Of a DNA stretch of 64,000 nucleotides, positions 1 through 64,000 are shown in pieces. This DNA comes from Acetobacterium woodii DSM 1030 (GTDB lineage Bacteria; Bacillota; Clostridia; Eubacteriales; Eubacteriaceae). The stretch's first letter is position 1. Every line of letters begins with the position of its first letter. The stretch covers positions 2,097,732 to 2,161,731 of the forward strand of contig NC_016894.1 of NCBI RefSeq assembly GCF_000247605.1. The letters are read 5' to 3'. A program made the position numbers and the translations under genes. The notes beneath the pieces are model-generated. The model worked only from the letters and a program-made list of their open reading frames with translations, was not told the DNA's origin and did not search any database.

Positions 1-38
1 TCATAAATGCTCTTGACGGAATCTGGGACGAATATTAG
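1..38 (+). CDS. Possible 3' end of an upstream gene
   Basis: Frame 3 reads INALDGIWDEY followed by TAG at 36-38. It may be the C-terminal tail of a gene that begins before the window, probably in the same operon as the genes that follow. Eleven residues are too few to name a family, and the stretch could be non-coding. Confidence 0.2.
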   Translation, partial: INALDGIWDEY

Positions 39-136
39 GATCTATTCACGAAACTTTGATATCAGGCAGGGCTTAAACGAATAGTCAGCAAAGTAAGTTG
101 CTAATGAGGGTGTCAAAATGAAGATAGGAGATTAAA

Positions 137-895
137 ATGGATTTGAAACTAAAAGGAAAAAACGCCATCATCACCGGGGGTTCCCGAGGGGTTGGTCGGG
201 CGATTGCATTGGGATTGGCAGCGGAAGGCGTTAACGTGGTGGTGACAGGTAGAAGTCAGTCAACTGAGCTACTGACAGTAACGCAAGAAGCCCAAGCCTT
301 GGGGGTTAAAGCGTTTTTTATTACCGCCAAGATGGAAAATAGCAATGATCTATTAGTGATGATGAAGGAAGCCGAAGCATTGTTGGGAAGTTTGGATATT
401 CTCATTAATAATGCCGGAATTTGGCTGACCGGTTGGATTCAGGATATTCCTTTAGATGATTGGGAACAAACGATGGATGTTAATCTGACGGCGCCTTTTC
501 TAACTTCCCAGTATTTTGCCAAAATTAATCTGGACAAAAACCGACCGGGAAAAATTATCAATATTAATTCCCAGGCCGCTTTTAACGGTTCAACAACTGG
601 CCATGCCCATTACGCGGCCAGTAAAGCTGGGATGGTGGCACTTACGATTTCGATGGCGCGGGAACTGTCTTCCAAAGGGATTACCGTTAATGGGATTGCT
701 CTGGGGATTGTTAACACCGATATGATCCACGATAAAATTGATTCAAACCCGGGTTATTACGAAAGCCGGATTCCCATCGGGCGGGTGGCACAACCCGAGG
801 ACATCGCCAACATCGTTGTTTTTATGGTTTCCGAACCAGCATCATATTTGACCGGAACCACGATCGACGCTACCGGCGGAATGCTGATGCGCTAA
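137..895 (+). CDS. SDR family NAD(P)-dependent dehydrogenase
   Basis: A classical short-chain dehydrogenase/reductase of 252 aa, the normal family length. The Rossmann nucleotide-binding motif TGGSRGVG is at residues 13-20, the NNAG motif near 91-94, and the catalytic Tyr159-x-x-x-Lys163 in YAASK with serines shortly before it. The start is supported by AGGAG seven bases upstream. It probably oxidises a polyol, sugar acid or hydroxy-acid in the cytoplasm, and the substrate cannot be read from sequence. It leads a same-strand cluster with two GlpA/GlpB-like flavoproteins, a DUF1667 protein and a class II aldolase, which suggests a sugar-alcohol or sugar-phosphate catabolic pathway (inference). 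FabG-like 3-oxoacyl reductases share these motifs, but no fatty-acid genes are nearby. Confidence 0.88.
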   Translation: MDLKLKGKNAIITGGSRGVGRAIALGLAAEGVNVVVTGRSQSTELLTVTQEAQALGVKAFFITAKMENSNDLLVMMKEAEALLGSLDILINNAGIWLTGWIQDIPLDDWEQTMDVNLTAPFLTSQYFAKINLDKNRPGKIININSQAAFNGSTTGHAHYAASKAGMVALTISMARELSSKGITVNGIALGIVNTDMIHDKIDSNPGYYESRIPIGRVAQPEDIANIVVFMVSEPASYLTGTTIDATGGMLMR

Positions 896-994
896 ACGAT
901 AACCTAAACTCGCAAAGTAGGGGCAAATATCAACCGCCCGTAAAACAAATTTAATAAATGCACAATAAACACACCATTATGAGAGGAAATTATC

Positions 995-2446
995 ATGAAT
1001 CACTACGATGTTATCATCATTGGCGGCGGGATTACCGGCACCGCCATTGCTCATGAATTATCAAAATATAAATTGACGGCAGCCTTGCTGGAACGAGGAA
1101 GCGATATCGGAATCGGAACAACCAAAGGAAACGGAGGAGTTGTTCATTCCGGTTATGATCCCACCCCCGGCAGCGTAAAAGCAAAAATCAACGTTCAGGG
1201 TGCCAATAGTTACCCAAAACTGGCAAAAGATTTACAATTTGGATTGATTAATCCGGGCCTTTTTGTGGTTGGCTTTAATGACGCGGATAAGGAAGTATTG
1301 GAACACAAATTGGATTATGGGATTAAAAACGGGGTTAAAGATTTGGCAATTATTAGTGCAAAGCAAATGCGAAACCGGGAACCTCATCTATCATCGGAAG
1401 CAAAATTTGCTTTGTATGCACCCACGACCACGGTTGTTGATCCCTTTGAGGTTGCCTTAGCTTTTGCTGAAAATGCCAAAACGAATGGCGTTGATATTAT
1501 AACCAATCAAACCGTGACCGCAATTCAAAAAACTAAAGAAGGTTTTATAGTTACCACCTCAAATACGACCTATCGTTGCGATTATATTGTTAACGCTGCC
1601 GGTAATCACGCTGACGATGTTGCCAAACTTATTGGCATTGAAGAATATCAAATCAAACCACGCCATGGAGATCTGTTAGTTTTTGACAAAGACATGAAAA
1701 ATAAACCACAAACGGTCATGTTTCCCTGTCCCGGACCAGATACAAAAGGAATTGCCTGTATTCCCACGGTTCACGGCAACACCATTGTTGGTTCGACAGC
1801 AACGATGATGGATGATAAGGAGTCGGTTTGCAATTACGGGCCGGGCATCCAAATCCTGATTGATGGAGTTCATCGCCTTTTACCGGATCTCGAAGCTAAT
1901 CAGGTGATTCGTACCTTTGCTGGTTTGCGACCAGTCGTAATAAATCATAACAATGACTTTTTTATTGCTGAATCACAGACGGTAAAGGGTTTTATTCATG
2001 CTGCCGGGATTCAATCGCCGGGTATTGCATCTGCTCCGGCAATTGCTGAAACAGTGCGGGACTTATTGGACAATGCGGGCCTAAAAATAAACCCGAAACC
2101 CAATTACCAGCCATACCGGGAAAAGCAGATTCGCTTTGCCGAATTGTCATTGGAAGAACAAGACCAATTAATTCGCGATAACCCAGCTTATGGTCGAATT
2201 GTCTGCCGCTGTGAAACCGTAACAGAAGGGGAAATTATCGACGCCATTCATGGCAATATTCCCGCCCGAACGCTGGATGCCATCAAAAGAAGAACCCGAG
2301 CCGGCATGGGGCGCTGTCAAAGCGGCTTTTGCCAATACAAGATTATCGCATTGCTCAGCCGGGAACTGAAGATTCCTTTAGATGATGTCTGTCTGGAAGA
2401 TCGCGGCTCAGAACTTCTCTGGGGAAAGGTAAAAGGGGAGGCGTGA
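995..2446 (+). CDS. FAD-dependent oxidoreductase, GlpA-like with C-terminal [2Fe-2S] BFD-type domain
   Basis: A 483-aa flavoprotein of the DAO/glycerol-3-phosphate dehydrogenase superfamily. The FAD-binding motif GGGITG lies at the N-terminus and the DAO fold runs to about residue 365. The C-terminal domain (about 405-475) carries CRC and CQSGFC, a four-Cys pattern of BFD-like [2Fe-2S] domains as in anaerobic GlpA. RBS GAGAGG precedes ATG 995. The stop is one base from the next start, so it is translationally linked to the GlpB-like gene. By analogy with GlpABC it would oxidise a sn-glycerol-3-phosphate-like or hydroxy-acid substrate and pass electrons through the partner flavoprotein. No glycerol kinase or GlpC-type CCG-domain gene is visible, so the true substrate is unknown. 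Confidence 0.85.
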   Translation: MNHYDVIIIGGGITGTAIAHELSKYKLTAALLERGSDIGIGTTKGNGGVVHSGYDPTPGSVKAKINVQGANSYPKLAKDLQFGLINPGLFVVGFNDADKEVLEHKLDYGIKNGVKDLAIISAKQMRNREPHLSSEAKFALYAPTTTVVDPFEVALAFAENAKTNGVDIITNQTVTAIQKTKEGFIVTTSNTTYRCDYIVNAAGNHADDVAKLIGIEEYQIKPRHGDLLVFDKDMKNKPQTVMFPCPGPDTKGIACIPTVHGNTIVGSTATMMDDKESVCNYGPGIQILIDGVHRLLPDLEANQVIRTFAGLRPVVINHNNDFFIAESQTVKGFIHAAGIQSPGIASAPAIAETVRDLLDNAGLKINPKPNYQPYREKQIRFAELSLEEQDQLIRDNPAYGRIVCRCETVTEGEIIDAIHGNIPARTLDAIKRRTRAGMGRCQSGFCQYKIIALLSRELKIPLDDVCLEDRGSELLWGKVKGEA

Positions 2447-2447
2447 T

Positions 2448-3728
2448 ATGAAAACACAAACCTATGATGTGATTGTTATCGGGGGCGGTCCGGCCGGGAT
2501 GGCGGCAGCACTTAAAGCGAAAGAAAAAGGTGCTACGGTGGCGATTGTCGAACGAAATGACGAGCTGGGTGGAATCCTTAACCAATGTATTCATAGTGGT
2601 TTTGGACTCAGTTATTTTAAAGCAGAACTGACTGGTCCGGAATATGCTGAATTATTCATTAATCAGGTTAATAACGCCGGAATTGATGTTTATTTAAAAA
2701 CAATGGTGATTGATTTAAATCATAAAAAGCAAGTAAAAGCGGTGAATGAAGCGGGGATGCTAGTATTAGATGCCGGCGCAATCGTTTTAGCAATGGGGTG
2801 TCGAGAACGAACCAGAGGGGCGATTAAAATTCCCGGAAGCCGACCCGCAGGAGTATTGACCGCCGGGCTGGCGCAACGTTATGTGAACATCGAAAACCGT
2901 AAACCGGGAGAACGAGTAGTCATTCTCGGTTCCGGAGACATCGGTTTAATTATGGCCAGACGCCTGACCTTGGAAGGCATGCAAGTTTTAGGAGTTTACG
3001 AATTGATGCCCTATGCCAACGGACTTTATCGAAACATTAAAAATTGTTTAGATGATTTTGATATTCCCTTGCATTTATCGACAACGGTAACAAACATTAT
3101 CGGTCATCCGCATCTGGAAGCGATTGAAGTGGCCAAAGTCGATGAACACTTACAAGTAATTGAAGGTACTCGGGAAATTATTGCGTGTGATACGTTGCTG
3201 CTTTCGATCGGTCTTATTCCGGAAAATGAACTGTCCCAAAAATCTGGGATCAGTTTAAATAAACGGACCAATGGACCACTGGTTGATGAAAAATTAGAAA
3301 CCGAGCGGCCCGGGATTTTTGCCTGCGGAAATGTTCTTCATGTTCATGATCTGGTTGACAATGTTACCTTGGAAGCTGAACAGGCCGGAATCTGTGCGGC
3401 TGACTATGCTTTGGGAAAGAAAAATAATAAAATAGCAGCTGAACATAAAGCAATGCTTGTCGTGGAACCCGGTGAAAACGTTGGGTATACAGTTCCGGTT
3501 AAGTTAAACTTACCATTGGGACAGGCTGTAAAAATTCAATTCCGGGTTCGTCGCCCCCTGGCTAAGGCTCAGGTCGAAGTAAATGTTGGTCAGCATCTTA
3601 TCTACACCGGCACAAAAAAGGCGTTTAAACCAAGCGTGATGGAAGCGATTGTCCTGGAATCGTCAGATATTGATAGGCTGGACATAAACAATGACACGCT
3701 TATCGTATCCGTTAAGGAGGAAAAATAA
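2448..3728 (+). CDS. FAD/NAD(P)-binding oxidoreductase, GlpB-like partner subunit
   Basis: A 426-aa pyridine-nucleotide-disulfide-type flavoprotein. The N-terminal FAD site GGGPAG is followed by LGGILNQCIHSGFG (about 42-55). A second nucleotide-binding motif GSGDIG lies near residue 165, and CGNVLHVHDLVDN near 300 matches the C-terminal FAD contact of the family. It sits between the GlpA-like gene and the DUF1667 gene with 1-nt and 0-nt gaps. This three-gene order is typical of anaerobic dehydrogenases in which DUF1667 stands in for GlpC (family knowledge). Role in electron transfer from the GlpA-like subunit to NAD(P) or a membrane carrier is inferred. Confidence 0.83.
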   Translation: MKTQTYDVIVIGGGPAGMAAALKAKEKGATVAIVERNDELGGILNQCIHSGFGLSYFKAELTGPEYAELFINQVNNAGIDVYLKTMVIDLNHKKQVKAVNEAGMLVLDAGAIVLAMGCRERTRGAIKIPGSRPAGVLTAGLAQRYVNIENRKPGERVVILGSGDIGLIMARRLTLEGMQVLGVYELMPYANGLYRNIKNCLDDFDIPLHLSTTVTNIIGHPHLEAIEVAKVDEHLQVIEGTREIIACDTLLLSIGLIPENELSQKSGISLNKRTNGPLVDEKLETERPGIFACGNVLHVHDLVDNVTLEAEQAGICAADYALGKKNNKIAAEHKAMLVVEPGENVGYTVPVKLNLPLGQAVKIQFRVRRPLAKAQVEVNVGQHLIYTGTKKAFKPSVMEAIVLESSDIDRLDINNDTLIVSVKEEK

Positions 3729-4136
3729 GTGAATTCTAAAAAAAATGATACTGACTTAAAAGAAATTAAAGTCTGTTGTACCACCTGTCCCAAGGAATGT
3801 GTCGTGACAATTTTAGTTCAAGATGATACTTTAGTTAAAATAACGGGTGAAGGTTGCAAAAGAGGGAAAAAATTTGCTCAAAAGGAGCTGACCGATCCGG
3901 AAAGAACTTTAACCAGCACTGTTGTGGTGAGAAACGGCGAAACAACGTATCTTTTGCCAGTAAAAACAGCGGCGCCTATTGCTAAAAAAGATCTCGCCGC
4001 GGTGATGACCCTGATTCGCAAAACAACGCTTACCCAACCCTGTGACCGGGGCGATGTTGTTATCCCCAATATCTGTAATAGCGGCGTCGATGTAATTGCT
4101 TGTCGAAGTATCAAGGGGGACTGGCATGCGTGTTAA
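3729..4136 (+). CDS. DUF1667 domain protein, Cys-rich
   Basis: A 135-aa protein matching the DUF1667 family that accompanies GlpA/GlpB-like flavoproteins. The N-terminal part has CCTTCPKEC and a later GEGCKRG, a four-to-five-Cys pattern suited to a metal or Fe-S site. A C-terminal part (about 60-125) contains GDVVIPNICNSGVDVIACR. Translation starts at GTG 3729 directly after the preceding TAA, with AAGGAGG eight bases upstream. Its last 11 bases overlap the aldolase start. Probably a small electron-transfer or assembly subunit of the flavoprotein complex; the function is not experimentally defined as far as I know. Confidence 0.8.
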   Translation: MNSKKNDTDLKEIKVCCTTCPKECVVTILVQDDTLVKITGEGCKRGKKFAQKELTDPERTLTSTVVVRNGETTYLLPVKTAAPIAKKDLAAVMTLIRKTTLTQPCDRGDVVIPNICNSGVDVIACRSIKGDWHAC

Positions 4137-4989
4137 TTTAACTGCGGTGCTTAAAAAAGCGCAGCTCCAAAGAATTGCCATTGGGGCCTTTAACACCCCT
4201 AATCTGGAAAGTATCCAGGCGGTGATTCAAGCCGCCGAAAAATTGAACCAGCCAGTAATCATTATGCATGCTCAAATTCATGAAAAGATTGCCCCCCTTG
4301 AAATGATTGGCCCGGCGATGATTAATATGGCCGACGCTGCCAAGGTCGATGTTTGTGTTCATCTGGATCACGGTGAAGACCGGGGGTATTTGCTTCGGGC
4401 CATGAAAATGGGTTTTACCTCGGTCATGTACGATGGTTCAAAACTCCCTTATGAAGAAAATGTAGCGAATACCTGCGAAATTGTTAGAGCCGCACACAGT
4501 TTAGGGGTTTCGGTAGAAGCAGAGTTAGGTCGCGTCCTTCGCCCTGAAGGTGGCGGTAAGCCCGACCCGGACGAAGCGGCTTTGACGCCAGCGGAATGTT
4601 ATACCGATCCGCACACCGCGATGGCTTTTGTCGCCGCTACCAATGTAGATGCCTTGGCAATCGCTTTTGGCACGGCTCACGGGATTTATGAGGCAAAACC
4701 ATGCCTAGATTTTAATCGGATTGCTGAGATTCACAAATTAGTGACGGTGCCATTGGTTATGCATGGCGGATCTGGGATGGAAGACGACGATTTCAAAAAA
4801 GCGATTGCAGCGGGAATTTCAAAAATTAATTATTTTACCTATATGTCGCTGGCAGGTGGCAAGGCTGTTATTAATTTTCTGAATACACATCCGCAACAAA
4901 TTGTCCGTTTTGATGAACTGGCAGAAATTGGCCGAATGGCTATGCGTTTAGATGTGGAACGGGCAATACGAGTATTTACAGAAGAATGA
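4126..4989 (+). CDS. Class II ketose-bisphosphate aldolase (fructose-bisphosphate aldolase family)
   Basis: A zinc-dependent class II aldolase of 287 aa. Asp81-His82 in HLDHGED is the catalytic Asp plus metal ligand. The glutamate-bearing EAELG segment follows near 130, GTAHG gives a second metal His, and MHGGSG a third plus phosphate binding. ATG 4126 is chosen because AAGGGGG sits just upstream; a longer frame exists from 4096 but would start inside the DUF1667 gene without an RBS. The two genes overlap by 11 nt. Products would be DHAP plus an aldehyde. Fructose-, tagatose- or other ketose-phosphate specificity cannot be told; the operon context argues for a dedicated catabolic role rather than glycolysis. 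Confidence 0.85.
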   Translation: MRVNLTAVLKKAQLQRIAIGAFNTPNLESIQAVIQAAEKLNQPVIIMHAQIHEKIAPLEMIGPAMINMADAAKVDVCVHLDHGEDRGYLLRAMKMGFTSVMYDGSKLPYEENVANTCEIVRAAHSLGVSVEAELGRVLRPEGGGKPDPDEAALTPAECYTDPHTAMAFVAATNVDALAIAFGTAHGIYEAKPCLDFNRIAEIHKLVTVPLVMHGGSGMEDDDFKKAIAAGISKINYFTYMSLAGGKAVINFLNTHPQQIVRFDELAEIGRMAMRLDVERAIRVFTEE

Positions 4990-5127
4990 AAAAAAAGTCA
5001 ATGCAGATAATTTATTTTAATTGATTAAAAATTAAGCAAATCGTTTGTCAATTATCGTCGAATTTGTAAATTTTTATTGAAAACGAAAATCATCTTTGAA
5101 TCCTTTGTTAAATTAATCACTAATCTA

Positions 5128-5136
5128 TGTTATACT
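5128..5136 (+). promoter_or_regulatory. Extended -10 promoter (TGTTATACT)
   Basis: TG-T-TATACT forms an extended -10 element at 5128-5136, with no convincing -35. Initiation would fall near 5143, giving a leader of about 145 nt before the short Cys-protein gene. A near-identical stretch (CTATGTTATACTAT) occurs at 24028-24041. Confidence 0.4.
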
Positions 5137-5164
5137 ATAAATATTCCATATTTACGAAAAGAAA

Positions 5165-5287
5165 TGGGAATATTATCCCCGCACTGGCGTATAGTTGGAA
5201 ACCTTGATGCGATTCTTTCGGGAAAAGCAAAGGTAACTAGGACGCGTATTGAACTGTTTCAATCGTGTCAGGCTGGAGGAAGTGTTA
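5165..5287 (+). promoter_or_regulatory. Structured 5' leader, possible riboswitch or cis-regulatory RNA
   Basis: The leader can fold into a long interrupted hairpin: GCGT 5187-5190 with ACGC 5242-5245, AGTT 5193-5196 with AACT 5235-5238, CCTT 5202-5205 with AAGG 5230-5233, TGC 5208-5210 with GCA 5227-5229, and TTC 5213-5215 with GAA 5222-5224. A second hairpin follows (ATTGAA 5248-5253 with TTCAAT 5258-5263). The RBS GGAGGA is just downstream. Purine-rich internal loops (GGAAA, GA/AA, AGG) are the sort of positions that ligand-binding RNAs conserve. I could not match it to a known riboswitch class. Confidence 0.35.
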
Positions 5288-5503
5288 ATGTATAACGCTC
5301 AAGTTATCAATGGTAAAAAAGATGAGAACAAAATCACGGAGATTAAACTTTGTTGTCGCACTTGTCCCCAAAAATGTGAAATGACGCTACTTGTAGAAGG
5401 TTATTCAATCATTTATGTACAGGGTGATGGATGTAAAAAAGGAAGAATGTCTGTTTATAAAGAGTTTAAAAAAAGAAAATTAAATAATTCGTATGGGTTT
5501 TGA
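5288..5503 (+). CDS. Short stand-alone DUF1667-like Cys protein
   Basis: A 71-aa protein whose core ITEIKLCCRTCPQKC and later GDGCKKG closely parallels the N-terminal Cys region of the DUF1667 protein at 3729-4136. It lacks the C-terminal half of that family. ATG 5288 is preceded by GGAGGA at 5275-5280. It stands alone between the aldolase operon and a ferritin-like gene, behind its own promoter-like element and folded leader. It could be an independent metal-binding protein or a truncated duplicate. Function unknown. Confidence 0.6.
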   Translation: MYNAQVINGKKDENKITEIKLCCRTCPQKCEMTLLVEGYSIIYVQGDGCKKGRMSVYKEFKKRKLNNSYGF

Positions 5504-5533
5504 CACCGAATTGACACGAATCCTTATTATAAT
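5500..5533 (+). promoter_or_regulatory. Promoter region with repeated TTGACAC element
   Basis: TTGACA occurs twice, at 5500-5505 and 5511-5516, as part of an 11-bp-spaced direct repeat (TTGACACCGAA/TTGACACGAAT). TATAAT is at 5528-5533. With the first copy, a -10 at 5524-5529 (TTATTA) gives an 18-bp spacer. The repeat may instead be a regulator site. GAAAATCA 5546-5553 and TGATTTTC 5562-5569 form an inverted repeat in the leader. Confidence 0.4.
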
Positions 5534-5596
5534 GATGGCATCAAAGAAAATCAATAACAACTGATTTTCAAAAATCACATAATAAGGAGATTTAAA

Positions 5597-6106
5597 ATGA
5601 AACGTTTAGTAAAACTATTAACAACTGCTGCGCTGGTTTTAACATTATTTGGAACAACGGGTCTGGTAATGGCTCAAGAGACTTCTTATGGATCAGCAGG
5701 AGCACTCTCTGATGAATGTCTCACCTTGGAAGAAATGCTAACCTATGCCATTCAGGATGAATATGCAGCCGAAGCCGAATATGCTAAGATTATCGAAGTT
5801 TATGGTGCGGTCAAACCTTATTCAAATATCGTTAAAGCAGAAACCCAACACATCAGCGCTTTAGTTCCATTATTTGAAGCCAATGCGATTAGCGTTCCAG
5901 TAAATGATGCCGCCTCCCATGTCGTACTACCAGCATCTTTAAAAGAAAGTTATGCCATCGGTGTTGAAGCCGAAATAAAAAACATTGATATGTATAACCG
6001 TTTTCTGGAACAACAACTGCCTGACAACGTCCGCACGGTGTTTGAATCACTAAAAGCAGCATCGGAAAAACATCTGGTTGCTTTCCAACGAAAAGCTAAC
6101 CGATAA
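5597..6106 (+). CDS. Exported ferritin-like protein (DUF2202-like)
   Basis: A 169-aa protein with a Sec signal peptide: MKRL, a hydrophobic core, then cleavage likely after VMAQ around residue 27. The mature part is helical and carries diiron-type carboxylate patterns, DEYAAEAEYAKI near 52-63 and ETQH near 80-83, with a second EAEI-N-D-MY segment near 125-135. That arrangement resembles the DUF2202 ferritin-like four-helix bundle. RBS AAGGAG is well placed. A role in iron or oxygen handling outside the membrane is inferred. The gene has its own promoter-like region and ends at a good terminator, so it is probably monocistronic. Confidence 0.7.
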   Translation: MKRLVKLLTTAALVLTLFGTTGLVMAQETSYGSAGALSDECLTLEEMLTYAIQDEYAAEAEYAKIIEVYGAVKPYSNIVKAETQHISALVPLFEANAISVPVNDAASHVVLPASLKESYAIGVEAEIKNIDMYNRFLEQQLPDNVRTVFESLKAASEKHLVAFQRKANR

Positions 6107-6137
6107 AGAATAATTAATTAAATAGTATTGCAATGTT

Positions 6138-6172
6138 AAAAAGGAAATGGTCAATAATCATTTCCTTTTTTT
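6138..6172 (+). terminator. Rho-independent terminator
   Basis: AAGGAAATG and CATTTCCTT form the stem, followed by a T tract; it lies 32 nt after the ferritin-like gene. Confidence 0.85.
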
Positions 6173-6264
6173 ATGCTACAATTTTTAACAAAAAATGTTA
6201 TTTTTTGTTGGTAGACTTAACCACTTTTCTTGCTTATACTTATAATATTAAAAGGAGAAAATAT

Positions 6265-6708
6265 ATGATTGATCAAAATATTCGCATTTTGCGTAAAAAA
6301 AATAAACTTAGTCAGGAAAAACTGGCTGAACTAGTTAAAGTGTCCCGTCAAACATTAGCCAAATGGGAGAATGGCGAAACGGTTCCGGATATTAATCAAT
6401 GCAAAATCATTGCCGATCTTTTTTGCATATCGCTAGAAGAAATATCCAGCGATATGAGTGAAGCGGAAATGATCCATCTGGGGCCAAAAGGAAAGCAATT
6501 TTTTGGGGTTGTCACGGTTGGCAAGGATGGTCATCTGATCATTCCTCACCAAGCCCAAGAACTTTATCATCTCAAACCAGGCGATCGGTTAGTGGTTTTG
6601 GGTGAAGATGAAACCCAGGGAATTGCGATGCTTAAAGCGGAACGATTCCTGGAGTTTGCCGAGCTGATTAAAAATGCTAAACTGGAGGAGGAGTTGCACG
6701 ATGAGTAA
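6265..6708 (+). CDS. XRE-family regulator fused to an AbrB-like domain
   Basis: A 147-aa two-domain regulator. Residues 1-62 are a helix-turn-helix of the XRE/Cro type (NIRILRKKNKLSQEKLAELV, then SRQTLAKWENGETVPD). Residues about 73-130 resemble a SpoVT/AbrB swapped-hairpin domain (VTVGKDGHLIIPHQAQELYHLKPGDRLVVLG). The start is ATG 6265 behind AAAAGGAG; the frame is open further upstream through the terminator but has no RBS there. It overlaps the glycosyltransferase gene by 8 nt, so the two are translationally coupled and the regulator probably controls that enzyme. Two DNA-binding folds in one small protein are of some interest. Confidence 0.8.
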   Translation: MIDQNIRILRKKNKLSQEKLAELVKVSRQTLAKWENGETVPDINQCKIIADLFCISLEEISSDMSEAEMIHLGPKGKQFFGVVTVGKDGHLIIPHQAQELYHLKPGDRLVVLGEDETQGIAMLKAERFLEFAELIKNAKLEEELHDE

Positions 6709-7906
6709 AATCATCTTTTTTTCAATCCCTGCTTATGGTCACACTAATCCGACCATTCCCGTGATTCGCGAATTGGTAAATAACGGACATGAGGTATGGT
6801 ATTATTCTTTTTTTGAATTTCAGAAAAAAATAGAAGCCGTGGGCGCTAAATTTATATCGTGTGATGCCTATCTGCCTTTTATTACACCGGACGAACTGGA
6901 AAAAAAAGCAGGCAAGGATTTTGCTGCCCTCATTGAAATGGTTGTTGACACCACGCTTTCAATGGAAGAGAAAGTTTGTTCTGAACTAACCGTTTTTCAG
7001 CCGGATTGTATTGTCTCCGACTCAATTTGCTTCTGGGGTAAACTTTTTGCAAAAAAACTAAATATTCGCTATATTTGTTCTACCACCACTTTCGCTTTTA
7101 ATCAATATACCGCCAAATTAATGAAACCGGGTTTTAAAGAAACGATCCGGATGATTATCGGAATGCCGCGAATCAACCGAAAAATAAACGCATTAAAAGG
7201 CCATGGTTATGTGGTCAATAATTTTATTGATATTATCCAAAATGATAATGTGACTGACACTATTGTATACACATCAAAGACATTTCAGCCATTGGTCAAT
7301 ACCTTTTCTGACCGCTATGCATTCGTCGGTCCAGCTATCATCGAGCCCAATGTTTCCACGGCAATTTCAAAACAACGAAAAAAAGTCTATATTTCATTGG
7401 GAACAATCTTAAATCAAAATCGTGATTTTTATAAGAATTGTATTGAAGCGTTTCGTGATGAAACGTTTAATGTGGTAATGGCGGTGGGTGATAAAATGGA
7501 TTTAGCTGCTTTAGGAAAAATACCAAATCATTTTCTAGTTAAAAACCATGTCAACCAGCTTGAGATTTTAAGCCAGGCTGACGTTTTTATTACGCATTGT
7601 GGAATGAATAGTGTTAATGAGAGTTTATATTTCGGAGTACCAATGGTTTTATTTCCGCAGCATAGTGAAGAAGGTGTTGTGGCCAATCGGGTAGCAGAGC
7701 TAGGCGCGGGGATTAAGCTGAAAGGATCTTATCCCCATCATTTAAAAGAAATGGTCAAGCTTGTTTTAAATGATGAATCATTTCGCAAAAACGCCAATCA
7801 ATTAGGTGAAAGTTTTAAAAAAGCCGGCGGCGCAAAAGCAGCCGCGACATTTATTGAAAATTGTATATCTTCAATAAGCCGCGAGAAAGATCCCGCGACT
7901 TATTGA
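6701..7906 (+). CDS. MGT-type glycosyltransferase (GT1 family)
   Basis: A 401-aa GT-B fold enzyme. The acceptor domain begins FFSIPAYGHTNPTIPVI. The C-terminal nucleotide-sugar donor motif is THCGMNSVNESLYFGVPMV near 305-323, followed by PQHSEEGVVANRV, as in macrolide and other UDP-sugar glycosyltransferases. The likely reaction is transfer of glucose from UDP-glucose to a small hydrophobic acceptor or lipid, conferring detoxification or making a glycolipid (family knowledge; substrate unknown). ATG 6701 has GGAGGAG upstream. A hairpin spans its stop codon. Confidence 0.82.
   Translation: MSKIIFFSIPAYGHTNPTIPVIRELVNNGHEVWYYSFFEFQKKIEAVGAKFISCDAYLPFITPDELEKKAGKDFAALIEMVVDTTLSMEEKVCSELTVFQPDCIVSDSICFWGKLFAKKLNIRYICSTTTFAFNQYTAKLMKPGFKETIRMIIGMPRINRKINALKGHGYVVNNFIDIIQNDNVTDTIVYTSKTFQPLVNTFSDRYAFVGPAIIEPNVSTAISKQRKKVYISLGTILNQNRDFYKNCIEAFRDETFNVVMAVGDKMDLAALGKIPNHFLVKNHVNQLEILSQADVFITHCGMNSVNESLYFGVPMVLFPQHSEEGVVANRVAELGAGIKLKGSYPHHLKEMVKLVLNDESFRKNANQLGESFKKAGGAKAAATFIENCISSISREKDPATY
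7872..7905 (+). repeat. Hairpin overlapping the glycosyltransferase stop codon
   Basis: CAATAAG-c-CGCG at 7872-7883 pairs with CGCG-a-CTTATTG at 7894-7905, separated by 10 nt. No T tract follows, so it is more likely an mRNA-stability or processing hairpin than a terminator. Confidence 0.5.
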
Positions 7907-7923
7907 GAATTGGAGGTATTAAA

Positions 7924-8025
7924 ATGAGCCTTACCATGGACAAGCTATTTTTATGGTGCCATGAAAATGGGGGTGTCAGTTTCCTGTTTTTTCTGTTGCT
8001 TCTGACATTGTTTATGATAAGGTGA
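7924..8025 (+). CDS. Small possible membrane peptide, 33 aa
   Basis: ATG 7924 follows GGAGG (7912-7916) by seven bases, an excellent ribosome binding site for this genome. The peptide MSLTMDKLFLWCHENGGVSF then runs into a hydrophobic FFLLLLTLFMI tail and stops at 8023-8025. It lies 17 nt after the glycosyltransferase and overlaps the 3' end of the convergent exonuclease. It may be a real small membrane protein or the 5' end of a gene cut off when the exonuclease was placed here. Confidence 0.35.
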   Translation: MSLTMDKLFLWCHENGGVSFLFFLLLLTLFMIR

Positions 8026-8646
8026 ATGGTTGTTCTTAAACTCCGATACGAGGATTAGGTTATCCAGATCTTCTACACAGTTAATAATACCAGCGTGTGT
8101 TTTTAATGACTGGTAGAGATTATTGACGGCAAGACAATCTGAAAGGGCGCGGTGAGCATGGGTATTTTGCAGAGCACATTTTTCACACAGCGTCGTAATT
8201 CGGTAATTTTCCGCCGCTTGTTGCTGTTCTCTGAATAAGGCTTTAATATCAATATAATCATTTTTAAAATATTGATGGAGATGAATTTCACATTGATCAT
8301 ACAGGAAATTAACATCCGTATTAATATTGTGGCCAATTAAAACGTGATCCCCAACAAATGACAAAAACGAATCTAACACCATAGTGATCGGATTAGTTTT
8401 AGCCAACATATCATTGCTAATCCCGGTTAGATTGGAAATATAGTTACTAATTGGATTGCGTGGTTGAGCCAGCGATTGAAAAATTGAAGAAATTTTGTTA
8501 TTAGTGACTTTTACCGCCCCAATTTCAATAATTTCATCGCTTTTAGAATTAAAACCGGTTGTTTCAATATCAATAATTACATAATCGCTCGGAAACGTCA
8601 GCAGGCTTTGACCTTTATATTGACGTGAAATAAATTGTGTATTCAT
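7951..8646 (-). CDS. DnaQ-like DEDDh 3'-5' exonuclease
   Basis: A 231-aa exonuclease of the PolC/DnaQ epsilon type. ExoI is DIETTG with Asp26 and Glu28, ExoII is HNINTDVNF with Asp111, and ExoIII is HRALSD with His165 and Asp170, so all four acidic residues and the general-base His are present. The start is supported by AAGGAGAATAAGTC directly upstream on the minus strand. It has no polymerase domain and probably acts as a free-standing single-strand exonuclease in repair. The last 30 residues are basic and Gln-rich. It is convergent with the glycosyltransferase operon and shows no operon partner. Confidence 0.85.
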   Translation of the reverse strand: MNTQFISRQYKGQSLLTFPSDYVIIDIETTGFNSKSDEIIEIGAVKVTNNKISSIFQSLAQPRNPISNYISNLTGISNDMLAKTNPITMVLDSFLSFVGDHVLIGHNINTDVNFLYDQCEIHLHQYFKNDYIDIKALFREQQQAAENYRITTLCEKCALQNTHAHRALSDCLAVNNLYQSLKTHAGIINCVEDLDNLILVSEFKNNHSPYHKQCQKQQKKQETDTPIFMAP

Positions 8647-9032
8647 GACTTATTCTCCTTAATTAACGGGTATTTTTTATGATTTAAATGATCTTTAACT
8701 TTGTTATCTTTATAACCAATAAATTTTATATTATTCACATGGTTGCGCAATTGTTTATTATATCTTTTGAAAATCACTATTTTTTAGTCATTAATCATCA
8801 ACCATATAAATAAATCAAAACGGACGTCATTCCTGTTTGTTCAGCGGATGACGTTTTTTTAACTGGAATTAATTGCTGATAAACGTTTATAAAATAAAAA
8901 ATAACGGCGGTTGCAAAAAAAAGTCCTGACAAGAATCAGATTCTTCCTTTAACTGTCAGTTGATGTTACAATAATATTAATGATTCGTAAAATAAGAACG
9001 ATTGAATAAAAGTGAAGATGGAGAACTATTCA
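8647..9032. other. AT-rich divergent intergenic region with orphan terminator
   Basis: A 386-bp gap between the divergent exonuclease and hsdR-like genes. It must contain both promoters, but no clear -35/-10 pair stands out. The one clear element is a plus-strand terminator at 8824-8860 that is not downstream of any plus-strand gene. Confidence 0.5.
8824..8860 (+). terminator. Orphan rho-independent terminator
   Basis: ACGTCAT 8824-8830 pairs with ATGACGT 8848-8854 and a run of T follows. No annotated plus-strand gene ends before it within 900 bp except the glycosyltransferase or 33-aa frame, so it may end an unannotated small RNA or a readthrough transcript. Confidence 0.6.
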
Positions 9033-12000
9033 ATGAAATCAAATTTCGAATTTTTGAATGAAAAATTTCCAGAATTAACCCTTTTGGGAAGTCTGGCTGA
9101 AGATTATCTTTATAGTGATGTTAATTCCTGTTTAATCAAGTTGGGACTATTTGGGGAAACCATCGTCAATCTAATGTTGGAGATGGATGGACTTACTCCG
9201 CCGAAATATGACAATACCCATGCTAATCGCCTACGCTTATTAAAAAGAGAAGGGTTAATTCAACCGGCCGTAGATGACCTTTTTTTTGCCTTGCGTAAAG
9301 CAAGAAACAAAGCAGTCCATGAGGGTTATGCAAATTTTAATGATGCCCTGATTCTCTTAAAACTGACCTATGGATTGGGGGTCTGGTTTATGCAGACCTA
9401 TGGCAATTGGACTGAGCAACCAGCTATTTTTGAGGTGCCCATGAATCATTCTAATAGTTTGGAGCACGAGGGCTCCCGAAATAAAAAAGAACAAGAATTA
9501 GTAACCCTTCGGAACGAGGCAACGCCAGTGGCTACTGATCATGTGCTCAATTATGCCGAACGCTTACAACAGTCGGCACTAGCTGCCAAGCAGTTGGACT
9601 TATGTGAAAAAGAGACTCGTTTTATGGTCGATGGCCAACTTCAAAAAGTTGGCTGGGAAGCAGATTCGCTGACATTAAATTACGCCAATGGTACACGGCC
9701 ACAAAAAGGCCGAAATCTGGCTATTGCTAAATGGCCGACAAATAAAAACGAAACAGCTCGGGGAATGGTAGATTATGCGCTTTTTGTCGGGCTTTTTTTT
9801 GTTGCTATTGTCGAGGTCCAGTGTAATATTCAAGACGCAGCCAGTCTCATTGAAAGTCTATGTGAATATTCAGCGGAAAATATCAGCGATATTCCCCGAG
9901 AATCCCGGATTAATCGTTGGGATCGATATAAAGCACCGTTATTGTTTGCGACTAATGGCATCCAAATTCGCGGTGCCACTGAAACACAAGCCGGAATTTG
10001 GTTTAAAGATATCAGAAATCCGTTCAATCCTAAAAAAGCGTTACAAGGTTGGATGAGTCCGATTAGTATCCTCGAGTTACTGGCCAACGATATCGTGACC
10101 GCCAATGCCGAACTGGAAGAGTTGGTTTATGACTTTTTACGGGAAAAAGACGGACTTAATCTTAGAAATTACCAGGTTTCGGCCATCCAGGCAGCTGAAA
10201 AAGCCATCATTTATGGCCAAAAAAGAGTCCTGTTATCAATGGCAACAGGAACTGGAAAAACGCGGACGTTATTGGGTCTGATCTACCGTTTTCTTAAAAC
10301 GGGCCGATTTCGTCGGATTCTCTTTCTGGTAGACAGTTCCAGTTTAGGTGAACAAACCAAAAACATTTTTAAAGAAATGCGTTTGGAAGATCTGATGACT
10401 TTAGATGAAATTTATAGTATCAAAACCCTTGACGGTGACGATCACGATTTGGCAACTAAAATTCATATTGGTTCAGTTCAAGAGCTTGTAAAACGTATTA
10501 TCTATAATGAAGAAGTTGTTAAACCCTCGGTGACTGACTACGATTTGATTGTGATTGATGAAGCGCATCGCGGATTTGTTTTAAATACTAAAATGGAAGA
10601 TAATGAACAGCTTTATAAAAACCGCCGTGACTATATCCGAAAATATGCTCAGATTCTTGATTATTTTCATGCTACAATTGTCGCGATGACAGCTACACCG
10701 GCGCAGCACACCAGTGCGCTTTTTGGTCGACCGGTCTTTCACTATTCGTATAGCGAGGCGGTAATTGATGGTTTTTTGGTCGATCACAATCCGCCTCAGG
10801 AAATGGATACCACCTTAGCTTGGCAAGCACTGATCGATGCTCAACTCATTGTCCCGGTGCGCCCCGAAAATGTCACTAATTGGGATGAACTGACGGATGA
10901 ACTGGGATTTGAAGTCGAAAGCATCAATCGCCATATTACACCTCAAAGTTTTACGGTCAAGGTGATTAATGAAATCGCCCTCTATCTTGAACCCCAGGGA
11001 AATGGGAAAACATTAATCTTTGCCGTTGACGAATACCATGCCGATAATATTGTTGCCAACCTCAGAAAAATCTATGAACCATTGGGTTTTGACCCCGACG
11101 TCGTGATGAAACTTAGTCGTGATGTTTCGGCCAAAAACCGAAATCTAAGCAGCAAAACGATTAAGCAATTTCAAAATGAAAAATTCCCCAGAATTGCAGT
11201 GACAGCTGATTATCATGCAAATGAGATCAATGTTCCGGAAATCACTAAACTGGTATTTATGAGCTGGATTGATTCTCGCATTTTGTTTGAGCAGATGCTC
11301 GGCAAAGCAACTAGACGGTGCCCGGCGATTGGAAAAACACATTTTGATATTTATGATCCGGTAGGATTTTATCAGGCTTTTAAAGCATTTATTAACATCG
11401 GACCTGTTATCAACAATGCTATTTCTGATTTTAGCGGACAACTCAATCAACTCGATAAACTTGAATCCGAGGATGATGTTAAAATTACGATAGAGCAAAT
11501 AATCGTGATGCTTCATCGCCAAAAAAGCAATTTCGATGAGCAGACCCTCAGGCATTTTAGTGATTTAACAGCGGGCCTCAGTCCCGATCAATTTATTGAA
11601 AATATTCAGGAGATGACGATAAAAGAGGCTCAAAATTATCTCCTCGGTCAGCAAAAACTGTTTGCATTGCTTGATCATGACGGTTTACAACTTTTCAAAA
11701 AAGAGGATAGCAAAAATATCGTGGCAAAACGCTATCTGGAGGAGTTTAAACACTATTTAATCAATCATGATAATCAAAATGAAATCATCGATTGTATTTG
11801 CAAACGCCCCGAACAATTGACTCGCACGGATTTAAAACGGTTAACTCTGGAATTGGAACGAAATGACTTTACCGAGGATCGTTTAAATCATGCCTGGCAG
11901 GATGTGACTGGTGAAAGGCGTCGATTAGATCTAATTGGATTGATTCGTCAGCAGATTTTAGGTTTAGATGAATTGAGTCACATTAAGCGGATCAAAAAAG

Positions 12001-12248
12001 CCGTAAATAATTTAAAGAAAAATCATGATTTTAATCAAGAACAGCTTAAATGGATCAACCGGATCGAAAACAATATCTTATTCGAGACGGTTTTGGACCG
12101 AGACATCTTTACCGTGGGAGCCTTTAAAAAAGCTGGTGGATTTTTTAAAATCGATCAACTTTTTAAAAATAATCTTGATCAACTGCTTAATGAGTTAAAA
12201 AATGATCTTTATTTTAAGGGGGGAACAGATGATCATGAAAACGAGTGA
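9033..12248 (+). CDS. Type I restriction HsdR-like protein with altered nuclease and helicase motifs
   Basis: A 1071-aa protein in the usual HsdR order. An N-terminal DUF4145-like region (about 15-110) is followed by an HSDR_N nuclease-like domain (about 190-340), two SF2 helicase lobes (about 375-790) and a C-terminal region. Walker A MATGTGKT is at 403-410, DEAH at 509-512, and the TATP motif is present. In the nuclease the usual D...ExK becomes Asp247...Glu261-Val-Gln263, losing the catalytic lysine. Motif V, normally like TTGIDVP, reads HANEINVP at 728-735. Motif VI reads QMLGKATR (754-761) instead of QMLGRATR. ATG 9033 is preferred because GATGGAG precedes it; a GTG at 9012 lacks an RBS. 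The stop lies 20 nt inside the hsdM-like gene. Confidence 0.82.
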   Translation: MKSNFEFLNEKFPELTLLGSLAEDYLYSDVNSCLIKLGLFGETIVNLMLEMDGLTPPKYDNTHANRLRLLKREGLIQPAVDDLFFALRKARNKAVHEGYANFNDALILLKLTYGLGVWFMQTYGNWTEQPAIFEVPMNHSNSLEHEGSRNKKEQELVTLRNEATPVATDHVLNYAERLQQSALAAKQLDLCEKETRFMVDGQLQKVGWEADSLTLNYANGTRPQKGRNLAIAKWPTNKNETARGMVDYALFVGLFFVAIVEVQCNIQDAASLIESLCEYSAENISDIPRESRINRWDRYKAPLLFATNGIQIRGATETQAGIWFKDIRNPFNPKKALQGWMSPISILELLANDIVTANAELEELVYDFLREKDGLNLRNYQVSAIQAAEKAIIYGQKRVLLSMATGTGKTRTLLGLIYRFLKTGRFRRILFLVDSSSLGEQTKNIFKEMRLEDLMTLDEIYSIKTLDGDDHDLATKIHIGSVQELVKRIIYNEEVVKPSVTDYDLIVIDEAHRGFVLNTKMEDNEQLYKNRRDYIRKYAQILDYFHATIVAMTATPAQHTSALFGRPVFHYSYSEAVIDGFLVDHNPPQEMDTTLAWQALIDAQLIVPVRPENVTNWDELTDELGFEVESINRHITPQSFTVKVINEIALYLEPQGNGKTLIFAVDEYHADNIVANLRKIYEPLGFDPDVVMKLSRDVSAKNRNLSSKTIKQFQNEKFPRIAVTADYHANEINVPEITKLVFMSWIDSRILFEQMLGKATRRCPAIGKTHFDIYDPVGFYQAFKAFINIGPVINNAISDFSGQLNQLDKLESEDDVKITIEQIIVMLHRQKSNFDEQTLRHFSDLTAGLSPDQFIENIQEMTIKEAQNYLLGQQKLFALLDHDGLQLFKKEDSKNIVAKRYLEEFKHYLINHDNQNEIIDCICKRPEQLTRTDLKRLTLELERNDFTEDRLNHAWQDVTGERRRLDLIGLIRQQILGLDELSHIKRIKKAVNNLKKNHDFNQEQLKWINRIENNILFETVLDRDIFTVGAFKKAGGFFKIDQLFKNNLDQLLNELKNDLYFKGGTDDHENE

Positions 12249-13515
12249 ATTATTACTAAAATTTAGTGATTCCTGCCAAATGCTGGGAGCTAGTAAAATC
12301 ACCACCCATCGGTTTGCTACCGAGTTAACGTACTTATTGTTTCTTAAGATGATCGATGAAAAAGAGCTTGAAGCTTGCCTTCCTGAAAAGTACAGCTGGG
12401 CCTCATTAGTAAAAAAACAAGGAATTGAGCTGAAACGTTTTTACAACGAATTGCTCACCAATCTCAGTGAAAATTACAATAGCGTAACGCGTCAAATTTA
12501 CGTCGGCTCGCACTCATCCATTGCAGAACCAAAAAACCTGGAAAAAATGATCCGCTGTATTGATGCGTTGGATTGGTATGAGGCTAAAACCGAAGGGTTG
12601 GCAATTACTTTTGAAAAACTCCTTGATAAAGTTGTCGCTGAAAACAAAAACGCTGCTGATTTTTTCTTTACACCCAAGCGTTTAATTGATCTAATGGTGA
12701 TTTTATTGGCCCCACAACCAGGTGAACGTTGCAACGATCCCGTTTGTGGAACCTTTGATTTTATGATTGCTGCCGATCAGTTTGTAAAAGCCCAAACCGA
12801 CAATAATTTTATGTTACCCCTTGAAGCTCAGGAGTTCCAGATTTGTCAAGCCTTTACTGGTTGCGAAGCGATTCATGAAAGCCAACGTCTGGGGTTGATG
12901 AATGCCTTTCTCCACGACTTGGAAGGCGAGATTACGCTTGGTGATGTGATGTCAAGCCAGGGTCAAAAACTTAAAAATTATGATTTGATTTTAACTAACC
13001 TGGTCTTTGAAACAAAACATGAAATGGAGCTGACTACTCGAAAAGATCTTACCTACCCAACAAAAGAACGGGCATTAAATATTCTTCAGCATATTTATCG
13101 GAGTTTAAAAGCTGATGGCAACGCCCGTGCCGGCGTAATTCTTACGGATGCTGTTTTAGCCAATGAAACCGAGGGCATCGCAATCCGACATGACCTTATG
13201 AATAAATGTGATCTCCAGCAGGTGCTTTTTCTTCCAGCTGGTCTTTTCGGGGCAAATGATCAGGGCAGTAGTGTTTTATTTTTCACACGAGGCCAAACTG
13301 AGAAAAACAACACCAAAGAAGTATGGTTTTATGATTTACATACTGGTATTAACCCATGTGAGAAGGCTTTTGAATCCAAACATTTTAACGCTGTAAAAAA
13401 AGCTTTTACGGCTAAAAACCGCCATAAAATAAAAGATATTCGATTTTTTTGTCGATCTCGAGATGTGCTCAGGAATAATTACGAGCGACTGGACTATCAT
13501 TCAATCAATCGTTAA
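12229..13515 (+). CDS. HsdM-like N6-adenine methylase homologue with degenerate catalytic motifs
   Basis: A 428-aa protein, slightly short for HsdM. The N-terminal helical HsdM_N domain (about 5-130) and the region around DWYEAKTEGLAITFEKLL and FFFTPKRLIDLMV are family-like. SAM-binding motif I, normally DPACGTGGFL, reads DPVCGTFDFM at 170-179. Catalytic motif IV, normally NPPF, reads NLVF at 257-260. Methylation activity is therefore unlikely. ATG 12229 follows a GGGGGG Shine-Dalgarno-like run and overlaps the hsdR-like gene by 20 nt. No hsdS follows; the next gene is a signalling protein. It could be a structural partner of the HsdR-like ATPase. Confidence 0.8.
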   Translation: MIMKTSELLLKFSDSCQMLGASKITTHRFATELTYLLFLKMIDEKELEACLPEKYSWASLVKKQGIELKRFYNELLTNLSENYNSVTRQIYVGSHSSIAEPKNLEKMIRCIDALDWYEAKTEGLAITFEKLLDKVVAENKNAADFFFTPKRLIDLMVILLAPQPGERCNDPVCGTFDFMIAADQFVKAQTDNNFMLPLEAQEFQICQAFTGCEAIHESQRLGLMNAFLHDLEGEITLGDVMSSQGQKLKNYDLILTNLVFETKHEMELTTRKDLTYPTKERALNILQHIYRSLKADGNARAGVILTDAVLANETEGIAIRHDLMNKCDLQQVLFLPAGLFGANDQGSSVLFFTRGQTEKNNTKEVWFYDLHTGINPCEKAFESKHFNAVKKAFTAKNRHKIKDIRFFCRSRDVLRNNYERLDYHSINR

Positions 13516-13566
13516 ACAAAATTCCAATTTGTCGGGCTAAAAATGCGAAAATTGACTTGCCGTGGG

Positions 13567-13572
13567 TATAAT
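13567..13572 (+). promoter_or_regulatory. Possible -10 element (TATAAT)
   Basis: A perfect TATAAT lies 143 nt upstream of the PAS-EAL-PilZ gene, preceded by TG two bases away. A TTGACT at 13552-13557 is too close (9 bp) to serve as its -35. Likely but unproven promoter. Confidence 0.3.
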
Positions 13573-13714
13573 GATTGATAATGGGATTCTAATCTAAGAT
13601 CCTTCAAGTAGGTGATGTTACCTTTTTGTCGCAATTAACGCCAAACTTGTAAAAATCGGTTAAAGTTTGAAAAAATTGTTAAAATTTAAATATTTTTGAA
13701 AAGAGGTATCTATT

Positions 13715-16700
13715 GTGGCTTTTGAAAATTTATTAAATCGTTTAAAAATGAAAGAACTATCAGAAATTCCGGAGAACGATCAATGGTATCTGGAAAATCG
13801 GCGTTATACTCAAGAAATGATGAAAATAGGAACATGGACTTATGAAATTGGGAATGAAATTGTTTATTATACTGACGAATATTTCAATATTTTTGAAACA
13901 ACTGCCGAAAAATTTGATGGTAATGCTGAGTCATATTATCAATTAGTTAATCCGGTAGATATAGACAAGGTAAAAGCATCGCGGGAAAAAGCGTTAAGTG
14001 GTTTTAATCAGGAATTAGAATATGGTATTATAACCGAGCGTGGGAAAAAGAAATTTGTACGCGAAAAAATGAAGATCATTTCAAACGAAACAGGAACTCC
14101 CAGCAAAATTATTGGCGTTCTACAAGATATCACCGAAGAAAAAACGGTTGAAAATAGTTTAAAAGAACTGGGCGAAAATTTAAATTTAGGGCAAAAAGTA
14201 GCCGGTATCGGGAGCTGGAAGTATAATTCGGTCAAAAATGAAATCTTCTGGTCTGACGAGATTTATCGGATCTATGACCTTAAACCGGAAGAATTTAAAG
14301 GTACCGTCATTGAATTAATTGATTTAACTTATCCTGAGGATCGTTATATCTTAAAAAAATTAACCCAAAAAAGATTAAACAACGAACGATTCGATATGCA
14401 ATACCGGATACAACATAGAAACGGAACCATTAAGTATATCCGTTTAATCGGTGAGCCGATTAAAAATGAAGATCATCTCAATATTGATCTGGTCGGAACA
14501 ATTCAGGATATGACAGAAATAAAAGAGTTGGAAAATGAAATAATATTTATTAAAAAAAATCTTGAACGGGCCCAGCGACTGGCTAAAATTGGTAGTTGGG
14601 AGATGAATGTATTAACGAATCAGAATTTTATGTCCGATGAAGCACGTCGAATTTTCGGAGTTGCCACAGATGAATTTAAAGGAACATTTGAAGATTTTAT
14701 GAGCATGGTTCATCCCGATGACAAATATATTATTGATGAATCTTTTAAAAATGAGTTTTTAGAAGAGCCATTTAATATTGAATTTCGGGTGATTCGCAAA
14801 GACGGATCCATTCGCGATGTTACTCAGATCATCGAATTCAATCACGATAAAAATGGCAGACTATATCGTGTTTATGGAACAATCCAAGATATTACCGAAA
14901 AAAAAGAGTATGAAAAATCAATTCAATTAAAGCAAAATGAAATTGAAAGAATTCAACAACGGACAAAAATGCTCATTCAGGAATCCGGCGTTGTTTTTGA
15001 AATTATTACTGCCGATGGAGTTATCAAATACATTAGTGACACATCAAAGAAAGTAATAAATTACGACGCTGAGGGAATGATTGGGAAAAGTTTCTATGAC
15101 TATTATCAGCCTGATGAAATTCCATATTTAAAAGAATTAGTTCAACAAGCGATTGAAAATAAAGAGAGTACCCCAACTGGTATTATAACTTTTAAAGGAA
15201 AAACAGATAAGTCAATTTATCTCGAAGTGCATATCCAGAATTTTTTGAATCATCCGATTATTCAAGGGTTGATTTTAGATTTTCGGGATGTGACAAATCG
15301 CATCATCATGCAAAAAAAAATAGAAAAATTAGCATCTTATGATGAAACAACAGCTTTACCAAAACAGAATCAATTTAAAAAAGAACTAACTCAAAAATGC
15401 ATCGAGGCAAGTATTAATAACGCTAGCTTAATTGTCATGATGTTGGATTTTGAAGGATACAAAGATATTAATGATTCGCTAGGATATATGGTCGGACAAC
15501 AATTAATCATCCAAATTGTGATGCGTTTAAAAGGACTTTTAGGAAAAAACACTTTAATTTCACGCTATTCTGAAGATAAATTTGCGATTGTTATCGAACA
15601 TTTATTAAATCTTGAAGCCTATGAAGAACGGGTCCAAGAAGTGATTGACTTTTTTCACCGCTTGTTTAAGATTGATATTTTTGAATTTGATGTTAATATT
15701 AATATCGGAATCAGTGTTTATCCTCTTGAGATTGAAGAAAAAAGTGACGAAGCGCTTCAAGATTTAGACAATGAAACGTTAATAATTGGGGAAGATCAAA
15801 ATAGTGATGAAATCGAAAAATTAATTCAATATGCAAATATTGCTTTAGTCTGGTCTAAAAAAGAGGGGAAAAATCGCTATAAATTTTATTCATCAGAACT
15901 GAATATTCAAAACTATAAGCAATTCCAATTGCGTCATGATTTGAGAATGGCCATTAAAAAAGAGCAGTTTTTAGTTTACTATCAGCCAATGATACGGATT
16001 AAAAATAATAATATTTTAGCAGTTGAAGCACTGATTCGATGGAATCACCCCGATTGGGGGATTGTTTCACCCGAAGAATTTATTTTTCTCGCCGAAGAAA
16101 CCGGCGCAATCGTCGAAATGGGCAAATGGGTTTTGCGAAAAGTATGTTCCGACCACCGCTATTGGATCCAAAAAGGTTTTGGACCGGTTTATATTTCCGT
16201 CAATTTTTCAGGTATTCAGTTTTACGAACGAGATTTTGTTGAAAATATCAAAGAAATTCTAGCAGAATATGAAGTAGATCCGCAGTACTTGATCGTTGAA
16301 TTGACGGAGAGTCTTTTAATTGAAAATGCCTATAAAGCGGTTGAAGATATCCAAAAATTACAAGCAGCCGGGATAAAAGTAGCATTAGATGATTTTGGAA
16401 CCGGTTATTCATCATTAAGTTACCTAAAAAATTTTAATATTGATATAATTAAAATGGATGCTTCATTCCTTAAAAATATTTTGACCGATAAAACAACAAC
16501 AATTATTGCAAAAGCGATTATTAATCTGACGAAGGAACTGCACATTAAATTAGTCTCCGAAGGATTGGAAAATTGGGAACAGTTATCATTTTTGCGAGAA
16601 AACAATTGCTTTTCAGGGCAGGGTTACCTTTATTCAAGGCCAGTGCCACTTGAAAAAATCGATAGTATATTAGAAAAAGGGAAATGTCGTCCCGTACTCA

Positions 16701-17203
16701 ACAATACAACGTTTAAACCCCGAGTTGAACGTCGAAAATTCTTTAGACAGGCATTTCACGAATTGTTAAAAACTGATTTGACCATTCTTAAGATCAAAAA
16801 TAAAAAGATGAATGTTGGTAATTCAAAAGTTTTAGTCAAAAACATTGGCCCTGGTGGGTTATGCTTTATTTCTAACATTCAATTTCCGCTTGAACGTGAA
16901 TTTACGCTACAATTTGCAACTACGCTGTTAGGTAAAGAAATAAATGTTTATGGCACACCGGTTTGGGGTGAAGAAGTTGAGGATAATTTATTTGAATATG
17001 GTGTTAAATTTTTGATGGAGGAAAGTGAAAGTGAAGAAATGATGCGTTTGCTTTATGAAGTTCAAATTAAAATGAAACACAATATTTTATTTGCCGATGG
17101 AAGTTTCACCGACGAAACAGCTTACAATTATTTTAAAAATCTGACGGGTCAGCAAACACCGACAAAAGTAGATTTTAGTCAATATAAACGAAACAGATTT
17201 TAG
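13715..17203 (+). CDS. PAS sensor with degenerate GGDEF, EAL phosphodiesterase and PilZ domains
   Basis: A 1162-aa cytoplasmic c-di-GMP protein with no membrane segment. Four PAS/PAC units span about 25-530. A GGDEF-like domain (about 540-715) has lost its active-site loop (RYSEDKF in place of GGDEF near 617), so it is probably regulatory. The EAL domain (about 735-985) keeps EAL at 771-773, VNFSG, ELTES, DDFGTG and KMD, and should hydrolyse c-di-GMP to pGpG. A C-terminal PilZ-like domain (about 1005-1125) shows RRKFFR and NIGPGG, the RxxxR and (D/N)xSxxG-type binding motifs. GTG 13715 follows AGAGG. The downstream GGDEF remnant is in the same frame past its TAG stop. Confidence 0.86.
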   Translation: MAFENLLNRLKMKELSEIPENDQWYLENRRYTQEMMKIGTWTYEIGNEIVYYTDEYFNIFETTAEKFDGNAESYYQLVNPVDIDKVKASREKALSGFNQELEYGIITERGKKKFVREKMKIISNETGTPSKIIGVLQDITEEKTVENSLKELGENLNLGQKVAGIGSWKYNSVKNEIFWSDEIYRIYDLKPEEFKGTVIELIDLTYPEDRYILKKLTQKRLNNERFDMQYRIQHRNGTIKYIRLIGEPIKNEDHLNIDLVGTIQDMTEIKELENEIIFIKKNLERAQRLAKIGSWEMNVLTNQNFMSDEARRIFGVATDEFKGTFEDFMSMVHPDDKYIIDESFKNEFLEEPFNIEFRVIRKDGSIRDVTQIIEFNHDKNGRLYRVYGTIQDITEKKEYEKSIQLKQNEIERIQQRTKMLIQESGVVFEIITADGVIKYISDTSKKVINYDAEGMIGKSFYDYYQPDEIPYLKELVQQAIENKESTPTGIITFKGKTDKSIYLEVHIQNFLNHPIIQGLILDFRDVTNRIIMQKKIEKLASYDETTALPKQNQFKKELTQKCIEASINNASLIVMMLDFEGYKDINDSLGYMVGQQLIIQIVMRLKGLLGKNTLISRYSEDKFAIVIEHLLNLEAYEERVQEVIDFFHRLFKIDIFEFDVNINIGISVYPLEIEEKSDEALQDLDNETLIIGEDQNSDEIEKLIQYANIALVWSKKEGKNRYKFYSSELNIQNYKQFQLRHDLRMAIKKEQFLVYYQPMIRIKNNNILAVEALIRWNHPDWGIVSPEEFIFLAEETGAIVEMGKWVLRKVCSDHRYWIQKGFGPVYISVNFSGIQFYERDFVENIKEILAEYEVDPQYLIVELTESLLIENAYKAVEDIQKLQAAGIKVALDDFGTGYSSLSYLKNFNIDIIKMDASFLKNILTDKTTTIIAKAIINLTKELHIKLVSEGLENWEQLSFLRENNCFSGQGYLYSRPVPLEKIDSILEKGKCRPVLNNTTFKPRVERRKFFRQAFHELLKTDLTILKIKNKKMNVGNSKVLVKNIGPGGLCFISNIQFPLEREFTLQFATTLLGKEINVYGTPVWGEEVEDNLFEYGVKFLMEESESEEMMRLLYEVQIKMKHNILFADGSFTDETAYNYFKNLTGQQTPTKVDFSQYKRNRF

Positions 17204-17629
17204 AAAATAGATCTTGTTTATAAAAAGGGAGCCTACTTTATTGATATTAATGGTTTAAAAGAAGTGAATGATCATTTAGGCCACGATGCAGGTGATGAGC
17301 TAATTTTAATGATTGCGACCGTAATCAAAAATAATATTCGGGAAAATGATTTTGTTGCCAGACTAGGCAGTGATGAGTTTTTGATTATCTTTGAAGGACT
17401 TGATGAAGCGGCTTCAGAACTCGTCTGGCAACGGATTGTTAGGGAATTCGAACAGATTAACCAAAATGATAAACGTTTATATATAATTAGTGTTAGCCAT
17501 GGCATCGAGGCATTTATTGGTGGTTCCAACGAATACATTGATACAGTTATCAATCTCGCCGATGAAAAAATGTATCGGGAAAAGAAAGTCCTCAAAAAAG
17601 ATTTACAGATTATTCGGGAACATTCATAA
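17204..17629 (+). pseudogene. 5'-truncated GGDEF domain fragment
   Basis: The frame encodes the distal two-thirds of a diguanylate cyclase domain: AYFIDINGLKEVNDHLGHDA is the metal and base-binding segment, RLGSDEF the A-site (GSDEF for GGDEF), and ADEKMYREKK the C-terminal helix. The first 35 or so residues of the domain, including the LTGLYNRR-type segment, are absent. The sequence is in frame with the preceding PAS-EAL-PilZ gene and separated only by its TAG stop at 17201-17203. The only internal start is GTG 17264, without an RBS and inside the ND motif. It is best read as a remnant unless the TAG is read through. Confidence 0.6.
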
Positions 17630-17668
17630 AAATCAAAGTGTCAATGACAGATTGATCGGATGTTTAAT

Positions 17669-18316
17669 TTAAGCCGTATGACAAAAAAGAGCTTCGCGAC
17701 CAATGCAGGCATCAATGGTACACGTTTCACAGTCACAATAATGGTTTATATCCTCGAAAAGAATGCCCGACGAGCTGTAAAGCGGACGCATTAAGCAGCT
17801 CGTCGTCATTTCAACCCCAATTTCTTGAGGCGCATTGCCAAATGTTTCGAAAATGGTTTGATTCCCTTTAATTGGCCAATCCTGAATCAATCCGGGATTG
17901 ACCATCCCAACTTTTACAAAATTCTGTTCTAATTGCACCATTTTTTTTAAATTTTTCATGGCCGAAGCCATTGCCGGAAGTTTTAATAAATTAACAAAAT
18001 AGGTTTCGATTTGGGTAAGATCTGCTGGCATTTCACCCATGGTAAGCAGGTATAAAAAAATACGCTGTTGGTCTTTTAAAAGATGACTCAGTATTTTGCT
18101 TTTATAAACATGTCCACCAATCAGGACAGAGTTGCCAGCGGTGCTCTCGAGCGAACATTCTTTCAAGATCGCCATTGGCTGAAATTTCTCATTTAGGATA
18201 TTCATAGCATTTAAATATTCTAGTAATATGGGTGAATCATCCTCAAACATTTTTTTGCTGATCAAATTCTTTAAATCTGTTTCAATGGGAATCCTTTTGA
18301 TAACAACACTTTCCAT
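17669..18316 (-). CDS. Methionine synthase B12-activation-domain-like protein
   Basis: A 215-aa protein resembling the stand-alone 'vitamin B12-dependent methionine synthase activation domain' proteins of acetogens and other anaerobes. Diagnostic segments are VNPGLIQDWPIKGNQTIF, IGVEMTTSCLMRPLYSSSGI and a Cys-rich end YCDCETCTIDACIGREALFC. In full-length MetH this domain binds SAM during reductive remethylation of cob(II)alamin. In anaerobes separate copies are thought to serve MetH or corrinoid methyltransferases. RBS AGAGGA precedes the minus-strand ATG. No corrinoid protein gene is adjacent, so the partner is unknown. The clustered cysteines are a variation that could hold a metal. Confidence 0.7.
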   Translation of the reverse strand: MESVVIKRIPIETDLKNLISKKMFEDDSPILLEYLNAMNILNEKFQPMAILKECSLESTAGNSVLIGGHVYKSKILSHLLKDQQRIFLYLLTMGEMPADLTQIETYFVNLLKLPAMASAMKNLKKMVQLEQNFVKVGMVNPGLIQDWPIKGNQTIFETFGNAPQEIGVEMTTSCLMRPLYSSSGILFEDINHYCDCETCTIDACIGREALFCHTA

Positions 18317-18828
18317 AATTATCCTCTTTTCAATTAATTTCTGATTTTTATTTTTGCAAAAAATAAAAACCTTTTTTCAAAAAAAGATTTACAAATACTG
18401 TGATATGTTTGGGAAACACACAACCATTAAAAGAGAATAATGTTTCTTTTTTTATATTCACAATTTGCGGCCTTCTTTGAAGCTTCAAACGATAGAACCT
18501 TTACAAAAATATCCTGACTCGGAGGGACGTTTAACAAACTAGCCTTCTCGGTTAACCCAATGACTGAATGCATCCAAATTCTCCTTACAGTAGCAAAGAA
18601 ACTGTCGTGGTTTTTCACCACGTTCCTTTTGTAAAAACTTTATTAACAATAATATTAAGCTAAAATCGGTAACTTGACAAGACGAATATGATTTTTTCCG
18701 GATATCGGCTAAAAAAGTATCTGTTGTCTTAAAAATTTGTCTGCCGGGCTTAATCATTTTGGATAAAATGAAGTTTTAGGTTTTATTTGGGTATACAACT
18801 ACTATCAATAGAAAACGAGGAAAAAAAG
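18317..18828. other. 512-bp intergenic region
   Basis: Divergent promoters for the flanking genes must lie here. A short inverted repeat CGTGG-TTTTTCA-CCACG is at 18605-18621. Minus-strand frames at 18427-18621 and 18539-18757 have no ribosome binding site and no recognisable domain and were not accepted. Confidence 0.4.
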
Positions 18829-19614
18829 ATGAACAATAAGGAATTGATCAAAGCGTGGTTAAATTTAGGATTCTTAGTTTTAACGTTAGTGATTAACACC
18901 ATGGGGGCGGTCGGATTATTTAACAATCTTTCGCAAAAAGATGTCTCAGACTTATATTCAACCCTCATCACACCGGCACCATTTACCTTTAGCATTTGGA
19001 GTATTATTTATTTGCTATTATTTATAGCAACGATTATGATGATCGTTAAACACAATGATCCTTATTATAAAGAAGCGATTAATAAAATCAGCGTTCTTTT
19101 CTGGATATCCTGTTTATTAAATTGTCTTTGGATTATTTGTTTTTCGTATACTCAAATTGGTTTGTCAGCCATTGTTATTTTTGTCTTTTTAATTACATTG
19201 ACTTATATTATCAGACAAATCGGAGCAATTCAGACAAGACAGCGTTGGTTGTTAGCCGCTACCTTTGGCATGTATACTGGATGGCTGTTGATTGCAACCG
19301 TTTTGAATATCTCGGCATGGTTCGTTAAGATTGGCTGGGACGGGTTTGGCATCGCTTCGGAAATCTGGAGTGTCATTATCTTATTGGTCGCCGTGGGATT
19401 AACTTTGATGGTTGTCCTGACAACTAAAAATGCAATTTTTCCGATCCCGATTGCCTGGGGATATTATGGTATCTATCAGTCATTGATTGCTACTCCTGAC
19501 GTTTTATATCAGTTGCTACCAATTATTGCCATCGTCGGCATAGTTCTTCTCGTAATGATCGCCGGATTTCAATTTTATCGCAATCAATACCGTTTGATGC
19601 CGGAACCGCTTTAA
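18829..19614 (+). CDS. TspO/MBR-like tryptophan-rich integral membrane protein
   Basis: A 261-aa membrane protein with about seven to eight hydrophobic helices. The TPAPFTFSIWSIIYLLL segment near 45-60 and the following Trp-rich helices resemble the TspO/MBR-related 'tryptophan-rich sensory protein' group. It is longer than classical five-helix TspO (about 160 aa). ATG 18829 is selected because CGAGG lies 8 nt upstream; an earlier in-frame ATG at 18787 has no RBS. A role in tetrapyrrole binding or stress sensing is known for true TspO and can only be guessed here. Confidence 0.7.
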   Translation: MNNKELIKAWLNLGFLVLTLVINTMGAVGLFNNLSQKDVSDLYSTLITPAPFTFSIWSIIYLLLFIATIMMIVKHNDPYYKEAINKISVLFWISCLLNCLWIICFSYTQIGLSAIVIFVFLITLTYIIRQIGAIQTRQRWLLAATFGMYTGWLLIATVLNISAWFVKIGWDGFGIASEIWSVIILLVAVGLTLMVVLTTKNAIFPIPIAWGYYGIYQSLIATPDVLYQLLPIIAIVGIVLLVMIAGFQFYRNQYRLMPEPL

Positions 19615-19674
19615 AATAAGCACGACACTAAATTATTGTTTTAATAATACCAAAAATAAATTGATAGTTGGATA

Positions 19675-19683
19675 TGTTATAAT
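19675..19683 (+). promoter_or_regulatory. Extended -10 promoter (TGTTATAAT)
   Basis: TG-T-TATAAT lies 35 nt before the C39 peptidase gene. TTGATA at 19661 is too close to be its -35, so this is an extended -10 type promoter similar to those at 5128 and 24030. Confidence 0.45.
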
Positions 19684-19718
19684 AGCTTTTAATCAAAGAC
19701 CTTTAAGCGAGGATTAAA

Positions 19719-21359
19719 ATGAAAAAAAATATCCGCCAAAGTTTAGTTTTATTAATAAGTCTGATGTTGCTGGCGGGAATACTACCAGGCAGCGCCATCG
19801 CCGAAAGTAGCCCCAGTGTTAGTTACTGTACCCATGTTCAGAATGTCGGCTGGCAGGAGTTCGTGGTTGATGGTGAAATGAGTGGAACTTCGGGAGCAAG
19901 CTTGCGCCTTGAGGGAATTAAAGTGAAGCTGGATACCCAAGGAGATAATCTCGGTATTACCTATCAAACGCACATTCAGAATATTGGTTGGGAAGCTGAT
20001 ACTGTGAATGGCTGGAAAAGCAATGGTAAGATGAGCGGAACCGAAGGCTTGGGATACCGACTGGAAGCGATTCAAATCAAACTTACCGGAACTGATGCCA
20101 ATCAGTTTGATGTTTATTATCAGGTTCATGCCCAAAATATGGGTTGGATGGGTTGGGCCAAAAATGGTGAAAGTGCCGGAACAGCCGGATATTCCTATCG
20201 TCTCGAAGGAATCCATATTGTCATTGTAAAAAAAGGTGAAAATCCACCAGCTGGCACAATCGATCAGGTTTTACCGTTCGCAGAAAGAAAATCAGTTTCT
20301 GGCAATTTATTTATTCAGTCAAATGCTCGTGATTTCACAGATAACGCGATGGCTTTAGGTAATGTTACCATTAATGGTGACGGTGCTATCACCCTGCAAG
20401 CAGAAGCTTTGCAAGGCGTTTATACTTCAAATGTTTTTAACACGAGCAATTTTAATAAAATGGTGGTTTCCTGGAGTAGTGATACGCCTCCGGGAACGTT
20501 GATTCAAGTGGAAGCACGGGTTTGTGAGAATACTACCGATTCCTCTGAAAACTGGTCAGATTGGTTATCTTGGGGACAATGGGGGACTTATATCAGCAGT
20601 ACCTCCGGCACCGGTATCACTGATAGTCCCTTAGCTTATCTAAACGTTGATACCTTAGTTTTAAAAAATGACAAAACAGCCAATAAAATCCAGTATCGGG
20701 TCATCTTGCTGTCAAATACAACTGGCATAACACCATCAATTCGATTAATTTCAGCGGCATTCAGAAATACTTTTCCCGGACATGAGATCAGCAAAGTATA
20801 TCCCGATCATCCCGATTTATCAAATCTGGCGATTTTGAATGTCCCACAATTGTCACAGATGGTCCGGGACCCGGCAATTGCCGATTCCATTTGTAGTCCC
20901 ACCAGCGTTGCGATGATTTTAAACTATTATGGTACTTCCGTAACGCCGGAAACTGTTGCCTGGGGAGTTTATGATAATAATGCTCAAGAAGACTTTGGTA
21001 ACTGGTCTTTTAATACCGCTTATGCGGCAAGCCTAGGATACACTGCTTATGTTGATTATTCCACCATTGACGGTTTAAAACGCGAAATTGCTGCTGGACA
21101 TCCTGTTGCAGTGGCTGTTGCCTACAAAAATAGCGCTGGCGTCAATACTAATTTACCCGTTGTCGACGGTGCGCCGATTACTTCAACTTATGGCCATCTG
21201 ATTGTTGTCTGTGGGTTTAGTAGCGAAAACGGAAGTGATTATCTTATCATTAATGACCCGGCTGCTGCTAATAATGCCGGCGTTCGGGTCAAATATCGAC
21301 TTGATCAGTTTAGCTCCGCTTGGGCCGAATCTGGAAACATTGCTTATATTATCCATTAG
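19719..21359 (+). CDS. Secreted ChW-repeat protein with C39-like cysteine peptidase domain
   Basis: A 546-aa exported protein. A signal peptide ends near AIAES (about residue 28). Three ChW repeats follow (about 35-175), each with a HxQNxGW core and a G-x-S/AGTxG...RLEgI end. A linker or beta domain (about 185-360) follows, then a C39-like peptidase domain (about 368-546). The peptidase shows Cys392 in SICSPTSVAMIL, His493 in YGHLIVVCGF and an Asp in NDPAA, a complete C39-type triad. ChW repeats are thought to bind cell-wall or extracellular polysaccharide in clostridia. RBS GCGAGG and an extended -10 precede it. Substrate and role unknown; cell-surface protein turnover is possible. Confidence 0.82.
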   Translation: MKKNIRQSLVLLISLMLLAGILPGSAIAESSPSVSYCTHVQNVGWQEFVVDGEMSGTSGASLRLEGIKVKLDTQGDNLGITYQTHIQNIGWEADTVNGWKSNGKMSGTEGLGYRLEAIQIKLTGTDANQFDVYYQVHAQNMGWMGWAKNGESAGTAGYSYRLEGIHIVIVKKGENPPAGTIDQVLPFAERKSVSGNLFIQSNARDFTDNAMALGNVTINGDGAITLQAEALQGVYTSNVFNTSNFNKMVVSWSSDTPPGTLIQVEARVCENTTDSSENWSDWLSWGQWGTYISSTSGTGITDSPLAYLNVDTLVLKNDKTANKIQYRVILLSNTTGITPSIRLISAAFRNTFPGHEISKVYPDHPDLSNLAILNVPQLSQMVRDPAIADSICSPTSVAMILNYYGTSVTPETVAWGVYDNNAQEDFGNWSFNTAYAASLGYTAYVDYSTIDGLKREIAAGHPVAVAVAYKNSAGVNTNLPVVDGAPITSTYGHLIVVCGFSSENGSDYLIINDPAAANNAGVRVKYRLDQFSSAWAESGNIAYIIH

Positions 21360-21405
21360 TATAAAAAAAGCCAAATAATTATGCCCCAAAATAATTAAAT
21401 TGTTA

Positions 21406-21411
21406 TATAAT
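21406..21411 (+). promoter_or_regulatory. Possible -10 element (TATAAT)
   Basis: TATAAT is preceded by TTGTTA and lies about 80 nt upstream of the PAS-GGDEF start; no clear -35. Confidence 0.3.
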
Positions 21412-21493
21412 AGTTAAAGACTTAAAGCAACTTCGCTCGTGTAAATAAGTATTGAGCTAAGATATCAGATTGTTTCTGGGAGGAAAAAGATTG

Positions 21494-22756
21494 GTGGAGA
21501 ACATAAAAGAAGTAGATCTTCTGCTAAAAGACCTAAATATTGTAACATATCAACGAGAGGCGGACACGAATTGGTCATTTATCGATCTGTCGGATACGAT
21601 GGAAAGAGTCACCGGTTATCCCGCCGCAGATTTTATAAATGGTGGTAAACGATCATTTGCTGAAATGGTTCACCTTGATGGAATTTCCGATATCAAGAAA
21701 AAGATGCTGGTTAGTTTCGACAATCAAACTCCGTTTGAAGTCGAATATCGTCTTGAAAATGCCAACGGTAAAATGGTTTGGATTTTAGAAAAGGGAATCG
21801 GTATATACGATCAAAACGGGATCTTATTACGAATCGATGGCGTTTTAATAAAGATTGCGAAGAATCGTGAGATTGATGAAAAGTTTCAAATTCTGCAACA
21901 AACGGTTGAACAAGCGCCGGAATCGATTATAATTACCGAGCCTGATGGTTCGATTTGTTATGTTAATAAAACTTTTTGCGACACAACTGGTTATACAAAA
22001 GAAGAAATTATCGGAGAAAATCCCCGCATTCTTAAATTGAATCTTGAAACAAACATAAATTATAAATCCCTTTGGAATGACATTGTCTCAGGACGAGAAT
22101 GGCGGGGCATTTTTCAAAATAAAAAAAAGAATGGTCAGGAATACTGGGAACGCTCTACAATAGCACCACTTTATGATGAAGAAGGACAACTGCTGAAATT
22201 TATCGGCATCAAAAAAGATATTTCCGAGGAACATGCCAATAGCGTCGAATTGGATCGGCTTTACCGCATAGATATGTTAACAAAAGTCTATAATCGCCGT
22301 AGTTTTTTTGAACTGGCGGAAGAGGCTTTTTTTGAGAATCGCCAAGATGAGGAAGATTCAGCAGTGATGATGTTGGACATCGATTACTTTAAAAAAATCA
22401 ACGATGCTTATGGGCATACTTTGGGAGATATGGCTTTAACTGAATTTGGAATGGTTTGTTCAAAAAGCATTCGCAAAACGGATTTGATCGGACGTATCGG
22501 TGGTGAAGAATTTGCCATCTACCTGATGGCAACACAACTGGATAACGCATTGATCCTCGCCAAACGCCTGCGCCATAATGTCGAAAACATTGAGTTGTTT
22601 TGTGAAAACGGCGAAAAAGTTCAATTCACGGTCAGTATTGGGGTTTCCCAAATAATGCCGACTGATAACAATTTAGACGATGCTCTAAGACGAGCGGATT
22701 CGGCATTATATGAAGCTAAACGAAAAGGCCGTAACCGGGTCGAAGCAGCGCTCTGA
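21494..22756 (+). CDS. PAS-PAS-GGDEF diguanylate cyclase
   Basis: A cytoplasmic diguanylate cyclase of 420 aa. Two PAS/PAC units (about 5-125 and 130-250) precede a GGDEF domain (about 255-420). The domain starts YRIDMLTKVYNRRSFF, keeps DIDYFKKINDAYGH and the A-site RIGGEEF near residue 335, so it should make c-di-GMP from two GTP. No obvious RxxD inhibitory site is seen five residues before the A-site. GGGAGG at 21478-21483 supports a start at TTG 21491 or GTG 21494; the frame extends to 21470 without an RBS. It ends at a strong terminator shared with the convergent DUF3089 gene. Confidence 0.85.
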   Translation: MENIKEVDLLLKDLNIVTYQREADTNWSFIDLSDTMERVTGYPAADFINGGKRSFAEMVHLDGISDIKKKMLVSFDNQTPFEVEYRLENANGKMVWILEKGIGIYDQNGILLRIDGVLIKIAKNREIDEKFQILQQTVEQAPESIIITEPDGSICYVNKTFCDTTGYTKEEIIGENPRILKLNLETNINYKSLWNDIVSGREWRGIFQNKKKNGQEYWERSTIAPLYDEEGQLLKFIGIKKDISEEHANSVELDRLYRIDMLTKVYNRRSFFELAEEAFFENRQDEEDSAVMMLDIDYFKKINDAYGHTLGDMALTEFGMVCSKSIRKTDLIGRIGGEEFAIYLMATQLDNALILAKRLRHNVENIELFCENGEKVQFTVSIGVSQIMPTDNNLDDALRRADSALYEAKRKGRNRVEAAL

Positions 22757-22773
22757 AACATTAGATCAAAAAA

Positions 22774-22804
22774 CCCCGCAGCGGATATTGGCTGTGGGGT
22801 TTTT
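22774..22804. terminator. Bidirectional terminator
   Basis: CCCCGCAGC 22774-22782 pairs with GCTGTGGGG 22791-22799; T follows on the plus strand and an A run precedes, serving both convergent genes. Confidence 0.88.
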
Positions 22805-22808
22805 CTGA

Positions 22809-23867
22809 TTATTTATTTTTTTTCAGATAGTTAGCTACTCGTTCTTCGGCATTGGCACGAATATTGAAGTAATAGAAGGGGAAATCATAGCTATGAAAAA
22901 CTCCGCGGCCAAAAACTGCGCTCCCAGGAGCGTAAGTGTCAACATCAACAGTACTGCAAATGAGAGCACCTTTAGTTTTATCAACTTGAGCATCGGCAAA
23001 GTTCATTACCTGGACAGGGGTGCCATCGGCATTTTTAACCACCGAACCGTCGGAATTTAATTGCAGTGAACCCAAATTTTCCGAGGCCGGGGCGACGGTC
23101 TCATCGAGCGTCCAGCTAATTGGATTAATTACATGAGCAGTCGGTAAAACCACTGCGTCAGTCCCTTCAATGGTTGGGGCCTGGGTGTTATAGGAAATAA
23201 TTACACCGGTATCACCGGATCCGGTAGCAAACTTGAGATTGGTATTTTCGGCCAGATAATCATCGGTGATCGAATAACCCAGGACATAAGCGGCAACCAT
23301 CCGTTTGTAAACATCGGGATGTTCTTTCATATAATCCTGTAAGATATAGATCATCACATTAGAACCTTGAGAATGACTGGCCAGAATAAAAGGTCGGCCA
23401 TTGTTATAATGATCAATATAATATTCAAAAGCAGCCATGGAGTCGGTCAACGGAATCCCTTTGACAATATCCTGCTGTTCATCAACTGACATTTGCAGGG
23501 TTGAACCGGCATCATCCTGGCGATAATAGGGAGCAAAGATATTGGCCGAGGTTTCAAAGGCCGTAGCTTGTCGATCATAAGCCAGTTTTGATTGAGAAAG
23601 CATAACAGGGTTGTCAATATCACAAACAATCGGATCGTCGGCATTTACTTTGGCCCAGGCCGAAGGGTACAGATAAAAAACATCGGCCGCTTTAGTAATT
23701 TCAGCAGGGACATTCAACCAATGCTCACTTTGACTATAATCGGTGGGCACAATGGCATCAGATGTTTCAATCTGAGCTTTGTCATTCGTTTTGGTAGTGC
23801 ATCCGGCAACTGCCAAACAACAGATTAATAGCATCAGGAAAATGGATAGGATTACTTTTCTTTTCAT
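22809..23867 (-). CDS. DUF3089 alpha/beta-hydrolase-like lipoprotein
   Basis: A 352-aa predicted lipoprotein. The signal peptide ends in the lipobox LAVAGC with Cys23. The body matches DUF3089: DVFYLYPSAW near the start, the nucleophile-elbow ASHSQGS (about 163-169), and the ending HSYDFPFYYFNIRANAEERV. It should be an extracytoplasmic esterase-like hydrolase anchored in the membrane; no substrate is known for the family. An AAGGAGAATAAA ribosome site precedes ATG 23867 on the minus strand. Monocistronic and convergent with the diguanylate cyclase. Confidence 0.78.
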   Translation of the reverse strand: MKRKVILSIFLMLLICCLAVAGCTTKTNDKAQIETSDAIVPTDYSQSEHWLNVPAEITKAADVFYLYPSAWAKVNADDPIVCDIDNPVMLSQSKLAYDRQATAFETSANIFAPYYRQDDAGSTLQMSVDEQQDIVKGIPLTDSMAAFEYYIDHYNNGRPFILASHSQGSNVMIYILQDYMKEHPDVYKRMVAAYVLGYSITDDYLAENTNLKFATGSGDTGVIISYNTQAPTIEGTDAVVLPTAHVINPISWTLDETVAPASENLGSLQLNSDGSVVKNADGTPVQVMNFADAQVDKTKGALICSTVDVDTYAPGSAVFGRGVFHSYDFPFYYFNIRANAEERVANYLKKNK

Positions 23868-24029
23868 TTTATTCTCCTTTTGATTTGCTTTGATAATAGT
23901 TAACGATTTCAGTATAAAGGAAAATACGAAAAAAGTATAGTAAATAGATCGTAAAGCTGAAAAAAATCTTAACCAAATTAAATGGTAATGGTTTGCATAT
24001 AATTACTTTTATACAACTAATATTTCCTA

Positions 24030-24038
24030 TGTTATACT
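24030..24038 (+). promoter_or_regulatory. Extended -10 promoter (TGTTATACT)
   Basis: TG-T-TATACT 35 nt upstream of the small ORF at 24073. The stretch CTATGTTATACTAT is identical to the one before the short DUF1667-like gene near 5126. Confidence 0.45.
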
Positions 24039-24072
24039 ATTTCAAAACTTTGAAAAAATGGAGGCAAATATA

Positions 24073-24255
24073 ATGGAAAAATTTAGTATTATTACAAGTG
24101 GCAATGCATATGATTTTAATCAGCAACTGAGTGACGCTTTTAAACGCGGAGCTAAACTAATTGGTGGAATTAAATCTATTCCCAAGGGTGACGAATCTTG
24201 CTCAGATTGCGAATATGATTATATTACCTTCGTCAGTTACGATCAGGCAAGTTAA
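24073..24255 (+). CDS. Small conserved-looking hypothetical protein
   Basis: A 60-aa soluble protein, MEKFSIITSGNAYDFNQQLS onward, with LIGGIKSIPKG and a Cys pair in SCSDCEYDY. ATG 24073 is chosen because ATGGAGGC, which contains an upstream in-frame ATG at 24058, works as the ribosome binding site. An extended -10 promoter and a terminator (24309-24335) bracket it, supporting a real single-gene unit. The overall size and pattern faintly recall DUF1737 small proteins, but I cannot assign it. Confidence 0.6.
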   Translation: MEKFSIITSGNAYDFNQQLSDAFKRGAKLIGGIKSIPKGDESCSDCEYDYITFVSYDQAS

Positions 24256-24308
24256 ACCGATTTCATACAACAACAGAATATTACGACGTCGCTCAATATG
24301 ATAAGACT

Positions 24309-24335
24309 AACCACAGCAGCAGTGTTGTGGTTTTT
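24309..24335 (+). terminator. Rho-independent terminator
   Basis: AACCACA 24309-24315 pairs with TGTGGTT 24326-24332, followed by T; it ends the small-protein gene. Confidence 0.75.
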
Positions 24336-24418
24336 ATATGCCCCAACCAGACCACAATGCGCAGCGATCTTTCGCAAATCAAAAGACGTATTTAGCCAGA
24401 GAAAGGACAGATAAATTA

Positions 24419-26437
24419 ATGAAACCAGCAACGCTTTTATTGGATAGCCGACTAATCATCGTGGTCATTCTTTTTTTTGCCATTATTTTTTACGATTTTT
24501 CAAAAAACCAAAAACTACCACTTTTATCAAATAAATGTTTCACCGTGATGCTTTATTTTACCGCAATCAGTCTTTTTTTTAATCTCCTCAGAATTATTAT
24601 CTCAGTTTTTGCCAATATCTTTACGACCACGTTCGATCGGATCAGTAGTCAGCTTTTTTATGGAACCTTAATTATGGTTGTGGTGTTACTTTTATGGTAT
24701 GTCGAAATATTAGGGAATGACCAGAAACGGATGAAATGGAAAAAAGTATTCGTCAGTATGCTACCATTTGCACTTTTTTTCATATTTCTGATCTTTGGAG
24801 ATTTAAACTACGAAATCCGTAATCAACAGCTTTATGTCCATGGATCAATGACGATTGCCTTTATTTTCACCCTATTAGTGTATTGTGGTTGGATTTTTGT
24901 CAGCACTTATCGTTATAAAAAAACCCTCCAAAAAGAGCACCGCCGGGCAATTCAACTGGGTCTTATTATGCTGGTTAGCGGCAGTGTGATGCAACTTTTA
25001 GATGCTGGTCTAATCTATTCAGAAGTAGTCGTCACTCTGATGATTCTGTTTATCTATCTGACCTTTGAAAATCCCAAGATCTACATCGACAACGAAACCG
25101 GTGCCTTTAATAAACGGGCTTTCCATTTGATGTTAAATGAAAAAAAAGCTGCGGGGACGCGCTTAATCCTGGTGAGTGTGGTTGTTGAAGATATCAAAAG
25201 AGTTCAATCCATGGTAGGCCACGACAATAGCAATCATATCCTAGAAATGATTGCTATTGTGATGACAGACAACTTCAGGAGCGACTTCCATCGCCGTGGA
25301 AGAGTAAACCGTAAACACCGGCGCGCTGCCCAGTTCAGCCTTTATCACTCACGCAGTAATGTGATGACGTTTATAACGGAAGAACCGTTCGCTACCATTC
25401 AGCAGCAATTAGTCCTACTTGATCAACAACTTAAGAAACCGCTGCGATTTTCAGAATATACCATTGCCGTTAAAATGCATATTGACGTAATTTTAACCGG
25501 TCACTATGAAGATCAGGAAAACTGCGATGAAGTTTATGAGATGATGAATTATATGGCGATCCACAATAAAGCTACCGCTGACACATCCATATATCTCTTA
25601 AACGAAGATATCATTAAGCAAAAGCTCCGATATTCAACCATTGAAAATATGCTTCGAAAAGCTATTGAACAGGATGGTTTTGAAATGGTTTATCAGCCGA
25701 TTTATCATGTTAAAGACCAACAGTTTCTTTCATCAGAAGCGCTGGTTCGCTTAAAAGATAATACTACCGTTGGTTTTGTTTCTCCCGAAGAGTTTATTCC
25801 GATTGCTGAAAATAAAGGATTGATCATGGAATTAGGTGAAATTGTCTTTACGAAAGTTTGTGCTTTTACCCAGGAACAAAAACTGCCAGACCGCGGTATC
25901 GAGTATATAGAAGTGAATTTATCCGGGATTCAGTGTGTTCATCCCGATCTCCCCAGTCAATTACATCAAATTATGAAAAAGTATGCCATTGCGCCAGGTT
26001 TTATCAATCTGGAAATCACCGAAACCGCCTTTGTGGAATCCGGCGAAATGCTTCAGGAGAACATGCTTAAATTGCGACAAATGGGTTGCAGTTTTTCAAT
26101 GGATGATTTCGGTACTGGTTATTCCAATTTATCCCGGATGGCGGAGGTCGTGTATGATCTGGTGAAACTGGATAAGAGTTTGATCTGGCCTTGTTTTAAT
26201 AGTGAAATGTCGGCTGAAACCAATAAAGCGAATGCTATTTTAGAAAATATCATCAAATTGCTGCAACAATTAAATGTTAATATCGTCGCTGAAGGAGTCG
26301 AGACCGAAGCAATGGCGAACTATCTAAATGACCGCGGCGTCACCCATTTACAAGGTTACTATTATTCTAAACCAATAAATGAAGGAGACTATTTAGATTT
26401 TTTAACCACCGCCACATTAAACCGTGTTATAAGCTGA
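24419..26437 (+). CDS. Membrane-bound EAL phosphodiesterase with degenerate GGDEF
   Basis: A 672-aa protein. The N-terminal 205 residues hold six to seven hydrophobic helices. A GGDEF-like domain (about 215-385) begins NETGAFNKRAFHLML but lacks a GGDEF loop and has diverged strongly. The EAL domain (about 410-665) keeps SEALVRL, VNLSGIQC, LEITETAF, DDFGTGYSNLSR, KLD, AEGVET and QGYYYSKP, so c-di-GMP hydrolysis is expected. ATG 24419 is favoured by GAAAGGACAG upstream; the frame is open from 24338 but that ATG lies directly after the terminator and lacks an RBS. The helices may sense a membrane or lipid signal. Confidence 0.84.
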   Translation: MKPATLLLDSRLIIVVILFFAIIFYDFSKNQKLPLLSNKCFTVMLYFTAISLFFNLLRIIISVFANIFTTTFDRISSQLFYGTLIMVVVLLLWYVEILGNDQKRMKWKKVFVSMLPFALFFIFLIFGDLNYEIRNQQLYVHGSMTIAFIFTLLVYCGWIFVSTYRYKKTLQKEHRRAIQLGLIMLVSGSVMQLLDAGLIYSEVVVTLMILFIYLTFENPKIYIDNETGAFNKRAFHLMLNEKKAAGTRLILVSVVVEDIKRVQSMVGHDNSNHILEMIAIVMTDNFRSDFHRRGRVNRKHRRAAQFSLYHSRSNVMTFITEEPFATIQQQLVLLDQQLKKPLRFSEYTIAVKMHIDVILTGHYEDQENCDEVYEMMNYMAIHNKATADTSIYLLNEDIIKQKLRYSTIENMLRKAIEQDGFEMVYQPIYHVKDQQFLSSEALVRLKDNTTVGFVSPEEFIPIAENKGLIMELGEIVFTKVCAFTQEQKLPDRGIEYIEVNLSGIQCVHPDLPSQLHQIMKKYAIAPGFINLEITETAFVESGEMLQENMLKLRQMGCSFSMDDFGTGYSNLSRMAEVVYDLVKLDKSLIWPCFNSEMSAETNKANAILENIIKLLQQLNVNIVAEGVETEAMANYLNDRGVTHLQGYYYSKPINEGDYLDFLTTATLNRVIS

Positions 26438-26533
26438 TGATACTAAGTTGTCGCTGGTTTTATCGCCGTTAATAAATCTTTCCAGTTCCGCCAAAAAATA
26501 AGCGGTGTAACGAAATCACATATTCGCCGTTAT

Positions 26534-26761
26534 TTACCGATTAGGAGGGATCCAATTTGTATCATCACCATAATAAGTAATTGCTCCACTTGGACATAAA
26601 TTACCGCAGCCATGACAATGATCAACACAACCATCGGTATAAATGACGAGCGCTTCGGGCGCTTTTTCTTTATCATATACACCGTGTGTACATTTTTCGA
26701 TGCAGCTACCGCAACTAACACAGGATTCATAATTAATAACAGGATACCATTGTTTTGCCAT
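26534..26761 (-). CDS. Small 2[4Fe-4S]-type ferredoxin-like protein
   Basis: A 75-aa protein with CVSCGSCIEKC (classical CxxCxxCxxxC, first cluster) and a second group CVDHCHGCGNLC followed by PSGAI. The second group has an extra residue pattern (CxxxCxxCxxxCP) but still gives four Cys. GGAGAATTTAA precedes the minus-strand ATG. It is a likely electron carrier in the low-potential metabolism of an anaerobe; no operon partner indicates which enzyme it serves. Confidence 0.8.
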   Translation of the reverse strand: MAKQWYPVINYESCVSCGSCIEKCTHGVYDKEKAPEALVIYTDGCVDHCHGCGNLCPSGAITYYGDDTNWIPPNR

Positions 26762-27111
26762 TTAAATTCTCCATTCTATTTTTGTTTCACGATAATATTA
26801 AACTACAAACGATCTCAAAAATCAATTGCTAAATCAATCTGTTTTTGTGTGCTGAAATTATTTCTGGCCGGGGATGTTGTTATTGCCCCCGATATATTAC
26901 CAGTGCTAACGCCGGAGCCTTAAAATCCGCCCAAAAAATCGGTCGCTTCTATCCAAATAAAAACAAATGATCGCAACACGGATTTCTATCAAACGTGCAA
27001 AAATTGGCGCTGCCTTAATTTGCGATTAGACCTTTTGAAAAGCCAGATTTAATGCTACAATGCCATATATAAAATGAATAAAATACGATTTTAGTCGCAA
27101 AGGAGAAAATT
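26762..27111. other. 350-bp intergenic region
   Basis: Contains the divergent control regions of the ferredoxin and VOC genes. TTGAAA 27035-27040 and TACAAT 27056-27061 (15-bp spacer) could be the VOC promoter. Nothing else recognised. Confidence 0.35.
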
Positions 27112-27483
27112 ATGAAATTATCATGGGTAACGGTCACCGTTAACGATCTGGATGAATCGATCCGGTTTTATACCGAGGTTGTCGGTTTGACAATAAACAG
27201 ACGCCAGCCAGCCGGACCAGATACTGAACTGGCTTTTTTAGGCGATGGTGAAACGAAACTGGAACTGGTGTGCAACCGGACCATCCAGGATTTTGTCATA
27301 GGGTCCAGTATTTCACTGGGGTTTGAAGTTGACTCGCTGGACGAAACCATGGCAACTTTAAAAGCCCAAGGAATTGCTCTGCACAGCGGCCCATTTCAAC
27401 CAACGCCATCGATTAAGTTTATATTAATAACTGATCCCAATGGATTAAAGGTTCAGTTTTTGGAGCATATCAAGCAGGCATAA
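27112..27483 (+). CDS. VOC family protein (glyoxalase/bleomycin-resistance fold)
   Basis: A 123-aa single-module vicinal-oxygen-chelate protein. It starts LSWVTVTVNDLDESIRFYTEVVG and ends LITDPNGLKVQFLEH, where the final Glu is a usual metal ligand. The N-terminal His usual in glyoxalase I is replaced, so activity is uncertain. RBS AAAGGAG, ATG 27112. VOC proteins act as lyases, isomerases, dioxygenases or binding proteins; substrate not predictable. Single gene. Confidence 0.75.
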   Translation: MKLSWVTVTVNDLDESIRFYTEVVGLTINRRQPAGPDTELAFLGDGETKLELVCNRTIQDFVIGSSISLGFEVDSLDETMATLKAQGIALHSGPFQPTPSIKFILITDPNGLKVQFLEHIKQA

Positions 27484-27677
27484 ACGAAAGAATGACAAAA
27501 TAATTGGTGAAATCATTGCTTTGTAGCTCCTCATCTAAAAGATTTATTTAAGTTGAACCATTGCAAGACTACCGGTTATATCTAAAATTTGAGAATGGGA
27601 AAAAAGAGTTATTCAATGTAATGCCTTATATAAAAGAATGAATCTATCGGAAGTGATATTAAAAAAAGGAGATAAAA

Positions 27678-28058
27678 ATGAAACCTTGTCAAAAATGGGA
27701 TCAGCTGATTGAACAAACAGCTTTAGAGCTGCCCGGAGCAACCCGGGACTACCAGCCGGAATGGGATGCCGTCCGGTATTTTGTCGGCGGGTTGATGTTT
27801 GCTATGCGTGGTGAAAACAAGACCGGTGACTCACTGTTAACTCTCAAGCTGCCAATCGGCGATGGTGAAATGCTCCGCTCCCGTTATCCGGATATTATTC
27901 CCGGTTATTATATGAATAAACAACATTGGAATTCAATTCTGCTTGCCGGCTATGTCCCCGAAGCGGTTTTGATCGATTGCATCCAACTGGCTTATCAGAC
28001 TGTTTTTATAAAACTGACGAAAAAAAAGCAGCGGGAAATTGCGGAAATTCAGCTTTAA
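27678..28058 (+). CDS. MmcQ/YjbR family protein
   Basis: A 126-aa protein of the MmcQ/YjbR (CyaY-like fold) family. Indicators are LELPGATRDYQPEWDAVRYFVGGLMFAM in the first third, PGYYMNKQHWNSILL in the middle and LIDCIQLAYQTVFIKLTKKK at the end. AAAAGGAG precedes ATG 27678. These small proteins are widespread and sometimes described as DNA-binding, but no function is settled. It is not coupled to its neighbours. Confidence 0.75.
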   Translation: MKPCQKWDQLIEQTALELPGATRDYQPEWDAVRYFVGGLMFAMRGENKTGDSLLTLKLPIGDGEMLRSRYPDIIPGYYMNKQHWNSILLAGYVPEAVLIDCIQLAYQTVFIKLTKKKQREIAEIQL

Positions 28059-28218
28059 AATAACATGACTGATGATAAAACGATCCGTTTGAACTCACCA
28101 ACGACGATATAGAAAATCAGGAAACAAATAAAAAAACACGTAGAGATGGAGAGCGATACAATTAAAAGACTAGTTTTATCGAAGTCATCATAAAAATAGA
28201 ACCATAAGGGGAACAATA

Positions 28219-28998
28219 ATGAAAGATCAATTAATTCAAGCTGTCATCGACAATAAAGACAGCATTTCATATATTAATCTCAATGAAAATAATCAATATC
28301 TTGGTTGGACCTATGACTTTAATATCATTCTTCCCAATAACAATAAGATGTGCCTGGATTTAAGACAGGAGGGTGATTTATTTCTGCTGTTTGTGTTGGC
28401 GTCGTCATGGTCTAAAACGGGGCCATGGGAAAATGCCGCATTTTTCACCACTTATCTTAAAGCAAGCAGAAAGTTTGAACTTGACTTGTGGTACGATGAT
28501 GGGTTTGTCAAAAAAGAAATTGCCAACAAGGACGTCAAGGCTGCAGAAATTGTCAAAATTTGCAGTGGTTTGATTTCCCGGAAAAAAGTGAGCTTCAGGA
28601 GTGATTTATACGCAAGTGTTTCGGTGATTGCCAGAAACTGGAATATGATCAAAGAAAAACTGGAGCTATCAGCATTAAAGAATGACTATCTGATTTTCAT
28701 CAGATATATCGCAACTCTTGATGGCCTGGGAGCCAGACAGAACCGTATGAGGATAAAGATTCCATTGATTCTTCGGGAGTTAAGGTGTCAGCAAATCTAT
28801 CCTGATATACCCGGTGAACTTTGCTGTGTTCCGGATGAACGCGTCAAAGCCGCGTCAAAAGCGTTGGGAATTAAACTACCATCAGTTAACTCCATAGACG
28901 GTTTATTTAAGGCCTCGGCGGTTATTTATAAACATTTTAAGGATTTGTACGATATCCCGCTTTTTGCTTATGAAGATTTGAAACCGGCGTTTGTTTGA
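28219..28998 (+). CDS. Hypothetical protein with possible C-terminal helix-hairpin-helix region
   Basis: Not recognised. A 259-aa soluble protein with no signal peptide or membrane segment. The N-terminal 110 residues look alpha/beta (YLGWTYDFNIILPNNNKMCL). The C-terminal half is helical; the part LCCVPDERVKAASKALGI-KLPS followed by a helical tail DLYDIPLFAYEDLKPAF has the flavour of helix-hairpin-helix proteins. RBS AAGGGGAAC before ATG 28219. It sits among unrelated small single genes. Confidence 0.55.
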   Translation: MKDQLIQAVIDNKDSISYINLNENNQYLGWTYDFNIILPNNNKMCLDLRQEGDLFLLFVLASSWSKTGPWENAAFFTTYLKASRKFELDLWYDDGFVKKEIANKDVKAAEIVKICSGLISRKKVSFRSDLYASVSVIARNWNMIKEKLELSALKNDYLIFIRYIATLDGLGARQNRMRIKIPLILRELRCQQIYPDIPGELCCVPDERVKAASKALGIKLPSVNSIDGLFKASAVIYKHFKDLYDIPLFAYEDLKPAFV

Positions 28999-29102
28999 AA
29001 TAACGAGAAGAATCGTATTATGCAGGATAACACCTCCTGATCTTTGCTTTAAGATCATGGGATCGTTTATCTGGCATCATGAAAAAGAATATGGAGATTC
29101 GG

Positions 29103-29651
29103 ATGATTAAACCGCTGAAATTAACAGATTTAAAAAAAGAATTAAACAAGCTTGATCAGAAACAGCTTGTAGAAATCATCGCCAATCTATATAAAAATGA
29201 TCAAAGGGCGAAAGATATGTTGTGTGTTAGATTGATGGGAGAAGCATATAAAAATGAATTACTCACAGCCTACAAAATTAAAATGCATGATATCTTCTTT
29301 CCCCGATTTATACAGACAATACCTTCTTTGAAATCGGCCAAAGCGTTAATCACGGAGATTAAAAAGATCGGCGATGATCAGATGGGTCTTGAATTAATGC
29401 TCTACTATGTCGAGTGTGGTAATAAATTTACGAATGCTTATGGTGATATTGATGAAGCATTTTACAATAGCCTTACTGGTATGTATGCACAATTCGTAAA
29501 CCAATTGAATGCCAACGGTACGGTATCGATCTATTTAAAATACAAAGAAAGAATCAATGATTTAGTCGCAAGCTCTGCCCATATTGGTTGGGGATATGGT
29601 GATTATCTTGCGGATAAGTCACTTGAAATTGAATGGTTAGAAGAAGTGTAA
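29103..29651 (+). CDS. DUF6155-like protein
   Basis: A 182-aa helical protein starting LKLTDLKKELNKLDQKQLVE, which resembles the short family described as DUF6155. Function unknown. ATG 29103 is chosen because ATGGAGATTCGG supplies GGAG six bases upstream; an in-frame ATG at 29079 has no RBS. It ends just before a debris-rich intergenic region. Confidence 0.6.
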   Translation: MIKPLKLTDLKKELNKLDQKQLVEIIANLYKNDQRAKDMLCVRLMGEAYKNELLTAYKIKMHDIFFPRFIQTIPSLKSAKALITEIKKIGDDQMGLELMLYYVECGNKFTNAYGDIDEAFYNSLTGMYAQFVNQLNANGTVSIYLKYKERINDLVASSAHIGWGYGDYLADKSLEIEWLEEV

Positions 29652-29726
29652 ATTCACTTTTCCATGGTTTTGTCACGAATATTTTTTTCGCGACATTATT
29701 TACATGCTTCAGACGATCAGGGGGAC

Positions 29727-29791
29727 GACTCCGTCAGAATTAAATTATCTTGATTGGAATGACATTATGAAGGTGGTAGTCTATCGGCAGC
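29727..29791 (+). pseudogene. Fragment of a DEDDh exonuclease gene (relative of 43115-43672)
   Basis: The stretch GAATTAAATTATCTTGATTGG and onward (about 65 bp) is nearly identical to bases around 43403-43466 inside the intact exonuclease gene. The encoded peptide ELNYLDWNDIMKVVVYRQ matches ELNHLDWYDIMKVAAYRQ there. Upstream GACTCCGTCA matches GACTGCCGTCA after a small deletion. There is no start, stop context or ORF, so this is a leftover of a second copy. Confidence 0.65.
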
Positions 29792-29794
29792 GAT

Positions 29795-29826
29795 CGATTG
29801 AAGAACTGCTACCAGTTCTTCAATCG
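29795..29826. repeat. Perfect 14-bp inverted repeat, 4-nt loop
   Basis: CGATTGAAGAACTG 29795-29808 pairs exactly with 29813-29826 around the loop CTAC; T8 follows eight bases later on the plus strand. Could be a terminator or an end of a lost mobile element; it starts exactly where similarity to the exonuclease gene ends. Confidence 0.6.
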
Positions 29827-29923
29827 AAATATTCTTTTTTTTACTGAAGCAAATTTTGGACACCAATGAATTTGTTTGTATCGATCGTATATCCACTATA
29901 GATATCATTTTCACTAGCACATC

Positions 29924-30720
29924 TTAGCCAACGCCTCCGCCCGGATAAACATAGGGGATAGCGGTGGGACCTGGTGCTGGGGAATTTTTAGGTACAATTT
30001 TTATCTGGATCGCTTCCAGACGATAACCATAACCAGAGGTGCCAGCCGATCTAGCGTTTTTCGCCCAATCCAACCAGCCAAAGTTTTGAGCATGAACCCG
30101 ATAATAAATATCATATTTAGCGGCATCACTGCCAGTTAAATAAATATCGATTGCTTCCAGTCGAAGACCTTTACCACTGCTTCCACTTGGGTCCATATCA
30201 TATACCCAACCCTGCCAGCCATAGTTTTGAATATGGGTCCGATAGGCTACACCAAGGTCTAAGCCGTCATTTTTTAATGCGATTTGAATGGCTTCGAGAC
30301 GCAGTCCTTTACCACTGCTTCCACTTGTCGCACCATCAGCTACTACCGCCTGCCAGCCGTAGTTTTGCACATGAGTTCGATACTCACACGAAACCGTTTG
30401 TGATACTTGATCAGGGATAAACGGGATGCCATAATTGTTTGCATATGTTTCCGCGGTAGAACCACTCACTCCATAAATCGTCAAGTCACTGCAGCCTTTA
30501 AATATATCGACACCCATCGTAGTCACTTTCGCTGGAATGCGGATGCTTTTTAATGATGAACAGCCACTAAAGGCTCTTGCCTGAATCGTTCTCATCTCAT
30601 CAGTCATTTTAACGGATTCCAAATTATAACAGCCAATAAAAGCCTCATCTTCGACAATCGCTGTTCTGCTTAGTTCGACACCAGTTATCGTTGAATAATA
30701 CTGATCTTCTGTTTTCTCAA
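29924..30720 (-). pseudogene. 5'-truncated leucine-rich-repeat (BspA-like) / ChW-repeat surface protein
   Basis: The frame is open upstream to a TAG at 30773-30775 but has no ATG with an RBS and no signal peptide. It encodes one to two LRR_5/BspA-type repeats (AIVEDEAFIGCYNLESVKM, then ARAFSGCSSLKSIRIP). Three ChW repeats follow (about 75-215 of the 232 residues counted from TTG 30622), and the tail is PYVYPGGGVG. Complete relatives are exported, so this looks like the C-terminal part of a surface adhesin gene that lost its 5' end. A translational start at TTG 30622 or an internal ATG is possible but poorly supported. ChW repeats match those at 19719 and 43729. Confidence 0.6.
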
Positions 30721-30919
30721 AAAAACTACGATCAGGGGGATGGTTCGGGAATAATGAAAAGGCATGTTTTTTCTATTGAAATTTCAAAATTCGAGAGAAT
30801 TATTTTAAGAATCTCATTGATAAAACTTGAGTCCCCAACATTTTGACTTGTTTCAGAATATGATTTTCCGGAATTTTATTGTATAATAAATAATCGAATG
30901 CTGGTTTTTTTGATTCAAT

Positions 30920-31030
30920 TTGAAGGATGATTTTCCTTTGAGCTTCCGGCTGATACGAGAAATACTCAATGAACCGATGCAGGGCGTTCGCGACGAACAT
31001 AAAACCCCAGGAGAATATCGTACCAGCCAA
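30920..31030 (+). pseudogene. Fic-family N-terminal domain fragment
   Basis: The frame gives FPLSFRLIREILNEP, then MQGVRDEHKTPGEYRTSQIG. This matches the conserved Fic_N signature (SLRLIREIH...GVRG...KTPGEFR-SQNWIG), with NW missing before IG. A TGA stop precedes it by two codons, and there is no Fic catalytic HPFxxGNGR motif anywhere nearby. It is in frame with the GTPase gene that follows. Read as the remnant of a Fic AMP-transferase gene. Confidence 0.6.
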
Positions 31031-31048
31031 ATTGGAAAGGTGATAAAA

Positions 31049-32242
31049 ATGGAAAATGTGGAAAGAGGTAATGTCTTAGTTATTGGTAATTCCGGCGTTG
31101 GTAAATCAACTTTGATTAATGCTGTCCTTGGTAAAGAAAAAGCAAAGACCGGATGGGGTACAAAAGGAACAACAACTGAACTGGAGATACATGAAAGTGA
31201 AATGTTACCATTTCGAATCATTGACACGGTTGGCTTCGAACCATCATTTTTTAAAGAACACCAAGCCATCAACGCGGTCAAAAAGTGGTCAAAAGATATT
31301 ACTAAAGAAAATCACGTTGATAATAAAATCAATGTGATCTGGTTCTGTGTCGAAGGCACAACCAGCAAGCTATTCTCAAAGACCATTAAAGACCTTTCAA
31401 GAGCAACCTCACTGTGGAAGACCGTTCCGATCATAGTCGTCATTACCAAATCCTACTCCGTTCCTGAAAGAGCACAGAATATCAAGATGGTAAACGATGC
31501 CTTTGCTAAAGAAAAACGATATTCAAAGAATTTACGCAAAGTAATCCCGGTTGTCGCATCGGCATATATCCTCAATGATACAGCTTTTGCCGCACCGGAA
31601 GGAATTGCTGAATTGATCGATTCAACCAACCAATTAATGCCAGAAGGAATCAAAGCCGGTGAAAAAGATGTCTTTACATTTATCCTTAACCGGAAAAGAG
31701 CCTTGGCACATAGTATTGTTGGGATATCCACAGCAGCAGCCGTTACGGTTGGCGCCGTCCCAATTCCTTTTGCTGATGCGTTCATTCTAACGCCAATTGA
31801 AATCGGCGAAATTAATGCCCTGGCACAGCTATATGGAATCAGTAAAGGTGAGAATTCCAAACAGTTCCTTAATTCAATCGTCGAAGTTGGAACCGTGGGA
31901 ATTGCGGCCAAAACGGCAATCAGTGCGTTGAAAGCGATCCCGGGAATAAACTTAGCCGCGAGTGTAATCAATGCCATTATTGCCGGCAGTATCGTTGCTG
32001 CCATCGGCGAAGGGTCAATCTATGCGTTTGAAAAAGTATATCTTGGCGAAAAAAGTGTGGCAGATATAGATTGGATCAAGAAAGTGATGGAATCAAAATT
32101 ATCATCACAGTTCATCGAAAAAGTAACGCTAATGGTAGAAAAGATTGCAAAGATGGATAACCCTAAAGATATTGGCAAGCTTATTCCTGATTTATTAGCA
32201 ACCGTATTTAGTACAACAGACAATAAAAAAACAGCTAAATGA
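31049..32242 (+). CDS. P-loop GTPase with DUF697-like membrane region
   Basis: A 397-aa GTPase. G1 GNSGVGKS is at 13-20, G3 DTVG near 59-62 and G4 TKSY near 132. The C-terminal half contains DUF697/YcjF-like hydrophobic segments (SIVGISTAAAVTVGAVPIPFADAFILTPI and IPGINLAASVINAIIAGSIVAAIG), suggesting membrane association. ATG 31049 follows GGAAAGGTGA; the frame extends upstream into a Fic_N remnant, so annotators may over-extend it to TTG 30920. Related GTPases are implicated in envelope stress or in toxin-like interbacterial systems; the role here is unknown. It lies between gene debris and a TPM/PspA pair. Confidence 0.75.
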   Translation: MENVERGNVLVIGNSGVGKSTLINAVLGKEKAKTGWGTKGTTTELEIHESEMLPFRIIDTVGFEPSFFKEHQAINAVKKWSKDITKENHVDNKINVIWFCVEGTTSKLFSKTIKDLSRATSLWKTVPIIVVITKSYSVPERAQNIKMVNDAFAKEKRYSKNLRKVIPVVASAYILNDTAFAAPEGIAELIDSTNQLMPEGIKAGEKDVFTFILNRKRALAHSIVGISTAAAVTVGAVPIPFADAFILTPIEIGEINALAQLYGISKGENSKQFLNSIVEVGTVGIAAKTAISALKAIPGINLAASVINAIIAGSIVAAIGEGSIYAFEKVYLGEKSVADIDWIKKVMESKLSSQFIEKVTLMVEKIAKMDNPKDIGKLIPDLLATVFSTTDNKKTAK

Positions 32243-32342
32243 TACTATCGAAGTCGAAAAGGATCGTATTTTTGAGACGATTGAAGAAGCCCCAAATTAT
32301 ACGGTAGAAATAAATGCAAATTTTATTTGGGACGATGGTTGA
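32232..32342 (+). pseudogene. Possible 3' coding remnant after the GTPase
   Basis: In another frame, overlapping the GTPase stop, a 36-codon open stretch reads IEVEKDRIFETIEEAPNYTV and on to TGA at 32340. Its composition is protein-like and it has no start, so it may be the tail of a lost gene or a frameshifted GTPase extension. Weak. Confidence 0.25.
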
Positions 32343-32418
32343 TGGCGCATATGCATGAATGGCGCTTTTTGGGGTAGTTAGCAATTGTAACAACACGTAA
32401 ACAAATGGAGGGGGTATC

Positions 32419-33423
32419 ATGGGAAGAAGTGGCGGTTCAGGTGGTCGCAGCAGCGGTGGTCGTAGCGGTGGATTTGGGAGCAGCCACAGAAGTGGTTCCA
32501 GCGGTGGATTTGGTAGCTTCGGCAGCAGTTCCGGAGGCGGATTTTTTGGCAGTGGCTCGGGAATGAGACCTGGAGGTGCTCCTGGGGGAGGCGGTAACTA
32601 CGGCGGTCGCGGCGGACCGTCAGGTTGCGGCTGCGGGATGTACATAATTGTTCTGGTAATCATTCTGATTTATTTGGTGCTTAACGGGGCTTTTGGTTCA
32701 ACTATTTTTACTGGCTCATCTGAAATCACTAAATCAAGCGTAGATCGACAGTCGCTTCCGGCTGGCTCAGTCAACGAAACCGAATACTATACCGACGAAC
32801 TGGGATGGATTAATAACCAGACCAAAATGGAGGACGGGTTAAAATACTTTTATCGAAAAACCGGCGTACAACCTTATGTGGTGATCATTGATAACGTCAA
32901 TGGTTCTTATCATCCCACCGAAAGTGAGTTGGACAGTTATGCAAATGCCCTTTATGATGAGTTGTTTACCGACGAAGCTCATCTGCTCTTTGTTTTCGAT
33001 GAGTATGATGATTCATATATGGATCGTTATGTGGCGGGTACTCAGGCGAAAACGGTCGTTGATACTGAAGCGGCTGATATTCTGTTAGATTATATTGACC
33101 GTAATTATTATGACAGCAATCTCACGGATGAAGAATTTTTCAGCAATTCCTTCCGGGATGCGGCCGATCGGATCATGACTGTTACGAAGTCACCATGGAT
33201 CTCGGCCATGACTACCATTGGTGTTGTCTTTGGCGTGGTGATCTTAATAATTCTGTTATTCGTCTGGTGGCGGCATGCAAAAAATCAGAAAAATTTGGAG
33301 GCCAAGCAAACCGAAGAAATGCTGAATACGCCGTTGGAAAAATTTGACGATGTAGAAATCGAAGAGCTGGCGAAAAAATATCAGGATAATCCATCAGATC
33401 ACCAAGACGAGCAGAAAGAGTAA
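32419..33423 (+). CDS. TPM-domain-like membrane protein with Gly/Ser-rich N-terminus
   Basis: A 334-aa protein. Residues 1-75 are a low-complexity Gly/Ser/Arg stretch. A membrane helix (about 74-92) follows, then an extracytoplasmic TPM-like domain (about 115-250: ELGWINNQTKMEDGLKYFYRKTGVQPYVVIID, HLLFVFDEYD). A second membrane helix lies near 260-284 and an acidic cytoplasmic tail ends the protein. GGAGGGGG supports ATG 32419. It is 25 nt from a PspA/IM30 gene, so the two probably form an operon for membrane maintenance; the TPM group includes YgcG and photosystem-repair relatives. The unusual N-terminal Gly-rich tract might drive membrane or self-association. Confidence 0.72.
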   Translation: MGRSGGSGGRSSGGRSGGFGSSHRSGSSGGFGSFGSSSGGGFFGSGSGMRPGGAPGGGGNYGGRGGPSGCGCGMYIIVLVIILIYLVLNGAFGSTIFTGSSEITKSSVDRQSLPAGSVNETEYYTDELGWINNQTKMEDGLKYFYRKTGVQPYVVIIDNVNGSYHPTESELDSYANALYDELFTDEAHLLFVFDEYDDSYMDRYVAGTQAKTVVDTEAADILLDYIDRNYYDSNLTDEEFFSNSFRDAADRIMTVTKSPWISAMTTIGVVFGVVILIILLFVWWRHAKNQKNLEAKQTEEMLNTPLEKFDDVEIEELAKKYQDNPSDHQDEQKE

Positions 33424-33448
33424 TGAGTAAAATTAGAGGAGGAAAGCG

Positions 33449-34132
33449 ATGGCAATTTTAGAACGATTCAGTGATATTATCCGGGCTAACATCAACGATC
33501 TACTGGATAAGATGGAAGATCCGGCGATCATGATCGACCAGTATTTAATTGATTTGTTAGAGGACCTGGCTGAAGTAAAACGTAGCACCGCAGAAGTGAT
33601 GGGCGAAGAGACCCGCACCAAACGCTTGGTGGACAGTAACAATGCCGAGCTGGAAAAATATGCCAGCCTGGCCAAAAAAGCCCTGGTGGCCGGGAATGAA
33701 GGGGATGCTCGAACCTTTCTTACAAGAAAACAGGAATTGGAAAATCAGGCTTCCGAACTGATGGATGTTTATGCTGCGGCCCATGAAAATGCGATGAAAA
33801 TGCGACAGATGCATGATAAACTGGCCACCGATATCCAAACCCTGCAGGCACGCCGAACCATGATCAAGTCCAAGGTTTCTATTGCCAAAACCCAGGAAAT
33901 CCTCAATCAAGCCAGCAGTTCAACTAATCAAACCGGGGATGCTATGAACGCCTTTACCCGAATGGAAGCAAAGGCCGATCACATGTTGGATGAAGCCAAT
34001 GCCATGGCCGAACTGAACATTTTGCCGGTTGATCCCGTAGACGCTCTGGAAGAAAAGTATGGTGAAAGCGGAAATACTTATGTAGATGAAGAATTGGCTA
34101 AACTTAAAAAAGAGTTGGGTTTGAGTCAGTAA
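33449..34132 (+). CDS. PspA/IM30 family membrane-remodelling protein
   Basis: A 227-aa coiled-coil protein starting MAILERFSDIIRANINDLLDKMEDPA, the canonical PspA/Vipp1 N-terminus with amphipathic helix alpha0. Long helices cover about 25-185, with a tail DEELAKLKKELGLSQ. ESCRT-III-like PspA polymerises on stressed membranes. AGAGGAGG precedes ATG 33449. Directly downstream of the TPM-like membrane protein, which may be its membrane partner. A terminator follows. Confidence 0.88.
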   Translation: MAILERFSDIIRANINDLLDKMEDPAIMIDQYLIDLLEDLAEVKRSTAEVMGEETRTKRLVDSNNAELEKYASLAKKALVAGNEGDARTFLTRKQELENQASELMDVYAAAHENAMKMRQMHDKLATDIQTLQARRTMIKSKVSIAKTQEILNQASSSTNQTGDAMNAFTRMEAKADHMLDEANAMAELNILPVDPVDALEEKYGESGNTYVDEELAKLKKELGLSQ

Positions 34133-34138
34133 AAAAAT

Positions 34139-34177
34139 AGCCAGCCGAAAATGATCATCATTTTTGTCTGGCTTTTT
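34139..34177 (+). terminator. Rho-independent terminator
   Basis: AGCCAG 34139-34144 pairs with CTGGCT 34168-34173 with further A/T pairing inside and a T tract after; ends the TPM-PspA operon. Confidence 0.8.
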
Positions 34178-34293
34178 CTAATCCCTTACGTATGGGGTCC
34201 AAACGGTTCATAAACAAACAAAACAGTTTTTTATTTGCAAACCTGATTATAACTGGTATGATTTTAGCATAAATAAAAACAGGAGCAACGCCA

Positions 34294-37005
34294 ATGGAAA
34301 TCCAGGATTTGATCATTTACCAAAAGACCATCGCCAAACGGGAGGGCTGTTATGCTGATTTTCCAGCCCGCCTGTCCGCTGAAATCGGGGACTTTTTGTC
34401 AACTCGGGGTATCACCAGACTTTACAGTCATCAGGCTGAAATGTTTGAAGCAGCGCAGGCGCAGAAAAACATCGTTATCACAACCACCACCGCCAGCGGT
34501 AAAACCCTAAGTTTTCTACTGCCGGTGCTTCAGGAAATCTTGTCAAATCCCACTGCCCGAGCCATTTTTGTCTATCCCACCAAGGCGCTGGCCAGCGATC
34601 AGTATCGGGCGCTGGTGCCCTATCTGGAATACTTCGGGGAAAACCGGATCTCCGCCGGGGTCTATGATGGAGACACCCCGGTCAATGAACGCAGCCGGAT
34701 TCGCAAAAATGCCAATATCATTTTAACCAATCCGGAAATGTTAAACAGTGCCTTTTTATCGAACCACAGCAAGTTTGGTTTTGATTTTATCTTTGCCAAT
34801 CTCAAATACCTGGTTATTGATGAGCTTCATACTTACCGGGGCGCCTTTGGTTCCCATCTGGCCAATGTTTTTCGGCGATTCAAACGGATCTGCCGGTATT
34901 ATCATAGCGCGCCCCAATATCTGTGCAGTTCGGCCACCATTGCCAATCCGCTGGAGCTGGCCCAAGGCATTTGCGGCCAGCCCTTTATTCAGATTGATCA
35001 GGACGGTTCCCCGGCGGCGCAGCGAACCTATCTGCTGGTTCAGCCACCCCGGATTGTCGGGCGAGATCAGCAAGATCTGGGACAGCTTCAACCAACGACG
35101 ATTGCCGCCAATCTAATTCCTGATCTGGTGGAAGGGGAACACAACTTTATCGCCTTTGCTAAATCCCGAAAAAATGTCGAAATTGTTTTGAAAGAATCCC
35201 GGGATAATCTGGAAACCGAAAGCTTTTTCGGGCCTGCACTAACCGATAAAATATCCGGTTATCGGGGCGGTTATACGCCGCTGGAACGAAAAGAAATTGA
35301 AAAGAAGATGATCACCGGAGCTATCCGGGGACTGGTATCCACCAATGCCCTGGAACTGGGCATCGATATTGGCAATATTGACACCACCGTGCTGGTCGGT
35401 TATCCGGGCACCCGGGCTTCTTTCTGGCAGCAGACTGGCCGAGCCGGGCGATGTGGCAAAGACTGCACTAATTATCTGATTCTGGATAATCAGCCCTTTG
35501 ATCAGTATATTGCCATCAATCCGGACTGGCTTTTTGAAAGTAGCAGTGAAAATGCCGTCATCGACCCCAACAATTTGCTGATTCAACTGGCTCATATCCG
35601 GGCCGCCGCCGCCGAAATCCCCCTGACTTTGGATGATATTGCCCTGTTTCCCGATCTGGGCGAAACCATTCCGGTGCTGTTACGAGCTCATGAACTGACC
35701 AGTCAGAACGGCAAGTTTGCCTGGACCGGTCAGGCCTTTCCAGCCGGTGATTTCAGCCTGCGAAACATCGATCAGTCCCGCTATAAACTGATCAATCAGG
35801 AAAATAACCAGGAAATTACGGAAATGGATGAAATGCAGGCCTTCCGGGAGCTTCATCAGGGTGCCATCTATATGCACGATGGGGTGCTCTTTGAAGTGAT
35901 CCGGCTGAATCTGGAAAGCCATACTGCCTTTGCCATTCCTTTTAACGGCAATTATTACACGATGCCGGGCAGTCACACCCAGATCCGTATTATTGCGGCC
36001 AGTCATGAACTAAATGAAAAGCAGATCGAAAAACGAATCAATGGCGCTTTTGGTGATGTCAATGTTAATGAAATGGTCTATATGTATAAAAAACTCCAGT
36101 TTCATAACCATCAGAATCTGGGTTATGAACAGTTTGAAAAACCGCTGGCCAAGGATTATGACACCGAAAGCACCTGGATCAACCTCCCGGCCAATGTGGT
36201 CAGTATCTATCGGCGGCTGATCCAGTGGAGCCAAAACGGTCAGATCATCCAGAACAATCATTTTGAAGGGGTCGCCTATGCCATTAAAAATGCGACGATG
36301 ATGGCCACCATGACCGAACGGGAAGATATCGGGGTGACGGTCTCAAACAATGCCATCGATCTGGGTATCGACTCAGACGAGGACGTGTACCTCTATCTTT
36401 ATGACCGCTACATCGGTGGCTTGGGCTATGCTGAAAAAGCCTTTGATCTGATTTTGCCGATCATCAACAATGCCATCCGGATGGTCAGCGGTTGCCCCTG
36501 CGAACAAGGCTGTGCTGCCTGCATTGGCGATTATCATCTGGACAAAAGCCTGGTACTCTGGGGATTGCGAAACTTCCTAGCAGAGTTGGCACTGCCAAAG
36601 GGCATCAAACTGACCACTTCGGGTCTCGCGCCGGCAGTGCCTGTGATAAAGAAACCCTTTGGTTTTGACACCCTTCCGGAAAACTGGCCGGCTTTTTGCG
36701 ATTATCTCCTGAGAAATGGGGAGCGCTTCGGATCTTTTCTAAGCACTGTTATGGCAGTGGAAGTTGACGGTCAGGGGTTGACTTTGGTGCTGGATCAGGA
36801 TTTTTACCGGGAATGGGTGATGGATGCCTCTAATAAAAAAAGTTTGATCAATCTGTTTAGCTATTATACCGATGCCCCGACAGATCTGAAACTGGCGATT
36901 CGGATTGAAGAACTGCGTGTTAACCCGACCGATAAGAGAAAGAAACTGCAGCGGCGTTATGAAAATCTGATCGATACTAAGATCAAAGAAAATCAGGAAG
37001 AGTAG
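34294..37005 (+). CDS. MrfA/YprA-type DEAD/DEAH-box helicase with DUF1998 C-terminus
   Basis: A 903-aa SF2 helicase. Walker A TTTASGKT is near 64-71, DELH near 174-177, and the SAT motif SSATIANP. The second lobe has STNALELGIDIG and the arginine-finger motif QQTGRAGR. A DUF1998-type C-terminal domain carries CPCEQGCAACIGD around 733-745, a four-Cys metal site as in Bacillus MrfA (YprA), which unwinds DNA in repair of mitomycin-type damage. This one is longer than MrfA (about 750 aa) by a C-terminal extension (about 780-903). RBS AGGAGCAACGCC precedes ATG 34294. Nine bases separate it from a UvrD-like gene, so the two helicases form an operon; MrfB exonuclease is not adjacent. Confidence 0.85.
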   Translation: MEIQDLIIYQKTIAKREGCYADFPARLSAEIGDFLSTRGITRLYSHQAEMFEAAQAQKNIVITTTTASGKTLSFLLPVLQEILSNPTARAIFVYPTKALASDQYRALVPYLEYFGENRISAGVYDGDTPVNERSRIRKNANIILTNPEMLNSAFLSNHSKFGFDFIFANLKYLVIDELHTYRGAFGSHLANVFRRFKRICRYYHSAPQYLCSSATIANPLELAQGICGQPFIQIDQDGSPAAQRTYLLVQPPRIVGRDQQDLGQLQPTTIAANLIPDLVEGEHNFIAFAKSRKNVEIVLKESRDNLETESFFGPALTDKISGYRGGYTPLERKEIEKKMITGAIRGLVSTNALELGIDIGNIDTTVLVGYPGTRASFWQQTGRAGRCGKDCTNYLILDNQPFDQYIAINPDWLFESSSENAVIDPNNLLIQLAHIRAAAAEIPLTLDDIALFPDLGETIPVLLRAHELTSQNGKFAWTGQAFPAGDFSLRNIDQSRYKLINQENNQEITEMDEMQAFRELHQGAIYMHDGVLFEVIRLNLESHTAFAIPFNGNYYTMPGSHTQIRIIAASHELNEKQIEKRINGAFGDVNVNEMVYMYKKLQFHNHQNLGYEQFEKPLAKDYDTESTWINLPANVVSIYRRLIQWSQNGQIIQNNHFEGVAYAIKNATMMATMTEREDIGVTVSNNAIDLGIDSDEDVYLYLYDRYIGGLGYAEKAFDLILPIINNAIRMVSGCPCEQGCAACIGDYHLDKSLVLWGLRNFLAELALPKGIKLTTSGLAPAVPVIKKPFGFDTLPENWPAFCDYLLRNGERFGSFLSTVMAVEVDGQGLTLVLDQDFYREWVMDASNKKSLINLFSYYTDAPTDLKLAIRIEELRVNPTDKRKKLQRRYENLIDTKIKENQEE

Positions 37006-37014
37006 GAGACGGCC

Positions 37015-39165
37015 ATGAAGGAGTTCGAAAATCAGGAAAAAGACTGGGCACAGTTAAACGCCTATCAGAAAGAAGCCGTCCTGGATGAAAGTCAGACCTG
37101 CCTGGTCAATGCCCATGTGGGCAGCGGCAAAACAACGGTGCTGATTGCCAAGATCCGCCATCTTCATGAAGCCAAGGGGATCGACTACGGCGATATGATT
37201 GTGCTGACCTTTACCAACAAGGCTGCCAATGAAATCAAAGCGCGACTGCTGGCATCAGACCCCGCCATCCCCAAGGCAGAACTAGAAGGTTTTGGCACCT
37301 TTCATTCGGTGGCTCTGGACTTGCTCAAAAAACGCCTGCCACGAGAAAGATTGGGCTATACCAGGACCTTTCAGGTCATCACCCCCGATGAAGAACAGGA
37401 TTTAGCGCTGTCGATCATCAAGACCGAGAAACTTAAGATTAAATACAAAAACCGCCTGAAAAAACGGTTGGAAGCGGCGCGGCTTTATTCGGCAGACCGC
37501 CCGGTTGCGCCCGGAACTTCCGATGATGACGAGATTCTGAAGCTGTTAGCCTTGCTGACGGATGAAAAAATCGGTCAAAACAAGATGTCGTTTTCCGATC
37601 TGATCCAGAACGCCACCACTCTGATTAATGAAACCCCGGCGCTTTGCCCCCGCTGGATTATTATCGATGAGGTTCAGGACTGCGATCAGTTGCAGCTCGA
37701 TTTTATCCACAGTTTAAAAAATAAGGATACCCAACTTTTTGCGGTGGGCGATCCCAATCAGGTGATCTACAGTTGGCGGGGCAGCATCGGTAACGTCTTT
37801 GCCATCCTCAAACAGCAATACCAAGCCGTTGAAAAGACCTTGCCGATCAATTACCGTTCCAGCGCTTCAATCCTTTCTGCCGCCAAGTGCTTTCTCAAAA
37901 ATGGTGAGAACCTCAAGGGAATTCGGGAACCGGGCAGTAAAATTGTGGTGAAAAACCAGTATAACCCTTTTAACGAAGCCTGCTACCTGGCCGATAAGAT
38001 TCAGGTCTTCCATGAGGCTGGGGTGCCCTATAGTGAGATGGCGGTTTTTTACCGCACCCAGAACCAGTCGAAGGTTTTTGAAGCTGTCTTTACTAAAAAT
38101 CAGATTCCTTTTGAGGTGTCACTGAAGAAAAAAGTCGGCGATGTACCAGTGCTCAACTGGCTGATCAAGTTGCTGCGGGCCAGTTTGAATCATCAGGACG
38201 TATCCTCGGCGGTGGAGGTGCTTGCCCACAAAGAGTACGGGGAGAAAATCACCGCAAAAAAAGCCCGCAAAATTGTCACTGAAGGACTGGTTGAACAGTC
38301 GCTGCTGTTTAATAAAATCCAGGGTTTTCGGAAGCAATGCGCCAACATTAAAACGGTCCCAGAATTGCAAGGATATTTTGATTTTGATTTGTATATCCAC
38401 CCCAACGCCGCCAGCTATCAAGCCGATCAAGATGCGATCCGGGACTTTTTAAACCGGATGATTGATGATGCCGCAAAAAAACAGCGGCCGATTCTCGACA
38501 GCCTCATAAGTTTTATTAATTCATCGGCACTATATGGTATCGATCTGACCAGCCAATCAAATCAACCAATTCAGACTAGAACGGACGCAGAGATCGACGC
38601 CGTGAAGCTGATGACCCTCCACGCCGCCAAGGGGTTGGAGTTTGACCGGGTTTTTATCACCGGCATCAATTACGGTCTGATCCCCTTGCGTTTGAAAACC
38701 CCGGCTGAGGAAGCCGAAGAACGGCGGCTGTTTTTTGTTGGCATGACCCGAGCCCGGGATTATCTGGAGCTTTCCTATTATACCAATCCCGATGACTACC
38801 ACGTTATCCCCGGCGAAAGCCGCTACATCAATATGATTCCGCCCCAGCTGGTTGAGAATCAATCCGTTACCAGTCAGCCCGTTAATCTGCCGGAGTTGAA
38901 GCGTCAGATCCAAGCGGCGCAGGTGATTCAGGACGTGGAAAAAGCCACCGCAAAGTTTGCGTGCAAAGAGCAAATCAAAAACCAGGCCGATCCCACCGCA
39001 CCAGCACTCCCGCCAGCCCTTCGCCGGGTCAGCCATAAAAAATATGGAATCGGCGAGGTCATCAGTGAAGATGAAACCATGATTGAGGTCGATTTTGAAA
39101 ATTATGGGTTGAAGACCTTTGTTAAGGCCTTCAGCGAGCTGGAGGTTTTTGGGGATCAGGCATGA
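37015..39165 (+). CDS. UvrD/PcrA-like SF1 DNA helicase
   Basis: A 716-aa SF1A helicase. Walker A AHVGSGKT is at 33-40, motif Ia TFTNKAANEIKARL, motif II IIDEVQD, motif III GDPNQVIYSWRG, motif IV INYRS, motif V LMTLHAAKGLEFDRVF and motif VI GMTRARDYLELSY. A C-terminal PcrA-type module (KKYGIGEV...VDFENYGLKTF) may bind RNA polymerase or DNA. The DEVQD box replaces the usual DEYQD/DEFQD. TAGGAGACGGCC precedes ATG 37015. It is translated from the same transcript as the MrfA-like helicase, suggesting a joint repair role (inference). Confidence 0.86.
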   Translation: MKEFENQEKDWAQLNAYQKEAVLDESQTCLVNAHVGSGKTTVLIAKIRHLHEAKGIDYGDMIVLTFTNKAANEIKARLLASDPAIPKAELEGFGTFHSVALDLLKKRLPRERLGYTRTFQVITPDEEQDLALSIIKTEKLKIKYKNRLKKRLEAARLYSADRPVAPGTSDDDEILKLLALLTDEKIGQNKMSFSDLIQNATTLINETPALCPRWIIIDEVQDCDQLQLDFIHSLKNKDTQLFAVGDPNQVIYSWRGSIGNVFAILKQQYQAVEKTLPINYRSSASILSAAKCFLKNGENLKGIREPGSKIVVKNQYNPFNEACYLADKIQVFHEAGVPYSEMAVFYRTQNQSKVFEAVFTKNQIPFEVSLKKKVGDVPVLNWLIKLLRASLNHQDVSSAVEVLAHKEYGEKITAKKARKIVTEGLVEQSLLFNKIQGFRKQCANIKTVPELQGYFDFDLYIHPNAASYQADQDAIRDFLNRMIDDAAKKQRPILDSLISFINSSALYGIDLTSQSNQPIQTRTDAEIDAVKLMTLHAAKGLEFDRVFITGINYGLIPLRLKTPAEEAEERRLFFVGMTRARDYLELSYYTNPDDYHVIPGESRYINMIPPQLVENQSVTSQPVNLPELKRQIQAAQVIQDVEKATAKFACKEQIKNQADPTAPALPPALRRVSHKKYGIGEVISEDETMIEVDFENYGLKTFVKAFSELEVFGDQA

Positions 39166-39312
39166 TTACGGCATCCTATCAAAGATCGGGTTCCAGATAT
39201 CGGGCGGTTGAACTTTCAATAAAACCAGCTTGGACAAAAATAGCATTCACGCAAAAAACATTTTTTTAACGTGAACGCAGATTAGATAGAACTTTGATAC
39301 AAGAAAGCTGCT

Positions 39313-40119
39313 TTAGTAAAAGAGCTCCGGTTGCTTGGGCTCTTTGAACAGTGTGTTCAGTCGTACTGAGGCATCATGTACAGGGCCGTGTTTGATGGTT
39401 CTGGCCTGCTGAGGACAATTTTTAATGCAGGTGCAGCAGGTGATACATTTTTCTTGATTGATCAGGCGACTGTTTTCGACATCGATGGCTCCTGCAGGAC
39501 AGATGTCAGCGCAGAGCTGACATTGATTGCAATCACTGTTGACGGTGATAAAATCGACATCCCATAGTTTGGTTTCGCCACGATAGGGAAATTCTCCAGG
39601 CACATTGAGCCCCCCAATTTCCGCGACCGATTGAATCGCATCCAGTTTGTCTTTAATTTTGCAGCCAAATGCTTCAGCCTGGCTTATGTCCCGGAGATCC
39701 GGGCGATCGGCAGCGATGGGTGTTTCAGCACTGGAAAAGGAATGCTCACCGATAAAAGCTCCGGCAGCAATGGGGAGGCATCCATCAGCGGCGAGAATGT
39801 CTTTAAGCTCGATCAGGGCATCGCCATAGTCCCGGTTACCATAGACAACAATACAGACCGCCGGCGTATTCTGAGCTTTTATGGACTGGAGCCAGGCCTG
39901 AACCACTTCCGGCACCCTTCCCATATAAACCGGTACCCCAACAAGTAGTAAGTCGTTTTCCCCAGTTTGCAGGGGTTTTTGCCGAGTAGCCGGTTTGGTC
40001 AGATCAATCCGTTCCAGTTTTATTGAATCGGCGTCAATGCCACGCATAACGCTTTCAACCACCGTTTTTGTGGTTCCTGTTGGTGAAAAATAAACAAGTT
40101 TTATTGATTGTAGCTTCAT
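39313..40119 (-). CDS. EFR1-type flavodoxin/ferredoxin fusion protein
   Basis: A 268-aa protein with an N-terminal flavodoxin-like domain (YFSPTGTTKTVV near 8-19, PVYMGRVPE) and a C-terminal double [4Fe-4S] ferredoxin domain (CNQCQLCADICPAGAI and CITCCTCIKNCPQQA, about 197-240). This is the EFR1 family arrangement common in Clostridia. It should shuttle electrons between FMN and two clusters in the cytoplasm. ATG 40119 is chosen because GGAGG lies seven bases upstream; an in-frame ATG at 40140 has no RBS. Monocistronic. Confidence 0.85.
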   Translation of the reverse strand: MKLQSIKLVYFSPTGTTKTVVESVMRGIDADSIKLERIDLTKPATRQKPLQTGENDLLLVGVPVYMGRVPEVVQAWLQSIKAQNTPAVCIVVYGNRDYGDALIELKDILAADGCLPIAAGAFIGEHSFSSAETPIAADRPDLRDISQAEAFGCKIKDKLDAIQSVAEIGGLNVPGEFPYRGETKLWDVDFITVNSDCNQCQLCADICPAGAIDVENSRLINQEKCITCCTCIKNCPQQARTIKHGPVHDASVRLNTLFKEPKQPELFY

Positions 40120-40193
40120 TTGAAAACCTCCATCATTCAATTCTATTTTCTGGATTAAGCATAATACAGATGATATAATATTACCAGAGATTT

Positions 40194-40202
40194 ATAGATG
40201 TG
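40194..40202 (+). repeat. Left 9-bp direct repeat flanking the palindromic element
   Basis: ATAGATGTG, repeated exactly at 40374-40382 on the other side of the 171-bp element; looks like a target-site duplication. Confidence 0.6.
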
Positions 40203-40373
40203 TAGGCGTTTGCGAAATTAAAAAACATCGAACAACGGTTGCTTTGGGTGCAGTTTCCACAAACGATTTCGTAACGTGTAGGCGAACAGTTCATCGAACT
40301 GTCCGCCGTACCGTGTAGAAATTGTTTCGTGCGAAACTGGGCCCAAAGCTCATAGCAGTTTCGCAATTACCTA
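40203..40373. mobile_element. MITE-like palindromic element, 171 bp
   Basis: The ends are imperfect inverted repeats: TAGGCGTTTGCGAAATT at the left and the complement TAGGTAATTGCGAAACT at the right (13 of 17 match). Inside, GCTTTGGG/CCCAAAGC, CAGTTTC/GAAACTG and GGCGAACAGTT/AACTGTCCGCC nest to make almost the whole element one long imperfect palindrome. Three internal GTGTAG stretches (40200, 40276, 40313) add short direct repeats. It has no coding capacity. Nine-bp direct repeats flank it. It lies 19 nt upstream of the lipoprotein ATG and may affect that gene's promoter or mRNA. Confidence 0.6.
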
Positions 40374-40382
40374 ATAGATGTG
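40374..40382 (+). repeat. Right 9-bp direct repeat flanking the palindromic element
   Basis: ATAGATGTG, exact copy of 40194-40202. Confidence 0.6.
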
Positions 40383-40401
40383 GAATGAAAGGAAAAAATT
40401 T

Positions 40402-40791
40402 ATGAAAAAAATATCAATTGTTATTGTATTAATGGGTTTATTAATGCTTACCGGCTGTGAAAGCGAGGCTGATAAAGTATCTTACAACTTGTCGCAAGAA
40501 GCAGACAACTTCAATGTTGTCAGACAGTTAACGGTGATCAATTGTATCGGTGGCGACGTTTTATTTCAAATGACAGGTAAAATGTCAATTACTGCCGATA
40601 CCGAAGACAATCAGTTAGAAGTCATCGTTGAAGATGAAGACGGTAGTTATAAAAAGCATTTTATCGGGTTAAGTGACAACGTTACTTATGTGCTGGAAGA
40701 TTTAGGTGATACCGATGTGTCGAAATATAAATATACCCTCAATTACAATCCTAAAATGTGGATTCCGGCTGAAGTTCAGACGATCGATTAA
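40402..40791 (+). CDS. Small beta-sandwich-type lipoprotein
   Basis: A 129-aa lipoprotein: lipobox LTGC with Cys19. The mature part SYNLSQEADNFNVVRQLTVINCIGGDVLFQMTGKMSI and HFIGLSDNVTYVLEDL strongly resembles the 'beta-sandwich lipoprotein' group often found in phages and prophages. No other phage genes are nearby. ATG 40402 follows GAAAGGAA; an upstream in-frame ATG at 40378 falls in the direct repeat of the MITE-like element and has no RBS. Possibly a cargo or moron gene retained after phage loss (inference). Confidence 0.65.
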   Translation: MKKISIVIVLMGLLMLTGCESEADKVSYNLSQEADNFNVVRQLTVINCIGGDVLFQMTGKMSITADTEDNQLEVIVEDEDGSYKKHFIGLSDNVTYVLEDLGDTDVSKYKYTLNYNPKMWIPAEVQTID

Positions 40792-40894
40792 GCGGCTGAA
40801 CATTGGTGCGTATTTCAAACCTGATTCAAGCACGTTTATGACGTGTTAGGATTATGAAAATAATATCTTGAGATTGCAAAGGGAGGTTAATCAC

Positions 40895-41443
40895 ATGCCT
40901 AATATTAAACCCAGCACGGATCTGCGTAATAATGATCTGTTGAAAAAAATGCAGGTTCGACATGCCCAAGCTGAAAACATCCCGGTGATCGAAGCGATAT
41001 ACAAGCGGGCCCGTACCTTGATGGCCGAAACGGGAAACCCCTATCAATGGGTTGATGGTTATCCCCAAAAGAGCCTGATTATGGACGACATCAACAAGCG
41101 GATCAGTTATGTCTGTGAAATTGACGGCCGAATTGAGGCGGTGTTTGTGCTACTGCCTAATGGGGATTCCGACTATGATCAGATTTTTGATGGCCAGTGG
41201 CTAAATGATGAATCTTACGTGGCCATTCATCGGGTGGCTAGTGCCGGCAATATCGCCGGACTGAGCAGTGCGATTTTCGACTGGTGTGAAAAAATCAATC
41301 CGAATATCCGGATTGATACCCATCGGAGCAACCGTATCATGCAACATCTTCTCAACAAAAACGGTTTCAGCTATTGCGGTCTGATTTATCTCAAGAGTGG
41401 GGCCGAACGGTTGGCTTATCAGCGTGTCGGCAAAATGAGATAG
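40895..41443 (+). CDS. GNAT family N-acetyltransferase
   Basis: A 182-aa protein with GNAT features: VRHAQAENIPVIEAIYKRAR at the N-terminal helix, a central strand YVCEIDGRIEAVFVLL, and HRSNRIMQHLLNKNGFSYCGLIYL, the C-terminal motif B region. The pyrophosphate-binding motif A (Q/RxxGxG/A) is weak, replaced by HRVASAGNIAGLSS, as in a subgroup of GNATs. GGGAGG at 40881-40886 supports ATG 40895. Acceptor unknown. Confidence 0.72.
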   Translation: MPNIKPSTDLRNNDLLKKMQVRHAQAENIPVIEAIYKRARTLMAETGNPYQWVDGYPQKSLIMDDINKRISYVCEIDGRIEAVFVLLPNGDSDYDQIFDGQWLNDESYVAIHRVASAGNIAGLSSAIFDWCEKINPNIRIDTHRSNRIMQHLLNKNGFSYCGLIYLKSGAERLAYQRVGKMR

Positions 41444-41548
41444 GAGGGGGACATCGGTGCCAGGGACACTTAACTTATTGACTTAACTTACATGAAAGGT
41501 ATGGTTACTTTCTCTTTGAAGCTAAAGGAAAGTTGATCTAAAGCATCG

Positions 41549-41572
41549 AAAAAGCCGGGCTGAGACCCGGCT
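41549..41572 (-). terminator. Rho-independent terminator for the PPOX-type gene
   Basis: AGCCGGG 41553-41559 pairs with CCCGGCT 41566-41572; the A run at 41549-41553 gives the U tract on the minus strand. Confidence 0.8.
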
Positions 41573-41611
41573 GAGATTTTAGCTTTGACTTGATAATATA
41601 AGGTAGCGGAT

Positions 41612-42046
41612 TTATAATGCTACATCCACATTTGGTTCAAAATTGGTATCCATCGTCCAGGTTACCCCGACGCCATCGGTCATTTTGAAGACCGCAAAGG
41701 TTTCGTAGAAGTCTGACAATTCGCCGCTTTCCTTCCAGGGTTTTAGAAAAGCCCGGCTGGGATGGCTGGCGATTTCGTCTTTAAGGGCATTGTCATTGAC
41801 GATTTCAAGTTGGCCCCGAACCCGCAACTGCCGCCCGGTCTTAAAATCATTGAAACAACATTCCACCTTGGGATTCTTTTGAATTTGGGTGTAAACTTCT
41901 TTCATGGTTCCAGAATGAAAGATTAGCCCGTTTTCATCGGCCTTATAGAGCAACATCCCCCGAACCCGGAGTTGATCGCCATCCACGGTAGCCAGATAAA
42001 ACGCCGGGTTCGCACTCATTAATGTTAACATTTCCTGCTTGTTCAT
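41612..42046 (-). CDS. Pyridoxamine 5'-phosphate oxidase family FMN-binding protein
   Basis: A 144-aa split-barrel protein. NKQEMLTLMSANPAFYLATV, the strand QLRVRGMLLYKADENGLIFHSG, and ECCFNDFKTGRQLRVRGQLEIV fit the PPOX-type general-stress or nimA-like group. It likely binds FMN or F420; function unknown. ATG 42046 is favoured by GATGAGGTG upstream; a GTG three codons earlier is inside that RBS. A terminator follows at 41549-41572. Confidence 0.78.
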   Translation of the reverse strand: MNKQEMLTLMSANPAFYLATVDGDQLRVRGMLLYKADENGLIFHSGTMKEVYTQIQKNPKVECCFNDFKTGRQLRVRGQLEIVNDNALKDEIASHPSRAFLKPWKESGELSDFYETFAVFKMTDGVGVTWTMDTNFEPNVDVAL

Positions 42047-42160
42047 TTTGATCACCTCATCTTAATTTTTGATCTTTATCTTAATCTCTAATAAATACTA
42101 TATCGATAAATTAAGATGACGGCTTTCAAAAAACACGCATGGTTTTGTCAGATCCTGCTG

Positions 42161-42631
42161 TTATGATTTTTGATAGAGCTGCTGATAGTTGCTGGGACTG
42201 AGCATGGTATGTTTTTTAAAAGTGGATGAAAAATGGGCAGTGCTGCCAAAACCGCAATCCTGAGCAATTTCGGTCATGTTTTTTGAACCGCTGTGTAGCA
42301 GTTTTTGCGCCTTTTTGATGCGCAGTGCTAAAAAAAAGTCCATCGGCGCGGAACCGGTTTCCTGCTTAAAGCGGCGACTGAATTGGGAGGGGGACAGCCC
42401 CATCTTCCGAGCCAGCACGGCGACTGTCAGTTTGTCACTGAAATGATCTTCCATATAGTCGATGATCGCCGCCATATCGAGTTTGGTTGCCGTCGGCTGC
42501 CCCAGATCGTCGCCGGGATAGAGGCCCCGCAGCAGGCCATGGGTGATCAGTTCGGCCAGCGCATTGCGGTAGGGTAGGGTCGCTGTTTCGGGATGGTCAC
42601 AGGCATCAATAAAGCGTCTGATGTCGGTCAT
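42161..42631 (-). CDS. AraC-family regulator, probably N-terminally truncated
   Basis: A 156-aa protein made almost only of an AraC double helix-turn-helix (about 55-153: LTVAVLARKMGLSPSQFSRRF and MTEIAQDCGFGSTAHFSSTF). A short helical stretch precedes it. Typical members have 250-300 aa with an N-terminal cupin sensor, absent here. The frame stays open 18 codons before ATG 42631, then meets TAA, and no RBS is visible. It is either a 5'-truncated gene or a DNA-binding-only regulator. Divergent neighbours and the nearby Rpn remnant favour truncation. Confidence 0.6.
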   Translation of the reverse strand: MTDIRRFIDACDHPETATLPYRNALAELITHGLLRGLYPGDDLGQPTATKLDMAAIIDYMEDHFSDKLTVAVLARKMGLSPSQFSRRFKQETGSAPMDFFLALRIKKAQKLLHSGSKNMTEIAQDCGFGSTAHFSSTFKKHTMLSPSNYQQLYQKS

Positions 42632-42740
42632 GGTATCCGGTGCAACGGGAAATTGCTTCCAGAAATAAGGCTGAATGTTGCTTTTTTAATAGCGTTTTAT
42701 AGGTCAATCTAGTATAATAATTTCAAAGACAGGTGATCTT

Positions 42741-42815
42741 GTGAAGATACAAAATCTCCACAACAAGTTTTTTAAGGAGACTTTCTCCAATGTAGAAGTG
42801 GCCAAAGATTATTGA
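42741..42815 (+). pseudogene. Remnant of an Rpn/PD-(D/E)XK nuclease-transposase gene
   Basis: GTG 42741 opens a 24-codon frame with HNKFFKETFSNVEVAKDY followed by TGA. The family signature at the N-terminus of Rpn (YhgA-like, recombination-promoting nuclease) is HDKFFKETFSxxEvAxdFL. The remaining 250-odd residues are absent. AGGTGA upstream would still serve as an RBS. Confidence 0.65.
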
Positions 42816-42875
42816 TGAAATCTGGGACTGTGACAACTTAGTTATCATCGAAAAATATTTATTGCTTAACATGGA

Positions 42876-42908
42876 CCCCTGACAGATAATCTGCCAGGGG
42901 CATTTTTT
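42876..42908 (+). terminator. Rho-independent terminator
   Basis: CCCCTG-a-CAG 42876-42885 pairs with CTG-c-CAGGGG 42891-42900, followed two bases later by six T. It now follows only the Rpn remnant. Confidence 0.75.
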
Positions 42909-43114
42909 GAGGCGGCTAGTAAATGCTTTAGTAAATCTTGGTTGCCAGGTTCTTATGCTCAGGCGAAAAAGCAGACCACCCGAAAAATAGGAAAAACGCA
43001 GATAAGCAGATAATAAATATAGTCATACCGGAAAGTCAAACAATCTGATTGAGCAACACACGACAGTTAAGTGGTTATGTCACCTACTGACGAGAAAATT
43101 TTAAGGAGAAAACA

Positions 43115-43672
43115 ATGAATAGATTCGCCGTAATTGATACGGAAACGACTTGGGGTGATGCGGTTATGTCCGTCGGGATTGTCATCGCCGATGCAGTGAC
43201 CTTCGAGTTGATCGACAAACGGTATTACATCCTGATGCCGTTTAAGGATCATGGCGGGATGTACACCGACGCCCTCTATGCCAACGGCATCAAGCCTGAC
43301 CTTGAGTGTTCTCGGGAACAGGCAATGGCCGATTTGACGGATTTTCTTTCAAATCATGGGGCCACGGCGATGTTTGCTTACAACGCCGCGTTTGACTGCC
43401 GTCATCTGCCCGAATTAAATCATCTTGATTGGTATGACATTATGAAGGTCGCGGCCTATCGACAGCATAATTCCAGCATCCCCGATTGTGCCGATTGTTA
43501 CGGCACCGGCAGATTGAAGCGCGGCTACGGGGTCGAGAGCATCTACCGGATGTTAAGCAAAGAGCGTCAATATTGCGAGTTGCACAACGCTCTGACGGAT
43601 GCAATCGATGAGTTGATGATTATGAAGTTACTTGACCACGAAATAGATAAATACACCTTAGCGAGGATATGA
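43115..43672 (+). CDS. DEDDh 3'-5' exonuclease
   Basis: A 185-aa DnaQ-type exonuclease. ExoI DTETT with Asp8 and Glu10, ExoII AYNAAFD, and ExoIII HNALTDAID with the general-base His and last Asp are all present. A Cys-rich insert PDCADCYGTGRLKRG lies between ExoII and ExoIII. AAGGAG supports ATG 43115. A related fragment lies at 29727-29791. Likely nucleic-acid repair or RNA turnover; it is unlike the exonuclease at 7951 outside the motifs. Confidence 0.82.
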   Translation: MNRFAVIDTETTWGDAVMSVGIVIADAVTFELIDKRYYILMPFKDHGGMYTDALYANGIKPDLECSREQAMADLTDFLSNHGATAMFAYNAAFDCRHLPELNHLDWYDIMKVAAYRQHNSSIPDCADCYGTGRLKRGYGVESIYRMLSKERQYCELHNALTDAIDELMIMKLLDHEIDKYTLARI

Positions 43673-43728
43673 GTAAAAAAATCAGCAAAATATATTTACT
43701 GTCATCAAAATTAGGAAGAAGGAATGTA

Positions 43729-45711
43729 ATGAAATTAAAGAAGCGTATTATTTGTCTCATCGTGTTATTAATCCTTTTCGGGTTGCCAATCGGAGCGGTC
43801 ACTGCCAATCAAAGCATTCAGAGTTATGGTCAAATCAATACTTTGGATCATGATGCTAATATTGATAACGAAATTGTCGTGATTTATCAAAATCAAGGCT
43901 CGGTTAAAGATCTGGGGCTGACAACGAATCAAATCGAAGCCGGAGAAAAATTAAGTGATCAAGTTGACATTCTAAAGGTCAAGGATGGGGATCAAGTTGA
44001 TGCACTGGTTTCAGAGCTTTCAGATAATCCCAATGTGTTGGCCGCCCAAAAAAATACTTACCTTAAGTTAACAACCCTGCCAAACGATGAACTTTTATCC
44101 CAAGCATGGCAATTTGAAGCCATTGGTGCCGATCAGACCTGGGATCAGGTTAATAATAATGAAACCGTCGTCATAGCGGTCATCGATTCTGGTCTTAACA
44201 TCAACCACCCGGATATTGTTGGCAAAACAACCACCGGTTATGATTATGTTGAAGGAAAAACAGAGACTGTCGATTTGATTGGCCATGGAACCGCTATGAG
44301 TGGCTATATTGCCGCGGTTGCTAATAATGAGATTGGGATTGCCGGAGTGACTGGGACCGCAAATATTAAAATCGCTCCTTATCGGGTCGGTGGCAAAACA
44401 GTGGATGATTACAACGTCGACCTTGGTTATGCCTGTGCCGCTCTTTATGCGGCGGCGAATCGACCGGAGGTTCGGGTCATCAATATGAGTTTTGCCGGCG
44501 ATGAGGTATCGCCAGTTCTTGAGGCTGCCGTTGCTTATGCAGCCAATGCCGGAAAGATTTTAGTAGCGGCTGCCGGTAATGATGGCAACGACCCTGTAAC
44601 TGGTGGAAATACTGAAATTCCATCCGCCTATGACAATGTCATATCGGTTGGTGCAACGGACCAGGACAATGTGATCGCCGATTTTTCCCAGCACAATGAG
44701 AAGGTTGATTTTTGTGCGCCCGGGGTTGACGCCCTGACCCTTTGGGGTGAGGATGAGTATATCTCCGGTTCTGGGACATCTGCTTCTAGTCCCATTGTCG
44801 CGGGAGCTTGTGCAGTTTTAGTGGCCGCGGATGTGACGCTTAAACCGGCCGAGGTCGAAACGATTTTAAAAGATACGGCCATTGATCTGGGTGAAACAGG
44901 TCGGGACAATTACTATGGCGATGGTCTGATTCAACTTGATCAAGCGTTGGCTCAGGTCACCCCAAAAGAACGCTTGACCATCTCTGAGTTTAGCAGTGAT
45001 GTAGCAACAGGGCAACCAATTAATACCCCCATTGTTTTAAATGCCGTCGCCAGCGGTGGAACCGGGGACTACAGCTATGCCTTCTCCTATGAATTAAATG
45101 GTGAAACCACGATGATTCAGGATTTTAGTAAGGCTGATGCGGTTACCTTTATTCCTACTTCCGCTGGCATTTACAGCTTTAGGGTAACAGTCAAGGATGC
45201 CGATGATACGGTGGCCCAAGCAGACATTGTCAATTATGTCATCGAAAACCCCATCGTCACAACGACCTATCGCACCCAAGTTCAGAATAAAGGCTGGTTG
45301 CCGATCGTGACAAATGGTGAAGTAAGTGGCACCGAAGGTGAATCGCTACGATTAGAAGCGATTGAACTCCATACCAATGTCAGCGACTACAACATTGGTG
45401 TGCGGTATAAAACCCAGGTTGAGAATCAGGGCTGGCAGGATTTTGTGGAGAATGGCGCATTAAGCGGCACCGAAGGTGAATCGCTACGCCTGGAAGCCAT
45501 TAAAATTGAGTTAACCGGGGCAGATGCCGATCTTTTTGATGTTTACTATCAGGTTCATATCCAGAATCTGGGTTGGATGGATTGGGCCAAGAATGGCAAT
45601 CCGGCCGGAAGCGAAGGTTTTGGCTGCCGCCTGGAAGGGATCCGGATTCAAGTAGTCTTAAAAGGGAGTAAAGCACCGGGGAACATGGCGCAGCCTTTTG
45701 TTAATCCGTAA
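43729..45711 (+). CDS. Secreted subtilisin-like S8 protease with ChW repeats
   Basis: A 660-aa exported protease. The signal peptide covers residues 1-28. A propeptide-like region (about 35-110) precedes the S8 domain (about 120-405), with the triad Asp153 (AVIDSGLN), His186 (GHGTAMSG) and Ser351 (GTSASSP), where SASS replaces the usual SMA. An Ig/PKD-like domain (about 425-510) follows, then three ChW repeats (about 515-650). ATG 43729 is chosen for GAAGAAGG and because it starts a typical signal peptide; the frame extends to 43669, overlapping the exonuclease by ATGA. The protease probably binds and processes cell-surface material. Confidence 0.85.
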   Translation: MKLKKRIICLIVLLILFGLPIGAVTANQSIQSYGQINTLDHDANIDNEIVVIYQNQGSVKDLGLTTNQIEAGEKLSDQVDILKVKDGDQVDALVSELSDNPNVLAAQKNTYLKLTTLPNDELLSQAWQFEAIGADQTWDQVNNNETVVIAVIDSGLNINHPDIVGKTTTGYDYVEGKTETVDLIGHGTAMSGYIAAVANNEIGIAGVTGTANIKIAPYRVGGKTVDDYNVDLGYACAALYAAANRPEVRVINMSFAGDEVSPVLEAAVAYAANAGKILVAAAGNDGNDPVTGGNTEIPSAYDNVISVGATDQDNVIADFSQHNEKVDFCAPGVDALTLWGEDEYISGSGTSASSPIVAGACAVLVAADVTLKPAEVETILKDTAIDLGETGRDNYYGDGLIQLDQALAQVTPKERLTISEFSSDVATGQPINTPIVLNAVASGGTGDYSYAFSYELNGETTMIQDFSKADAVTFIPTSAGIYSFRVTVKDADDTVAQADIVNYVIENPIVTTTYRTQVQNKGWLPIVTNGEVSGTEGESLRLEAIELHTNVSDYNIGVRYKTQVENQGWQDFVENGALSGTEGESLRLEAIKIELTGADADLFDVYYQVHIQNLGWMDWAKNGNPAGSEGFGCRLEGIRIQVVLKGSKAPGNMAQPFVNP

Positions 45712-45762
45712 TGCAATAGCATTCGAAATCCTAGTACTAAAAATAAATTTTGCTGGACATTA

Positions 45763-45794
45763 AAAGGGAAAAAACGCAATCGTTTTTTCCCTTT
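45763..45794. terminator. Bidirectional terminator
   Basis: AAAGGGAAAAAACG 45763-45776 pairs perfectly with 45781-45794 around the loop CAAT, between convergent genes. Confidence 0.8.
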
Positions 45795-45810
45795 AACTTT
45801 TGATCGGTAT

Positions 45811-46587
45811 TTAATGACAATGGCCGCACTGGTGGAGATGCTCGTATTCTTGAGGATTTTTCGAGCTGTTGTTAACAAAATCCAGATACTCTTCATTAAT
45901 GGCTTCGATTTTATCATAGATACTGTCATTAGCAATATTATCCTCCAGGATCGCTAATAATTTATGTACCGGTTGGCGTTTCAGGTAGTCCGGCAGACTG
46001 AGTTCAAAACGGATGTCGTTTTTGATTGCCAGATAATAGCCGAAAAAAGTTGCCAGATCAGCCATATGTTCGCTCAAATCGTGGTTCAAAAAAGTTTCGA
46101 ATTCCGGTACCAGTTGACAGAGATAATTAGAAACAAGATCTTTTTGATCCAGATTCATCAGGTTATTCAACAAAGTGTTGCAATGAAATTCAGCCCGGAT
46201 ATCCGCCAGAAAGTTAAAGCATTGGTGTTCTGGGATTTTAGCTTCTCTGAGGTTAAAGATGCCATGTTTTTCCATCAGTTCAAAATAGTCAATCATCCGC
46301 GAATATTCATAAAGAATGGTCTGGCTGTAAATTCCCGGGGGATCAAATTGAGACTCATGAATCAACAACTTAAAAGTAATGTCTGTTTCATTGGGAAACA
46401 CCAACAATGAAGAACGGTTGTTAAGATCATTGGCCATGGCTTTAACCTGGTCTTCATCGCTTTTAGTATGGCAGAGTTTTAGGCGTTCTGAATAAATGTC
46501 ATCGGTGATGGTAACCTCAAAAGGATAATCCTTTTTAATTAAATAAGCAGAACGATAGATTTCAATGGTGGTTTCGACAACTGACAT
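45811..46587 (-). CDS. Hypothetical protein with His/Cys-rich C-terminus
   Basis: Not recognised. A 258-aa soluble protein, mainly helical after residue 85, with no signal peptide. It ends EHLHQCGHCH, a possible metal-binding tail. HESQFD near 80 might suggest a zincin-like site but no partner ligands are clear. GAGGAGCTATCACAC lies before ATG 46587 on the minus strand. Single gene, convergent with the protease. Confidence 0.6.
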   Translation of the reverse strand: MSVVETTIEIYRSAYLIKKDYPFEVTITDDIYSERLKLCHTKSDEDQVKAMANDLNNRSSLLVFPNETDITFKLLIHESQFDPPGIYSQTILYEYSRMIDYFELMEKHGIFNLREAKIPEHQCFNFLADIRAEFHCNTLLNNLMNLDQKDLVSNYLCQLVPEFETFLNHDLSEHMADLATFFGYYLAIKNDIRFELSLPDYLKRQPVHKLLAILEDNIANDSIYDKIEAINEEYLDFVNNSSKNPQEYEHLHQCGHCH

Positions 46588-46904
46588 GTGTGATAGCTCC
46601 TCCTTTAAAGCATTAAGTGATAATGCTATATGAATATAAGTATAACCACTTGAATAAAGCCTGTAAAGTTACAATTAGGATAATATTTTCAGTTGTTAAG
46701 TTCGCGGTATTTTTAAGCTTCGAGCCAACCAGTTATAATAATGTTGCGAATATAGTTACAAGGCTGTATCCAACCCTTCATTCTAGTCAGTTATAAGGAT
46801 GTAAACGTTGACTTTATAATAAAAAAAGGGTAATATAAATCCATATTGACAATAAGTTGCTGTTTTTTAAAGCTCGGTTTCCCAAGTATATTAAGGAGAA
46901 GCAA
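46588..46904. other. 317-bp divergent intergenic region
   Basis: Separates the unknown minus-strand gene from the histidine kinase. It holds the kinase promoter (46808-46836); no other element was recognised. Confidence 0.5.
46808..46836 (+). promoter_or_regulatory. Sigma-A type promoter for the two-component pair
   Basis: TTGACT 46808-46813, 17-bp spacer, TAATAT 46831-46836. Transcription would start near 46843, 62 nt before the kinase ATG. Confidence 0.6.
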
Positions 46905-49688
46905 ATGAATATTGTTCATCCCCATAAAGAAGATATTTATATCGAATCCTCAATGTTAAATAAGTGGCAGAAATTTCTCGACCTTTTTTCAGAAATGATT
47001 GATATCCCAATCGTGTTGATTATGCAACTCAATCAAATTGACCTCGAAGTTATTGTACAGAGCATACAAGAATCCGACATTTATCGAAAAAATGATCTCC
47101 TTTCGCTGAAAGAAAGTAGTTATTCTAAAGCCGTTATCGACACCGGGAATAACCTGATTATACCAAACGCCAATCTCGATAAAAAATGGCGCGACAGCCG
47201 CGCGTTAGCCCTTGGTCTGGTTGCGTATATAGGATTTCCAATTTTCTGGCCATCGGGAGAAATATTTGGTACAATCTGCGCTTTAGATTTGCACGAGCGA
47301 GAATTTACGAGTTGGAGCGGCCAGTTGTTAGGTCAATATGCCGAGATTATACAAGATGATCTGTCCAAAATTGACGCTCTAGATGATTTGAAAAAGGCGC
47401 AGGCAGAACAAGCAAAAAGCGAGCAACTCCTGCATGAGTCGGAAGAGCGCTTTAAAACAGCATTTCAGACCTCACCAGCCGGAATCTTGCTGACATCGCT
47501 GACCGATGGTGTAATCATTGATGCAAACGAAACGTACCAGCGCTTGTTCGGATATTCACATGAAGAACTGGTTGGGAAGACCACAGCGGAGATTAATATC
47601 TACGTAAATGCCGAAGATCGAGGCCATGTGTTTGAGAAGTTGCAAAAAGGTGAACCTGTCCAAAATTATGAAATGCCGCTGCGAACAAAAAACGACGAAA
47701 TCAAAATAGTTCATGGCACAGTCAAGCGAATCAATATAAACGGGCGCGATTGCTTGATCACCTCGGTTTACGATATGACTGCCATTAAAAAGCTTGAAAA
47801 TGATCTCCTGAGACTGAATGAGCGTTATGCTCTGGCAATTCGCGCCGCGCAGGCTGGTATCTGGGATTGGGATATCGTCAACGATGTCTTACATTGGGAT
47901 GATCAAATGTACAAAATATATGATGCGACAAAAGAACAATTTGGTGGCGCCTACGATGCATGGCTTGCGCGTGTGCATCCCGATGATTTGGCGCAAAGCG
48001 ACTTGGAAACAAAACAGGCAATGCTTGGCGAAAAGGAATACAATACCGAATTTAGAATCTGCGCTACCGACGGAAGCATTCGTTTTATTAAAGCCTATGG
48101 CGATGTCATTCGAGATTTCACGGGGAATCCCGTACGTATGGTGGGCATTAACTTTGATATTACGGAAAGAAATCGAATCAAGGAAAGACTCATGGCCAGC
48201 GAGACACGGTATCGCGAAATCTTCTATAATAACGCGGCTGCTCAGATTGTAATCGATTCGCATGATTCATCGATCGTTGATGCAAACCGGGCTGCTTGTA
48301 GATATTACGGTTATTCCCTTGATGAAATCAAGAAAAAAACCGTATTTGATATCAATCCCAATAGCAAAGAATATATCCTTGAAACGATGAAAAACTCACT
48401 CAAAAAAGGGTCGAATCATTTTGTAACCCAACATATTCGGGCGGATCATTCGATTCGCGATGTCGAGTTATTTAACGGAAATGTTAGCTTTGATGGGCGC
48501 AATTTATTACATGTCATCATTTATGATATTACTGAAAATATCAAGGCGATTAGCGACCTCCAAGAAAGTGAACGCAGATTCCGACTATTTGTGGAAAACG
48601 CTCCCGATGGCATTCTTGTTGAAACAAACTATCAAATTGATTATGTCAATCAAAAAACGCTTGAACTCTTCCGGGCGGATAAACTAAACGATTTGGTGGG
48701 CAAAAACTTTGCGGATTATTTTGTTGAAAACAGTAGCAGCATTAACGCGTATATTCAAAAATTGAATGCCGGTCTGTTACTAAAAACCTTAAGTGAAGAA
48801 ACGATTATCAGGCTGGACGGAGAACAGGTTGATATAGAGCTATCGGCGGTGCCTTTTTTTTACAATGGAAAAGACGGCGCTTTAATCTATCTGAGGGATA
48901 TGACCGAACGGCGAGACTTTGAAAAAGTGAAACTTGATATGGAATTCCAGCTTCGGCAAAAGCAAAAGCTCGAATCGATTGGGACACTGGCTGGCGGTGT
49001 TGCACATGAAATCAACAATCCCATCAACGGAATCATTAACTACGCAGAGTTGATTTCAGATCCGACCACACCACCAGCACAGATTCATGATTACAGTCAG
49101 GAAATCATGCGGGAAGGGAAACGAATCGCAGAAATCGTAAGAAACCTGCTCAGCTTTGCCCGCCAGGAAAAGCAAACCCACAGCCCGGCTCAGATCAGTG
49201 ATATCATTAATCAAACCGTCTCACTCGTGCGGGTTTTACTTCGTCACGATCAAATCACGCTGCTCCTTGATATTCCCGATGACCTTCCCAGTATTAAGTG
49301 CCGCAGCCAGCAGATTCAACAAGTATTAATGAATTTAATCACTAATGCCAGAGATGCCCTCAATTCAAAATATCCTGGTTATCATGAAAAAAAAGTTATC
49401 GAAATCAATTGTTTGATGTTTGAACGGGATGGTCGCCGATGGTTTAAAATAACGGTGAAGGATAACGGAACCGGGATTCTGGAAGAACTTTTAGAGCGGA
49501 TATTTGATCCCTTTTTCACTACCAAACCCCGCGACAAAGGGACCGGCCTGGGTCTTTCCATCAGCCACGGAATTGTTAAGGATCACCATGGGGAGCTTTA
49601 TTTTGAGACGAAACAAGGAGAATGTACCAAAGCAATCCTTATTCTCCCAGTTGATAACGGATGGTCGATGGATGATGATGTCATGTAA
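46905..49688 (+). CDS. GAF-PAS hybrid sensor histidine kinase
   Basis: A 927-aa cytoplasmic histidine kinase with no membrane segment. A GAF-like domain (about 15-160) is followed by four PAS/PAC units (about 180-680). HisKA carries His701 in [16 protein letters not shown] and HATPase_c (about 800-920) has TNARDAL (N box), DNGTGI (G1) and GTGLGLSI (G2). AAGGAG precedes ATG 46905. The stop is 12 nt from the response-regulator start, so the pair is an operon. Its signal is unknown; the GAF and PAS domains suggest small-molecule or redox input in the cytoplasm. Confidence 0.86.
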
Positions 49689-49700
49689 GGAGGCCAAAAC

Positions 49701-50735
49701 ATGCCAAACATTTTAATTATTGATGATGAAAAAAGCATTCGCGTTACCTTAAGTGAATTCCTGAAAAAAGATGGGTATCATGTTATTACGGCAGAAAACG
49801 TTCAAATGGCAAAACATCTGTTAAACGAGAACACTATTGATGTTGTGCTTTCGGATATCATCATGCCAAAAGATTCAGGGATAACTTTACTCAAATATTT
49901 ACATGAAACCAGTCCCGATATCCGTTTTATCATGATGACCGGTGAACCAACCATAGATACCGCGGTCGAGGCGATTCGGCTTGGTGCACACGATTATCTC
50001 ACTAAACCGGTTTATCGCAATGAGCTCTTAAAAGCGGTAAGACACGCAGCTAATTTCAAACAGCTAATCGATGAAAAACGCAAACTTGAGCAGCAAAACC
50101 TGGAACAGCGGGAAAATCTGGAACGGCTTGTCGAGGAAAGAACCTATAAACTACACCAGGCAATGCTGAACACGGCTTACGCCACGGCAGCAATGTTAGA
50201 TTTACGCGACCCATATACAGCCGGACACCAAAAAAGGGTCGGCAGCTTGGCTAAAGCAATCGGCAAAGAATTAAAACTTCCTGAAGATACCGTTGAGGGC
50301 TTGCATATTGCCGGATGTATTCATGATATCGGGAAGATCGCCATCCCTTTTGAGATCCTTACTAAACCGGTTCAACTTTCTCAAAACGAATACGCAATCA
50401 TTAAAGAACACCCTAAAATAGGGTATGATGTGCTGCTGAGCTATGAAATGCCCTGGCCGATTGCCGAAATTGTTTATCATCATCATGAGCGGCTCGATGG
50501 CAGTGGTTATCCCCAGGGGCTGAAAGGCGATCAAATTCGGCTTGAGACACGAATCATATCAGTATCGGACGTTGTCGAAGCAATGTCATCGCACCGGCCT
50601 TATCGTGCCAGTCTGGGATTACAATCCGCTATCGACGAGATTTCTCTGAATAAGAATAAACTCTACGATCCAGCTGTCGTGGATGCGTGTATAACCCTGT
50701 TTAACAAAAAAAATTATACTTTCAATGAAGACTAA
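49701..50735 (+). CDS. Response regulator with REC and HD-GYP domains
   Basis: A 344-aa RpfG-type regulator. The receiver domain (about 3-118) has acidic residues IDDEK, phospho-acceptor Asp52 in LSDIIMP, T in MMTGE and K in LTKPV. A short coiled coil (about 120-150) leads to an HD-GYP domain (about 160-335) with His208-Asp209 in HDIGKI, HHHERLDGSGYPQGLKG and VVEAMSSHRPYR. All catalytic residues are present, so it should degrade c-di-GMP when activated by the upstream kinase. AAGGAGG supports ATG 49701. A long palindrome follows. Confidence 0.88.
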   Translation: MPNILIIDDEKSIRVTLSEFLKKDGYHVITAENVQMAKHLLNENTIDVVLSDIIMPKDSGITLLKYLHETSPDIRFIMMTGEPTIDTAVEAIRLGAHDYLTKPVYRNELLKAVRHAANFKQLIDEKRKLEQQNLEQRENLERLVEERTYKLHQAMLNTAYATAAMLDLRDPYTAGHQKRVGSLAKAIGKELKLPEDTVEGLHIAGCIHDIGKIAIPFEILTKPVQLSQNEYAIIKEHPKIGYDVLLSYEMPWPIAEIVYHHHERLDGSGYPQGLKGDQIRLETRIISVSDVVEAMSSHRPYRASLGLQSAIDEISLNKNKLYDPAVVDACITLFNKKNYTFNED

Positions 50736-50778
50736 CCAAAAACTAAAGTTGCCGGGAAGCTGAGGGATTATAAATCCG

Positions 50779-50848
50779 CTCAAAATACAATAAGAAGCGA
50801 TGGAAGGGACCACTAGGTCAGTTCCATCGCTTCTTATTGTATTTTGAG
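50779..50848. terminator. 27-bp perfect inverted repeat between convergent genes
   Basis: Bases 50779-50805 are the exact reverse complement of 50822-50848 with a 16-nt loop that can itself pair (ACC/GGT). The AAAATACAATAAG part gives T-rich 3' ends on both strands. It probably works as a bidirectional terminator, but it is much longer than others in this window. Confidence 0.65.
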
Positions 50849-50879
50849 AACTGGGAGACGATCGGGTCTCGTCTCGATT

Positions 50880-51785
50880 TTACAACTTAAACAAATCAGT
50901 ACTGAGATATTTTTCACCCCGATCGGGGAAAATCACAACAATGACACCGGAATCAATTTTTTTAGCCACTTCAGTGGCGGCATACATCGCCGCGCCACTG
51001 CTCATACCGACAAAAATCCCTTCTTTTTTGACAATTTGACGGGCAAAATCAAAAGCAATTTCAGATTCAACCATGATATGTTCATCAATGGCGTCGGGTT
51101 GATACAGCGCCGGAACAATAGCTTCATCCATATTTTTAAGCCCTTGAATGTAATGACCAAGGACCGGTTGGGCTTCGACAATTTTCACGGCCGGATTGTG
51201 ATCGCGAAGTCCCATACCAACTCCCATAATCGTGCCGGAGGTCCCTAAAGAAGAAACAACGTGGGTAATTTTCCCTGCGGTTTGCTCCCAGATTTCCTCG
51301 GCGGTAGTGGAATAATGAGCGAGCTTATTATATTTATTGCTAAATTGATCAGGATTAAAATAACGCTCCGGATAGGCAGCAATTAATTCGCGCACCTTCC
51401 TGATCGCGCCATCGGTTCCTTCGGTTGGAGAAGTCAGGGTGACGGTCGCACCAAAGGCTTGAATCATTTTCCGGCGTTCAATGGAAACAGCTTCGCTCAT
51501 GACAATTTCCAACTGATAACCCTTGACGGCAGCGATCATCGCCAGACCAATCCCGGTATTGCCGCTGGTCGGTTCAATAATGATTTTGTCTTTGGTTAAA
51601 CACCCTTCCGCCTCGGCCTGTTCTATCATTTTAAGGGCAATCCGATCCTTAATACTTCCGGTTGGATTAAAACCTTCAAACTTTGCAAGAATTTCCACAT
51701 TAGGGTTTGGATTTAAATGATTAATCCGAACCATCGGAGTAAGACCAATGGTTTCTAAAATGTTATTATAAATAAGTTTTTGCAA
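50880..51785 (-). CDS. cysK: Cysteine synthase A (O-acetylserine sulfhydrylase)
   Basis: A 301-aa PLP enzyme of fold type II. Lys46 in NPTGSIKDRIAL is the Schiff-base lysine, TSGNTG at 73-78 binds substrate carboxylate, and GTSGT near 175 binds the PLP phosphate; SSGAAM is near 265. It converts O-acetylserine and sulfide to cysteine. AGAAAGG precedes ATG 51785 on the minus strand. The promoter region contains a palindrome ATACTAT-N3-ATAGTAT, which suggests repression by an Rrf2-type regulator such as CymR/IscR (inference). No cysE is adjacent. Confidence 0.88.
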   Translation of the reverse strand: MQKLIYNNILETIGLTPMVRINHLNPNPNVEILAKFEGFNPTGSIKDRIALKMIEQAEAEGCLTKDKIIIEPTSGNTGIGLAMIAAVKGYQLEIVMSEAVSIERRKMIQAFGATVTLTSPTEGTDGAIRKVRELIAAYPERYFNPDQFSNKYNKLAHYSTTAEEIWEQTAGKITHVVSSLGTSGTIMGVGMGLRDHNPAVKIVEAQPVLGHYIQGLKNMDEAIVPALYQPDAIDEHIMVESEIAFDFARQIVKKEGIFVGMSSGAAMYAATEVAKKIDSGVIVVIFPDRGEKYLSTDLFKL

Positions 51786-51818
51786 TTGATTAATCCTTTC
51801 TGTTAATAGTATCAGTGC

Positions 51819-51835
51819 ATACTATATTATAGTAT
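51819..51835 (-). promoter_or_regulatory. Palindromic operator-like site at the cysK promoter
   Basis: ATACTAT 51819-51825 and ATAGTAT 51829-51835 are inverted around ATT and overlap a minus-strand TATAAT. A dyad with ATAC/GTAT arms is reminiscent of Rrf2-family (CymR/IscR) sites upstream of cysteine and Fe-S genes. Assignment by resemblance only. Confidence 0.4.
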
Positions 51836-52065
51836 AAAAATAAAGTGAATAACAATCAATTTAATAAAATAGCAGTGTTGAACAATAATTGCCTCAACGT
51901 ATCATAATAATTTAGGATCCGCTGAATAAGATTTGAAAAATGCGATGATATGGTTTACAATGGATACTAAGAGGAAAAAAAATAAACAAGCGGGAGACTA
52001 GATGATTCTTGATCCATTAACCCTATCAATTGATTGAACGTTTTGAAAGTGAGGAAAATAAATTT

Positions 52066-52803
52066 ATGAAATCCAGAAAAATAAAAGCTTGTCTGGTTTT
52101 GCTGATGATTCTAATTTTAGGTTTATCACCACCGGGAATCGCAGCAAGAGAAAAAAACAAAACGGATCTCGATTTACCGAAACAAGAAAACCCGGACAAC
52201 CTCAAGTTGGTTGCGTGGAAGGGAACTATCGCCAATGCAGAGACCGGAGAAACGATTGAAATCAATTCAAAAGATGACAAACAATTGGTAACCCAAAAAG
52301 GTGAGTCTCAACTTTATTACTTTAATAATAATTTTAGAGGAGAGAAGTATTATCAGGAACTGACGGTAAATATTCCCGAAACAGTTGATAAACGTGGTTC
52401 TGGGATCGAAATCAGCAGTCCCATGCTCGATGAAAATAACGTGATTTCTGTGGTCCTGGGGATGGGCTACGCAATGGGGTACTCGGGAAATTATCAAGTC
52501 ATCCGAATTGACGGCGTTTATGTCAATTGGGAAATAACCGATCCAACGGTAAAGCTGACTGATGTCCAACTAGGTTACCGGATTATGAACGGCATCGGAG
52601 TGGAAAATGGTGCAGTTAATGAGCTGACCTTATGGGATCTGGAAACTGACGCCAATACCTACGAAACCGAAAGAATCGGGCCGAGTCCCTGGATTTTTCA
52701 GGTTAAGGATTTTGTCCACGCTAAAACCATTTTTGCGGGAAATCTGACCGATGCGAAGGGTAAGTCCCGGTCCATCGTGATGGAATTTAATTATAGTTAT
52801 TAA
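52066..52803 (+). CDS. Hypothetical secreted protein
   Basis: Not recognised. A 245-aa protein with a Sec signal peptide (residues 1-27, GIAAR). The mature part is probably beta-rich with acidic character (IEISSPMLDENNVISVVLGM, DGVYVNWEITDPTVKLTDVQ). ATG 52066 follows GTGAGG; an upstream in-frame start at 52030 has no RBS. Fourteen bases from the next membrane protein gene, so likely a two-gene unit at the cell surface. Confidence 0.6.
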   Translation: MKSRKIKACLVLLMILILGLSPPGIAAREKNKTDLDLPKQENPDNLKLVAWKGTIANAETGETIEINSKDDKQLVTQKGESQLYYFNNNFRGEKYYQELTVNIPETVDKRGSGIEISSPMLDENNVISVVLGMGYAMGYSGNYQVIRIDGVYVNWEITDPTVKLTDVQLGYRIMNGIGVENGAVNELTLWDLETDANTYETERIGPSPWIFQVKDFVHAKTIFAGNLTDAKGKSRSIVMEFNYSY

Positions 52804-52814
52804 GGAGAGCGACA

Positions 52815-53315
52815 ATGGATCAAAACAAAAATCAGCGTAATAAAAAAGAGACCTTGATACAATGGAGTTATACGATTTTAATCTGGGTGTTGCCATTTTT
52901 ATATCTGACCATCTTCCCCTGGATTTTAAACCAAACACGATTTTTAGCCCGGAATGAACTTTCATTTGGTCCCAATGCCAGTATGTTTTACCAGAATTTA
53001 ACAGTGTTTATTTTGCCGATTGCTTTTAACCTATTTATTGGCGCCGGTGTATTTATTTTGGTTTTCGGCATAAAAAAATATCAAGCTAAAGCAATAATGG
53101 CGGGATGTATTTTAGGGGTTTTTTATGCCTTGTTGATTGTGCTAAGCTATCCCATTTATTTTAATTTTACTTTCGTTTTTAATATTAATTTGCAACTGGT
53201 CAATCAAATTTTTAGATTGGGAATGTACAACGGTCCCGGAAACGCCAGTTTTATTCTGGCTTTCTATGGACTGCTGCTCTATCAGATTATTAAGCAATAT
53301 CGGTTGTCAAAGTAA
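52815..53315 (+). CDS. Hypothetical four-helix membrane protein
   Basis: Not recognised. A 166-aa integral membrane protein with hydrophobic helices at about 17-40, 62-82, 92-115 and 135-158, and basic ends. AAGGAGAGCGACA supports ATG 52815. Probably co-transcribed with the secreted protein before it. Confidence 0.6.
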   Translation: MDQNKNQRNKKETLIQWSYTILIWVLPFLYLTIFPWILNQTRFLARNELSFGPNASMFYQNLTVFILPIAFNLFIGAGVFILVFGIKKYQAKAIMAGCILGVFYALLIVLSYPIYFNFTFVFNINLQLVNQIFRLGMYNGPGNASFILAFYGLLLYQIIKQYRLSK

Positions 53316-53370
53316 ATTGATAAACTGTTCTGAGGCCTGAAAATATTAAAGGCATTAACCCCACAGGCAA

Positions 53371-53410
53371 TGGTATAATACTCCTAGAAAGGTCTTACCA
53401 TTTAGTAAGA
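53371..53410 (+). promoter_or_regulatory. Promoter and inverted repeat before the DsbA-like gene
   Basis: TG-G-TATAAT (53371-53379) is an extended -10 element. TCTTAC 53393-53398 and GTAAGA 53405-53410 are inverted around six bases and could be an operator overlapping the transcript start. Confidence 0.45.
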
Positions 53411-53425
53411 ATGACGAGGTAAAAA

Positions 53426-54061
53426 ATGATGAAAATAGAAATTTGGTCAGATTATGTTTGCCCTTTTTGTTATATTGGCAAACGAAAACTTGCCTTAGCG
53501 CTTGAAAAAACAAGCATGAAAGAAAACGTTGAAATAATCTTTCATTCATTTGAGTTAGATCCCAACGCCAAGAAAAGTTATGCTGAAAATATGAATCAAT
53601 TAATCGCAAAAAAATATGGCATGAGCATGGAACAAGCAGTAGCCGCCAATAATAATATTATCAACGTTGCCAAAGAAGTCGGTCTGGTTTTTAATTTTGC
53701 CAATTTAAAACCGACCAATACCTTTGATGCCCATCGCTTGTCACATTATGCCAAAGAACAAGGCCAGTTGCAAGCCTACACTGAAGCCGTGATGAAAAGC
53801 TATTTTACGGATTCATTAAATATTTCTGATTTTTCGGTATTAACGTCAATTGCGGTCGCAGTGGGATTAGATCAAGCCAAAACGCTTGGCATTTTAGAAT
53901 CATCCGCTTTTGCCGATGCGGTTCGACAAGATGAAGCGAATGCCCATTCACGCCAGATAAATGGGGTACCTTATTTCTTATTTAACGATCAGGAATCAAT
54001 CAACGGTGCCCAAGCGGTGGAGACCTTTATCGCCGTGATTGAAGGGTTAAAAAAGGCTTAA
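53426..54061 (+). CDS. DsbA-family (FrnE-like) oxidoreductase
   Basis: A 211-aa thioredoxin-fold protein. IWSDYVCPFCYIGKRKL holds the CxxC site at Cys12/Cys15. The helical insertion and the cis-Pro segment GVPYFLFNDQ near 179-188 match the FrnE/polyketide-type cytoplasmic DsbA branch. No signal peptide, so it acts in the cytoplasm, probably in redox or stress protection. ATG 53426 and 53429 are adjacent; GACGAGG serves either. Confidence 0.84.
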   Translation: MMKIEIWSDYVCPFCYIGKRKLALALEKTSMKENVEIIFHSFELDPNAKKSYAENMNQLIAKKYGMSMEQAVAANNNIINVAKEVGLVFNFANLKPTNTFDAHRLSHYAKEQGQLQAYTEAVMKSYFTDSLNISDFSVLTSIAVAVGLDQAKTLGILESSAFADAVRQDEANAHSRQINGVPYFLFNDQESINGAQAVETFIAVIEGLKKA

Positions 54062-54201
54062 AAAAGCTGGGGAAGGGTCGTAAGTCCCCCAGAATAAATA
54101 ATTGATAATCATGCCGTGAAATCGGAGTGACGCCATATTTAGCAAAAATGACAGGATCATCTGGCTGGTTTACAGCCTGATAATAAATTTACAGGAGGTT
54201 T

Positions 54202-55146
54202 ATGATGGCATTTGAAGAAATAAGTTTCAAATCATTTAATGAAAAGGATATAATCCAGGCGTGGATCTACAAACCGATTCGCAAGCCCCGGGGAATTGTT
54301 CAAATTGTCCACGGTTTTGGGGAGCATTCACGACGTTATCTGCACATGATACTCAAACTAAATGAGGCCGGATTTGTGGTTGCCGCTGATGATCATGTGG
54401 GTCATGGTAAAACTGCCGCCGAATCGGGAAACTGGAGCGACTGGGGTAACAAAGGTTATCTGACCATGGCTGAAGATGAACACACACTCCGCCAAATGGT
54501 TCAGCAAGAATATCCCGATTTGCCTTATTTTATGTATGGTCACAGCATGGGTTCAATGATTGCCCGATCCTATGCTGCTACCTACGGCGAAGGCATGGAT
54601 GGCTTATTGATTTGTGGAACTTCATCGTTTTTTCCAAAAACCAAGGAGCTGGCAACGGCACTAAAAAAACGCATTGATGAGGGCCAGGGCGAAGAAGTCG
54701 ATCCCAGCTATATCGGTGCCCTTTTGGGCTGGATGACAGATCGTATCGTGAATCCGCTGACTCCGAATGACTGGATCTCTGGTGATCCCGACGTAGTTGC
54801 CGATCATGCTAGCGATCCTTTTAACAATTTCACAAGTCCGCCGAATATCCGCTCAACCTATGATTTTATTATGATGATCGAAACCATTATTGGAATACCG
54901 TGGGCCGAAAAAGTACCGGTCACGATTCCGGTTTATAATATTGCCGGTGATCAGGACCCGGTCGGACTTTATGGCGAAGGTGTCTATGCGGTTTCAAACT
55001 GGCTGGCAGAAACTGGAAAGCAAGTCAAAACTAAACTTTATTCGGGATATCGTCACGAAATCCACAATTATCGGGATATCCGCGACGAAGTCGAAGACGG
55101 CATGATCGACTTTATTAATGAGGTCATCGCTCAAAAGAAAAGCTGA
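54202..55146 (+). CDS. Alpha/beta hydrolase (monoacylglycerol lipase/lysophospholipase-like)
   Basis: A 314-aa serine hydrolase of the Hydrolase_4 family. The oxyanion region is VHGFGEHSRRY (about 35-46), then DDHVGHGKT, the nucleophile elbow GHSMGSM with Ser near 115, Asp in AGDQDPVG near 252 and His in YRHEIHN near 281. AGGAGG supports ATG 54202 (or 54205). It probably cleaves lipid esters in the cytoplasm. A strong terminator follows. Confidence 0.82.
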   Translation: MMAFEEISFKSFNEKDIIQAWIYKPIRKPRGIVQIVHGFGEHSRRYLHMILKLNEAGFVVAADDHVGHGKTAAESGNWSDWGNKGYLTMAEDEHTLRQMVQQEYPDLPYFMYGHSMGSMIARSYAATYGEGMDGLLICGTSSFFPKTKELATALKKRIDEGQGEEVDPSYIGALLGWMTDRIVNPLTPNDWISGDPDVVADHASDPFNNFTSPPNIRSTYDFIMMIETIIGIPWAEKVPVTIPVYNIAGDQDPVGLYGEGVYAVSNWLAETGKQVKTKLYSGYRHEIHNYRDIRDEVEDGMIDFINEVIAQKKS

Positions 55147-55178
55147 TGCTACTTACTGACAGTGGCAACTGATTAAAA

Positions 55179-55207
55179 AAAAGCGGCCATTATGACCGCT
55201 TTTTTTA
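55179..55207 (+). terminator. Rho-independent terminator
   Basis: AAAGCGG and CCGCTTT flank a short imperfect loop region, followed by T; ends the hydrolase gene. Confidence 0.85.
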
Positions 55208-55481
55208 TGCTTGTTTCCTGATTATTGATTTTTGAATCTCACAATTGGTTTAAAAAACACGTGTTTGCGGGCATAAAAAAAGCCCGCGGTAATGGCGCCC
55301 CGCTCGGACTGATTAAAACGATCTTTAGATCAACACCGATCTGCAATGTATCTTCTGCTCATCTTTATCATAACATGTAACCGCAAAAATGACAAGACTG
55401 TTAAGTCGAGGCTTCTTATGGTAAACTACCCTTTGAAGTTACGACAGCTGCTTTATCGATTTTTTAAAAAGGGGATACTCA
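55208..55481. other. Intergenic region with a second GC-rich hairpin
   Basis: GCGGGC at 55267-55272 pairs with GCCCGC 55281-55286 across an A-rich loop. The A run in the loop also gives a T tract on the minus strand, but no minus-strand gene ends here. The rest is AT-rich upstream sequence of the HelD-like gene. Confidence 0.35.
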
Positions 55482-57635
55482 ATGAACAAAAATAACACCG
55501 ATTGGTCTATTGAAGAAGCAAGATTAACAGAAACCATTGCCGAGGCGACGCTTCAGCTCGATGAGGCACTCAATGCCAATGAAAAAAACCGGGCGATGAT
55601 TCTGGAGACCAAAAAAGAAATCCGTGAAAACACGTCTCACTCCATGGGTAATCTCTGGGGCTCTGATGGCTTTGAAGCACTGGTTGAATTGAGTCAATCG
55701 ATGAATCCGGTGCACGAACGCATGGCAATTTATGAATTTACCGAAGCCCAAATCTCAAAGCTGCGGGGAATTCTTGATATCCCCTATTTTGCGCGCATTG
55801 ATTTTTGCTTCAACGAGGGTGATCATATCGAACAAATTTACATTGGCCGTCATTCGCTTAAAAAGGGAAACACTTATAAGTTACTGATCCATGACTGGCG
55901 TTCGCCTGTTGCCAGCGTGTTCTACCGTTTTGCGCCCGGCGATGCCTGGTATGATGCTCCGGTTGGCCGAATTGAGGGCAAGCTTTTAATAAAACGACAA
56001 TTTGAAATCAAGAATGGTCATCTGGATTATTTTTTTGATGCCGATCTGCAGGTGTTCGATGATTTATTGCGCAAACTTTTATCAAAAAATACCTCGCTTA
56101 AAATGAAAACAATCGTCGAATCGATTCAACGGGATCAGGACCTCGTCATCCGGGATATCGAAAATGACCTTTTGATTGTCCAGGGGGTAGCGGGGAGCGG
56201 TAAAACTTCCATTGCGTTACACCGGGCGGCCTATCTGATGTATCAAGATTTGTCAGACAATTTGCTGGGCCGCGAAATTTTAATTCTTTCGCCACATAAA
56301 CTTTTTGAGGAATACATTTCCAATGTGATTCCCGAGCTGAGCGACGACAATGTCCGAACTGTCATCTTTGATGAAATTCTCAAAGATTTGATCGAACGGA
56401 AATTTGAAACCAGAAACATTTTTCTGGAAAGAGTTTTATTAAATAATCCCCAGAGCCAACTAAAAATGGAAAGTATGGCCTTTAAAGGTTCGGCAGATTT
56501 CATCAAAATCATTGATCGTTTCATTGATGAGATCCCTGAGCGCTTCATGAAGATCCGCGACATCACGTTTAAAGGAGAAACGATTTTGACCCGCACCGAA
56601 ATAATCAATCGCCTCCAAATCAATCCAGATACACCACTAAAAACGAAACTGGGTTATCTGCAAGAAGCGATTAGTGAAGCAGTTTACGGCAAATGGCGGG
56701 TGCCGATCAAAAAATCGCTCCGTCAAGAAATGATGCGATTCGCCGAAATCGATACCTTCATGCTTTATCAGCAACTTTTTGAGAATAAGGGTTATTTTTT
56801 AAAAATTTCCACCGGTATCGAGTTACCTGGCAACATTGATAAAATACTGACGCTTACCAAAAGAAATTTGAGCCACCAGACATTGAACTATGATGATGCC
56901 GTTGCTATGGGATATTTAAGCCTGCGCTTATTTGGGGCCAGGGAATATACAACCATCAAACAGGTCATCATTGATGAAGGCCAGGATTATTATCCGCTCC
57001 ACTATGAAATCCTTAAGCGGATGTTTTTAAAATCGAAATTTACCATTCTTGGGGATATCAACCAGACCCTTCAAAAAAATGAAGATCTCAGCTTTTATGA
57101 ACAGATTACGAAGCGCTTGAACCGTAAAAAAAATGCCCTTGTCACGATGAACAAAAGTTATCGCTGTACCAGTGAGATTTTGCATTTTAGTAAAAATTTC
57201 ATTGATGATTCAATCGCGGTAGAGAACTATAATCGCCATGGGGAAGAGCCGGTGATGTTATCGGCCCCTAATCTCAATTGCCTGGTTGACATACTTTGTA
57301 AAGAAATCAACCAGTGTTTAAAAGCCGGATATCAATCGATTGGACTGATTCTAAAAACTCAGAAAAATACCAAGGTGATTTTTGATGCCTTAAAGCTAAA
57401 AATGCCCGTTAATCTGATTCGCCATGATACGATGGTGGCGATTGAAGGGGTTTCGATCATGCCCGTCTATCTGTCTAAAGGCCTGGAGTTTGATGCCGTA
57501 TTTATCTGCGATGCCAGTCAGGTTAATTATAGCACTGTGGCTGACCAGCGGCTTCTTTACATCAGCTGCACCCGGGCTCTGCATCGCCTGTTACTACTAT
57601 GCGAAGGCGAGCCAACTTCGTTGCTTAAAATTTAG
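55482..57635 (+). CDS. HelD/HelR-type RNA polymerase recycling ATPase (UvrD-like)
   Basis: A 717-aa SF1-type ATPase of the HelD group. An N-terminal coiled-coil arm (about 8-50) enters the RNA polymerase secondary channel in studied homologues. LLIHDWRSPVASVFYRF (about 133-150) is typical, Walker A GVAGSGKTS near 236-244, DEGQD box near 500, and motif VI ISCTRALHRLLLL near the end. HelD removes stalled RNA polymerase from DNA using ATP. AAAAGGGG supports ATG 55482. Some HelR relatives give rifamycin tolerance; no evidence here. Confidence 0.85.
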   Translation: MNKNNTDWSIEEARLTETIAEATLQLDEALNANEKNRAMILETKKEIRENTSHSMGNLWGSDGFEALVELSQSMNPVHERMAIYEFTEAQISKLRGILDIPYFARIDFCFNEGDHIEQIYIGRHSLKKGNTYKLLIHDWRSPVASVFYRFAPGDAWYDAPVGRIEGKLLIKRQFEIKNGHLDYFFDADLQVFDDLLRKLLSKNTSLKMKTIVESIQRDQDLVIRDIENDLLIVQGVAGSGKTSIALHRAAYLMYQDLSDNLLGREILILSPHKLFEEYISNVIPELSDDNVRTVIFDEILKDLIERKFETRNIFLERVLLNNPQSQLKMESMAFKGSADFIKIIDRFIDEIPERFMKIRDITFKGETILTRTEIINRLQINPDTPLKTKLGYLQEAISEAVYGKWRVPIKKSLRQEMMRFAEIDTFMLYQQLFENKGYFLKISTGIELPGNIDKILTLTKRNLSHQTLNYDDAVAMGYLSLRLFGAREYTTIKQVIIDEGQDYYPLHYEILKRMFLKSKFTILGDINQTLQKNEDLSFYEQITKRLNRKKNALVTMNKSYRCTSEILHFSKNFIDDSIAVENYNRHGEEPVMLSAPNLNCLVDILCKEINQCLKAGYQSIGLILKTQKNTKVIFDALKLKMPVNLIRHDTMVAIEGVSIMPVYLSKGLEFDAVFICDASQVNYSTVADQRLLYISCTRALHRLLLLCEGEPTSLLKI

Positions 57636-57730
57636 GATTCAAACCAACATCGCCCCTTAATTGGATAACACCCTGGGCGTGCTGGAAATTATATACAATA
57701 TTTTTACCAAAGAACCTGCTTAATAAATCA

Positions 57731-57776
57731 AAAAGCCTTCTAAGTGGCATTCATTGACGTCACTTGGAAGGCTTTA
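57731..57776. terminator. Terminator hairpin between convergent genes
   Basis: AAAGCCTTC and a partly paired AAGTG segment pair with CACTT-GGAAGGCTTT; T-rich tail on the plus strand. Confidence 0.65.
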
Positions 57777-57834
57777 TATTTTAACTACAGATGAAAAGAC
57801 TTAGCTGTAATTTATCAAGATGGGTAATGCTTCC

Positions 57835-60558
57835 TTAGGAGTAAAGCGGGGCCCGGCGACCAACTAGCAGACCGACCACTTGGCCATTGTTTTTAATGGG
57901 AGCCACGTCAAATATAACCGCTTCATTGGTAACTTTACTAATGGTTTCTTCAGAAATGGCTGATTCACCTTTAAAGCCAGCTTCATACCAGTATTCGCCC
58001 CAAGCATCAAATTCGCCATTATCTTTGACATACTTGGCGTGTCCGGCCAGACTCATAACGGCAATATCCTGATATCCCATCTGGGATACTTCACCGGCAA
58101 TCGTGTTCACCTGGGTTTGCCAGTCCATCGTAACAACGGGAGATCGTTGGGCCATTTCACGAAGTAAAATAGCCGCTTCATTGGTATCTTCTTGATGGAT
58201 TTGTTGTTGCTTTTTTTGTTTGAAGGCACTGATCATTTGTTTAAGCATTTCCGCCTGGACGGAAAGCTCCTCTGCGGATGCCGCACTTTCTTCGGCAGTG
58301 GCTGAGTTGGTTTGAACAACAATGGAGACCTGCTCGATGCCTTTCGTTATTTGAGCAATCTCAGTGGCCTGATCATTAGAAGCTCGGGCAATGTTACCAA
58401 CTAACCCGGAGACTTTTTCAATCTGATTCAGAATTTCAGACAAGCTTTCAGCCGTTTCATCGGCAATCTTAGTGCCTACCGCAACCTTACTAATTGATCC
58501 TTCAATGAGGCTTGTGGTTTGTTTAGCTGCTTCGGCACTGCGAGCGGCCAGGGTTCTTACTTCTTCAGCGACAACAGCAAAACCTTTGCCATGTTGGCCG
58601 GCCCGGGCTGCTTCGACGGCGGCATTTAAAGCTAGAATGTTGGTCTGGAAAGCAATGTCATCAATCACCTTAATAATCTTAGAAATATTTTGCGAAGATT
58701 CGTCGATTTCAACCATGGCCGAAACCATTTTTAACATTTGTGAATTACCCACTTCGGCATTGCTCCGCACCTCCAAGGCGCGCTGGTTAGCTTCATTGGC
58801 ATTTTTAGCGTTGCGTTTAGTTTCGGCAGCCACCTCTTCAATCGAAGCGGTCAGTTCCTGGATCGAACTGGCCTGTTCTGTGGTTCCCTGAGCTAATGCC
58901 TGTCCGCCATCAGAGATTTGAACAGCACCAGCATTAACTTGTTCAGCGGCGTCGCCAATTTCTTTCATTACTCCGCTCAAATTGGCGGTTATATTATTAA
59001 TAACCAACTTGGCCGCGTTAAAATCGCCATGATAATAAGCCTTGATTTCCTGAGTGAGATCACCCTCGCCAATGAGTTTGAGCAAAGAGGTAATATCAGT
59101 GACATAATTTTTCAGAAAGTTGATTGTCCGGTTCATAGTTTCTTTAATTTTGCCATGTTGTCCTTTAAAATCACCTTCCATGATAAAGGACAAATTTCCT
59201 TTTGACAGTTCATCCAGGGCTGCGGAAGTAGCTAGAATTGGCTCGATAACCGCATTCAGGGTCTGGTTAAAACCAGAAATAACTTTGGCATATTCACCCT
59301 GGAACTTAGTCGGGTCGCCGCGGTGATCGAGATCACCTTCAACAGCCAGTTGTGTCATTTCATCAGCTTCTCGAACCAGCGCATGGATATTTTCAATCAT
59401 TTGAATCAAACTTGGAACAAACTCATCGGTTTCACTCCGTTTTCCACTTGTTATCAGTTCATCGTAGTCACTCATCACACCATTTGAAACATTATTAACA
59501 ATGGCATGAATATAATTGAGTTTCTTTTGAATTTCATTAACTGATTTTGCCAGATCACCGTAGATGCCTAAATAACTGCCTTCGACCTTGGTTGAAAAAT
59601 CGTTGATGAAAAGTCGATGGAGGACTTCTCCAGTTTCGGTTAAAGCACCCAGACCGTCTATGCAGGCATTGAGATTACTTTTAAGATTATTGAAATCACC
59701 TTTATATTCAGTTGTAATTTTAGGTGGGATTACCCCGTTGCCAATACGTTCAATGGCTTTGTTGGCAACTTTCAGGGGTTTAACAAAGGTATTGATAACA
59801 TTATTTAAAGAAATGACCATATCTTTGTAAGAACCGGTGTATTCGTTGGTATTGACACGATAGTTAAGCTGACCTTCTAGTGCGGCATTACCAAATTTTA
59901 CGATGGCATCGTGAATTCGATTCATTTCTTTCAAAACGGAAGTCATTGAAGCGGCCAGCAGATCATCTTCGCCACGAAGAACAATAGCTACTTTAAAATC
60001 ACCCTGTGCCATCTGCTGAGCGGCCTCCGCCATAGCTTTGTTGTTTTGTATCATGGTTTCAAAAGACCCCATTAAGTCACCAATTTCGTCATCGCTGGTC
60101 ATTTCAACGTTAACATCTACTTTTCCTGCCGCTACTTGATCAGCCACGTCTTTTAATCTGATAATTGGCTTGGAAAACTTTTGTGCCATCACATAAGCTA
60201 AACCAATACCAATCAAGACAATAAAAATTGAGCTTAACAGGATCTGATTACGCAGATTGGTAATCTGAATCAGCACGTCATCCGGCGTAATGGCGGCATG
60301 AGCCGTAGTGGCTGCCATTGCAACAGCATTGGCTTGGTTTGTTAACGCTGTCGCACCCAAATTGATGGCAATAATTGCTAATGCCAACACTGCCAGGGCA
60401 ATCAAAATCACAGTAAACACCAGTAGTTTGGTAGCTATACCGTTTCTTCGAAATGATCGGCGCGGTGGAATACCTTCACGTTTCACATCAGTTTCAGGTA
60501 TCGGTGTTTCACACGTTTTTTCAAACAGCACCGATGTTGGTTCTTGAGTTTTGTTCAT
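57835..60558 (-). CDS. Methyl-accepting chemotaxis protein with multiple HAMP units and a C-terminal sensor-like extension
   Basis: A 907-aa chemoreceptor. A cytoplasmic N-terminus (1-42) is followed by two membrane helices (about 43-68 and 108-128) with only a short external loop, so there is no periplasmic sensor. Several HAMP-like repeats (about 130-560) precede the methyl-accepting signalling domain. Its hairpin tip reads [37 protein letters not shown] near 660-695. After it comes an unusual C-terminal extension (about 800-907: [45 protein letters not shown]) resembling a Cache/PAS-type sensor fold. GAAAGGGG supports ATG 60558. Confidence 0.85.
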
Positions 60559-61123
60559 AATAAACCCCTTTCAAATATAATTTTTCGTTTCCCCAGACCG
60601 AAAAATGAATATACATTTGTTAAAAATTATACATTCGTCTTTATTATATCTCTTTCTACTGTAAATATCTATAGTTTTACAACTATATTTTATAGATTAA
60701 TAACCAAATTTTACTATAGTAACTTCATCTTAAATCATTTCTAAATGATAGCTCGGGTTACCGATTAACATTACCTTTCGAAATAAATACCACTAAATAA
60801 TCCGGTTTTAAAATTAATTTTAAAGCGCTTTCCACAAAATTAACTGCACTGATTGGCGTGTTTCGTTAATCAATACCAAATTGGCAACTGGTTTAATAGT
60901 GGCTGCAAACAATTTTCTTTGTTCCAACACTTTTTAACGGTCGGCTTAAGCGCCGATCTTTTTTAGCTTTTGTAGTTCCAATGGAGCCAGAATTTTTGAT
61001 ATGACTTTAGCGGCAAATTTCATCTCCACGATCAGCACTATTACCTATGTTTTCCTGACAAATATAAAAAAAATGATATAATTTTATTATTATCATTTTA
61101 ACCCATTACTATAGAGGTGATTT
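60559..61123. other. 565-bp divergent intergenic region
   Basis: Very AT-rich control region for the chemoreceptor and the GGDEF-EAL gene. A minus-strand TATAAT at 60643-60648 could serve the chemoreceptor. The only other clear element is an orphan plus-strand terminator at 60939-60965. Confidence 0.5.
60939..60965 (+). terminator. Orphan rho-independent terminator
   Basis: GGTCGGC 60939-60945 pairs with GCCGATC 60952-60958 (one G-U pair), followed by six T. No plus-strand gene lies upstream within 3 kb, so it may end an unannotated small RNA. Confidence 0.6.
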
Positions 61124-64000
61124 ATGGAAAACATATCCTTCCTATTTTCAATGTTATTTTTCGTTTTTTTCATCATTTATTTATTTGCTGGATTGTATGT
61201 TTTTTTTAATGCCCCGAAAGAACCAATTAACCAAATCTCATTTGCCCTGCTGATTGCCCTTAGCCTTTGGACATTTGGTTTTATGATCGCAATTTCTGCA
61301 CCTAATTATCAAATATGTTTATTTTGGCGGCGTTTTTCAGCGCTCGGGTGGGGAACTTTTTTTGCGATTTTATTGCATTTTTCTTTACTGTTTACCGAAA
61401 ATAAAAAATTTGCTAAACACAAATGGCTTCATCTGCTAATCTATTTACCGGCAATCGTTGTTGTTTTTGCTTTTGCAATTTCACATGATCTGACTCAGAC
61501 ACTTTATGTTTTGCTTAATACTGAATGGGGTTGGACAAATGTTGCTAAAAATTCAGGATGGGATATTTTTCATATGATTTATTATGTTTCATATTCCTTA
61601 ATCAGTATAATTTTAATTTTTCGATGGGCTCTTAATAAAAATGATGCACTAACAAAAAAAAGGACAAATGTGCTTATCGGTTCGTATTTATTAGTCTTTA
61701 TCTTGGCAACCATAACTGATAGCCTGAGTAATGCATATCTAGGAATGAAAATTCCTCAAATGGCCCCAATATTTATGATTCTGCCAATTCTTATCATGTT
61801 TTATAACAAAACATATTTTAACCTGATCCTTTCAAAATCAGTTGAGCAAGAAAATGGAATAATTAATGTTATTTCCATTAAAAAGGTTTATTTTTATTTA
61901 TCAATCGCGATGGTTTTTGGAGGAATACTTAATTTTTTTACGCAATTTATATTAAGTAACGAGACTAAATTAACAGAAGTTTTATTTTTGACGGGATTAT
62001 TAATTGTCGTTGGAATCGCAATTCAGATATTACAACGCATAAATTTACCAGAAAAATACCGGGACTATATCATTGTTTGTTTACTTGCTCTTTTGATCCC
62101 CATCGTAACGCTCCAATTCACAAAATACGGCGGAGTCACGGTTTGGGCATTTCCTTTTGTCATTATTATTGCCTTTTTAGTTTTTAGAGAAAGAATTTTA
62201 TTGGGTATCATCTCAATATCAATTATATCAACACAGATTGTCGTTTGGATTGTGACACCCGAAACCTATGCAAGTGTAGATGGATCGGATTATATTTTGC
62301 GGATTAGTTTTTTCTGTATTGCGATCTGTCTATGCTATTATATTAATAATTTATTTTTAATCCGCATGAATGAAACCAATAAAAAAATGAAACTTCAAAC
62401 CCTTGTTACTCAAATTTCATCAGTTTGCGTGGGCATAAATCAACAGAATTTCCAGGAAAATATTGACTATCTCCTAAACGCAAGTGGCGAATTTTTTAGG
62501 GTAGACCGTGCTTATATTTGCCTCTTTGACCTTGAAAATCAAACCAACTCATGTATTCAGGAGTATTGTCGTCCCGGGTGTTTGGCAATACAGGATTTCA
62601 TTCAAAATATTCCCATCAATCCTCATAGCTGGAGAATGGAAAAAGTCCTGGCGAATGAACCATTTGTCGTTTCAGATATCACTATTCTACCCGAATTTAT
62701 CAACGGCGAATTGCTTTTGGTAGAGAATTGTGTATTGAAATCTCAAATTATTGCCCCAATTACCAGTAAAGAAAGAGTGATTGGATTTTGGGGCCTGGAA
62801 ACTGAAGTAAATATCATCGACTGGCAAGATGATCATTTAAATTTCATGAAACTGATCGCGAACATTTTAGGGGATACACTGACTCGCATTGACGCTGAAA
62901 AAGAGTTAAATTTTATGGCTCATTATGATGATGTTACCAAACTTCCCAATCGCAACCTCTTTACAAATTATGTATATTTCAATATTGTCAAGCAGGAGTT
63001 TTCCGATAAGCTTTTAGGAGTTGTTTTTCTGGATTTGGATTCTTTTAAAACAGTTAATGATACCGTTGGTCACGGGATGGGGGACGAACTACTCTATCTG
63101 GTTGGTGAAAAACTAAAAAAAATGCTCAAAAAAAATGATCTGGTTTCTCGTTTTAGTGGTGATGAGTTTTTAATTATGATTACTGGTCTCACAAGCGAAG
63201 AAGACGTGATCCAGGTAGCCGAAAGACTGATGCATCTATTTTACGAACCTTTTATCCTCAAAGGACAGGAGTTTTTTATGACCGCAAGCGCCGGAATTGC
63301 CCTTTATCCAATGGATGGTAAGGATCCGGAAACGTTAATCATGAATGCCGATATAGCAAAATTCAAAGCCAAAGAAAATGGCCGAAATCAGTATCTTTTA
63401 TGCTCATCTGATTTAAAAGGTGAGGTTAATCGACAAAACCAATTAACAAATTTTCTCTATCGGGCGCTAGAAAAAGGCGAACTGTTTATTGAATATCAAC
63501 CACAGGTTCATTTAGTTTCCGGGAAAATTACTGGGGTCGAGTCACTTTTACGATGGAGACATCCCGAGTTAGGTCTTATCTCTCCGGGTATTATTATTCC
63601 ACTAGCCGAACAAACCAGCTTAATTAACCCGATTGGTGAATGGGTTCTGGAAACGGCTTGCCAACAAAATAAAAAATGGCAGGACATGGGTTTAAAACCC
63701 ATTTTGATGGCCGTTAATATTTCAGCCAGCCAATTTAAAAATCCTCATTTCATTAGTCAGGTCGAAGGTGTTTTGCAGAAAACCGGTCTCAAACCAGAAT
63801 ATCTAGAAGTAGAAATCACCGAAAGTATGGCCATATTAGAATTTTCAGAAATTATCCGAAAGCTAAATGGTCTCAAATCAATTGGCGTTTCAATTGCCAT
63901 TGATGACTTCGGAACTGAATACTCCTCATTGGGACGCCTAAAAATGTTACCGTTAGATCGCCTGAAAATGGACAAACAATTTATTGATGGAATTGGATGC
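61124..64000 (+). CDS. Membrane GGDEF-EAL protein with 7TM-like and GAF domains (runs off the window)
   Basis: The first 959 codons of a c-di-GMP enzyme. Seven hydrophobic helices (about 1-245) resemble the 7TM region of some histidine kinases, and a second hydrophobic group follows (about 255-415). A GAF-like domain (about 425-595) precedes GGDEF (about 600-765) with DLDSFKTVNDTVGH and RFSGDEF, an SGDEF A-site often compatible with activity. EAL (about 780 on) shows ESLLRW, VNISASQF, VEITES and IDDFGTEYSS, where GTE replaces GTG. Both activities are plausible. GAGGTGATTT supports ATG 61124. The 3' end is beyond 64000. Confidence 0.85.
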   Translation, partial: MENISFLFSMLFFVFFIIYLFAGLYVFFNAPKEPINQISFALLIALSLWTFGFMIAISAPNYQICLFWRRFSALGWGTFFAILLHFSLLFTENKKFAKHKWLHLLIYLPAIVVVFAFAISHDLTQTLYVLLNTEWGWTNVAKNSGWDIFHMIYYVSYSLISIILIFRWALNKNDALTKKRTNVLIGSYLLVFILATITDSLSNAYLGMKIPQMAPIFMILPILIMFYNKTYFNLILSKSVEQENGIINVISIKKVYFYLSIAMVFGGILNFFTQFILSNETKLTEVLFLTGLLIVVGIAIQILQRINLPEKYRDYIIVCLLALLIPIVTLQFTKYGGVTVWAFPFVIIIAFLVFRERILLGIISISIISTQIVVWIVTPETYASVDGSDYILRISFFCIAICLCYYINNLFLIRMNETNKKMKLQTLVTQISSVCVGINQQNFQENIDYLLNASGEFFRVDRAYICLFDLENQTNSCIQEYCRPGCLAIQDFIQNIPINPHSWRMEKVLANEPFVVSDITILPEFINGELLLVENCVLKSQIIAPITSKERVIGFWGLETEVNIIDWQDDHLNFMKLIANILGDTLTRIDAEKELNFMAHYDDVTKLPNRNLFTNYVYFNIVKQEFSDKLLGVVFLDLDSFKTVNDTVGHGMGDELLYLVGEKLKKMLKKNDLVSRFSGDEFLIMITGLTSEEDVIQVAERLMHLFYEPFILKGQEFFMTASAGIALYPMDGKDPETLIMNADIAKFKAKENGRNQYLLCSSDLKGEVNRQNQLTNFLYRALEKGELFIEYQPQVHLVSGKITGVESLLRWRHPELGLISPGIIIPLAEQTSLINPIGEWVLETACQQNKKWQDMGLKPILMAVNISASQFKNPHFISQVEGVLQKTGLKPEYLEVEITESMAILEFSEIIRKLNGLKSIGVSIAIDDFGTEYSSLGRLKMLPLDRLKMDKQFIDGIGC

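Follow-up and report, generated by a model that had tools for sequence, protein, structure and literature searches.

Two adjoining genes of the gas-consuming bacterium Acetobacterium woodii DSM 1030 resemble the HsdR and HsdM subunits of a type I restriction-modification (R-M) system, and the catalytic motifs of both are changed. They raise the question of whether such a pair is a relic on its way to loss or is retained for some other function, and which part of it would then do the work. We examined them within a stretch of 64,000 nucleotides (hereafter the window; contig NC_016894.1, positions 2,097,732 to 2,161,731), on which an earlier note, made from the sequence alone, had proposed that both enzymatic activities of an R-M system were disabled in one locus and that a shared non-modifying function was possible.

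The open reading frame, frame and coordinates that had been assigned to the HsdM-like gene proved correct (Table 1). Its ATG at 12229 is preceded by a Shine-Dalgarno-like AAGGGGGGAAC, its stop lies at 13515, and its start overlaps the 3' end of the hsdR-like gene (12248); the order hsdR-hsdM is that found in the relatives read. Both proteins are homologous to EcoKI-like type I subunits by sequence and fold. The HsdR-like protein scored 1017.7 bits against the PRK11448 equivalog (NCBIfam NF008521; cut-off 729), and the HsdM-like protein scored 140.9 bits against Pfam N6_Mtase (cut-off 20.4) and 387 bits against a PADLOC type I methylase model. EcoKI HsdM was both the best solved relative of the HsdM-like family profile and the top fold match of the predicted HsdM-like structure (mean pLDDT 83.6; TM 0.82).

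A search of the organism's own genome yielded four top-scoring HsdM-type genes, at 0.52, 1.02, 2.02 and 2.11 Mb, with three weaker matches elsewhere. Jensen and colleagues list HsdM1-HsdM4 of A. woodii as Awo_c04420, c08800, c17140 and c17840 and describe a mutation splitting hsdS1 at 522,352 (PMC6700114); our HsdS search returned two pieces, 521,957-522,313 and 522,424-522,957, that flank this mutation. From genome order, the lack of an HsdS and the hsdS1 context, we infer that the window gene is Awo_c17840 (HsdM4). No notable flanking repeats that would mark mobile-element edges were found around the locus, and a promoter scan gave an excess of weak matches (25 vs 13.8) that we attribute to AT-richness and did not use. 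Divergent from the hsdR-like gene, on the minus strand (7951-8646), is a DEDDh exonuclease resembling the PolC proofreading domain, and PADLOC lists a similar CRISPR-associated model. Two similar short cysteine-rich reading frames on the plus strand (3729-4136 and 5249-5503; CCxTCPxxC...GxGCKxG), the second of them shorter, look like a duplicated, partly truncated gene.

Table 1. Features of the hsdR-hsdM locus, in window coordinates; changes are given as family form to window form
Feature	Position	Strand	Basis or remark
HsdR-like gene, EcoKI/PRK11448 family	9012..12248	+	family-type start ~9033; NCBIfam NF008521, Pfam EcoEI_R_C and ResIII
HEPN/DUF4145-type domain, ordinary divergence rate	9030..9434	+	AlphaFold pLDDT 88.9; HEPN structures are top matches; ratio 1.06
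HEPN Rx4H motif RNKAVH, intact	9303..9320	+	alignment
PD-(D/E)XK nuclease motif, EAK to EVQ (lysine lost)	9804..9827	+	EAK in 13/13 other rows
Walker A ATGTGKTRT, intact	10242..10268	+	alignment with 13 homologues
Walker B DEAH, intact	10551..10574	+	alignment with 13 homologues
TATPA, intact	10686-10703	+	alignment with 13 homologues
Helicase motif V, TTGIDVP to ANEINVP	11217..11243	+	alignment with 13 homologues
Helicase motif VI, GRATRLCP to GKATRRCP	11301..11324	+	alignment with 13 homologues
HsdM-like gene, match to Awo_c17840 (HsdM4)	12229..13515	+	changed catalytic motifs, C-terminal tail missing
Motif X region, SGAGQYFTP to NAADFFFTP	12649..12675	+	alignment with homologues
Motif I, DPACGTFGFM to DPVCGTFDFM	12736..12765	+	alignment with homologues and EcoKI
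Motif IV, NPPFGTKKGGE to NLVFETKHEME	12997..13029	+	alignment with homologues
Region after hsdM	13516..13714	.	no HsdM tail, no HsdS at the usual hsdS start

Motifs X, I and IV are all kept in 48/48 other distinct HsdM homologues scoring above 140 bits (identical proteins counted once; L062 and L063, copies of the window gene, removed from 50 rows). The replacement of NPPF by NLVF in motif IV, which the earlier note had pointed out, is real and is shared by none of the 48. For motif I the note had described a change from GTGGFL to GTFDFM; a change is indeed present (second glycine to aspartate, DPAC to DPVC), but the assumed starting form was not that of the close family, which reads GTFGFM (GTYGFM in L012, GTFGFI in L043), GTGGFL/F and similar forms being confined to the more distant rows of the survey. 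The first glycine, aligned with EcoKI G177, is kept, and the changed second glycine aligns with EcoKI G180; a search of a limited literature collection found no published HsdM motif I point mutants. Beyond these motifs, the note had missed the motif X change, the wider change at motif IV, the loss of the C-terminal tail and the lack of an HsdS near the locus. Compared with 23 homologues (aligned after removal of L004 and L008, the window's own gene), the HsdM-like protein ends ~45-50 residues early, and none of the six frames of the region that follows it gave a tail-like reading. Intact SAM-binding and catalytic motifs appear to be missing from this HsdM.

Changes are distributed across the protein. 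On invariant columns counted in the 23 other rows, 58/157 positions are replaced in the window HsdM; because the same test replaced 0-23 of 154-180 positions in those rows, and at most 23/180, this exceeds ordinary divergence. In a protein tree (13-row set) the window HsdM grouped with genus and clostridial copies (support 98/99); its branch measures 1.94, where the median for end branches is 0.12, and the program warns that rows this long are placed with uncertainty.

In the HsdR-like protein, EAK, TGIDVP and GRATRL, present in 13/13 other HsdR rows, are all changed, in agreement with the note's claim of altered HsdR activity: these changes affect the nuclease lysine as well as helicase motifs V and VI, and the protein seems to have neither the PD-(D/E)XK nuclease nor a complete SF2 motor. 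With invariant columns counted on 13 rows, 53/247 positions are replaced, which is within the family range (72/318 in the distant row L053). The total thus looks unexceptional, and it is the changes at catalytic sites that appear exceptional. Replacement is uneven across five parts of the protein (chi-square p = 0.002), with 10/107 invariant positions replaced in the N-terminal part and RecA1 together vs 43/140 elsewhere (p = 4e-5 for this grouping, which was made post hoc).

The type I set of HsdR, HsdM and HsdS is incomplete at this locus. No Methylase_S gene was found near it, and a genome search with PF01420 gave seven matches, all at three other loci; in relatives, the next open reading frame of at least 100 aa after hsdM was a Methylase_S in 8/10 checked. 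At the third type I locus of the genome (2.013-2.021 Mb), the main hsdS (2,018,428-2,019,522) is accompanied by an extra partial HsdS-like match at 2,013,064 (open frame 196 aa), which may be a spare specificity gene. When Jensen and colleagues cloned Awo_c17840 by itself, no motif was detected at a coverage of 8535; they noted no evident specificity gene in its vicinity and suggested that inactivity was due to the lack of HsdS (PMC6700114). Their methylome comprises five motifs, four linked to genes earlier and a fifth whose gene was found in that study, none of them assigned to Awo_c17840. Since the assay contained no HsdS, its negative outcome could not by itself reveal motif loss, and lost motifs and a HEPN domain go unmentioned in their account of this gene (PMC6700114). 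The apparent loss of catalytic motifs in the Awo_c17840 match, beyond the published lack of HsdS, is what is new here. The proposal that modification is disabled is supported by the changes in motifs X, I and IV, which match the published clone without methylation in its HsdS-free assay (PMC6700114).

To check its reading, the note had suggested a search for HsdM homologues with the NLVF/GTFDFM signature, and it named sporadic mutation of the motifs in this strain as grounds for refutation. None of the 48 homologues read shares the signature, so that by the note's own clause the changes are sporadic. The overlapping sets searched comprised 198 relatives and the genomes of the order (67), class (391) and phylum (398). 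A peptide-pattern scan of one genome per species (84,980 species) gave 41 stretches, with 17 relatives, under the requirement of an exact 8-residue match, which a distant sharer could escape. Viral contigs yielded no relative, and the matching plasmid and phage records (724 and 50) were all below 60% identity. With no sharer among the sequences read, we rejected a conserved subfamily of dead HsdM proteins; the altered, open hsdRM pair is known from one species only.

Both reading frames are open, with no stops in ~1500 codons despite the replacement of 111/404 family-invariant residues, some of which may be ordinary divergence. Selection-free mutation simulated to the same extent introduced a mean of ~9 stops into HsdM and ~13 into HsdR, and with two starting sequences per gene and 300 runs from each, every run acquired at least one (kappa 3, AT factor 1.5; only stops were counted, and frameshifts would tighten the result). 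Neutral drift of 80-100 substitutions (80 corresponding to 0.017 per site) would leave no stop with a probability of 0.048 to 0.025 and account for ~15-18 of the 111 replacements. Because even so short a drift is unlikely to be stop-free and would bring only a small share of the replacements, most of them probably arose while the frames were maintained, and simple neutral decay is disfavoured by these sequence comparisons. The open frames lend indirect support to the note's suggestion of a shared non-modifying function; the "DNA-bound" part of that suggestion is unsupported, since no HsdS lies nearby and the HsdM tail is gone.

Codon models rejected a wholly neutral window branch (2dlnL 80.1 for HsdM, 108.2 for HsdR), and over each whole gene omega on that branch did not differ from the background (2dlnL 0.26 and 0.13). 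Because dS is saturated (10.6 for HsdM, 4.8 for HsdR), these tests are weak. Fitted by domain, neutrality was rejected for the nuclease, RecA1, RecA2 (11.1) and C-terminal parts; the HEPN segment fitted alone (133 codons) gave no rejection (2dlnL 3.2). Beyond ruling out a branch that is neutral throughout, the codon tests say little. As to expression, a search of the A. woodii translatome paper (main text; PMC8407422) for the locus tag found no mention.

The part in best condition, absent from the earlier note, is a HEPN-type domain at the N-terminus of the HsdR-like protein. The predicted structure of this region has the HEPN helical fold: HEPN proteins head the list in structure comparison, with 2hsb at Z 11.8 (rmsd 2.5, 115 aligned), a score that helical bundles may reach through their common arrangement. 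Foldseek E-values were weak (best 0.21), DUF4145 scored 20.5 bits, below its cut-off of 23.1, and the N-terminal family profile matched solved HepN toxins at E 0.18 and above only. In the Rx4H alignment the arginine is present in 9/10 rows and the histidine in 10/10, and with the motif intact we regard the domain as a predicted RNase. The PADLOC candidate defence model PDC-M16A matches HsdR residues 8-189 (window 9033-9578; E 5.9e-22), an indication that a similar N-terminal domain is present in another candidate defence protein.

To compare rates of divergence, we divided the distance of each window segment to five outside copies by the same distance for three ordinary genus copies. This ratio was 1.06 (0.92-1.21) for HsdR residues 1-135, the HEPN domain, and 1.13 for the linker, as compared with 1.73 for the nuclease, 3.01 for RecA2, 1.61 for the C-terminal part and 2.7 to 3.2 across HsdM; RecA1 is spared at invariant positions, yet its ratio is 1.74. 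Invariant positions replaced in HEPN alone vs the rest of HsdR number 2/23 vs 51/224 (p = 0.18). At fourfold third positions, identity to the three genus copies was 15/32, 17/33 and 15/33 in HEPN (0.45-0.52) and 53/175, 51/180 and 48/180 in the rest (0.27-0.30), with p values of 0.10, 0.014 and 0.038 for copies that are not independent; the five outside copies showed no such difference between HEPN and the rest. This pattern is consistent with the 5' segment having been exchanged in the past, and the ordinary look of HEPN may be derived from recombination.

Within the genus, decay by deletion is a common fate of the hsdRM family, and the open, altered pair of the window is the exception. Among 18 sister genomes searched, full HsdR and HsdM are present in three (G009, G013 and G016), and G005 has an open hsdM with an interrupted hsdR. 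Fragments of the family occur in G003, G004, G011, G012 and G017, with a second one in G016, and weak matches in G002 and G015. For most fragments an ordinary copy (L040) is a closer match than the window copy; for the short N-terminal pieces of G003, G004 and G011 the window copy is slightly closer. Rx4H carries a stop in G012, is broken in G004 and is kept in G011 and G017. In G003 (contig 96, ~46639-46975; L117/L127) a deletion relic joins 43 HsdR N-terminal residues to 74 mid-HsdM residues, its HsdM piece having 76% identity to L040 and 45% to the window copy. The PAS-GGDEF-EAL gene downstream of the window pair has similar genes in sister species; in the ten sister stretches read, three of them ended by contig ends, neither hsdRM nor the five tested upstream window genes stood upstream of the PAS-GGDEF-EAL-like gene.

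Our best reading, to which we give a probability of only about 0.36, is that a disarmed R-M pair has been kept as a chassis for a HEPN RNase. We take this as the likeliest single function because the proposed RNase and the ATP-binding lobe are still there and the DNA enzymes have been lost. On this view a type I R-M system of the EcoKI kind would have lost HsdS, DNA methylation, DNA cleavage and probably translocation, and what remains, the HsdR-HsdM pair, would have been retained as proteins instead of drifting as a neutral relic. The N-terminal HEPN-type domain of HsdR would most likely be the part at work, held inactive by the ATP-binding lobe and the HsdM-like partner until infection or stress perturbs the complex, in the manner of PrrI-PrrC. 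That the pair is expressed, forms an HsdR-HsdM complex, has RNase activity and gates it is what we infer; gating of HEPN by the Hsd proteins, with release on infection, would follow from analogy alone. The more specific proposal that the system has been converted to a methylation-independent HEPN RNase switch, in which dead HsdR and HsdM serve as sensor and latch and HEPN is the only working nuclease, is doubtful.

Nearly as likely as the HEPN chassis is a dying relic, in which HsdS and the HsdM tail were lost and catalytic residues changed under weak constraint, stops having not yet arisen or having been purged until recently. Decay of this kind is frequent in the genus, with fragments left in five sister genomes and hsdR interrupted in a sixth; the spread of changes across HsdM and the confinement of the altered signature to one species also suit a relic. 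The shortfall of stops against the neutral expectation argues the other way, as do the coding-type base composition, the ribosome-binding site, the ordinary pace of HEPN divergence and the sparing of the N-terminal part and RecA1 at invariant positions. HsdR might also be a mosaic whose 5' HEPN part was swapped with an ordinary Acetobacterium copy, the rest and hsdM coming from an older diverged lineage; HEPN would then be ordinary through recency and not selection, under a relic or a retained pair alike. We hold this improbable. The third-position excess toward genus copies only and the low HEPN dS on the window branch (1.0 vs 2.7 to 67 in other fitted domains) speak for it, on few sites per comparison (32-33), with p from 0.014 to 0.10 and genus copies that are not independent; one control pair of ordinary copies differs likewise, though less (0.44 vs 0.34), and the open frames of the remainder would go unexplained.

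A structural or dominant-negative role, in which the altered HsdM or HsdR would join and tune other type I complexes of the genome, is less probable still. Three other type I loci are present and the overall HsdM fold is kept, but the window HsdM has 20-28% identity to the three other genomic matches and is missing the tail whose end adjoins HsdS in EcoKI (PMC3510504). A working type I system with an HsdS borrowed from another locus, for which the genome does hold other HsdS genes, we consider effectively ruled out by the changed motifs X, I and IV, the lost nuclease lysine and a published methylome whose five motifs are assigned to other genes (PMC6700114).

For HEPN domains fused to R-M helicase subunits, an RNase restrained by the R-M subunits and freed when restriction fails has been proposed (PMC3710099, PMC3506569), a coupling published as a hypothesis in 2012-2013 with PrrC as the worked case (PMC3506569, PMC3710099). 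The window pair shares with EcoKI-type (type IA, PRK11448) HsdR/HsdM homology over nearly the full length of both subunits, gene order and the predicted HsdM fold, and differs in having no HsdS nearby, no HsdM tail and changes in the methylation and cleavage residues and in helicase motifs V/VI. Like EcoprrI-PrrC, it ties a HEPN-type domain to type I Hsd proteins (PMC3506569, PMC3710099, PMC3874165); PrrC, however, is described as an ABC-HEPN protein in its own right that accompanies a functional R-M system, whereas the window HEPN lies inside HsdR and its R-M enzymes appear inactive. HEPN-helicase proteins that lack modification genes (PMC3710099) likewise combine HEPN with a helicase-type ATPase and no working DNA-modification enzyme, but those described there are giant SF-I helicase fusions, and the window would have an HsdR-HsdM pair that was converted and still includes a methylase-like subunit.

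The published negative result for Awo_c17840 gains a second reading, in that catalytic motifs are lost besides HsdS. Should the pair prove a relic, it would still illustrate, with unusual clarity, R-M decay in which the frames stay open. If the HEPN chassis reading is true, the locus would show the proposed suicide arm and the DNA-restriction arm of a type I system split apart in nature, and it would offer a direct route to test an HsdR-fused HEPN domain as an RNase effector.
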